Both the position numbers and the translations under genes were made by a program. The notes beneath the pieces are model-generated. The model worked only from the letters and a program-made list of their open reading frames with translations, ran no database searches and had not been told where the DNA came from. DNA of 38,733 nt from Methylobacter sp. (GTDB lineage: Bacteria; Pseudomonadota; Gammaproteobacteria; Methylococcales; Methylomonadaceae), in assembly GCA_025361585.1 (NCBI GenBank), contig JANYKK010000089.1, positions 1-38,733 on the forward strand, written 5' to 3'. Each line of letters starts with the position of its first letter. Position 1 is the stretch's first letter. Shown one piece after another: positions 1 to 38,733 of the stretch.

Positions 1-1059
1 GTCGGCGGACGTATCGCGCTGACCAGGAAACCGGCATCCAACAAAGCATTGCTGATGTCCACGGCTGTTTGACTGTCGCCGATCAGGATGGGCTGGATAG
101 CTGACGATGACGGCATCAAGGTTAAGCCCAACTGCTCTGCGCCCAGCCGGAATCGCTCCGACAGTTGTTTGAGCTTGTCCCTGCGCCAGTTTTCTTCGAT
201 GGCTATTTTCAGGCTAGCCCGAGTCGCTTCTGCAACCGCCGCCGGTAACGCGGTGGTATAAATATAAGTGCGGGCTTTCTGGATCAACGTTTCAATCAGC
301 AGCTCGGAACCCGCGACGAACGCGCCGAACGTACCCAAACCTTTGCCCAAAGTTCCCATCAATACAGGCACATCGTCCTGCCCAAGGCCGTAATGCTCCA
401 AAACCCCGCCGCCGTGCTCGCCGATGACGCCCAGTCCATGCGCATCGTCAACCATCAGCCAAGCATCATGTTTTTTTGCGGCGACAGCCAATTCATTAAG
501 CGGCGCGAAATCGCCATCCATGCTGAATACGCCATCGGTCACAACCAGCTTGCGGCCTGATGCTTTACCCAAATTTGCTTCGAGATCAATCATGTCGGCA
601 TGTGCATAGCGCTTGAATCGTGCGCCGGACAACAAACCTCCATCCAACAAAGACGCATGATTTAGCCGGTCTTCAAACACCGCATCGCCTCGACCCAATA
701 AAGCCGAAATCACGCCGATGTTTGCCATGTAGCCGGTGGAAAACAACAATGCCCGCTCGCGACCGGTAAAAGCCGCCAACTCTTCTTCCAGCGCATGATG
801 AGCCGAACTGTGTCCGCAAATCAAATGCGCCGAGCCGCTGCCGACCCCGTAGCGATCCGCACCGGCTTTAAACGCCTCAACCACATCGGGATGATTGGCC
901 AGCCCCAAATAATCATTACTGCAAAAATTGACGACAGTCTTGCCGTCAATTTCCAGGTTAATGCCTTGAGGGGATGCGCTGACCCGCCTTGACCGATACA
1001 GGCCCTGCCGGGCAATATCGTCGAGGCCGGATGCTAATTCTGAGAATGGAGGTGTCATA
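1..1059 (-). CDS. bioF: 8-amino-7-oxononanoate synthase, partial (C-terminus beyond left edge)
   Basis: Open minus frame from ATG at 1059 ([25 protein letters not shown]...[22 protein letters not shown]...[25 protein letters not shown]...[14 protein letters not shown]...[11 protein letters not shown]), characteristic alpha-oxoamine synthase motifs; adjacent to bioB. Confidence 0.95.
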
Positions 1060-1071
1060 AAAGTCGGTAAT

Positions 1072-1137
1072 ATTCACCACGAAGGACACGAAGAATGAAA
1101 TGTAAAACTTCGTGTCCTTCGTGCCTTCGTGGTGAAT
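1072..1137. repeat. Intergenic inverted repeat ATTCACCACGAAGGACACGAAG / CTTCGTGTCCTTCGTGcCTTCGTGGTGAAT
   Basis: Near-perfect ~22-bp arms separated by ~14 nt between bioF and bioB; a related fragment (TTCGTGTCTTTCGTGGA) occurs near 3058-3075. Confidence 0.75.
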
Positions 1138-1170
1138 AATTTTTTTATTGGTAACTGGACGATTAATTCA

Positions 1171-2139
1171 TCAAGCGTAACTTGAACCGCCGGAATGAAC
1201 TCCCAGCCGATCAAACAACGCCAAATCATGGTTAGTCATCGGATTATCGGTGGTCAATAATTTATCGCCGTAAAAAATTGAATTGGCTCCGGCCAAAAAG
1301 CACAGCGCCTGCATTTCATCGCTCATGTTGTTACGCCCTGCGGACAAACGCACCCGCGATTTCGGCATCATGATCCTGGCGACCGCTATGGTTCTGATAA
1401 AAACGATCGGATCCAGCGCTTCGGCACCCATCAGCGGCGTACCCTCAACCTGAACCAACATATTGACCGGCACGCTTTCGGGGTGCTTGGGCAGGTTTGC
1501 CAGCTCGATCAGCAGATTGGCGCGGTCGACATCGCTCTCGCCCATGCCGACGATGCCACCGCAACACACGTTAATCCCCGCATCTCTGACTCGCGCCAAG
1601 GTATCCAGCCGATCCTGATAAGTCCGCGTGGTGATGACTTCGGAATAATAGTCTTCCGAAGTATCCAGATTGTGGTTGTAATAATCCAGGCCGCCCTCTT
1701 TTAACCTGATTGTTTGGGCGTCCGTCAGCATGCCCAAAGTTACGCAGGTTTCCATACCGAGCGCCTTAACGCCCTGAACCATTTCCACAACTCGTTCAAC
1801 GTCCCGGTCTTTTGGCTGCCGCCAAGCCGCGCCCATGCAAAAACGCGATGCGCCTTGATCTTTGGCCAGCTGCGCTTGCTTCAACACCGCATCAACCGGC
1901 ATTAACGCCTCGGGCGTCAAATCGGAATCGTAGCGGGCACTTTGCGGGCAATAACCGCAGTCTTCGGAACAGGAACCGGTTTTGATGCTCAGCAGGCTGC
2001 TAATCTGGACTTCATTGGGATCGAAGTTCTCGCGGTGTACGGTTTGCGCCTTAAAAATCAGATCATTAAAAGGCAACGCATAAAGCGCTTGCACTTCGTC
2101 CAACTGCCAGTCATGGCGAATTGCAGGGTTTGCAGACAT
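1171..2139 (-). CDS. bioB: Biotin synthase (radical SAM)
   Basis: 322 aa with [18 protein letters not shown] radical-SAM Cys cluster and [29 protein letters not shown] signature. Confidence 0.97.
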
Positions 2140-2222
2140 TCTGTTAAGCTCCAGTGTAGGACTGAGGTATGAAGCCCATCAATCGCGAACGACGATAAAC
2201 TTGTCAACCTGTTTAAATAAAA

Positions 2223-2924
2223 ATGGTATACAACTGGATCAATATTATACAGGATTACCTGCTGCCGCCTACCTGCATCTTGTGCGGAAACCCCGGACAC
2301 AGCTCCCGCGACATTTGCCATTCGTGCTACATGCAGCTACCCCGGAATAACCTGTGCTGTTATCGATGTGCAGAAATACTGGAACCACCCGCCACCGCTC
2401 CGGTGCTGTGCGGCCGCTGCCTAAGCCGCCACCCGGCTTTTGACGAAACTGTCGCGCCGTTCATCCATCAAGGTGCAATCCGACATTTGATCGGCAGCTT
2501 GAAATTCGGCGCCAATTACAAGAATGCCCGCCTGCTCGGCCTATTATTGGCCGAGCACTTAAAACAAACCGCAGAACTACCCGACTTGATAATACCGGTG
2601 CCGCTGCATAAAATCCGTTACCGCCAACGCGGCTTCAATCAAGCGATAGAAATCGCCAGAACCGTCGCCAAGGAAATGCAGATTCCGCTGGATTTAACCA
2701 GTTGCAAACGGCACCGCGACACGCCGCATCAAACCCAGCTGCCCGCCAAAAAACGCCGCAAAAACCTGAAGAATGCCTTTTCGATCATCCAACCCATCCA
2801 TGCCCGGCATATCTCGATACTGGATGATGTAATGACCACCGGCACAACAGCCCATGAACTGGCCTATGCATTGAAAAAAGCCGGAGCCAGCCGGGTCGAT
2901 GTTTGGGTGTGCGCTAGAGCTTAA
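2223..2924 (+). CDS. comF: ComF family protein / phosphoribosyltransferase
   Basis: N-terminal Cys4 zinc motif (CILCG...CHSC...CYRC...CGRC) and C-terminal PRTase motif ILDDVMTTGTT. Confidence 0.93.
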   Translation: MVYNWINIIQDYLLPPTCILCGNPGHSSRDICHSCYMQLPRNNLCCYRCAEILEPPATAPVLCGRCLSRHPAFDETVAPFIHQGAIRHLIGSLKFGANYKNARLLGLLLAEHLKQTAELPDLIIPVPLHKIRYRQRGFNQAIEIARTVAKEMQIPLDLTSCKRHRDTPHQTQLPAKKRRKNLKNAFSIIQPIHARHISILDDVMTTGTTAHELAYALKKAGASRVDVWVCARA

Positions 2925-3121
2925 CTCGCATCATCAATGCTAATATCTGTGTTTCAAAAAGAATCAGACAGTATCGTCAATTCACTGCATTTAATTGATA
3001 AACTAAACAATCATCTACATAAAGAAGAATGATTTTAATCAGCCCTTTTGTTAGTTTTTTCGTGTCTTTCGTGGACTAACTGCGTTTTTAAGATTATGTA
3101 TTGATATTTTGGACAATAAAA

Positions 3122-3155
3122 AACCCGCTAAGCCTTGTGACTTGCGGGTTTTTTT
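3122..3155. terminator. Bidirectional rho-independent terminator (comF and tRNA-Cys directions)
   Basis: aataaaaaaCCCGCtaagccttgtgacttGCGGGtttttttt: stem with A-tract on the left and T-tract on the right. Confidence 0.7.
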
Positions 3156-3186
3156 GAACATCTTTGAATCTATCTAAATACACTAT

Positions 3187-3230
3187 TGGAGGCTGCGGGC
3201 GGAATCGAACCGCCGTAGATGGCTTTGCAG
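3187..3230 (-). tRNA. 3' fragment of tRNA-Cys(GCA): anticodon loop to CCA; putative prophage att site
   Basis: Reverse complement CTGCAAAGCCATCTACGGCGGTTCGATTCCGCCCGCAGCCTCCA: TGCAAA anticodon loop, T-arm GGCGGTTCGATTCCGCC, acceptor CGCAGCC-T-CCA. The 5' half is absent; sequence 5' of it (3231 onward) is unrelated and AT-rich. Confidence 0.85.
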
Positions 3231-3251
3231 GCGCATTAATTTATATAAATT

Positions 3252-3374
3252 TCATTTAGTTAGAATAATAGCCACTAAAATAACCATGTGCCACAAAGCA
3301 TTACCACCACTAACACCCAGCACCTCTTCGGCGCTAAGCATATTTACTGGCGTGACACTAGATGATTCGCTCAT
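3252..3374 (-). CDS. Small putative membrane protein (40 aa)
   Basis: MSESSSVTPVNMLSAEEVLGVSGGNALWHMVILVAIILTK*; C-terminal hydrophobic helix. Below the ORF-track length cutoff. Confidence 0.55.
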   Translation of the reverse strand: MSESSSVTPVNMLSAEEVLGVSGGNALWHMVILVAIILTK

Positions 3375-3487
3375 GCTTTTATGTACTCAATTATGTACTT
3401 AATTAAAAAACTACTTTATTAAAACAGCCGCCAGTGGACGGGGCTGTTATTTTATAGCAATTTAGGAGGGAATCGGCATTCTTAAAC

Positions 3488-6388
3488 TTATATCCTTGAA
3501 ATCCCTTTAACGCCGTTTGCGCCAGCAAGGGATGGATTAGCCCCTGATACACCTAGAACTGACTCAGGAGCGAGCAAATCGCCCACTGTAAAATCTTTAA
3601 CATCAGTAGATAACCCGGCGGGTGTCCGGTCTTTTTGGATTATATTAAAAGAATGTTTAACCTGGGTTGTCGCTGATGTTGGGCACTCCGTGTAAGCATG
3701 AGCAACAAGCCCCAACCTTGGATCGACTACTCCATACGCCACGCTATTCAAGAGAGTTGCTACCGTAGGGGGAGTATCCTTTGGATTTGAACAGAACGTT
3801 GCTGCATAGCTATCATAAACACTTGGGTATATGCCAATGGAGCTATAGGTTGCATAAGCATATTTGCCTGTAGCAGAAGTGTCCAAAGACTCGTAAGCGC
3901 TTGCTAAGCCCTCCAATTCCCTGCTTGATACCTCTGACCTTGCCATAGGCACGGCGGCAGATGTAAAAATATTAGTTGTGCTCACCCACTCATACTGCGG
4001 CGGCGTGTAACCTGTAACTTCTGCATAGGCTTGGGTATAGCCGTTGGCTGAATACCCGGTAGTCTCGGTTTGTGAGGCATCAAAAACCCTTTTTAGCAAA
4101 ATTTTCTTGTCGGATGCCAGATCCCAAAACAATACCGCCCGCTTTATCTCATGTACGGTGTATGTAAACTGGGTCACATACGAGGATATGTCCTCATGTT
4201 TCAAGGGATCATAAATAACACTACGAATATTTGTATTTTCCGAAGAATTAACCAACTGATAGTCATGGGACACAAAACTTACCCTGTCCGCCCCATCATT
4301 TGCCACATTCATAGTCAGCTCTACAGTCTTTGTAGAGCTGGCTCCCATACTTCCTGAACTGGTTCCGGTAGTGTTAATCGGCAAGTAAGCGCCAACCACC
4401 CGATGTTGGCTTTCGGTACCAGAAACCATTGAATATTGAAGATAGGCGCATACCTCAATATCTTTGTTATAGCCCACAGCCACGTAAGTTTTGCCTGCGC
4501 TTAACTGGTAGGTGCCGGATTGGTTGTCTATGCCGCCCACACTGCCGCCGTAAGTATAGTGCGCCCCTTCCGGCACCGTGAAATCCGCTGCAAACGAAAT
4601 TACGCCATTATCACTCCTAGACAAGCTTAACCGGGTTATCATGCTCTTAATCCGGCCTTCAGCCAGCATCCTGATACTGGATGCTTGGGTGCCGTTTTTG
4701 CTAAAAGAAAAAATATGGATAATGCCAAGCATCTTAAGGGTGATCGAGTACGTTGTTACCGGGGAGAAAGGAATGTCTCCGGCAGATGTCCAAGCACTCT
4801 CTTTTGGATTGATAAAGAACACCTCACCCATGCTGGTGTTCTGATCCAGCGGCATGCAGACGGCGATCAAGGTGGTTTTAAGCATGCCTACACCCAAAAC
4901 ATGTCTCGGCGGCGCACAATAAGCAGCTGTATTCGACCACTTGGCACCGCCTTTATAAATGTCGGCTCCCCACCGCTGGTACACCGTATACTGCCCATAA
5001 CTATAAGGGCTGTACCCTAGAGCAACCATGTTATTAGTATGTTCCGTGGCCTTGTAATCATCCACCGGATCCGGCGCTACATGATACCCCCACGGCCCCG
5101 CCCAGGTTAATATTGTTTTTCCGTCTGACCAGTAGCAATTGCCCGCCACAGGATCACCTCCATCAGCCGCCAAAAAACCGCGTTGTAAAATAAAACCGGT
5201 ATTGGCCGCAGTCACCACGCGTGGCCTACCGTATGTCATTAACACGCTGGAATGCGCCCCACCCATCGTCCCCGGATCGGTTCCCGGCGTGGTGACCGGA
5301 GAAGGCGCAGGCGATTGGGTCGGGGTTGTCGATGGCGGAACCGGCGGTACGGCAAACGGCTGCCCCCAACCATTGGGTGCGCTATCCGACACCGGACAAA
5401 CCAACACACTGCCCGTGGCTCCCTCGCGCGGATTCGAATAGAACCCTATCACTGTCGGAACACCCTCACCTTTGTGTAGATCAACAATGACTTTATCGCC
5501 GTCCTCGAAGGCCGCCGCATCGCTGTCCATGTAAACAATTTCACCGCCGGAATATTTGATTTGCTGGCTGACTATGTTGCCGCCGCCATAGCCGGCACTG
5601 GCATCCATTGTCGATATAAAGTTGGGCAGTATCGGCTTGTCGCTTATGATTTTTTCATTATATTTGTCAATGTCATATCGTCCGATAAATTCAATATTGC
5701 ATTTTGTCCCATCGTTGGACGGATCGTCCAATCCCGATACTGTCGCGATGCGGTACATACCCTTATGTCGCTGCATCGCCGGAGCCATACACAGGTTAAA
5801 CCATGCTGCGAATGATGATGTCGCCAATATGTGTTGCAGTTTGTTGGCTGGCGCTTTTTTTAGTCCGGGCAACCACACGCCGGTGTCGTTCCGTATTTGG
5901 TTGGTGATCGGGTCGCGCTCTAATAGATAATCAACCTCTATGCTTTCCATCTCGCCGGTTAAGTCTTCGTTGTATTCGACGCACCAAGCTGTGGTTTCGA
6001 TACTGCGGGGGCAGTTTTTTTCAAGATAGGCTTTTTCTTTTTCCAGTGATGTTTTTTTTAGTTTGAGCCGCTTGATTTCGTTATCGCATAGCTCGACCGC
6101 CGCTTGCGCCTTAAAAACCTTATCTATCAAGCCATTCATGGTATGTTGGTTGCTCACCAGCTCTTTAGCCGTTGCCGTGCGCGTGTAGTTATCCATTTCC
6201 ATTTTTGCATCGCGCAGTGCGGCGTCCAACGGCGCCTTTTTGTCTTCCAGGTCTTTCAGTTTTTTCGCGAATCCGGCTAGATCGCCTTGAATTGAGGACT
6301 GACGCTGGTCGATAACAAAGTTATCAAAATTTACCCTGACGTTGTATTGGCCTTTTCCGAGACTCGACAAAACAGTGACACTACCCAT
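3488..6388 (-). CDS. Phage tail tip/fibre-region structural protein (~966 aa)
   Basis: Likely start at MGSVTVLSSLGKG (6388), just after the stop of the upstream gene at 6391; coiled-coil N-terminal region, PAPSPVTTPGTDPGT linker; position downstream of tape measure. Confidence 0.75.
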   Translation of the reverse strand: MGSVTVLSSLGKGQYNVRVNFDNFVIDQRQSSIQGDLAGFAKKLKDLEDKKAPLDAALRDAKMEMDNYTRTATAKELVSNQHTMNGLIDKVFKAQAAVELCDNEIKRLKLKKTSLEKEKAYLEKNCPRSIETTAWCVEYNEDLTGEMESIEVDYLLERDPITNQIRNDTGVWLPGLKKAPANKLQHILATSSFAAWFNLCMAPAMQRHKGMYRIATVSGLDDPSNDGTKCNIEFIGRYDIDKYNEKIISDKPILPNFISTMDASAGYGGGNIVSQQIKYSGGEIVYMDSDAAAFEDGDKVIVDLHKGEGVPTVIGFYSNPREGATGSVLVCPVSDSAPNGWGQPFAVPPVPPSTTPTQSPAPSPVTTPGTDPGTMGGAHSSVLMTYGRPRVVTAANTGFILQRGFLAADGGDPVAGNCYWSDGKTILTWAGPWGYHVAPDPVDDYKATEHTNNMVALGYSPYSYGQYTVYQRWGADIYKGGAKWSNTAAYCAPPRHVLGVGMLKTTLIAVCMPLDQNTSMGEVFFINPKESAWTSAGDIPFSPVTTYSITLKMLGIIHIFSFSKNGTQASSIRMLAEGRIKSMITRLSLSRSDNGVISFAADFTVPEGAHYTYGGSVGGIDNQSGTYQLSAGKTYVAVGYNKDIEVCAYLQYSMVSGTESQHRVVGAYLPINTTGTSSGSMGASSTKTVELTMNVANDGADRVSFVSHDYQLVNSSENTNIRSVIYDPLKHEDISSYVTQFTYTVHEIKRAVLFWDLASDKKILLKRVFDASQTETTGYSANGYTQAYAEVTGYTPPQYEWVSTTNIFTSAAVPMARSEVSSRELEGLASAYESLDTSATGKYAYATYSSIGIYPSVYDSYAATFCSNPKDTPPTVATLLNSVAYGVVDPRLGLVAHAYTECPTSATTQVKHSFNIIQKDRTPAGLSTDVKDFTVGDLLAPESVLGVSGANPSLAGANGVKGISRI

Positions 6389-6390
6389 TT

Positions 6391-7878
6391 TTAAGCCTCC
6401 GCAATTTCCATGATAGTTGTCTTGGTATCGACAATATGAGTGATGCCACCAATAATAAAAGTGGTGTTGTTGATGGTTGCGGTGTCGCCCGGCCTTAGCC
6501 TTGGATCGATCTCGCAACGGTAACGGTGTTTTCCGCCGCTCAAACCAAAAAAGGTCGCGTTTTTTAGTGCGATTGTTTTGGGCGTTTGCGGGATCATGTT
6601 GCCGGTACCGGACAGTTGCCCGGTTACGCCGGATTTGCCGCCGGACGATAAATCGATTCGTTCAAATAAAACTTCTACCATCAAGAACGGCAACTCCGTG
6701 CCGTCGCTCAGCACGTAGGCTCGCCATATCCTCAATCTACCTAAATTTCGGGCGACGATTTCATCAACGTAATTATCTGCGCCCTTTAGCACACAGGACA
6801 TATAAGACGTGCTGTCGCCGTTTATGCGGGTCTGGAATGAGCTGATAGGAAGCTCTGCATCGGTTGGCAGGCCGTTTTCAGCACCGGTTAGATAACATCG
6901 GTAGCGCGTGGCCAGCCAGACAGCAGGTATTGGCGCTAACACCCTACCCTCAAATACAGGCACATTGCCAACAATAGCCAGATGTAACTGTGCTGGGTTT
7001 AGATAATGAAAATCCGGCACAAGTCCAACTAAGGCTAACGCACCCTGCCCCGGCTTTACTTTTACCGTGTCGATAAATGAATGAACTAGCTGAGCACCCG
7101 CAATGGATAGGTTACCTTGGGCAGGAATCCATTTATCCGTGGAAGTAGAGGCAAAGCCTCCAGCCAATGCCAAAGCGCCTTGCAGTGGGGTTCCTGCAAA
7201 TGGCGTGGGGGTGATTGTTCCGCTAAGAGGATATGCGCCTATAGGGGGAGTAAAGTTAGCTGTATATCTGGCGATTCCGTTGGTTATTCTAAGATCGTCG
7301 ATATAACCATTCAATGGATTCGCGCCGTATGAGGGGTCATAATTACCAATAAACCCAATAGGTTTAGTTATCGAATTGGGGGAGCTTATAGATCCTTCGA
7401 GCACGCCATTAACGTATAAATATAAAACGTTACTAGCCTTTACTACGGCCACATGATACCAAGTGTTGACCGCTAGAGGGGTCGTTCCATAAATTCCCGT
7501 GGTATTACCGGCAATAACAAATAGATTGCCTGCTGATCTTAACCGCAAAAGGAATGAATCCGTGCCAAAAACGCCAATACTACTCGATACTATCCCCTGA
7601 TAATATCCAGTAGCATTGAACCGAACCCAGCACTCTACCGTAAAATCCCCTGTATTAAACGTTAAATCCACACCTCCAGGGACTGATAGATACCCTCCAC
7701 TCAATAAAGCGCTAGAGCCGCCCCATTTACTTTGAACGGTGCTTATAGCAACATTGCCGTTATTAAATGTAACGGGGTGGTTACTTGCAGATTTATCTAA
7801 AGTAGTAACATCCCCGTTACTCCCGTCAAAAGGCAATAATAGAGATACATTACTGAAATTAACATCAGAAGTCGGCAT
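6391..7878 (-). CDS. Phage tail protein with N-terminal LamG/concanavalin A-like domain
   Basis: LLPFDGSNGDVTTLDKSASNHPVTF...FTVECWVRFN...NTWYHVAVVKASNVLYLYVNGVLEGSI...GYIDDLRITNGIARYTANFTPP is a LamG-type pattern; distinct C-terminal half. Confidence 0.8.
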   Translation of the reverse strand: MPTSDVNFSNVSLLLPFDGSNGDVTTLDKSASNHPVTFNNGNVAISTVQSKWGGSSALLSGGYLSVPGGVDLTFNTGDFTVECWVRFNATGYYQGIVSSSIGVFGTDSFLLRLRSAGNLFVIAGNTTGIYGTTPLAVNTWYHVAVVKASNVLYLYVNGVLEGSISSPNSITKPIGFIGNYDPSYGANPLNGYIDDLRITNGIARYTANFTPPIGAYPLSGTITPTPFAGTPLQGALALAGGFASTSTDKWIPAQGNLSIAGAQLVHSFIDTVKVKPGQGALALVGLVPDFHYLNPAQLHLAIVGNVPVFEGRVLAPIPAVWLATRYRCYLTGAENGLPTDAELPISSFQTRINGDSTSYMSCVLKGADNYVDEIVARNLGRLRIWRAYVLSDGTELPFLMVEVLFERIDLSSGGKSGVTGQLSGTGNMIPQTPKTIALKNATFFGLSGGKHRYRCEIDPRLRPGDTATINNTTFIIGGITHIVDTKTTIMEIAEA

Positions 7879-7880
7879 GA

Positions 7881-8345
7881 TTAAGTTGTCTTAAACCAGC
7901 CATTAACAGGTGCATAAACTATAAATGAACTGGCAGCGCTGGATACAGTGGAACCTGCGGTAGCTGTGTTCAGATCTACGTAAAAAAGGAGCTTATCGGT
8001 ACTTGCGTTATACGCTCCCGCCACCGCAGGTTCTACGGCTATCAAAAACTTGGCCGTAATAGTAGTGGTAGCCCCAAAATCAGCGTCGGCGGACTTATAA
8101 TACGTGCTTCCTGGTGTTGTTGTGTTATCGATAGCCAACCCTGTGGCGGCTATCGGTGCGCCGTTCCCGGACGTAATAACCCCTGTTAAATCCGCAGTTG
8201 TGGCATGGGCGGCGAGCGGCGTATAAGCGGCGCTCGCTAGAATAAACATGAGGTTACCCGCTGCGGCGTTATCCCACTGCCTGTTGGCACCTGAAAAGAG
8301 GGTCTTTTCAAGACCGTTGTATTTTGTAACGGCTCCGACTGTCAT
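7881..8345 (-). CDS. Putative phage structural protein
   Basis: 154 aa ORF tightly packed in tail operon (MTVGAVTKYNGLEKTLFSGANRQWD...). Confidence 0.6.
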   Translation of the reverse strand: MTVGAVTKYNGLEKTLFSGANRQWDNAAAGNLMFILASAAYTPLAAHATTADLTGVITSGNGAPIAATGLAIDNTTTPGSTYYKSADADFGATTTITAKFLIAVEPAVAGAYNASTDKLLFYVDLNTATAGSTVSSAASSFIVYAPVNGWFKTT

Positions 8346-8354
8346 GATGGCTCC

Positions 8355-8705
8355 TTATGTAAGTTGTGATTTAACTAAAAAACTGATTTTAAAATCCTGA
8401 GCCTCGTCCACGCGCTCAACTACCCCGAGAAAGCAGCCGGCCTTGCAAGACAATACCAACAGACTATGCCGCTGCAAGGTCAGCAACAAGGCCGCCCGTG
8501 CGGTTGATCTGAGGTTGGGTACGGCTATGGAAAAAGTCGCATCACTGGCGCTGAAGCCGTTGTCCACAATTAAAGCGCCGCCGTCAAGCGTGGCTGTCCG
8601 AGACACACGGCGAGATAACGTTGACAGGTCGCTTCTGCTCATATCTGCCTCTATCTGGTGGTCTCCAGAATAATCGAATAAACTGCTGCACAGGCTAATG
8701 CGCAT
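8355..8705 (-). CDS. Hypothetical phage tail-module protein
   Basis: 116 aa ORF between tape measure and tail proteins, 2-nt spacing to 8708. Confidence 0.6.
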   Translation of the reverse strand: MRISLCSSLFDYSGDHQIEADMSRSDLSTLSRRVSRTATLDGGALIVDNGFSASDATFSIAVPNLRSTARAALLLTLQRHSLLVLSCKAGCFLGVVERVDEAQDFKISFLVKSQLT

Positions 8706-8707
8706 AA

Positions 8708-11482
8708 TTACAAGCCCACCAGCATCGACAAACCTTGTTGCGAGGCTTTTATTTGAGTCAATTTGAGAATCTTATCGAAGACCATTTCCAGCTCAGGCGC
8801 TAAATTTCCGCCGTCAATGCTGATCAACGGTGCGCCGGATGATAGCCGCTGGGTAGTCGCGCGGGCTTGGTCTACGACGGCATTGGTTAGTTTCTCTTTG
8901 AGTTGCAGCTCTGTGTTCAACCGCTCTTCCTGACGTAGCGCCGCCTGCTTTATGTCGTCCCGTGCGCCATCCCAAGTGTCTTTTTGCCCAAACAGTTTCC
9001 ATAAGTCGGTGACACTCGTCGTTAAGCTGCCGATAACCTCATTGGCCGATGCAAATGCGGCACCGATACGAGCGGTGTCGGCTTCGATACGAGCGGTTTG
9101 CAGGTCTACGTTGGCCTTGACGTCGATCTCGTATTTATGACTTTCCAACTCCGCCATTTTTAAGTTGAAATCGTTCATCTGTTTTTGGGTCTGGAGCAGA
9201 ACGTCTTGGACGTTTTTCCACTCTTTTGACCCTTCGCCTGCCGCAATAGCGGCAGCTTTAGTTGCAGCGGCCGTATTTTGAGTGGCATCGGTTACGGCAA
9301 CCAGCCCGTCATGGGCTGTCCAGAGTCCGTCTTTATAGGTATAGGTGACATTGTTGCTGTCCGCCATTGTTTTGGCTGCGTAATTCTCGGCCTCTTCAAG
9401 GGTATAAAACGATTTTGCTGTTGCTTCAGCTTTATCGGATACAAGTCCCATAGAGGCTGACACGCTATTTACCGCATCGGCAAACCATGAACCGGAATCG
9501 GATGCTGATTTTACTTCGTCATCGTAATCGCGTACGCCAGAACCGGCCCGCTCATAAGCCCCGGTAGCCTCATTGAATACCAAGCGCCCCTCATCAACAG
9601 CCCTATTCAACTCATCCATACTGTTGACAGTAATGCCCGTCCGGTCGCTAATTTCAGCAAGCCGATCTTTTATTTTCGCCTGGGTCTCGCTTAAATGCGC
9701 GGTCGAATCGGCAACCGAATCTTGTCTGGCTTTATACTCCGTCCACGCATCCACGTTCGCGGTGACGGCGAATTTTATGCTGTACAATGCTGCGGCTACG
9801 GCGGCCAATTCTACCGCCATCGCCGCCATGCCTGAACCACCCAATGCAGTCGCCAACGCTGTGACGCCGGATGCCGCTTGAATACCGGCAATAGCGGTCA
9901 ACGCCTTACCGATAATATCCAGCGCATCAGCTCCACCGGTTAACACCCCTTTTAGGGTTTCAAATATTTGCGATAACCCCAGCATGTTGCCGACAGTCTT
10001 TTTACTGCTGTCGTCCAATGCGTTAAAGGTATCAATGCCTGCAATGAAACCCTGAACAACCGGCCCCCATGCATCAATAATGCCGGATACAACGTGCGTC
10101 AGCGATTCAAACGTATCCACAACAAACTGGATTGCATGAGCCAAACCCGCAGGTGTTGATAAATCAATGCCTCCGAATAGGTCGCTAAACTCAAACCCCA
10201 AATCCTTCATTGAGGCAATCAGACCGGAAAAATCAACCTGTTCCAGTGCAGCGGGCAGATTTTTAGCGATCTGCTGTAAAACAGCGGCAATATCCGTCTC
10301 GAAGCCGTTAAACGCAGCAAACACAGGTTCAAATGCGCCCTGATCGATAGAGAGTGAAAATCCCTGCATAACCTTAGACAAGGCGTCGAGAATATCAGAC
10401 CAACCAACGACCAATGGTTGACCCACTTTTTGCAGTAAAATCTTCGTGGTATTCTCAAGTTTTTGCGCCGACTGCTCGACGCCGCCGGTCATGTTGGCAA
10501 AATTGGTATTGAAATTAGCAACACCTTCATCCATGGCAAGTAAGGTGCTGTGGAACTTACCAGCGCTGTCGTTTGCAAGGATCAACCCGGCTTTTGCCGC
10601 CTCGGTGCTGGAGAATAGCGCATAAAACTTCTCTGCGCTGCCGCCGGTGGACGATTTCAACCTATCCATAACGGCGGGCAAACCGTCGGCGGACACAGTT
10701 AATCCACCCATCGCCGCCGCCAAGTCCACGGAAGGATTTAGCAGCTCTTTAATCAGCGAGTTGAGCAACGTCATCGACTCGTCGGTATTGATACCTGCGC
10801 CGGTTAATGCCGCAATGGCTGCGCCGACCGTCTCAATCGGGATGTGAGCTGCTGCGGCGGTGGATGCAACCCTACCAATGGAACCGCTGAGTTTATCCAT
10901 GGTGGTGTCGCCATTCTGAACGGTGACAAATAATGCCGCCATGACGCGCTCAGCGTTAGCGGTATTGGTGGCGCTGTCGTTGGTAATGAGTCCATAAGCG
11001 TTCATGGTGCGCGTAAGTAGCGCACCTGCGGTATCAAGATCGGTCGCCCCGACAATTGCCCCCTTTTCGGCTACGTGCAGCACGTCCAGTGCTTTGCCGG
11101 TATCGCCGATGTTTGATGTGGCGGTATAAACCGCCTTGGTGATCTGATCGAAGTTGCTGGTAGATGTGGCGGCAAAATCCTGAATGGATGCCTTTAACTG
11201 TGTGACCCCCGCCGGCGTGGCATTGACAAGCGTTCCTATTTCTTCGACTTTATGCGAAAACTGCGCGGCCTCATTAACTGCAACGGTCAATAATGCTGCG
11301 CCCAGCGCTAAAACTGCCGTCTCGGCCTTTAGCGCCTTGTCGGACATATCGGACAACGGCGCAGTGACTGTTGATACTGAATCCGCAGTTTTTTTAACGC
11401 CATCGGCTACGCTGGATAACCCCCCGCCGGTGTGATCCAGGGCATTGAAAATAATGCTTATCGTTGTATTTAAATCAGCCAT
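8708..11482 (-). CDS. Phage tail tape measure protein
   Basis: 924 aa, Ala/Thr-rich, TP901-type features (AAQFSHKVEEIGTLVNATPAGVTQLKASIQDFAATS...), directly after tail chaperone frames. Confidence 0.9.
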   Translation of the reverse strand: MADLNTTISIIFNALDHTGGGLSSVADGVKKTADSVSTVTAPLSDMSDKALKAETAVLALGAALLTVAVNEAAQFSHKVEEIGTLVNATPAGVTQLKASIQDFAATSTSNFDQITKAVYTATSNIGDTGKALDVLHVAEKGAIVGATDLDTAGALLTRTMNAYGLITNDSATNTANAERVMAALFVTVQNGDTTMDKLSGSIGRVASTAAAAHIPIETVGAAIAALTGAGINTDESMTLLNSLIKELLNPSVDLAAAMGGLTVSADGLPAVMDRLKSSTGGSAEKFYALFSSTEAAKAGLILANDSAGKFHSTLLAMDEGVANFNTNFANMTGGVEQSAQKLENTTKILLQKVGQPLVVGWSDILDALSKVMQGFSLSIDQGAFEPVFAAFNGFETDIAAVLQQIAKNLPAALEQVDFSGLIASMKDLGFEFSDLFGGIDLSTPAGLAHAIQFVVDTFESLTHVVSGIIDAWGPVVQGFIAGIDTFNALDDSSKKTVGNMLGLSQIFETLKGVLTGGADALDIIGKALTAIAGIQAASGVTALATALGGSGMAAMAVELAAVAAALYSIKFAVTANVDAWTEYKARQDSVADSTAHLSETQAKIKDRLAEISDRTGITVNSMDELNRAVDEGRLVFNEATGAYERAGSGVRDYDDEVKSASDSGSWFADAVNSVSASMGLVSDKAEATAKSFYTLEEAENYAAKTMADSNNVTYTYKDGLWTAHDGLVAVTDATQNTAAATKAAAIAAGEGSKEWKNVQDVLLQTQKQMNDFNLKMAELESHKYEIDVKANVDLQTARIEADTARIGAAFASANEVIGSLTTSVTDLWKLFGQKDTWDGARDDIKQAALRQEERLNTELQLKEKLTNAVVDQARATTQRLSSGAPLISIDGGNLAPELEMVFDKILKLTQIKASQQGLSMLVGL

Positions 11483-11657
11483 TATCGCTCCGTTCGTTCT
11501 TGTCGCGGTAATACAGTTCCCACAACATCATTTCTGTTTCGCCCAGCCCACCCGCCGGGAATTCCGACGGACTGACTTCAAACAACAGCTTTCCGCGCAG
11601 GTCGCAAAGCGTCATGCGGCTGCGGAATGCATCATCATTCCACAGCCTCGCTACTTT
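11475..11657 (-). CDS. T-like C-terminal extension of tail assembly chaperone, -1 frame, expressed by frameshift
   Basis: In the -1 frame from the slippery site: KVARLWNDDAFRSRMTLCDLRGKLLFEVSPSEFPAGGLGETEMMLWELYYRDKNERSDNG*, 61 codons including stop, overlapping the tape-measure start by 8 nt. Confidence 0.8.
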   Translation of the reverse strand, partial: KVARLWNDDAFRSRMTLCDLRGKLLFEVSPSEFPAGGLGETEMMLWELYYRDKNERSDNG

Positions 11658-12076
11658 TTTAAATCCGCCCCCAGTCCGGTAAGCTCGATGATTTTGTTAG
11701 TCAGCTGATAAAACTCGATCGGGTAGTTTTCCGCCAGCTTGACCGCAAGCGGCTTGTCGATAACCGGATCAACCGAGGCCATGACTAACTGCTCCAGGCG
11801 TTTTGCCAGTTCAACCGCCACATCGTCGCCGATGCCCAGTGATGCGCGGATCTCGTCAATCTGCGCGGACTGGTTGGCAAGGGCTTTGATGAGGGTGTCC
11901 ATGTCTTTTTGGCGAGCGGTTGCCTCCATCGACTTTGCCAACTCGTCGCCGGTCATATTTCTAACCGTCCAAACCGGTGTAGTTTCTTCAGGAAAGAACG
12001 CCGCCAGCCCAGGGACTGAGACTTCAGCCGTCCTTGGCTGAAATTTTGCTCTCATGAATGCTTTATCATCAAACAT
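11651..12076 (-). CDS. Tail assembly chaperone, G-like 0-frame product
   Basis: 141 aa (MFDDKAFMRAKFQPRTAEVSVPGLAAFFPEETTPVWTVRNMTGDEL...LTGLGADLKK*), between tail tube and tape measure. Confidence 0.8.
   Translation of the reverse strand: MFDDKAFMRAKFQPRTAEVSVPGLAAFFPEETTPVWTVRNMTGDELAKSMEATARQKDMDTLIKALANQSAQIDEIRASLGIGDDVAVELAKRLEQLVMASVDPVIDKPLAVKLAENYPIEFYQLTNKIIELTGLGADLKK
11657..11663 (-). promoter_or_regulatory. Programmed -1 frameshift slippery heptamer T_TTA_AAA
   Basis: Minus strand GA T_TTA_AAA_AAG_TAG in the 0 frame; stop codon 3 nt after the heptamer; -1 frame is exactly the T-like ORF. Confidence 0.8.
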
Positions 12077-13059
12077 TAGCTTGCCCGGTTAGTGCTGGCT
12101 TTCATCGCCGAAATGGTCACTTTGACTTTCGGGTGATCAGCCGCGCCGAAGGTGCGGGACACGCCGATTTTGCCCTGGGTCAATACATACGGTGCTTTGT
12201 TGGAGTCCTGGTAATAGCGTATCCAGCGGGTATCGTTAGCCGCCGACAATAGCGGGTCGGTGATGCCGTCTTTTAGGATGGCGGTAAATGCACCTTGCCC
12301 GAGTGATAATGACGAGGTGCCGACCACGCCGCCATAAACGACAGAGGACGATGCTGAATGCGTGGTTTCTGCCGGGACAAAGTCGTTCGCAAAAGCCTGC
12401 TTGGTAAAAATCGGCTCCGCGTAGGATGCGTAGACCGCTTTGGCTACGGGGCCGGTATGGATTAACGGCAGGGCGACATCAAATACTACGTTGCCGTTGG
12501 TATTGTCAGTATCGAAAATCGGGTAGTCGTAGCGCTCTAAATGCGTTCCGACAGCCTGGAAGATTTGCGCGGCGGTAATCGGTGCGGCGACGCTTGAGGC
12601 GACGCGCACTTGGGCGATTTCAATGCTGCCTACCGGGATTAACGGTGGGCCGCCTGCGGCTGCGCGAGTTTCAGAGAATACGGCGGCATTGCCGTCAGCG
12701 CCCGCCACGACAGCAATAGTGCCATCGCTTTTTACAGTGATGGAACAGACCTTTGCAACAGGGGTCGCCGGGCGGGGGATAGTTTTATCTGTCACTGAGG
12801 CGACTGCAGTTTTAACACCCGCCAAATAGCAACTAAGCGCCGCTATATCGACGCTGTCATTCGCTGTCGATACGGATGCGACTACCGCGCCGCCGGTGAT
12901 GACACCATTCGGGCGCACATCCGGCGAGCGCCCGGACGAGTCCGAGAAAATAGTGGCGGACGAGTTAAAAATAGTGTGGTCGCCGGAATCGACCAGCGCC
13001 GACATGGCGAAGGGCGTTTGTCCAGATTCGTACTGTAATAAGCTGTTTGAGTTTGACAT
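12076..13059 (-). CDS. Major tail tube protein (by position and composition)
   Basis: 327 aa, immediately upstream of chaperone; beta-rich, small-residue rich. Confidence 0.7.
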   Translation of the reverse strand: MSNSNSLLQYESGQTPFAMSALVDSGDHTIFNSSATIFSDSSGRSPDVRPNGVITGGAVVASVSTANDSVDIAALSCYLAGVKTAVASVTDKTIPRPATPVAKVCSITVKSDGTIAVVAGADGNAAVFSETRAAAGGPPLIPVGSIEIAQVRVASSVAAPITAAQIFQAVGTHLERYDYPIFDTDNTNGNVVFDVALPLIHTGPVAKAVYASYAEPIFTKQAFANDFVPAETTHSASSSVVYGGVVGTSSLSLGQGAFTAILKDGITDPLLSAANDTRWIRYYQDSNKAPYVLTQGKIGVSRTFGAADHPKVKVTISAMKASTNRAS

Positions 13060-13073
13060 GGAGTTCTCCAGGA

Positions 13074-13517
13074 TTAAAGGTCGCCGACCGTATACGGGTC
13101 GCCGAGTAAGGTTGTGTAATTAATGCCAAAGTTAACGGTTAACGTGGTGTAGTCGCTGCCGTCTTGCGGGTAGCCCGGCGTACCGCTGGTTTTAATGATG
13201 TCGGTTGCCAAGCCGCCAAAGGTTCTATCGGTCGCCGCGCCGACCAGGGTGATGATGACTTCGCCCAGTAGCGCATTGGCGGCGATACTGGGATTATCAG
13301 CCCCGTGCATAAAAATGCATTCCATCGTGATCGCGAACGCGATAGGTTGCGCCCCGTAGAGCGGCGCTTGATCTTGATCCTGCCCATCCCAAATTGAGAT
13401 AAACACGCCCTTGGTTTCGCCCATTGAGCGGGTACAGCGCTCGACCGGCAGGCTGGACAATGCCGCCGCTCGGTCTGTAAAGGCCTGGATGATGCGCTCC
13501 CGCACTGTGTCAGCCAT
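13074..13517 (-). CDS. Tail terminator/minor tail protein-like
   Basis: 147 aa (MADTVRERIIQAFTDRAAALSSLPVERCTRS...TLTVNFGINYTTLLGDPYT), position before tail tube. Confidence 0.65.
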   Translation of the reverse strand: MADTVRERIIQAFTDRAAALSSLPVERCTRSMGETKGVFISIWDGQDQDQAPLYGAQPIAFAITMECIFMHGADNPSIAANALLGEVIITLVGAATDRTFGGLATDIIKTSGTPGYPQDGSDYTTLTVNFGINYTTLLGDPYTVGDL

Positions 13518-13858
13518 TATTTCAGCACCAATTTAGCAAAATGGCCGTCGTCGTCCGGTTCGGCATCCACCGTGTATTTTTTGCCGCCCATGGTAAATTT
13601 TGAGCCTTTCTTAAGCCCCGGCGTATCCGCTATCGCAACATCCAACAATAGGCGCTTTTCATTCAAATGCGCCTCGCCGGAAAACACCGGATCGACTGAT
13701 TTCGACACGAAGGCTTTGATCGCCAGATCGCCGGACGATGCGTGATAGATCACGTCGTCGCCGAGGGTTTCGGTGAATAGCTTGTCGTCCATTAGGTCGG
13801 CGAAATTCAGCACAACGGGGCCGCCTGATAGAGTTTCGTAGTTTCGTAGGGTGCGCAT
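13517..13858 (-). CDS. Head-tail joining protein-like; annotated N-terminus lies in a REP element
   Basis: 113 aa; the ATG at 13858 is inside GTAGGGTGCGCATCGCGCACC; alternative start MDDKLFTETLGD at 13792. Confidence 0.6.
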   Translation of the reverse strand: MRTLRNYETLSGGPVVLNFADLMDDKLFTETLGDDVIYHASSGDLAIKAFVSKSVDPVFSGEAHLNEKRLLLDVAIADTPGLKKGSKFTMGGKKYTVDAEPDDDGHFAKLVLK

Positions 13859-14193
13859 CGCGCACCCTTTTCCGGCGATCGATAGTGACCTCTGCTTCTG
13901 TAAGATGCATGAGGCGCAAAACAGCTTATCTGATTTATTCCACCTTTGTCATTCGATAAGGTGCGCGATGCGCACCCTACGGGGCTCAGATTGTCAAGTG
14001 TGGATTTCCACGTCAACAACCAGTCGTTTAACGCTACGCTCCCAATATATCCAGCACGACCACCACCGACCTGGACATCGGCAATGGCATCCAAAACCGT
14101 GACCTGCATCCCTTCAAACCGGCTGGTCAGCGCATTCCTTGCGCCGATTGTAGCAACGGACTTATCACCATCCTTTGCAATTATTATTGCCAT
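13807..14193 (-). CDS. Small phage connector-region protein with REPIN-encoded C-terminal part
   Basis: MAIIIAKDGDKSVATIGARNALTSRFEGMQVTVLDAIADVQVGGGRAGYIGSVALNDWLLTWKSTLDNLS then enters the repeat (PVGCASRTLSNDKGG...). Confidence 0.5.
   Translation of the reverse strand: MAIIIAKDGDKSVATIGARNALTSRFEGMQVTVLDAIADVQVGGGRAGYIGSVALNDWLLTWKSTLDNLSPVGCASRTLSNDKGGINQISCFAPHASYRSRGHYRSPEKGARCAPYETTKLYQAAPLC
13846..13980. repeat. REPIN 1: inverted pair of GTAG-type REPs (GTAG-GGTGCGC-ATC-GCGCACC)
   Basis: Left REP 13846-13866 and its perfect reverse complement 13960-13980; each is GTAG plus a 7-bp hairpin with ATC loop. Confidence 0.88.
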
Positions 14194-14212
14194 TTCAATC
14201 CCCCGCTAAACC

Positions 14213-14234
14213 CCCCAGCGCTTTAACGCTGGGG
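14213..14234. repeat. Intergenic hairpin CCCCAGCG-CTTTAA-CGCTGGGG
   Basis: 8-bp perfect stem in the gap between 14193 and 14243 genes. Confidence 0.6.
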
Positions 14235-14242
14235 ATCTGGAA

Positions 14243-15043
14243 TTACGCCAAATACTGCACTTGAACCCTCTTGCCATGCCACTCGCCAGGCACGTCAACA
14301 GAAACGAGGAGTTGCCTGCCGGAAAGATCGGCCTCATCCATCCGCACGGGTGCATCGAATGCGACACCGCTACTGTCTACGTAACGCACCGTTGCAAAGT
14401 TTAGAATGCCGTTGATGCCATTTTTAGAGGGGCGTTCCAGTACAATGTGATCCCCTGAGACTACCGGTGTGTCTGTAACAGGCACACCGCAGCCTGCTGC
14501 AGCAGCGTGGTCGGCATAGGCCTTTAGTGACGCTACCATAGCCGTCTCGGCCGCAGCACGTGCCGCAATCTCGCTGTTTACCGCCGCTTCAACTTCGCCG
14601 AATGTATCCATCAACACTGTCGCAGTGCCGGTGATTGAGGCTTTAGCCGCTTCGATTTGTGCTGTAATCGCTGCGGCTATACCTGCCGCAGGGTTGGCAT
14701 TGATGTAGTTTGCGATTTCAACCAGCGTGTCCAGTGCCACAGGCGCACCGCCAACCAGATCGGCAATCGCTTTGCGAAACGAGCCTGGGACGGTCGCATC
14801 ACCATTGACCAGTGCCAACAAATCCTTCGCGGCCGAAAACGGCCCAACAACATGAGCATTCAGCGCCGCTGCTGACGCGTCGTCACCGGCAATACGGGCG
14901 ATGGCTTCAGCAGCTACCGCGTCCCTTGCTACTGCATCACCGGCGAGACGCGCAGTAATTTCGGCGGAATCGGCAGCTTGCAGCGCTAACAAATCGGCGC
15001 TCAGACCGGAAATTGAATTTTTGTGGCGTTTAATAATGGCCAT
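14243..15043 (-). CDS. Ala-rich phage structural protein
   Basis: Start MAIIKRHKNSISG at 15043; heptad-like Ala-rich N-terminal region, globular C-terminus. Confidence 0.6.
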   Translation of the reverse strand: MAIIKRHKNSISGLSADLLALQAADSAEITARLAGDAVARDAVAAEAIARIAGDDASAAALNAHVVGPFSAAKDLLALVNGDATVPGSFRKAIADLVGGAPVALDTLVEIANYINANPAAGIAAAITAQIEAAKASITGTATVLMDTFGEVEAAVNSEIAARAAAETAMVASLKAYADHAAAAGCGVPVTDTPVVSGDHIVLERPSKNGINGILNFATVRYVDSSGVAFDAPVRMDEADLSGRQLLVSVDVPGEWHGKRVQVQYLA

Positions 15044-15127
15044 ATTTGTGTACTCCAATAAATAATGACGGTGTTACTTAGTCCGACAACTGAAAGAGCA
15101 GCTCGCGCTGGAGGCGGTGTGCCGGGG

Positions 15128-15328
15128 CTAATCCCGCCGCGCCGCGTTAATCGTTTTAACAATCATTTTCACCCGGTCAAAAACCGGTTTTTGGGTTTGC
15201 TGATACTCGCGCCTCAGCTCGCGCAAACCCGCCGCATCAACGGCCAAACAAACCGCACCCTTGTTAATGGTATAACCTACGCCGCGTTCAACCGCCCACG
15301 CGGCAAAATAATGATCCCGCACTCGCAT
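15128..15328 (-). CDS. Hypothetical phage protein
   Basis: 66 aa; abuts 15329 gene. Confidence 0.5.
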   Translation of the reverse strand: MRVRDHYFAAWAVERGVGYTINKGAVCLAVDAAGLRELRREYQQTQKPVFDRVKMIVKTINAARRD

Positions 15329-15667
15329 TTACACCACCCGAGCTAAATAGCTCACTACACCCAATCCATCAACGTCACCCGTCTCGTTTAAAACGGCATA
15401 AACCGCACCGCTGGGATTGATTTCAATGGTTACCCCGTCATATTCAGTCACCACACCCCCAGCGTCGTAAACCAACGCCCTATTAAACAGCAGGTCGCCG
15501 TAAGGCCTTGATGGCAAGACCATGCGGTTATCCGTGATCGGCGTTTTGCCGGTCGTGGTCAACTTGTACGCCGCGCCCAGCTGGGCAGGGATGATGATGT
15601 CGGGCTGCGCATGCTCGATTACAACAATAACATCGCCCGGCAATTGCCCAACAATCACATCAGTCAT
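15329..15667 (-). CDS. Hypothetical phage protein
   Basis: 112 aa in operon (MTDVIVGQLPGDVIVVIEHAQPDIIIPAQLGAAYKL...). Confidence 0.6.
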   Translation of the reverse strand: MTDVIVGQLPGDVIVVIEHAQPDIIIPAQLGAAYKLTTTGKTPITDNRMVLPSRPYGDLLFNRALVYDAGGVVTEYDGVTIEINPSGAVYAVLNETGDVDGLGVVSYLARVV

Positions 15668-15676
15668 CTGTCGTCG

Positions 15677-16069
15677 CTACTCAAATGCCCAAAAACCTTT
15701 TAAAAGCTTTACGGTGTCGCCGCTCGGGAAACTCACGAATAACGAGTACGAACCGCCCTCGCCGGTCAGCTTAGAGGTGTCGGAATCAGACAGGAATAAA
15801 CTGAATTTTGCCGTACTCAAATCTACCGTCAAAATCCCGTTTTCTGTTGACGCCTCAAAAATCACCTTTAAATCATCATCAAAAACTTGCAGCCTGGCTG
15901 AGCAACCTGATAAGTCTGCCGGTGTATAACCTGCCGTTATATAGTCTTCATAGGTCTTGCTTTTTGCACCCGCAACGACCCCGCCATAAGGAGGGTTAAG
16001 CCAGTGAAAATTAAACCGGTAGGTCGCGCCCTTCTCTAAAAGGGGCAGCTTTAATCTGACGGCTGGCAT
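15677..16069 (-). CDS. Hypothetical phage structural protein
   Basis: 130 aa in operon (MPAVRLKLPLLEKGATYRFNFHW...). Confidence 0.6.
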   Translation of the reverse strand: MPAVRLKLPLLEKGATYRFNFHWLNPPYGGVVAGAKSKTYEDYITAGYTPADLSGCSARLQVFDDDLKVIFEASTENGILTVDLSTAKFSLFLSDSDTSKLTGEGGSYSLFVSFPSGDTVKLLKGFWAFE

Positions 16070-16071
16070 GC

Positions 16072-16482
16072 TTATCCATCTACTTTTCGGTAGGCCAGCG
16101 TTTGCTCATCTACCTTGCAGCCACCGCATTGCTGCCGCAGACGGTTAAAGGAGTTGAGCTGCTCCCGTGCTTTATTGAACGCATCGTTTAGCTCCGAGAT
16201 TTGATCTTGCAGAGATAGGTTTAATGACCTTAACTCTGTGTTCTCCCGATGACTCTTGTCTAGTTGCACCAAGACCCGCCCGAAGTTATTAGCTATCCGC
16301 TCCAGCTCTTTTTGCAAGTTGGCTATGATTGCATTTTGGGCGTTAATGGCGGCTATGCTGGTTTGATCCTCAGCCGTTCTAACTCTAACCGTACTAAAAA
16401 GACGCCGAAATCCTAACGCGCCAGCCATCAGCGTGGCTACAAACCCGCCGACGCCTTCAGGTGACACGTTCGGAAGGTCCAT
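16072..16482 (-). CDS. Membrane/coiled-coil phage protein in lysis cluster
   Basis: Start MDLPNVSPEGVGGFVATLMAGALGFRRLF at 16482; one hydrophobic segment then a coiled coil. Confidence 0.6.
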   Translation of the reverse strand: MDLPNVSPEGVGGFVATLMAGALGFRRLFSTVRVRTAEDQTSIAAINAQNAIIANLQKELERIANNFGRVLVQLDKSHRENTELRSLNLSLQDQISELNDAFNKAREQLNSFNRLRQQCGGCKVDEQTLAYRKVDG

Positions 16483-16499
16483 GCTCAATTCCTCGCTAT

Positions 16500-16976
16500 T
16501 CAGCAATTTTGCTCTACAACAAATGCATAGCACTCGTTGGCGTAAACCGCTATTGGGTCGGCGGCGTAGAATTTAATTTGAAGAAACTCGCTAAGTCCTT
16601 TTGAAAGTTCGCCGGTTCCGGTTTGTTCTTCAACGATTCCGGGATGACCCCCTGCTGCTTTGGCGCCATCACTACGCGTCCTACCGGGGTCGTACATCCG
16701 GGCATTAACCCGCTGACCGTGATAAGTATTAATAGTTTCAATCGCAGAGGCACGGGCACTCTCCAGGTTTTGGTTCATTTGTAGGGCGGATTCGCCACAG
16801 GCAATCCGCCGCAACTTCGTCAGGCTGTCATCGGCGTTGTGCGTGTGTGGCGGTTTGCTGCGCGAAACCGCCCTACAGCTCTGGATTTCGGCCTTGTCTA
16901 TTTTGTGAGACAGGCAAAATCCACCGCCGAATCCAACAGCAAGAGCAGCAGCAATGAGATAGATAACGGGCGGCAT
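16500..16976 (-). CDS. Rz-like i-spanin with 32-codon REPIN insertion
   Basis: N-terminal TM (MPPVIYLIAAALAVGFGGGFCLSHKID), soluble region, contains a nested out-of-frame lipoprotein ORF as in Rz/Rz1 pairs; REPIN 16781-16876 lies in frame. Confidence 0.65.
   Translation of the reverse strand: MPPVIYLIAAALAVGFGGGFCLSHKIDKAEIQSCRAVSRSKPPHTHNADDSLTKLRRIACGESALQMNQNLESARASAIETINTYHGQRVNARMYDPGRTRSDGAKAAGGHPGIVEEQTGTGELSKGLSEFLQIKFYAADPIAVYANECYAFVVEQNC
16550..16759 (-). CDS. Rz1-like o-spanin lipoprotein nested in Rz frame
   Basis: 69 aa, GTG start, signal peptide with lipobox (LKLLILITVSGLMPGC), Pro-containing mature part; fully within 16500-16976 in another frame. Confidence 0.65.
   Translation of the reverse strand: MPVPLRLKLLILITVSGLMPGCTTPVGRVVMAPKQQGVIPESLKNKPEPANFQKDLASFFKLNSTPPTQ
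16781..16876. repeat. REPIN 2: GTAG-GGCGGATT..AATCCGCC / GGCGGTTT..AAACCGCC-CTAC
   Basis: Left REP 16781-16810, right REP 16849-16876, inverted; 96 bp = 32 codons inside the Rz-like ORF. Confidence 0.85.
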
Positions 16977-16980
16977 AAAT

Positions 16981-17160
16981 TTAATCCTTTACCGCTAAAC
17001 CCAGTGTTCCGGCTACCGTTCCAGCCAGCCCCATAATCGCCGCCGCCTTATCCAGTTGCCCAAGGCAGATAAAAACCCCACCCAACGATGTGCCCACCCA
17101 GGTTACAGCGCCCAGCCGGGTGGTTCTTTGGCTCCAATCTATGCCGATTCTGCAAAACAT
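16981..17160 (-). CDS. Putative holin (small membrane protein)
   Basis: MFCRIGIDWSQRTTRLGAVTWVGTSLGGVFICLGQLDKAAAIMGLAGTVAGTLGLAVKD; two hydrophobic segments, directly upstream of Rz/Rz1-like pair. Confidence 0.6.
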   Translation of the reverse strand: MFCRIGIDWSQRTTRLGAVTWVGTSLGGVFICLGQLDKAAAIMGLAGTVAGTLGLAVKD

Positions 17161-17162
17161 GG

Positions 17163-17831
17163 TTATGCGATGGTTGAATGCATCAATGCCCACGCCGTGC
17201 CGGTTGACACGAACTGAGCCAGATCATTTGCAGCATCCTGCGTTGCGAGCGTTGCGCCACCGGCAATTGTTTCTGATCCTGCTGGATCCAGAGTGACTGC
17301 AAAAGCATCGGTGCTGGTCTTTTTAACAAATAGCTTGGTGCCGGGAGGAATAGCGGCAACACTAGCGATATTGACGGTTTTTCCGGCGGTATTCGGAACG
17401 AATACGATCAGGTCGCCACTGGCTAAGTCGCCGACTCCAAGAGATTCAGTGCCGGTTGCTGCCAAGGTTAATACACGCGGCCCTTCTTCGCTGAATTCTT
17501 CAAGATCGACATGTACAGTGGCGGTTGCAGCCCGTTCTGCTTTATCCGCATAGCCGATAAAGTAGGCGTTCAGCGCCGGTGCATTGATGACTTCTTTAGC
17601 GGTCGCATCCCACCAGAGCTTTTGCCCTTGGGTTACGGCATCGCCGGTATTTTTAGCCAGCAAAAAAATGCCTTCTTTTGCAACCGATCCGGTTGCGCCA
17701 ATAGCAATATCAACCAGGGCAATGCCCATTTGTTGATTGCCGATAGCGACCGGATCGCTGCTTGAAATAATAGCGGCGGTGTTATTGGTGTAGTCGGTGA
17801 CGTCACCGGGTTTTACATAATTCCTAGCCAT
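17163..17831 (-). CDS. DUF2190-like capsid decoration protein
   Basis: N-terminal half MARNYVKPGDVTDYTNNTAAIISSSDPVAIGNQQMGIALVDIAIGATGSVAKEGIFLLAKNTGDAVTQGQKLWWDATAKEV is DUF2190-type; follows the capsid gene. Confidence 0.8.
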   Translation of the reverse strand: MARNYVKPGDVTDYTNNTAAIISSSDPVAIGNQQMGIALVDIAIGATGSVAKEGIFLLAKNTGDAVTQGQKLWWDATAKEVINAPALNAYFIGYADKAERAATATVHVDLEEFSEEGPRVLTLAATGTESLGVGDLASGDLIVFVPNTAGKTVNIASVAAIPPGTKLFVKKTSTDAFAVTLDPAGSETIAGGATLATQDAANDLAQFVSTGTAWALMHSTIA

Positions 17832-17891
17832 GTTAGTACCTCTATTCTGTAGCTTGATGAGGGCGACTCGTTATAGAGCCGCCATGCCGAA

Positions 17892-19958
17892 TTAATGAGC
17901 GCCGCCGTTTTTGTAAGCACCTTCAAAGCCGATTGCACCGACGCCGGATGGATGTTCGACGCGGTAACTCAATCCAGCAGTAGTGAAATTCTCTTCCATT
18001 GCCAGAATCGGCTCAGATTGGCCGTCAAGGAAGACAACCTCGATCACTGGGGCGATATTAGGATCGGCGAACAAATACCACTCATCGCCATCAATACGCG
18101 GCGTATCGACAACGTCACTGACCAAGCCTCTGATCTTGTTCGGGCGCTCTAGGTTTCCTGTCGTGTCGGGATCGTATTTAGCGTCAATGAGCACGCGCAC
18201 TTCTTCGGCGTTTGCTATGCCTCCCAGCCAGATACCGGGGCGAATATCCAGATAGTCGTTGCCGCTCATATCTTTCTGCTTCATCATCGCGGTCTTGCCA
18301 GCCGATAATGCGGCGACTGACGGCGCGGCGGCAGTTCCTGCAAGGTTTTTATGAGTGGCATGGAACAATCGTACGCCGTCATTTAATACCGGATTGGATG
18401 CCAGTAACGCATAAACGCGGTTTTCGATTGTGCGTTTAGCTGCACGGCCCAGCATGGATGTCATGTCGGAAATAAAACCGATGTCATCGTTAATAATGAC
18501 TTCAGGCGTAATGCTGATAATTGCCCCTTTGCGGGTAGCGCTGATGCTTTCTTTTTTCGCATCCGGCAAAGAAAGATGTTGGTATTCACCTGCCTCGTTA
18601 ACATCTTGAATATCACCGATTGATCCGGTACGTAAGCGTAGCCAATCCCTAAAGTCTGAGACCGTGCCTTGTTTGCAAAACCGCGTCCAGGTGTCAGGCG
18701 TAATGCCGTAAGCCGCCAATAACATGCGGTGCATGACGTTTTCAAGCAATACAGGCAGATCACTGGTAGTCTGCCCGTATGCGACTGGACGCATGGATAA
18801 AGCAGCCTTAACCATGCTTATTCTGTCCATACCTTTAACGCTACGGCCGGAACGCTCAAGACTCGCAGCGGCAATGTCCTCAAGCCTATGTCGACGGTAT
18901 TCGTTTTGCGGATCGTGCTTTTCAACGCCGCATCGCGCCATAATGGCTTGCCCTACGCCTTTGGCAAATTTTTCGTTATCGGATTCGCCGGTTTCTATGC
19001 GATGGTTGAAATTTGCCGCAGTGGGCGACAAGTCTTTACCCAGTAGCAAGTGCAGTTTTTCAACCGCTGCATGGACATCGATATTGCTGTCATTGCTGCA
19101 TTGCGTCATCAGATCAGCTACACCTGCCATTTTTGCAAAAGGCTGGAATTTTGTGCTGATGTCGGTTCGGCGTTGTTTTTCTGCGGCCAATACCTGCACC
19201 TTGATTTCGGCAGAGTTCGGCTGGGCGGGTTGTGCTGGGGCTGCGGCTTGCAGTTGTGCAGCGGGTTGATTGGCGGCTGCTGCCGCTTTTGCCGCCGCCG
19301 CTGCTATCTCTTCTTGGGTCATGGTACTTTCCTGATGTAGAGGTTTAGTAAAAATCCCAGCGGCTGCCGGAATGGTTTTAAATCGGTTTAGGTTAAACTG
19401 TGCTTTGACGGGTAATGCAATACCTACCGTATCAATCAAGCCCTCTGCCAACGCTTCGGCGGCAGAAAACCAGTGGTCTTTGCCGTCGGTGAGCCAGGAA
19501 GAAACGGCTTCTGTGGTTTTGCCGGTTTTGGCGGCATAAGAGCTAGCCATAGCAACGGTGTAGCGGTCGAGCGTATCGGCGGCCTCGCGAAAGTTAGCGG
19601 CATTACCCTGAGCGCCAGCCCATGGGGCGTGGATCATCATTAATGCGTTGTCAGCCATAGTCACGGTATCGCCCGCCATGGCAATCAATGAGGCGACGCT
19701 TAAAGCAACACCATCAACAAACATGTTGATTTTTGCAGAATGGCGCTTGAAGGCGTTGTAAATCGCCAGTCCGTCAACCACTGAGCCGCCGATGCTGTTG
19801 ATGCGGACGTTTATCTCGCTGGCATCCAGGGCGCTTAGCTCGGTAACCATGCTGCGGGCGGTCACCGATTCACTGTTCCAGCTGTCGCCGATGTCGCCGT
19901 AGATTAATATCTCTGCGGCGCTGTTGGCCTTGGCTTTGATTTCGTACCATTTAGCCAT
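17892..19958 (-). CDS. ClpP-like prohead protease / major capsid protein fusion
   Basis: Start MAKWYEIKAKANSAAEILIYGDIGD at 19958; ClpP-like INSIGGSVVDGLAIYNAFKRH ... VDGVALSVASLIAMAGDTVTMADNALMMIHAPW; Ala/Gln-rich linker; C-terminal capsid region. Confidence 0.88.
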   Translation of the reverse strand: MAKWYEIKAKANSAAEILIYGDIGDSWNSESVTARSMVTELSALDASEINVRINSIGGSVVDGLAIYNAFKRHSAKINMFVDGVALSVASLIAMAGDTVTMADNALMMIHAPWAGAQGNAANFREAADTLDRYTVAMASSYAAKTGKTTEAVSSWLTDGKDHWFSAAEALAEGLIDTVGIALPVKAQFNLNRFKTIPAAAGIFTKPLHQESTMTQEEIAAAAAKAAAAANQPAAQLQAAAPAQPAQPNSAEIKVQVLAAEKQRRTDISTKFQPFAKMAGVADLMTQCSNDSNIDVHAAVEKLHLLLGKDLSPTAANFNHRIETGESDNEKFAKGVGQAIMARCGVEKHDPQNEYRRHRLEDIAAASLERSGRSVKGMDRISMVKAALSMRPVAYGQTTSDLPVLLENVMHRMLLAAYGITPDTWTRFCKQGTVSDFRDWLRLRTGSIGDIQDVNEAGEYQHLSLPDAKKESISATRKGAIISITPEVIINDDIGFISDMTSMLGRAAKRTIENRVYALLASNPVLNDGVRLFHATHKNLAGTAAAPSVAALSAGKTAMMKQKDMSGNDYLDIRPGIWLGGIANAEEVRVLIDAKYDPDTTGNLERPNKIRGLVSDVVDTPRIDGDEWYLFADPNIAPVIEVVFLDGQSEPILAMEENFTTAGLSYRVEHPSGVGAIGFEGAYKNGGAH

Positions 19959-21462
19959 TAGCGGCTCCTTGTTGATTATCGCTGGCGGCGGCATTAGCTG
20001 CGCCGGGTTGTTTGTCGTTGGCTGGATCGGCGGAGCTGATCAAACCGTTTGATTTTAATTGCCTGCGCCAGCGGGCTGACTGCTCGCGTACATCGCGCGG
20101 GTTGCCGCCACGCTTACGAATCACTTCGGGGCCAGAGATGTACCCTGCGCGCTCTGCTTCGACGTTGCCTTTAACCTCTTTCAATGGATCAATCCAGGGC
20201 ATAGAGGGGCCGATAAACAGAGCATCATCAAGTGATAGCGGGTCTATGTCGGCAGGGACTTTAACCAAACCATCCAGTACCGCCATTTTTACAAAGGTTT
20301 CCCAGACTGGCTGCGCCATGCTGCCGATAAACTCGGAGGTCAGCACTTGGTAATTTGCCCAGCCTTCAATCAATTCTTGGCGCTGGCTGGAATAACTTCC
20401 GTCGTAGCAACGTGCTACAGTGGAGTAATTGGCACCTGTTCCGGCAGCAACGGCGCGGAGCTGGCCTTTGCGGAATTCAATCAATTGTGGGTTCGGGCGG
20501 TTGGTATCTATCGTGCCTATCTCTTCACCGATAGTTAAATCATCGAATACCATGCCGGGACTAAATCTTAACGATCTTGGCTCTCCTGCCTTTTCGGGGT
20601 CGTAGTTTTCTGGATGGCCTTTTTTTATATAGGCCGCCATGGATGCGGCGATTTTTGCGGCAATGCGCTCGGACTCTTCGTAATCTTTGATGTCGTCCAG
20701 CCGGGTCATGACTGAAGCAAAAACCGACACGCCGCGAAATTGGCTAATGCGCTTACGCAGACGCAAATGATTGATCAGATCGGCGCTGACCGGCTTTAGG
20801 TTGAGCGCAAGCGAGTTATAAACACTGATGTCTCCGGGGTGGTTCAGGTAAAGGTAATAATTGAGCGCCGCGCCCCAAGCGTTTCTTTGTATGCCTTGGA
20901 CGATCTTTTTAGCAGGATCGTCATAAATAAGCGGGCACATGTCCGCTTCGAGCATTTCCAGGGTAAATTTAACAACGGTGCCGTGATCCAGATAAGGCAC
21001 GTTGCCGACTAATGATTTAGTCATCACCTCGCCATCACGTACCCAGCTTCGGCAAAGCAACCGTTGAGCGCCTGCCCAGTCGGTGGAAAACGTACATTCG
21101 GGTTTTCGACACCAGTTTTTCCAGAGTCGCAATAATTCATCAGCTAAGTCGTCGTGGATTTCGCCGCCGAAGGTGCGCGGCTGCGGCTCTATGCCTATGC
21201 CGTTAGCGCCGACGACGTTATTGACCAGTGCGGTTAACACGCCGTCGGCTAGATCGTGATTCTCATCCAGGTAGCGAGCTTGGTTACGCAGGTTTGGCCC
21301 GGCTTGCCTGACCACTCGATCACCGCTGCCGGAATCCCGGCTTTGTTTGCGTAATACGGTGGGTTTGGCGGCTTCATACGCGGACATCACCCGTCTGGCT
21401 TGCATACGGCGTAAGCTTTTTTCGGGGGAAATGACGGAGATAACGTAGTCCAGCGGATTCAT
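19951..21462 (-). CDS. Lambda-type portal protein
   Basis: Start MNPLDYVISVISPEKSLRRMQARR at 21462; AAGTGANYSTVARCYDGSYSSQRQELIEGWANYQ is typical of lambda gpB-like portals. Confidence 0.9.
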   Translation of the reverse strand: MNPLDYVISVISPEKSLRRMQARRVMSAYEAAKPTVLRKQSRDSGSGDRVVRQAGPNLRNQARYLDENHDLADGVLTALVNNVVGANGIGIEPQPRTFGGEIHDDLADELLRLWKNWCRKPECTFSTDWAGAQRLLCRSWVRDGEVMTKSLVGNVPYLDHGTVVKFTLEMLEADMCPLIYDDPAKKIVQGIQRNAWGAALNYYLYLNHPGDISVYNSLALNLKPVSADLINHLRLRKRISQFRGVSVFASVMTRLDDIKDYEESERIAAKIAASMAAYIKKGHPENYDPEKAGEPRSLRFSPGMVFDDLTIGEEIGTIDTNRPNPQLIEFRKGQLRAVAAGTGANYSTVARCYDGSYSSQRQELIEGWANYQVLTSEFIGSMAQPVWETFVKMAVLDGLVKVPADIDPLSLDDALFIGPSMPWIDPLKEVKGNVEAERAGYISGPEVIRKRGGNPRDVREQSARWRRQLKSNGLISSADPANDKQPGAANAAASDNQQGAANG

Positions 21463-21677
21463 TAGCGAAAATCCGGGGTTTGAAAGCGCGGCGAGGTGCC
21501 GCCTGCGCTGATTCTGGCTTCGGCATTGGCGCGCTGTTGCCATTCCCTGCGGCCCTGTTGGACTTCGGCGAGATTGGCCCGTGTTAATTTGCGCTCACCA
21601 AATTGCACGATTTGTCCGTCCAGAATGGCGGCTTCGGCGGCGGTGTATTTAGCGAGCATTTCGGCTGATGTAGTCAT
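21462..21677 (-). CDS. gpW-like head-tail joining protein
   Basis: 71 aa, overlaps portal start, MLAKYTAAEAAILDGQIVQFGERKLTRANLAEVQQGRREWQQR. Confidence 0.8.
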   Translation of the reverse strand: MTTSAEMLAKYTAAEAAILDGQIVQFGERKLTRANLAEVQQGRREWQQRANAEARISAGGTSPRFQTPDFR

Positions 21678-21756
21678 GGGTAGATTACATCAGCTTGTTT
21701 GTGTCATTTCACCGGAAAACGTGACAATATTTTTTAGGGGTTGTCTATAGGTACAA

Positions 21757-22038
21757 TTACGGATTTTTCATCTGCAGCTGTCGAAGCGCTTCATCGCGCT
21801 CTCTCGTTAACCGAGCTATATTAGCGGTAAGCTCATTAAACTGAGCGGCGCTTAATATGATTTCTGGTGAGACGGCCTGTTTCTGCTTTTTCCTCAATCG
21901 ATATTCCCTCATTCTTTGCTTGTCGGATTTTGCAGATCCGGTGACGGGGCGTCCGAGACGCTTTAATTCAAAAATATCAACTGTTGCTTTATCGTCTTTA
22001 TCTTTCGTTTTCGTAACCGTTACGATAAGTGGCGCTAT
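21757..22038 (-). CDS. Phage protein (GRP.TGSAKSDKQRMREYRLRKK type) without canonical start codon
   Basis: Frame open from TAG at 22039-22041 to TAA at 21757: (I)APLIVTVTKTKDKDDKATVDIFELKRLGRPVTGSAKSDKQRMREYRLRKKQKQAVSPEIILSAAQFNELTANIARLTRERDEALRQLQMKNP*; only internal ATGs. Confidence 0.55.
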   Translation of the reverse strand: MAPLIVTVTKTKDKDDKATVDIFELKRLGRPVTGSAKSDKQRMREYRLRKKQKQAVSPEIILSAAQFNELTANIARLTRERDEALRQLQMKNP

Positions 22039-22043
22039 CTAAA

Positions 22044-22325
22044 TTATCGAATAATGCGATACAGCGTACTTAAGCTGATATTGTACCGGCTGCAAATTTC
22101 GGCATGGTTGTTGCCGTTAAATTCCCTTTTTATCGCCACGTTACGCTCAACACTATCGTCGGCAACTGATACGTATATCTCACGCCCGCCCCAGCGATGT
22201 TGAATTTTCCTGACTACTGCGTCCGCCAGTGATTCGGCGATGTCATCTTTAAACCCGATTGAGCTCTGCAGCGCCTCATAGACATCGCGCCGCAATGCTG
22301 CGGCAATAGGGTCTGATACACTCAT
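22044..22325 (-). CDS. Mor-like transcription activator family protein
   Basis: MSVSDPIAAALRRDVYEALQ...RNVAIKREFNGNNHAEICSRYNISLSTLYRIIR; C-terminal HTH of Mor/C type. Confidence 0.65.
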   Translation of the reverse strand: MSVSDPIAAALRRDVYEALQSSIGFKDDIAESLADAVVRKIQHRWGGREIYVSVADDSVERNVAIKREFNGNNHAEICSRYNISLSTLYRIIR

Positions 22326-24292
22326 AGTCTTGAGCTCCATGCGTTTGATGTTAATTGATTGGATTTTGCTGGTTTTTTAGGCGGCGGCAACGGTGCAGGT
22401 TGCTGCGCCACTATGGCGGCCTCTGCCTCTAATCGCCTGTACTCATCACTCGACACCACCGCCAGCTTTGCCCCCAACTCATCCCATTTGGCGGCGGTAT
22501 GCAGAGGCAGGCGCAATTCATGATGATGAGCGGCGGCGTAGGCGTAAACTAAGGTATCCAGCGGCTCGTTACGCGCACCGCGCTTTTTCTCGAAGCGGTT
22601 GGTTCTGGGGTTGAAGGTTTCCGCGACTACGCCGGTGAAATATTCCTTGGGCAAATCTTCTGAAAAATGCAGCAGCCTGGATTCGGTGGGTTTGTCGCCG
22701 TCGGTGCCCATGCGCCCGAACAGGACGTTTTTGACCGCCACGGTGCCGACGTGCTGAATCATCACACCGCGCTTGTTGTATTGTCCACGCCAGTTGACAT
22801 CTTGCGCTTTTGGCCTGGACAGCACCGGGGCGTTGTTTGGCACAGCCCCGAAGATGACCATAGGGCGGCGAATCATACGTCGGCGGACGAAGTCTTTAAC
22901 GGCTTCTGTGCGGTGTCCGCCTGCGTCGATTGCGGTAGCCATGACCGGCAAGGCGTGACCGTTGACATGCTCGATGGGTTTGTTGAGTAGTTCGGTTAGC
23001 GCTATCCATACGGTATCGTCAGCGGGATCGCCCCACAAGACGACATAATCAAGCACCCAAATCGCCATGCCTTTACCGAGTCCGATAATTTGTACTTCCA
23101 GCCGGTCGTCTTGGGTGTCAACGCCCGCCAAGACTGCGCAAACGCCAACGGGAGCCACGCGCAAGCGGTAGTTTTCAGCGCGGTCGGCGATGACGTTGAG
23201 TTTAACCGAGCGCATGGACGGGTCTTCCCAGGCTTCGGCCAAGCGGCTGTTGATAAAGGTTTTAAGGCGAGCCGGGTCGTTTTGTACGCCCAGCCACATC
23301 TCGACCAGCTTTTCCCAGCGCGGGCCTAGTCCAATTTGGTAATACAAGCAGTTTACGGTGTAGCCGCGTACTTTTGACTCGGGATTTTGCGCTATCCATC
23401 GCCCCGCTTTGATCATGTCGGTTTTTTGATGCTCCTCGATTTCGCAAGCGCAGGACGGGCAGACATAGCGGACACGTTCGCCGCCTTTGTCCCAGTGCAG
23501 ACCTGACCACTCGAAGGTTATTTCGTCCAGGCAATGCGGGCACGGCATGTAATAAAGGCGCTTGTCGGAAGCCTCATAACGCTCATCTATCCGGCATATG
23601 CCTTTAGTGCCGGGTGATGAAATATCCAGTCGTTTGTAAGTTGAGATATACGCGGAATAACGGTCTTCTAGCATCGCCATAGGGTCATCGCCGGTTTTCA
23701 GCGAATTGGCGAATTCTGTCAATTCGTCTACGACAAGGTATTTTACTGATGTCGATTTCAATCGGGCCGCTGCTCCGGCATGCTCGATATAGAGCTGTCC
23801 GCCATAAAAGTCTTTAAATTCCTTGGTATTGGCCGCATTCCTGGTGTTTGTCGATACCAGTACCTCTTTGACGCTCGGCGAATCATCTAACATGGGACTA
23901 AGCTTCTGGTTGATCCACTTGATCATGCTGACCTCAGCCGGAAAGCAGGCCATGATCGGGCCGGGGGCTTCACACATCCAATAGCCGATTGCGTTGCGCC
24001 CGACTTCGCTTTTTCCCATTTGGATCGGGAATTTCAAGACTACTTCATGTATCGTAGATCGGGCCGACAAGCAATCCATCGGCTCACGCAAGATAGGGTT
24101 TCTGTCGGTTCGCCACGGCCCAGGCTCAGGGCTGGTTTTTCGAGACAGGACGATGTTTTTATCAGCCCATTCGGATACGGTTTGCCTTTTGCGCGGGGCA
24201 TAGGCACGGGCGCGGGCGGCGTTGATGATTTCGGCGGCGTTTGGAAACGCCGCCTGATTAGTGGCTACTTGTATCAAGTTATCTCCATCCAC
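22322..24292 (-). CDS. Terminase large subunit (lambda gpA-like)
   Basis: 656 aa; FPIQMGKSEVGRNAIGYWM, YLVVDELTEF, CGVCAVLAGVDTQDDRLEVQIIGLG-type nuclease region. Confidence 0.93.
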   Translation of the reverse strand: MDGDNLIQVATNQAAFPNAAEIINAARARAYAPRKRQTVSEWADKNIVLSRKTSPEPGPWRTDRNPILREPMDCLSARSTIHEVVLKFPIQMGKSEVGRNAIGYWMCEAPGPIMACFPAEVSMIKWINQKLSPMLDDSPSVKEVLVSTNTRNAANTKEFKDFYGGQLYIEHAGAAARLKSTSVKYLVVDELTEFANSLKTGDDPMAMLEDRYSAYISTYKRLDISSPGTKGICRIDERYEASDKRLYYMPCPHCLDEITFEWSGLHWDKGGERVRYVCPSCACEIEEHQKTDMIKAGRWIAQNPESKVRGYTVNCLYYQIGLGPRWEKLVEMWLGVQNDPARLKTFINSRLAEAWEDPSMRSVKLNVIADRAENYRLRVAPVGVCAVLAGVDTQDDRLEVQIIGLGKGMAIWVLDYVVLWGDPADDTVWIALTELLNKPIEHVNGHALPVMATAIDAGGHRTEAVKDFVRRRMIRRPMVIFGAVPNNAPVLSRPKAQDVNWRGQYNKRGVMIQHVGTVAVKNVLFGRMGTDGDKPTESRLLHFSEDLPKEYFTGVVAETFNPRTNRFEKKRGARNEPLDTLVYAYAAAHHHELRLPLHTAAKWDELGAKLAVVSSDEYRRLEAEAAIVAQQPAPLPPPKKPAKSNQLTSNAWSSRL

Positions 24293-24330
24293 TTAAGCGC
24301 ATCTTCCATTTTATCGATGCAATCGGCTAA

Positions 24331-25239
24331 CTAGTCAGTTGATACTATGCCAGCAGGCGGGGCTACATCGTCAATCATCAACACAGTTCTGGGGTTGCTA
24401 TTCGATGATTTGGAAATGCGCACCTGTTTGCTATACAAATCTGGCTGTTGATACAAGTCGGACATGATGCGGTTATCGCCCAGGCGCATGGCGACGCCTT
24501 TATTTTGTGCCCAGACGTGGAACAGTCGTAAGGCTTGTGTACCTAGGCAGGGCGCAAAAGGAGCATTGATGACTGCCGTATTTTGCTTTCTCCAATCGTC
24601 GGCAAATTGACCGGACAGGGATAGCGGTATGGTTGGCGCTTTGGCAATTGGGGTAGTAATTTGCTGAGCTGGCTGTTGCTGCAAGGTGTTGATATTGGCT
24701 TGGTGGCTAACCAGTAGGCGCTGGGTGGCGGATTCCAACACCACCGGCACTAACTCAAACGGTACGCATTCACGGAGAAAGGTGCTTAGCTGTTGGGCAT
24801 TACTGCCAGAAACCACGCAAGCATCAAAGGGGACTACCTGCTGATGCGTTTCACCATTTTCAATACTGATTAACAGGCGAGTGCGGATGTTTTCAATGGT
24901 CTGCGGCTTGGCTTGCAGTAACCGGCGTTCGCAGTCGATGAAATAGCGACGGGCTTGTTTGCCTTTTTCATTGCGCTCGACCATCGATAGTTCTTTCGCC
25001 ATGTCGAGACTGACGTGATATTCAATGGATGGACGACCGCCTTTAGGTTTTGCGGATTTTTCCGCGAAACTCAAGAAGTCTTGATTTTCCTGAAATCCGT
25101 AATCTGAAATACGGTCTTTAATCCACTCACGGAAGTGATTAGCGACCTCTAAAAATGAATGCAGTAAACGTGCATCAACGAGTTGGACAGGCAAGCCGGA
25201 CAATTCGCCAGCAAAAACAGGGATAAGTTGAGTATTCAT
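24331..25239 (-). CDS. AntA/AntB-type antirepressor
   Basis: LVDARLLHSFLEVANHFREWIKDRISDYGFQENQDFLSF...YHVSLDMAKELSMVERNEKGKQARRYFIDCERRL. Confidence 0.85.
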   Translation of the reverse strand: MNTQLIPVFAGELSGLPVQLVDARLLHSFLEVANHFREWIKDRISDYGFQENQDFLSFAEKSAKPKGGRPSIEYHVSLDMAKELSMVERNEKGKQARRYFIDCERRLLQAKPQTIENIRTRLLISIENGETHQQVVPFDACVVSGSNAQQLSTFLRECVPFELVPVVLESATQRLLVSHQANINTLQQQPAQQITTPIAKAPTIPLSLSGQFADDWRKQNTAVINAPFAPCLGTQALRLFHVWAQNKGVAMRLGDNRIMSDLYQQPDLYSKQVRISKSSNSNPRTVLMIDDVAPPAGIVSTD

Positions 25240-25514
25240 TGAGCGCTCCTAAATGATTTTAAACCATCGACCGAAGCGACCAAACTTAGGGCGATGGATG
25301 ACGTATCGGGTTGGTCGACCGGTAGGAGCACCGGCAAGCCCGAAGGCTTCCCAATACGCCACCCACCATAAATAGTGGGGGCATAAAAAAAGCCATGAAC
25401 CTTCCGGCGCATAGCGTTAGCGCCTCCTAAATACGAGCGACCAAACCCGCACTGCCCATGTGGGGCAGCGTGGGCAAGGATAATGCTGTTTTGCAGGTTA
25501 GTCAATAGGTTCAT
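25236..25514 (-). CDS. Icd/Ash-like ORF preceding the antirepressor
   Basis: 92 aa, ATGA overlap (25236-25239) with antA-like gene; GFGRSYLGGANAMRRKVHGFFYAPTIYGGWRIGKPSGLPVLLPVDQPDTSSIALSL resembles leader/Ash/Icd-like ORFs seen upstream of antirepressors. Confidence 0.45.
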   Translation of the reverse strand: MNLLTNLQNSIILAHAAPHGQCGFGRSYLGGANAMRRKVHGFFYAPTIYGGWRIGKPSGLPVLLPVDQPDTSSIALSLVASVDGLKSFRSAQ

Positions 25515-25567
25515 AGCTTGGTCTATACTTTAATTTCTTGTTTTTATTTACTTATGGAGCTTTAAAA

Positions 25568-25771
25568 ATGATCGAAATAAAGAAGTTTTTCCGTGAAAAC
25601 GTAGAGCTATTTGCCACTTCAAAGCAGAAGTCACTCGAATATAATGAGCAGCGAGGATTTCTCGCCATGAGCGAGGCAATCGAGCAAATTCAGTGGCAGT
25701 TAAATCAGATCGACCAAGAATTGGTAGCTCTACGCCAAGAGATTCGCACGCTGTCAGATCGTATCGATTGA
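25568..25771 (+). CDS. Small coiled-coil protein, opposite strand to terminase genes
   Basis: MIEIKKFFRENVELFATSKQKSLEYNEQRGFLAMSEAIEQIQWQLNQIDQELVALRQEIRTLSDRID; GGAG upstream of the ATG. Confidence 0.6.
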   Translation: MIEIKKFFRENVELFATSKQKSLEYNEQRGFLAMSEAIEQIQWQLNQIDQELVALRQEIRTLSDRID

Positions 25772-25818
25772 CAGGTCTATTAGATAATCCTGCATCTGTT
25801 GTATTCATAGCTCTTTTC

Positions 25819-26340
25819 CTATCTTGCCAAGGTATAAAAACTGCTCGACAAGTCGCCAAGCAGGGTTTCAATGTGATCCATCAGCAGGGATCGGATTTTC
25901 TGCTCGTCGGTTTCGGCGGCGAGTTGTGGAGCTAATATGTCGGGTAATGATTCCAAGCGGTTACGGATGATGGTGTCGCCATCAACTACGCACAGCTTGA
26001 CTTCATCGGCGACCAACAAGGTGCCGCGTAGTGTTGCCAGTTCAATTTCGACTAATTCGGCGTTGGCCGTTTCTCGCCTTGCCTTAGCATCCTGGAAACG
26101 ACTACCTGAGCCTGATACGGGGGCGCCGCTAGTTTGCGTACCCAGCCCTTTGCTACCCCGTTCTTGCTCATGCCGTTTAGTAACGCCATCCTTAGCGGGG
26201 TCTTTGGTCTTAGCGATGAGTTCGATTGATGCCTCAACATCGACTTTTCCATCTTGCATGGCTAATCGCCCGGCGCTCTTAAGCTGAGTAACATAGCTGC
26301 GAGTGCTGCCGATGTATGAGGCAAATTCCGCTTGGCTCAT
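25819..26340 (-). CDS. Terminase small subunit (Nu1-like)
   Basis: N-terminal HTH MSQAEFASYIGSTRSYVTQLKSAGRLAMQDGKVDVEAS, then SRFQDAKARRETANAELVEIELATLRGTLLVADEV. Confidence 0.85.
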   Translation of the reverse strand: MSQAEFASYIGSTRSYVTQLKSAGRLAMQDGKVDVEASIELIAKTKDPAKDGVTKRHEQERGSKGLGTQTSGAPVSGSGSRFQDAKARRETANAELVEIELATLRGTLLVADEVKLCVVDGDTIIRNRLESLPDILAPQLAAETDEQKIRSLLMDHIETLLGDLSSSFYTLAR

Positions 26341-26345
26341 TAAGG

Positions 26346-26675
26346 TCATGCAGCCCCCTTCAACCCGCTAATCAGCATTAAATGATCAAACCCTTTGGCG
26401 AATGTCGCCACTGCGTCACGATGACATCTAAACCCAGAGCGCCCGCTTCGTGTTGCCGCGTCAGAGGAGAAACCCATTGCCGATAAAATAATAAACCGTC
26501 TGGCATCCTCAATGGGGTCGTCAGATAAATTGACGGCATTCTCGACATACCGATAATGAGCAGGCAGCAAGTCGATAATAAAAGGGGATAACCGCCATTT
26601 GCCGCCGTGGTATCTAAGGGCGGGACGACTTATTTTCTTGTCTATGATTGATGGCTCTTGTTGATCCATTAACAT
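26346..26675 (-). pseudogene. Internally deleted D12-class DNA adenine methylase remnant
   Basis: SRPALRYHGGKWRLSPFIIDLLPAHYRYVE (N-terminal Dam-like) fused directly to DDPIEDARRFIILSAMGFSSDAATRSGRSGFR (mid-protein); no F.GGG block after YVE and no DPPY motif. Confidence 0.7.
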
Positions 26676-27010
26676 GACCCCACCCCCACAAAGTTGACAC
26701 AGGCTTTTTGGATGGCTTTTGTTGTGCCTGGATAACCTGAGAAAACGAGGCAATGCCCGGCTTTCGATGTCGCGGACATGCGGTGCCAGCTCGCGCACTC
26801 TTCGCATTGCCGCCCCTCATGCAGCAATGGCGGCTGTTGTTCGGTCGGTTCTACGCTAAGAATCGAAAAATCCAAGGTTGCGCCAGCCAAGCCGGTTATT
26901 AATCCAGCGGCGTGGAGCTGTTTTGCCAGAGCGTAAAACCCAGGCACAGCATCCCTCATTTGCTGATTAAAGCTTTTTACGTTCTCGTGTCCACACGTTA
27001 TCTTTGTCAT
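26669..27010 (-). CDS. Hypothetical phage protein with CxxC
   Basis: 113 aa, GRQCEECASWHRM; overlaps the next gene start. Confidence 0.6.
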   Translation of the reverse strand: MTKITCGHENVKSFNQQMRDAVPGFYALAKQLHAAGLITGLAGATLDFSILSVEPTEQQPPLLHEGRQCEECASWHRMSATSKAGHCLVFSGYPGTTKAIQKACVNFVGVGSC

Positions 27011-27039
27011 TTTTTTTAAAAAGCGGTTAATAGGGGTCT

Positions 27040-27285
27040 GTGCAGGGTGTGCAGGCAGTTGTGCAGGGTGCGGAAAATCGCGAGGCGTTGATATGCGTGG
27101 CTTGTGCAGGGTGTGCAGGGTGTGCAGGCATGCCCTATACGCGAGGGCGTTTGTTTTGATGTTGATTTGTTGTTTATTCCTCGCGCGTCACGTAAAGGGA
27201 CACCCCTGCACACCCTGCACAGGCCACGCACAGCGCGGCATTGACCCTGCACAATACCCTGCACAACTGCCTGCACACCCTGCAC
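27040..27285. repeat. Large dyad of GTGCAGGGT-type 9-mers; candidate replication origin
   Basis: Forward copies start at 27040, 27049, 27061, 27104, 27113, 27122; reverse copies end at 27285, 27276, 27264, 27252, 27220, 27211; AT-rich centre ~27150-27180; next to the primase stop (27290). Confidence 0.8.
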
Positions 27286-27289
27286 AAAA

Positions 27290-29707
27290 TTAGCCACGGC
27301 TTGCCTCGATGTAGTTTTCTACGTGTTTTTTAAAGTCGTTAACGTGCCTGCCTAGCCAGCCGGTCTCTGAATCTCCTGGTGACATTTCGTCAGCGCTGGC
27401 AGGGATGATGATGGTTTTCGGGTTTTCGACCATAGCCGTTCCGGTCAGGTAGCGTTTCCGTTCCTTTTTGACGCCAGGGCGCTTTGCTATGGCGTCGATG
27501 GCTTTGTTTTTGGGCGCTGACCTTACGCCCTCACGCCTACACCAATGGGTATATAAGATGTAAACATCTTCCGATAGCGCCGGTATTGGTGCTACACCGT
27601 TGATTTCTTTGCTGTTCCATTCGTCGTAAAAGCGGATAATGCTGTCCTTGCTCAGGTCTTGCAGATCCCGTTTGGCGGCGGTCATGATCGGCTTGGTATG
27701 CGGGCTAAAATCCCCCATGTCCAAGGTTAACAGGTGGCTAAGCAGTGCCTCAGCGCCGCCGTTGTCCACTTCGGCGGCGACTTCCTTATAAAATTCAGCG
27801 CCCAGTTTTTCCGGCGTCCAAATCACTTGGTGTCGCCGGTCGTCTTGATCGATGACGACCGGCATTCGTTCGTTCGATAAAAAAACTAAATTGACGTGGT
27901 TGGCCTCTTCGTAGGCCGCCATGTTTTTTGGGTTGATGCGTATTCGGTCACTGGTGATCAGACCCTTGAGTTTGTTTTTTATGTGATACAAATCCGATCT
28001 TGCCACCACTTCGTCGGCCAGCATGAACAGTTTGCCCCCAAAACAATCGTTGAACTTGTCTTCAATGGCCGACTGGTCGATGACGCGACCGTATTTGCCG
28101 TAGAGGCCTAAGATGACGTCGAAGAATAGGTTTTTCCCCGTCCCTTGGGGGCCGTGGACGACGATGGTGGTTTTCAGTTTCGCGCCGGGGTGTTGCATGG
28201 GGTATGCCAGCCAGCGGAGTACCCAATCGTAAACGGCGGCGCTGTGTTGCTCTTCGGCGCACATGTACATGAGCAGTTCCAGCAGGCGCTCGCAACGGCC
28301 CTCTTTGGGTCGGGTCGGGAAGCCGTCCCAGACGTTGCAGGTGATGTTTATGTCTTTGCCGGTTGGGTCGAAGCCGACCTCGTCGGGGCGCACGATGCGC
28401 CGCTGTTTGCTTTCTTGCCAGCGCTTGGGGATGTCGGAGTGTACGCAAGCCTGTTTAAAGTCGTTGATGGCTACGCGCATGTGCTCTTGCGCATCGAATA
28501 ACATGCCGCCCATGCCGTAAACCAGAGCATATCGATCCAAGGCGTAGTTGTAGCAGTCGATAGGTTTGAGCGCGGCTTTTTTATCTTCCCCGCCCCCCTG
28601 TGGTTGTGCTTCCCGCGCTTTGGCGGCGGTGGTGAATCCATAGTGCTGAAGGGCGATTTCTATCTGCGTCCTTACCGTGTGAAGCCCGTCGGTCAGGTGT
28701 AGGTCGTTAAAGTCGGTCAACTTGCCTTGGTTGCGGCAGTAGTGGTCGAAACGCGCTTCGGGATCTGCAAACCGGGGCGACACGATGCGACCGCCAACGG
28801 ACAGGGCGGCCAGTTCTGCGGCTTGGTGCCCGGCGTTTGTTTTACCGTGTGGGCCTTGGCAATGGGGGCAGGTGGTTGATAAGTTGACCTGCACGGGTTT
28901 TTTACAGCGCTTACAGGCCGAAAAAGCGTCATCGTCTGCGCAAATTAAAATTTGTGTGCTGGGGTAATATTTTTTCAGCGCCTGGGCTACGGATAGTAGG
29001 TTGCCTGCATCGAAAGCGACGGCGACCGGAAAGCCGGTGGCTTCGTGGATGCTTGCAGCGGTGGCGTAGCCTTCGGCAATTAATAGCAAGGTCGTCGGGC
29101 TGCCGATCAAATGAAAATGGGCTTTTTTGGCGGCACCGGCAGGCCAATTTTGTTTATCTCGCCCAAGTTTATCGATCTGGTCTTTTTGTTTGGTTTTATC
29201 GAGGATGAATTGTAGTCCGTGGATACGTCCTAATACGTCCAGCATCGGCACAACCATCGCGCCATTTTCGGTGAACTTTACGCCGTGGGCGGCAATGCCT
29301 TTGCGTGACAGGTAATCGCAATCGCCGTCTGTTTGGAGCTTCCTCCACATTGAACTTGCCTTGGCGGCAGACTGCTCTGCCTTGCGTTTTTGCTCTTGGT
29401 CGGTGCGCTTTTTGTCGTCAGCGAGGCGTTGTTTTATCGCGGCTTTTTGTTCGTCGCTTAGGCTTTTATTGAGCTTATCGCCAAGCTCTATTTTTTGAAC
29501 GTTGTTGTCGTCGCCGTACCAAATGCCATAGCTGCCCACCAGCACGGTGTCGCCACCGGGTAAGGTGATTTCATGCAGTTTGTACCAGCCGCGTTTCTCC
29601 CGATCCCCATCGACGCGACATCGCGCCATCCGCCCGATCTCCATGTGTTTGATCTGGAGACCGAAATGGATCAGTTGCAGCTTTACGCTATCGTAGTTCG
29701 AGGCCAT
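27290..29707 (-). CDS. Phage primase-helicase (Toprim + D5/SF3-like ATPase)
   Basis: Toprim LLIAEGYATAASIHEATGFPVAVAFDAGNL...ILICADDD with internal zinc finger (CKRC..CPHC); Walker A VVHGPQGTGKNLFFDVILGLYG, FMLADEV, FLSNERMPVVIDQDDRR. Confidence 0.9.
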   Translation of the reverse strand: MASNYDSVKLQLIHFGLQIKHMEIGRMARCRVDGDREKRGWYKLHEITLPGGDTVLVGSYGIWYGDDNNVQKIELGDKLNKSLSDEQKAAIKQRLADDKKRTDQEQKRKAEQSAAKASSMWRKLQTDGDCDYLSRKGIAAHGVKFTENGAMVVPMLDVLGRIHGLQFILDKTKQKDQIDKLGRDKQNWPAGAAKKAHFHLIGSPTTLLLIAEGYATAASIHEATGFPVAVAFDAGNLLSVAQALKKYYPSTQILICADDDAFSACKRCKKPVQVNLSTTCPHCQGPHGKTNAGHQAAELAALSVGGRIVSPRFADPEARFDHYCRNQGKLTDFNDLHLTDGLHTVRTQIEIALQHYGFTTAAKAREAQPQGGGEDKKAALKPIDCYNYALDRYALVYGMGGMLFDAQEHMRVAINDFKQACVHSDIPKRWQESKQRRIVRPDEVGFDPTGKDINITCNVWDGFPTRPKEGRCERLLELLMYMCAEEQHSAAVYDWVLRWLAYPMQHPGAKLKTTIVVHGPQGTGKNLFFDVILGLYGKYGRVIDQSAIEDKFNDCFGGKLFMLADEVVARSDLYHIKNKLKGLITSDRIRINPKNMAAYEEANHVNLVFLSNERMPVVIDQDDRRHQVIWTPEKLGAEFYKEVAAEVDNGGAEALLSHLLTLDMGDFSPHTKPIMTAAKRDLQDLSKDSIIRFYDEWNSKEINGVAPIPALSEDVYILYTHWCRREGVRSAPKNKAIDAIAKRPGVKKERKRYLTGTAMVENPKTIIIPASADEMSPGDSETGWLGRHVNDFKKHVENYIEASRG

Positions 29708-29712
29708 TATTT

Positions 29713-30498
29713 TTATTTTGGCAATGCGGCGTTGACCGCATGCTGTAAGTTGCCGGTGAAGTACATTTCAAAATATTTGTCGTATGTGTCATCAGCTATG
29801 CGCCCGATGTCGAGCCGTCGCTTATAATTTGCCGTGCGAACAAATAGCAGCACGGGGCGGATCACTGTGGACGAGCCTTGACCCTGCCCATCATGCAACG
29901 TTATTCGCATATAAATGCCTGGATGGTGTCGGCTTCTACTGCCCGGTTGGATTGAGAAGTAGGCATAACCCAGCTTATTTCTCGTGCTTTTTGCTAGTTT
30001 CGCCCTGCCCTTTTGACCCATGTTTGACCGGAATCCGGCATCACCAAAGGTATCGAAATAAGATAAAATTTGGACTATCTGACCTTTCGACATATTACCG
30101 AAACTATCGAACTTTGCCCCAGCCGCACTGGGCACCGTAAAATAACCCGCAGGCAAGATGCCTTTTTTGTAGAGCTTCGCCTCGAACTTTTTAAACCATC
30201 GCTGGCCTCCCTCAACTTGAGGATTTAAGTAATGTTGACCCGGATTAAGCCGCATTGGGTCTTTGGGTGTTACTATCGATTGCAACTGCGTTTCCTTGGC
30301 CTCGACCACGTTCATCGAATTCAGAGTGAAGCTTGTAGGACGGTCGAACACAGACTCCATTTCATCAACCACCTTGTTTTTTGCCACATACGCAAGCTGA
30401 TTCAGCGTCTTCACCATCACAATAGGCAACTGCTCTCTTTGCAGATTATTCAAGCCCCGAATCAACTCATCTAACCCGCGTATTTCAACAGCCGCCAC
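29713..30498 (-). CDS. Phage gp10/virion morphogenesis-like protein
   Basis: 261 aa; MAAVEIRGLDELIRGLNNLQREQLPIVMVKTLNQLAYVAKNKV start typical of minor tail/head completion proteins. Confidence 0.6.
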   Translation of the reverse strand: MAAVEIRGLDELIRGLNNLQREQLPIVMVKTLNQLAYVAKNKVVDEMESVFDRPTSFTLNSMNVVEAKETQLQSIVTPKDPMRLNPGQHYLNPQVEGGQRWFKKFEAKLYKKGILPAGYFTVPSAAGAKFDSFGNMSKGQIVQILSYFDTFGDAGFRSNMGQKGRAKLAKSTRNKLGYAYFSIQPGSRSRHHPGIYMRITLHDGQGQGSSTVIRPVLLFVRTANYKRRLDIGRIADDTYDKYFEMYFTGNLQHAVNAALPK

Positions 30499-30525
30499 AA
30501 AAACACCCTCTAACTAACAAATTGT

Positions 30526-30720
30526 TTAGTAACATAAAACCCCACTACCTACACAAACAAAGGGGCTCGAATTACCCGCAGTGGGGGATGCTGGGAAGTA
30601 CCTTTTACTTGGCATTGCCTTGTCAATCGCTAACTTAACAATTGACAAAACTGATTCTAAAAGCGTTTTAATCATAAAAAAAAGGGGGGGGGAAGAAGTA
30701 GGGCGATAGAGGATCACCAT
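30526..30720 (-). CDS. Hypothetical small protein spanning a C9T8 tract
   Basis: Frame MVILYRPTSSPPLFFMIKTLLESVLSIVKLAIDKAMPSKRYF...; alternate start 30675. Confidence 0.4.
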   Translation of the reverse strand: MVILYRPTSSPPLFFMIKTLLESVLSIVKLAIDKAMPSKRYFPASPTAGNSSPFVCVGSGVLCY

Positions 30721-30968
30721 TACCGCCCCAACAAATCTGATTTATCATTGTGCGCAACGCCCTGCCCCTGTTCAGTATCTAGCGAGTTAAACAAACATTG
30801 ATTAATCGTATAGCTCACCCCGCGCGAATCATCATCGCCTTGCGGACAACAGGCATTGGCCTGCTCATGCGCATGAACCGCCGATCCAGCCCACACCGAC
30901 GCACCAATAATCCGCTTGCCATACAAATTAAAAAAATCAACCCAATAACCACCGAACGACGTATTCAT
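30720..30968 (-). CDS. Hypothetical phage protein
   Basis: 82 aa (MNTSFGGYWVDFFNLYGKRIIGASVWAGSAVHAHEQANACCPQGDDDSRGVSYTINQ...). Confidence 0.5.
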   Translation of the reverse strand: MNTSFGGYWVDFFNLYGKRIIGASVWAGSAVHAHEQANACCPQGDDDSRGVSYTINQCLFNSLDTEQGQGVAHNDKSDLLGR

Positions 30969-31007
30969 GCTTCATACTCCCTCAAATGCTCAGGCTGCCA
31001 CGTTGGA

Positions 31008-31148
31008 TCACGCCCCATCAAAGCGGTGATTAACCCAACCCAAACAATTATCAATAACCGTTAACAGCGCATGGACGACAACAAACACCAACAAAACCGA
31101 TAGCCCGATCACTAACCAAAAAAAAGCACGGGCAATCTTAAGCTTCAT
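31008..31148 (-). CDS. Small membrane protein (46 aa)
   Basis: [46 protein letters not shown]; start overlaps 3' end of LuxR-HTH gene. Below ORF-track cutoff. Confidence 0.5.
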   Translation of the reverse strand: MKLKIARAFFWLVIGLSVLLVFVVVHALLTVIDNCLGWVNHRFDGA

Positions 31149-31506
31149 TCCGTAGCCGCATCCGCGACATAGTCGAACCATGCCGAACGCCTTTAACCCG
31201 CGTCGCCTTATGCTCCATCTGTGCAGAACTAAAAATTAAAATAACCACAATCGACTTAATCGACAGCGACACCATGCCCCGTGCAACCATGATCGCGATG
31301 GCCGCGCACCGGGTATTGATCGACTGCGCATGAATGCCAAGCTTGCCGTAGATCGTCGAAATATGTGCGTCTACCGTGCGAATGCTGATGTCCAAAAACC
31401 GGGCAATGTCCTTATTCGACAAACACCTGGCTATGCAAATCGCAATCTCACCCTCGCGCTTCGTAAATGGCCCAGGATTTAGTAATTCGGCTTCTAACTC
31501 ATCCAT
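31138..31506 (-). CDS. LuxR-type HTH protein with C-terminal hydrophobic segment
   Basis: FTKREGEIAICIARCLSNKDIARFLDISIRTVDAHISTIYGKLGIHA (GerE/LuxR HTH) followed by IKSIVVILIFSSA. Confidence 0.75.
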   Translation of the reverse strand: MDELEAELLNPGPFTKREGEIAICIARCLSNKDIARFLDISIRTVDAHISTIYGKLGIHAQSINTRCAAIAIMVARGMVSLSIKSIVVILIFSSAQMEHKATRVKGVRHGSTMSRMRLRNEA

Positions 31507-31590
31507 CTTTTCACCTTATTAAATTTATAGGTAATCCCACTTAGGTAATCATCCCGATTGTTAGAAAAAATAAATCAGTCATGATTACTC

Positions 31591-31791
31591 TTACTGAATA
31601 TCACCAAAAAAAACCGGCAACAGTACGGACGCTTTAACCACGTTATTTGTGATCTCAGATATTTGTTTTGCACGTTTTGGAGGAATTCCGCGTTTTTTCC
31701 ACTGTGTCACCGTCATAGGGTTAACACCCATAATTCGCGCCATTTCTGCTTGGCTTCCGAAGTAATCAATTGCTGGTTGGAGATTTGTCAT
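31591..31791 (-). CDS. Cro/YdaS-like repressor
   Basis: MTNLQPAIDYFGSQAEMARIMGVNPMTVTQWKKRGIPPKRAKQISEITN; divergent from CI-like gene. Confidence 0.85.
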   Translation of the reverse strand: MTNLQPAIDYFGSQAEMARIMGVNPMTVTQWKKRGIPPKRAKQISEITNNVVKASVLLPVFFGDIQ

Positions 31792-31802
31792 GGCGCAAAC
31801 GA

Positions 31803-31839
31803 TAAACTAACCGTTTGCATAAAGCAAACAATTTGTTTG
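31803..31839. promoter_or_regulatory. Tandem CI/Cro operators: TAAAC-TAACC-GTTTG (31803-31817) and CAAAC-AATTT-GTTTG (31825-31839)
   Basis: 15-bp dyads 22 bp apart in the cI-cro intergenic region; same motif found at 34515-34550. Confidence 0.75.
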
Positions 31840-31870
31840 TGTCAATAGATTAACCGCTTCTGTAAACTTT

Positions 31871-32521
31871 ATGTTTATGATAAAAAAAGAAATCGATAAG
31901 GACGTACTCGTCCGCATAGAGGGAGTTTTGAAAGAAAAGAACATCGAGGTTTCTGACTTTCAAAAAAAACTTAAAATTCTAAGCCAGCATTGGAATAACT
32001 GGAAAGTTCGCGGCGTCCCAGCAACGCGTATCTTCCCAATTTCATCAGAACTTGGCGTAGCTACAGACTGGCTTGCCACAGGTAAAGGCGAAAAATACCC
32101 AATCCAACACTACACTAACTATCTGAGTGAACCCGAGGCAAAAGGCGAAGTGCCACTCATCAGCTTTGCTCAGGTTGGGAATGGGAGCGAAGCTGATTTT
32201 AATTTACGCCCGACCGGTGAGGGTAGGATGATTAAAACCAGGGTTGAGGTGCTGGCTCGCACTTTTGCGATACAAGTTTCCGGCGACAGCATGGAACCGG
32301 AGTTTGTAGATGGAGACATTGTTATCGTGGAACCATCATTGCAGCATGAGCACGAAAATTTTGTGATAGCAAAAAAAGGCAACGATGTGTTTTTTAGACA
32401 GATCGTCAAAGAAGGCGCGGATTGGCTGTTAAAACCACTTAATAAGCGCTATGACATCATTCCTCTAGGGGAATATCAGATCGTTGGTGTGATAAGGGAA
32501 AAAACAAAGTTTTACAGATAG
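31871..32521 (+). CDS. CI-like repressor with S24/LexA-type peptidase domain
   Basis: N-terminal HTH; C-terminal VPLISFAQVG...FAIQVSGDSMEPEFVDGDIVIVEP...NFVIAKKGNDVFFRQIV (Ser/Lys dyad). Confidence 0.9.
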   Translation: MFMIKKEIDKDVLVRIEGVLKEKNIEVSDFQKKLKILSQHWNNWKVRGVPATRIFPISSELGVATDWLATGKGEKYPIQHYTNYLSEPEAKGEVPLISFAQVGNGSEADFNLRPTGEGRMIKTRVEVLARTFAIQVSGDSMEPEFVDGDIVIVEPSLQHEHENFVIAKKGNDVFFRQIVKEGADWLLKPLNKRYDIIPLGEYQIVGVIREKTKFYR

Positions 32522-32629
32522 AGTTTGAATAAAAAGAAAGGGTCGTGGCTTTTGCGCTTTGTCGCATCAGCTACGGCGTAAGTGATTACCTACTCAATGA
32601 AATCCAAGTATTACTACCGAGCGCAAAAA

Positions 32630-33118
32630 ATGAAAACAATTATAATCTTATTAATATTTTGCTTCGGCACTGCGAATGCAGGCGTTTATAAATGCAAAGT
32701 AAATGGAAAAACCGTTTATTCACCAACACATTGTGCTGATGAAGGGGAAGAGCTAGGGATTAAGCAAAAGACCTCAAAAATAAAAGATTATTCCCAAGAA
32801 AACCCTGCCAGAGAAGGTATTGAGCAAAAGGATGCACACCCTTTTGCCGCCCAACCCGGCTTAGACTTAGTTAACCTTAACGCAAAGTGCCAAGAAGGAG
32901 CTGAATACGTTAATCAGGGGTATACCGACGAAAGCAGAGGCATAAAACCCCAAGCAAGGGCGACAGAAATAGCACGGCGATGGACATCCGTCCAGACACA
33001 GCAATTTTTGATGCGGATGCTAATTGATGGGCACGAAACCTATAGAAAAATGCCCGATCTCGATAAAGAAATGCTCCGGCAAAGAGCACTTGAGATATGC
33101 ATCACAAGAAAGGATTAA
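32630..33118 (+). CDS. Secreted DUF4124-like protein (moron candidate)
   Basis: Start MKTIIILLIFCFGTANA signal peptide, then GVYKCKVNGKTVYSPTHC. Confidence 0.7.
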   Translation: MKTIIILLIFCFGTANAGVYKCKVNGKTVYSPTHCADEGEELGIKQKTSKIKDYSQENPAREGIEQKDAHPFAAQPGLDLVNLNAKCQEGAEYVNQGYTDESRGIKPQARATEIARRWTSVQTQQFLMRMLIDGHETYRKMPDLDKEMLRQRALEICITRKD

Positions 33119-33126
33119 ACTCCGCC

Positions 33127-33813
33127 ATGCTTTGCCCCAAATGCAGACACCCAAGAACCGATCAAGATGACCCGCTGATCCCAGACTACCGATGCCCCGC
33201 ATGCGGTATTGTTTATGCCAAGTTTGGCAAAACCCTTTCCTTTACTCCCAAGCCTAAACCAGAGCCTATAAAAATAGGTGATGCACTGATAAAGGCATCC
33301 CAAAAAACCGACGAGTTTCGGTATCGATATAGACAGCCTAGGAATGAGCGTAAGTTAACGCCAGCCCAAGCCCTTTTTATAACGATCTCTATCGTAACGG
33401 CGGCCTGGATGGTTTTAGCCCCATCACCCAATGCAACACCACAGAGCGCCAATCAAAAAACACGGTTAACCTCCCAAAACAAAGACATTGAAAGCCAGCA
33501 GCGTGACGCGGAATGTCAATTAGATGCTAACTGCTCAGCGAAAAAAGCGTTTACAGGCGAGGCAAGCGTTAACTGCCAAAATAGCATTGAGCACATGGCC
33601 AAGTATCGGTTTAAATGGACTGATGGTTGGCTGGGAAGCAAGTTTGGGCTGGTGATATGGAAAGACGTGTCCAGGACTATCCTGCATGCCGCCGGTGGGC
33701 ACCTGGAACTAGAAAACGGATTTGGGGCTTGGCAGCCTTATAGGTATATCTGCGAAATACGCATTGCGAATGGGCAAATACTAGCCATTCAAATGGCACC
33801 AGGGCGACTTTGA
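33127..33813 (+). CDS. Zinc-ribbon membrane protein (moron candidate)
   Basis: MLCPKCRHPRTDQDDPLIPDYRCPACGIVYAKFGK; TM AQALFITISIVTAAWMVLAP; Cys-containing C-terminal domain. Confidence 0.7.
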   Translation: MLCPKCRHPRTDQDDPLIPDYRCPACGIVYAKFGKTLSFTPKPKPEPIKIGDALIKASQKTDEFRYRYRQPRNERKLTPAQALFITISIVTAAWMVLAPSPNATPQSANQKTRLTSQNKDIESQQRDAECQLDANCSAKKAFTGEASVNCQNSIEHMAKYRFKWTDGWLGSKFGLVIWKDVSRTILHAAGGHLELENGFGAWQPYRYICEIRIANGQILAIQMAPGRL

Positions 33814-33829
33814 AAATAATTATGCTTTA

Positions 33830-34117
33830 TTACGCCGCCTGATCCAGTATCACTTTAAACTTAATGCCAGCCCTTCCGGCCAGCGTCAACAACATATCCA
33901 GACTAAACTTTTTCCAGTGTCCGCGCACCAGATCGGATATTCGCGCCTGCGTAACCCCTAGTTTCTCCGCAGCCTCGGTTTGCGTCAATTGCTGTTCGGC
34001 AATCCATAAACGCAACCGCGCCATCAACTCGGCGCGACATTGCAAAAGCTCCGCCTCATAAGGGGGAAAACCAAGGGTTAAGAACAGGTTTTCTCCAGCT
34101 TTAACAGTGTCTGTCAT
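33830..34117 (-). CDS. HigA-like HTH antitoxin
   Basis: QLTQTEAAEKLGVTQARISDLVRGHWKKFSLDMLLTLAGRAG; overlaps toxin gene. Confidence 0.8.
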   Translation of the reverse strand: MTDTVKAGENLFLTLGFPPYEAELLQCRAELMARLRLWIAEQQLTQTEAAEKLGVTQARISDLVRGHWKKFSLDMLLTLAGRAGIKFKVILDQAA

Positions 34118-34433
34118 GATTTACTCCTATTTGTTTAAAACGGGTTTTAGCCAGATCGATGTCAGATTGTGTGGTCTGGTGGGTTTTCTTTTGAAAGCAA
34201 TGCAGCACATAAATGCCTTCAGGTCGGCTTGCCAAATAAATAACTCGAAACGCACCGCCTGCACGGACTCGAATTTCGCGAACTCCAACGCCAATGCTTG
34301 GCATAGGCTTCCAGTCGGAAGGATCAAGGCCAAATTGCACCTGATACAGCTCAATGCCACAAGCGCGTCTCGCATCCTCTGGAAACGCCCGAAGATCATC
34401 TTTGCTGCTGCCTAAGAAAATAGTGTCTTTCAT
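34101..34433 (-). CDS. HigB/Gp49-like (RelE superfamily) toxin
   Basis: MKDTIFLGSSKDDLRAFPEDARRACGIELYQVQFGLDPSDWKPMPSIGVGVREIRVRAGGAFRVIYLASRPEGIYVLHCFQKKTHQT. Confidence 0.85.
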   Translation of the reverse strand: MKDTIFLGSSKDDLRAFPEDARRACGIELYQVQFGLDPSDWKPMPSIGVGVREIRVRAGGAFRVIYLASRPEGIYVLHCFQKKTHQTTQSDIDLAKTRFKQIGVNHDRHC

Positions 34434-34514
34434 ACAGCGCATTATATAAAAAATAAATAAATATACAAGTATTTATATAGCGAGAAGTCGAAAGCTAGTT
34501 AATTTTGCCGGATG

Positions 34515-34554
34515 CAAACAAAATGTTTGACATGGCAAACATTTTGTTTATAAT
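34515..34554 (+). promoter_or_regulatory. Operator-overlapped promoter: TTGACA (34527-34532), 16-bp spacer, TATAAT (34549-34554)
   Basis: CAAAC-AAAAT-GTTTG (34515-34529) and CAAAC-ATTTT-GTTTA (34536-34550) overlap the -35 and the spacer/-10. Confidence 0.82.
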
Positions 34555-34576
34555 CCAAATCCAACAAAGCAAGTAT

Positions 34577-34595
34577 CCCGGATTATTTATCCGGG
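34577..34595 (+). promoter_or_regulatory. Leader hairpin CCCGGAT-TATTT-ATCCGGG
   Basis: 7-bp perfect stem about 20-40 nt after the predicted -10 box. Confidence 0.5.
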
Positions 34596-34661
34596 GGCTT
34601 ATTTTAACAAAACTGGAAATCCACTCGCGCCCGGCGCAACCTAACAGCCTGGAGAAAACCC

Positions 34662-34831
34662 ATGATAACCATAACCGTTGAACTATCCCAAGAGCAATCA
34701 TACCTCCTCGCCCAATTCTGCAAGCTGAAATACGAGTCAACGCCGTAAACGATGACGAAGCCTACACCCTGCAAGACGCCATCGGAAACGTTCAAAACGC
34801 ATTAAATGCAGCGGGTTTCAACCCGCGCTAA
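34662..34831 (+). pseudogene. Frameshifted small phage protein
   Basis: MITITVELSQEQSYLLAQFCK in one frame (stops at ...YESTP*), AEIRVNAVNDDEAYTLQDAIGNVQNALNAAGFNPR* in another; together resemble one ~60-aa phage protein. Confidence 0.6.
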
Positions 34832-34849
34832 CGATTTACAAGCAACGCG

Positions 34850-34879
34850 GTAGGCTGGGTAGAGCCCCGCGAAACCCAG
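34850..34879 (+). repeat. Single GTAG-type REP (GTAG-G-CTGGGT...ACCCAG)
   Basis: GTAGGCTGGGTAGAGCCCCGCGAAACCCAG, 6-bp stem. Confidence 0.65.
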
Positions 34880-34917
34880 ATTCAAAACAACAAACAAACC
34901 AAACATAAAGGTGACCC

Positions 34918-35190
34918 ATGAAAATCACAGAAGCCAAACAAAAACTAATGCAACTTGCCGAGGGCCAATACCACAGCCTTGAATACAGCATCACCGACAC
35001 CGGCAGAGGAAGTGCCAGTCAAAAATGCAAAGTCTATATCGACGGCCACGGCAGCTTTGAAGCCCCGCACTGGGAAGCCGCCCTAAGCGGCCTTGAGGAA
35101 GTCATCAACGGCAGGCCCGCTATTAGCGAAGACCTACCGCTATCCGGGCCAGCAGAAGACATAACCACAGCTGCCCAACAAATCGATTAA
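34918..35190 (+). CDS. Hypothetical phage protein
   Basis: 90 aa preceded by aaaGGtGAcccATG; MKITEAKQKLMQLAEGQYHSLEYSITDTG... Confidence 0.6.
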   Translation: MKITEAKQKLMQLAEGQYHSLEYSITDTGRGSASQKCKVYIDGHGSFEAPHWEAALSGLEEVINGRPAISEDLPLSGPAEDITTAAQQID

Positions 35191-35216
35191 CAGCAGTGCG
35201 CTCCTCCTCGCCCTCA

Positions 35217-35268
35217 CAGCCAGAGGGCTGTTTTTAAAAAGCCATTGGCAACAGTGGCTTTTTAAAAA
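35217..35268. terminator. Two consecutive terminator-like hairpins
   Basis: CAGCC-aga-GGGCTGttttt, then AAAAAGCCA-ttggcaacag-TGGCTTTTT (bidirectional). Confidence 0.65.
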
Positions 35269-35437
35269 ATAAACGAGCAGCCCGACTCGTCTCAAACTAG
35301 GCAACAACGCAGCAATTCAGGCAACTACAACAGTCGGAGATATTGAACATGGCTAAGAAGATGTGCGAGATTTGCGCCGATCAGGCACGCCATTGATCGG
35401 CGTCGCATTTGAACACATAATTATACGTGAGGTTAAT

Positions 35438-35578
35438 ATGAAGAAAATAGGCTGCAAATTTTTTGGGCATGACTGGGTCACATTTAAAAATACAGATGCC
35501 GACGGATATAAAACAAAAAACTGGGCAGATGGGAAAGAGTGTCAGCGCTGCGGAATGAAGAAAAACTATGATTATTAG
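35438..35578 (+). CDS. Small zinc-ribbon-like protein (46 aa)
   Basis: MKKIGCKFFGHDWVTFKNTDADGYKTKNWADGKECQRCGMKKNYDY; C..H..CxxC pattern. Confidence 0.5.
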   Translation: MKKIGCKFFGHDWVTFKNTDADGYKTKNWADGKECQRCGMKKNYDY

Positions 35579-35897
35579 ATGCCCGACACCCGGCCCGCTA
35601 TCGGGAGAGCAATGGAAGCCAAGCAATAGCGACGTTGGGCACGCATTCTTGGCGCACGAATGCGGCAACTGCGCCCGCGACAAGGCGATGCGCGAAGGCG
35701 CGGAATGCGACGACAACGAGAAATGCGAAATCATCGGCGCGTCGTTTCGCGGTGACGCCGTCGAGTGGCGAAGGTTGCCGGGCGGAGAAGTGACGTGCAT
35801 TGCATTCGTTCCTGCCGGAGATTCGATACCGCCACAGCGCGATGACAGGACGTTGGATATGTTCGAGTTGCCTAACGCAGAAATAACCGGCGGCTGA
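35568..35897 (+). CDS. Hypothetical Cys-containing protein; stop inside attC-like site
   Basis: 109 aa; AHECGNCARDKAMREGAECDDNEKCEIIGASFRGDAVEWRRLPGGEVTC. Confidence 0.55.
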   Translation: MIIRCPTPGPLSGEQWKPSNSDVGHAFLAHECGNCARDKAMREGAECDDNEKCEIIGASFRGDAVEWRRLPGGEVTCIAFVPAGDSIPPQRDDRTLDMFELPNAEITGG

Positions 35898-35927
35898 AAG
35901 CCGTCCGGGTTGATTGACGGGTTATGC
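35870..35927. repeat. attC-like recombination site 1
   Basis: GCCTAAC (R'')...GTTATGC (R'); inner CGGCT-GAA-AGCCG, continuing stem with unpaired T35904, G35909 and G35912 all on one arm. Confidence 0.65.
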
Positions 35928-35948
35928 TCATTTTTAAAGGAAAAATAC

Positions 35949-36188
35949 ATGAACAACGTAATTGAAATTGTTGAGACAGGACTGAAAGCAAGTGGGCTTG
36001 ACGGTCTTATAGTGCCCGGAGTTTGTGCATGTATTATGGGCGATATTTCACCGGGCGGGTGCTTGAACGGAAACTGCAACGGCGCTTATAAACATATGCA
36101 CAGCAACGGGCAAGACTGGATTACGAGCTTGAAAAAAGAAGCCGTGACCGATGCCGACATTGAGCAATGCATTGCTGAGTGCAGCTGA
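35949..36188 (+). CDS. Cys-rich small phage protein
   Basis: MNNVIEIVETGLKASGLDGLIVPGVCACIMGDISPGGCLNGNCNGAYKHMHSNGQDWITSLKKEAVTDADIEQCIAECS. Confidence 0.6.
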   Translation: MNNVIEIVETGLKASGLDGLIVPGVCACIMGDISPGGCLNGNCNGAYKHMHSNGQDWITSLKKEAVTDADIEQCIAECS

Positions 36189-36411
36189 ACGCGCATTTGC
36201 AATCGACCTGATGAATATTTGGCCTGGCAACCTCGGCGGCGATGATTTACAAGAATGCGCCATCAAGCATGGGCTACTGACGCCAGAGACTCGTCACGCA
36301 CCCTGCGCAGAATCAGGTTGCGCCTGCGCCGAACTTTGCTTCCCGGATGAATTTGATTCAGGAATAACCTGTTTCCGCAAAACAACGCTATTGACCGATA
36401 ACGAGGAGTAA
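36151..36411 (+). CDS. Hypothetical Cys-containing phage protein
   Basis: 86 aa, overlaps preceding gene; start uncertain. Confidence 0.5.
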   Translation: MPTLSNALLSAAERAFAIDLMNIWPGNLGGDDLQECAIKHGLLTPETRHAPCAESGCACAELCFPDEFDSGITCFRKTTLLTDNEE

Positions 36412-36413
36412 TC

Positions 36414-36731
36414 ATGCAAACACAACAAGAGCAAGCCCAAGCCAACGCAGCCCGCCGCGCCGCATACTTTGCAAAGCTCAGCGAAACCCAGCGCCGACGC
36501 GCCCTGGTAGCTGAGCGCGTCAGCGACTACAGCAAGCGCGTAAAACTGGAAATTGCCCAAGCCTGGGCGGCCATCCGCATCGCCACCGCCCAGCTTGAAA
36601 AGGGTCTGGGCGTGGCCGAAGCTTGCGAAACAGGCATTAATGCCGCGCTAACCATCGCCCGAGTCAGCTGCAACCAGCGCCTGCCATGTATCCGCCAGCG
36701 CTGGACAGATGCCGGGCAACAGGCGTCGTAA
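36414..36731 (+). CDS. Hypothetical phage protein
   Basis: 105 aa (MQTQQEQAQANAARRAAYFAKLSETQRRRALVAERVSDYSKRV...). Confidence 0.6.
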   Translation: MQTQQEQAQANAARRAAYFAKLSETQRRRALVAERVSDYSKRVKLEIAQAWAAIRIATAQLEKGLGVAEACETGINAALTIARVSCNQRLPCIRQRWTDAGQQAS

Positions 36732-36734
36732 GCG

Positions 36735-36953
36735 ATGGCATCGCATAACCTGGACGCGCTGCAACAAGCAGTTGACGACTGGAACAAGCGCCACCCGCCA
36801 GGAACAGCGGTAAAAATAACCAACAATGCCGGGATTGATACACTGACAACAACAAAATCCGTGGCGATGATTTATGCAAAATCTGAGGCCGTGGTGTACA
36901 CGCACTGCAAGCCGGGCTTTTTTAATATTAATAAATTGGCGGTAATAGAATGA
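36735..36953 (+). CDS. Hypothetical phage protein
   Basis: 72 aa, ATGA overlap with endolysin gene. Confidence 0.55.
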   Translation: MASHNLDALQQAVDDWNKRHPPGTAVKITNNAGIDTLTTTKSVAMIYAKSEAVVYTHCKPGFFNINKLAVIE

Positions 36954-37516
36954 ATATAAGAACAATAATCAACGACGTTATCGAAAAAGAAGGCGGATTT
37001 GTAAATCACCCAGCGGACAAGGGCGGGGCGACAAACTACGGCATCACCGCCATGAGTTACGCCGAATACTTTAAATTCCACGTAGACGCCGTGACCATCG
37101 ACATGATCAAAGCCATCGTGCCGCCGGTGGCTGAAAAAATATACTACGCGCTTTATTTTGTCCGCCCCAACGTCGTCAGCCTGCCCGAAATCATTCAGCC
37201 GATTATGGTTGATATGGCCGTCAATCACGGATGCAGGGGTGCGGTAAAAATACTGCAAAAAGCCCTGGTATCCGATGGTTACAGCTTTAGCCCGCCCGAC
37301 GGGATCATCGGCGAGAAAACAATAGATGCAGCCGGTCAAGCTGTCGCCCAGCTTGGGCAGGTCTTTGTGTCCACCCTGGTCAACTGCCGAATCGATTACT
37401 ACAACAAAATTATAGCAAACGACCCCAGCCAAGCCGCATTCAAAAACGGCTGGATCGCACGCGCCGAGTCATTCCGGCCAGCAGAAACAGGACAACACAG
37501 CGAGGCGACGGCATGA
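36950..37516 (+). CDS. Endolysin, GH108-type muramidase
   Basis: EKEGGFVNHPADKGGATNYGITAMSY...VDMAVNHGCRGAVKILQKAL...DGIIGEKTIDA. Confidence 0.9.
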   Translation: MNIRTIINDVIEKEGGFVNHPADKGGATNYGITAMSYAEYFKFHVDAVTIDMIKAIVPPVAEKIYYALYFVRPNVVSLPEIIQPIMVDMAVNHGCRGAVKILQKALVSDGYSFSPPDGIIGEKTIDAAGQAVAQLGQVFVSTLVNCRIDYYNKIIANDPSQAAFKNGWIARAESFRPAETGQHSEATA

Positions 37517-37806
37517 GAAAGCCCCTACTCGCACCGAGAGACCCGGCGACCGAATTCGCCCGCGACGACATTGTCAAGATAGCAAAGTGCTCGGCGGGCA
37601 AGATTATCAAACTCACCCAGCTCAGCAAATACGGGTTTCCACGGTCTCACCGGCACGGCCCCAAAAAACTCGCGCTATACCCAAGGGCAGCCGTTGAAAA
37701 GTGGCTGCAAAACAACGACATAAAGAGCATCGTCATCCCGGTAAAAGCGTTTAGCTCGGTAGGGGGCGCATCGCGCCCCATTTCGGAGTCCAACCGTACT
37801 TCTTGA
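37513..37806 (+). CDS. Putative AlpA/excisionase-like HTH protein; C-terminus runs into REPIN
   Basis: DDIVKIAKCSAGKIIKLTQLSKYGFPRSHRHGPKKLALYPRAAVEKWLQNN; last ~17 aa encoded by the repeat. Confidence 0.5.
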   Translation: MRKPLLAPRDPATEFARDDIVKIAKCSAGKIIKLTQLSKYGFPRSHRHGPKKLALYPRAAVEKWLQNNDIKSIVIPVKAFSSVGGASRPISESNRTS

Positions 37807-37882
37807 AATGAATTGTCCGTTGGAATGCTTTGAAAGCAACCCGACTTTTGATGTTTGTAAACGGGCGCGATGCGCCCCCTAC
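37759..37882. repeat. REPIN 3: GTAG-GGGGCGC-ATC-GCGCCCC inverted pair
   Basis: Left REP 37759-37779, right REP 37862-37882 (one terminal stem mismatch). Confidence 0.85.
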
Positions 37883-37962
37883 CGGGCTTCGCGGCTTTTT
37901 GCGAAGGTCGCCTCGAATGATGGGTTATGCCGCCTACCCACGAAGCGCGGTTGGAGAGACAA

Positions 37963-38259
37963 ATGAACCTTAAATTTCGCAAGAAACCCGTAGTAATCGA
38001 AGCCTTCCAAATGACCAAAGATCGCCGTGCAAGCAACGCGGACTGGCCGGAGTGGATGCACCGTGCATGGCAGCTTGACCGCGAAACGCCCGGCTCTCTG
38101 TACCCGACCGAAGAGGGAACTGGCGACGGACTGCTGTCGATTGGCACACTCGAAGGGCCGCACTTGGTTTCGTGGGGTGATTGGATCATCCAAGGCGTGA
38201 AGGGCGAACTGTACCCATGCAAGCCTGACATTTTCGAGGCGACGTATGAAGCGGCCTAA
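37963..38259 (+). CDS. Phage/cassette-type hypothetical protein; stop inside attC-like site
   Basis: MNLKFRKKPVVIEAFQMT...WPEWMHRAWQ...GTLEGPHLVSWGDWIIQGVKGELYPCKPDIFEATYEAA. Confidence 0.8.
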   Translation: MNLKFRKKPVVIEAFQMTKDRRASNADWPEWMHRAWQLDRETPGSLYPTEEGTGDGLLSIGTLEGPHLVSWGDWIIQGVKGELYPCKPDIFEATYEAA

Positions 38260-38324
38260 CGCAAAAGTCACCGTGACTCCGGCAGCTTTATCGCCGGAGG
38301 CTCCGGTGGACTGCCGGGTTGTGC
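38254..38324. repeat. attC-like recombination site 2
   Basis: GCCTAAC...GTTGTGC; inner CTCCGGC-AGCTTTATC-GCCGGAG; outer AGTC-ACCG/CGGT-g-GACT with unpaired G38308 on the same arm as in site 1. Confidence 0.65.
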
Positions 38325-38349
38325 CTGGCGCTGACAACGGAGAAAGAAA

Positions 38350-38607
38350 ATGAGAGGACGTAGCAGTTTGGCGTTGGCTGTAATGCTGGCGATTTCCGCA
38401 AGCCTACCGACTGTGCAGGTTTGCACGCGCCGAGAGGTTGATTGGTGGGGCGGCAGGAGAGAGCCGCACAACAGAGGGCGACGAGCCGAAAATGATGCCG
38501 CAGCACTGGCGAAGGCAGAAGCGAAGCGCCAACGGAAGGCAGCGAAACGGCTTGCAAGTGTTGCCGCTAGCACTGCTGATTCCGATGGGCACAACGTTTC
38601 GAGCTAA
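38350..38607 (+). CDS. Putative small secreted/basic protein; stop inside candidate attC 3
   Basis: 85 aa MRGRSSLALAVMLAISASLPTVQVCTRREVDWWGG...; N-terminal hydrophobic segment. Confidence 0.4.
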   Translation: MRGRSSLALAVMLAISASLPTVQVCTRREVDWWGGRREPHNRGRRAENDAAALAKAEAKRQRKAAKRLASVAASTADSDGHNVSS

Positions 38608-38715
38608 GCACCGCTTCCCCGTGAGCTTTATAGCTCCACAGTCCTTCGGACATCTCAACCTTTTAAAAAAATCATCAATAGCCGATGAAGCGTGTGCTTG
38701 AGCGAGGCGTTATAC
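38589..38715. repeat. Candidate long attC-like palindrome 3 (degenerate outer boxes)
   Basis: AACGtttCG...AAGCACCGCTTC / GAAGCG-T-GTGCTT...CGaggCGTT; outer boxes GCACAAC/GTTATAC; 69-nt loop. Confidence 0.4.
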
Positions 38716-38733
38716 CACGCGACTTTGCGTATC

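Follow-up and report, generated by a model that had tools for sequence, protein, structure and literature searches.

A prophage with an attC site

The window analyzed here, the whole stretch of 38,733 nucleotides from contig JANYKK010000089.1 of a Methylobacter draft genome, contains a prophage. Genes for terminase, portal, capsid, primase, antirepressor and a CI-type repressor, together with a C4 RNA, were found to the left of an integron-type recombination site, attC1, and the gene of a GH108 endolysin was found to its right (table 1). Phage genes thus flanked attC1 on both sides, in agreement with the prophage location given in the preliminary description. At about 3166-3215 on the minus strand, the left prophage end resembled, by eye, the 3' half of tRNA-Cys beside comF and bioB, and this half tRNA is probably attL. 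No intact tRNA was detected in the window by ARAGORN, no intact tRNA-Cys copy was found in the assembly, and no phage integrase was found among the large ORFs of the window. Because the window lacks both an integrase and an intact tRNA, the right prophage end should be located beyond it; the window stops inside a cassette array and does not cover that end. Comparison of the left junction with the right end gave no convincing direct att repeats. The C4 antisense RNA (Rfam RF01695, 63 bits) occupied positions 25287-25373 on the minus strand, upstream of an AntA/AntB-type antirepressor gene. The prophage also contained a toxin-antitoxin-like pair, Gp49/HigB-type and HTH_37 (33830-34117 and 34101-34442, minus strand), and a 34-bp near-perfect palindrome (34516-34549) was present between this pair and ORF 34918.

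Table 1. Coordinates of attC sites, cassettes and neighboring genes in the window
Feature	Position	Strand	Description
ORF, 109 aa	35568-35897	+	stop 35895-35897 inside the attC1 hairpin; weak phrog_6074
attC1	35870-35927	+	58 nt in all, very short variable loop; covariance model R1, family alignment, blastn relatives, fold
attC1 R'' box GCCTAAC	35870-35876	+	from sequence; followed by spacer
attC1 L'' box AATAACCGG	35882-35890	+	from sequence; followed by loop GAA
attC1 L' box	35905-35915	+	extra bases T35904, one G among 35907-35909, G35912
attC1 R' box GTTATGC	35921-35927	+	from sequence
Endolysin (GH108 + PG_binding_3)	36950-37516	+	lies after attC1 and before the right-end array; shares 62% identity with the G047 prophage endolysin
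attC2, right half only	37902-37930	+	L' and R' GTTATGC (37924-37930); read from sequence, not scored by covariance model
Cassette A	37925-38318	+	ORF 37963-38259, 98 aa, phrog_419, ends in attC3
attC3	38254-38324	+	R'' GCCTAAC; R' GTTGTGC (38318-38324)
Cassette B	38319-38709	+	ORF 38350-38607, 85 aa, no family found
attC4, probable	38589-38715	+	R'' GCACAAC (38589-38595); R' GTTATAC (38709-38715); long variable loop

The sequence and coordinates of attC1 in the preliminary description were exact, and its boxes, spacers and stems were as claimed. The inner L boxes, the spacers left unpaired and the extrahelical bases of a single arm were recognized from sequence, fold and family alignment; a check of the sequence gave CGGCT-GAA-AGCCG as the inner stem and confined the extra bases to the right arm. 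These bases are T35904, one G among 35907-35909 (G35909 in the preliminary description) and G35912. Compared with the consensus RYYYAAC/GTTRRRY, the outer box GCCTAAC fitted and GTTATGC had one mismatch. This mismatch had been entered as a caveat; it is real, but the same box terminates several attC sites in host-family arrays and is therefore no defect. Cleavage is expected after G35921 on the bottom strand.

The 109-aa ORF does end inside the hairpin, as had been described. Its residues 10-98 were related to phage 16-3 p082 (37%) and to Ralstonia plasmid proteins, and the residues from about 101 onward were encoded by attC1. The right edge of the cassette and the ORF end were present, and no R-box with one mismatch or fewer, hence no left edge, was found in 34800-35600. 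Because no left edge was found there, attC1 is perhaps a lone site closing a phage-type gene, and it may be unable to excise a cassette.

Three additional complete or partial attC sites at 37.9-38.7 kb, as well as the arrays of related prophages, were absent from the preliminary description. An array of a right-half site (attC2), attC3 and a probable attC4 extended to the contig end. The left arm of attC2 was absent and a palindromic element, flanked by an inverted repeat (37753-37778/37863-37888, 26 bp, 96% alike), stood in its place. Apparently, this element took the place of an attC left arm as well as of the 3' end of ORF 37513-37806. Both edges of cassettes A and B (37925-38709) were readable; of the outer attC sites, one is a half site and the other is degenerate. 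The protein of cassette A shared 83% amino acid identity with a protein of the uncultured phage Caudoviricetes sp. MW202615, and its phrog_419 family is common in phages of many hosts.

Homology, covariance and folding of the sites

The attC1 region was compared by blastn with 237 host-family genomes, and the hairpin itself had matches at 83% over 53 nt in G181 and G183 and at 78% in G122. The relatives in G181 and G122 were located in arrays of several attC sites, with an integron integrase a few kilobases away on the same contig. A match of window positions 36362-36392 in G012 sits among chromosomal-type genes and was dropped as chance. The same DNA region had no match in phages and plasmids. 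We then scored the sites with a covariance model (R1) built on 19 attC sites from arrays of the host family, leaving out attC1 and its BLAST relatives in G122, G181, G183 and G038. The score of 35870-35927 on the plus strand was 51.1 bits (E 1.3e-10 in the window; R1 E-values are rough because the calibration was shortened). All 17 invariant columns of R1 were kept in attC1, and a search for this 17-column pattern in control DNA (277 kb) and in 100 windows simulated by a Markov model gave no match. Once cut to arms of 24 nt and 29 nt, the 19 sites and attC1 were aligned without gaps. The extra bases T, G and G were the same as those of two array sites (L064 3132 and L068 9494). In the family sites used for R1, 9 of 19 stem pairs had changed on both sides, and none of 500 shuffles reached the covariation score. 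The preliminary reading of the site as an attC was thus borne out by the family model, by homologs in integrase-linked arrays, by the conserved extra-base pattern and by orientation.

With its filters off, the covariance model overlooks attC sites with long loops, and filtered searches were therefore used for those. attC3 scored 37.3 bits in R1 (E 3e-5 genome-wide, again rough) and 23 bits with the filters off. The probable attC4 was not reported by R1; in its bottom-strand DNA fold the R and L boxes were paired (z -2.4). Folding of attC1 on both strands, which the preliminary description had asked to be checked, was observed as well, with z values against shuffles of -2.6 (top) and -1.8 (bottom). 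With R-box pairs enforced, the attC fold accounted for about 0.66 of the ensemble on the top strand and 0.46 on the bottom strand, and these shares fell inside the range of other family attC sites. By itself, folding is weak evidence for attC1; homology and the covariance model are the decisive tests.

Integrons and related prophages of the host family

An integron integrase above the curated cut-off was found in 107 of the 237 host-family genomes, and integrons are therefore native to the host group. In the genome studied here, R1 found about 18 further attC sites on other contigs. That the window holds no intI, as was noted before, was confirmed, and no match to TIGR02249 over the cut-off was found in the host genome either, an assembly of 400 contigs that is 81% complete; such a draft may hide an integron integrase. 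A complete integron, that is, intI with attI and promoter, was accordingly not recovered. What was present is attC1 and attC3 on one strand, 2.3 kb apart, with no intI over the cut-off. Because an integron integrase is lacking in the window and in this 81%-complete genome, we class the attC cluster as a CALIN, a group of two or more attC sites that has no integron integrase in its neighborhood.

Prophages with attC arrays were found in four other host genomes (G047, G048, G176 and G117). The closest relatives by primase were G047 and G048 (81% identity), followed by G175 and G176 (about 60%; G176 59%); the G175 prophage stretch ends at a contig end. In the G047 prophage, the order was endolysin, small ORFs, attC sites (C1:988085-988260 and 988554-988635), ORF6N antirepressor and tyrosine integrase, and relatives of the window ORFs 36414 and 36735 and of the endolysin occurred in the same order. 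In G048, a cassette bounded by attC was located between the tail genes and the integrase, which lies beside a dusA-like gene. The G176 prophage had three clear attC sites and one weak site (C21:738-2113). In G117, two prophages (L143 and L148) on one chromosome had endolysins 42-43% identical to that of the window and four attC sites each; their arrays were closely similar, one also contained transposase genes, and together they made up two of the three attC clusters of that genome. The G047 and G117 genomes are near-complete. No cassette gene was common to different arrays. R1 found no attC in the stretches examined of more distant family prophages (G132, G061, G062, G071 and G073) or of prophages outside the family (G296 and G273, the latter cut at a contig end).

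Origin of the cassettes and comparison with known systems

We consider it likely that 35870-35927 is a true attC in a temperate tailed phage, and that its cassettes are phage cargo, probably acquired from host integrons with a host IntI acting in trans. Chromosomal integrons within the host family would most likely be the source of the cassettes. When single-stranded, the bottom strand would form a hairpin; an integron integrase, provided by the host in trans, could bind to its AAC/GTT boxes and extra bases, and strand exchange would take place at G^TT. Recombination of attC1 by host IntI is plausible because attC sites of virulent phages were recombined by IntI1 (Qi et al., PMC9892861). In the window, in G047 and in G117, where the reading direction was compared, arrays and lysis-side genes had the same strand. 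Since the arrays run in that direction, phage transcripts could read the cassettes carried as cargo, and some benefit might follow; through infection, the phage could spread them. The presence of arrays in related prophages of four other host genomes suggests that this phage group repeatedly takes up gene cassettes from host integrons. More tentatively, a group of temperate phages may possibly keep the region near the integrase as a cassette dock that host IntI loads and exchanges in trans; small genes, many of them phage-like, would then be moved between hosts by phage and integron together. On a circular phage, attC1 could also let the whole phage act as a giant cassette.

There are other potential histories of these sites. 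First of all, attC1 and the array might be leftovers that entered in a single event of recombination with a host array, illegitimate or homologous, and have ceased to be substrates. This would fit an element without integrase in which attC2 is only a right half, attC4 is degenerate and no left edge was seen for the attC1 cassette in 34800-35600, and the authors of IntegronFinder regard CALINs as degraded integrons. Nevertheless, attC1 keeps every invariant column of R1 (17 of 17) and folds well on the bottom strand, and the five prophage arrays with differing cassette genes look like repeated gain, so we regard a single past capture as somewhat unlikely. It is improbable that the right-end array is a host chromosomal integron adjoining the prophage rather than its cargo. 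Phage genes flank attC1 on both sides, the arrays of G047 and G048 are internal to the prophage, before the integrase gene, and the presumed attL at about 3166-3215, in a window with no intact tRNA or integrase-sized candidate, puts the right end further out; on the other side stand the termination of the contig in the array and the numerous further attC sites that this genome has on short contigs. Unrelated sequences may also have been joined at an attC repeat in a chimeric metagenome contig, given a draft of 400 contigs and the known tendency of attC repeats to hamper assembly, but the collinearity of ORFs 36414 and 36735 and the endolysin, right of attC1, with the G047 prophage and the recurrence of arrays in the near-complete G047 and G117 genomes make this very improbable. 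A terminator or regulatory RNA hairpin merely resembling attC, as a strong hairpin at an ORF end and one weak terminator-like match on the minus strand might indicate, was rejected as exceedingly improbable, since the coding strand at the site has no terminator-like match, Rfam has no match at attC1 and the site both agrees with a specific attC model and has homologs in arrays.

If the sites work, the reading of the cassettes as phage cargo would make phages a regular route for the travel of integron cassettes, and the host integrase would edit the cargo of the phage. The related prophages with attC arrays, whose hosts are rich in integrons, form a natural set for testing the entry of cassettes into phages.

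The chromosomal attC sites of the host family (arrays of G181, G122, G038, G035, G029 and G100) have the R and L boxes, the spacers of 5 nt, the one-sided extra bases, the direction and the GTTATGC box in common with attC1, which differs by lying in a prophage and by its very short variable loop, the whole site measuring 58 nt. Stenotrophomonas phage S1 (EU849489) has a related primase and terminase but, unlike the window prophage, no attC by R1 in the stretch examined. Prophage p16 of Vibrio anguillarum is bounded by attC and acquired part of its host's integron, intI included (PMC9892861). Both p16 and the window show a temperate phage associated with attC; however, intI is absent from the window, and the prophages of G047 and G048 each encode a tyrosine integrase of their own. 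In fact, attC and CALINs in phages are already known: integron parts in 21 phages were reported in 2023 (Qi et al., PMC9892861), including phage CALINs, clusters of attC without intI whose cassette genes are small or phage-like (Qi et al. 2023, PMC9892861). The window shares these properties. In contrast to those CALINs, the arrays described here recur in related prophages, and this recurrence over several host species with differing cassettes seems to be new.
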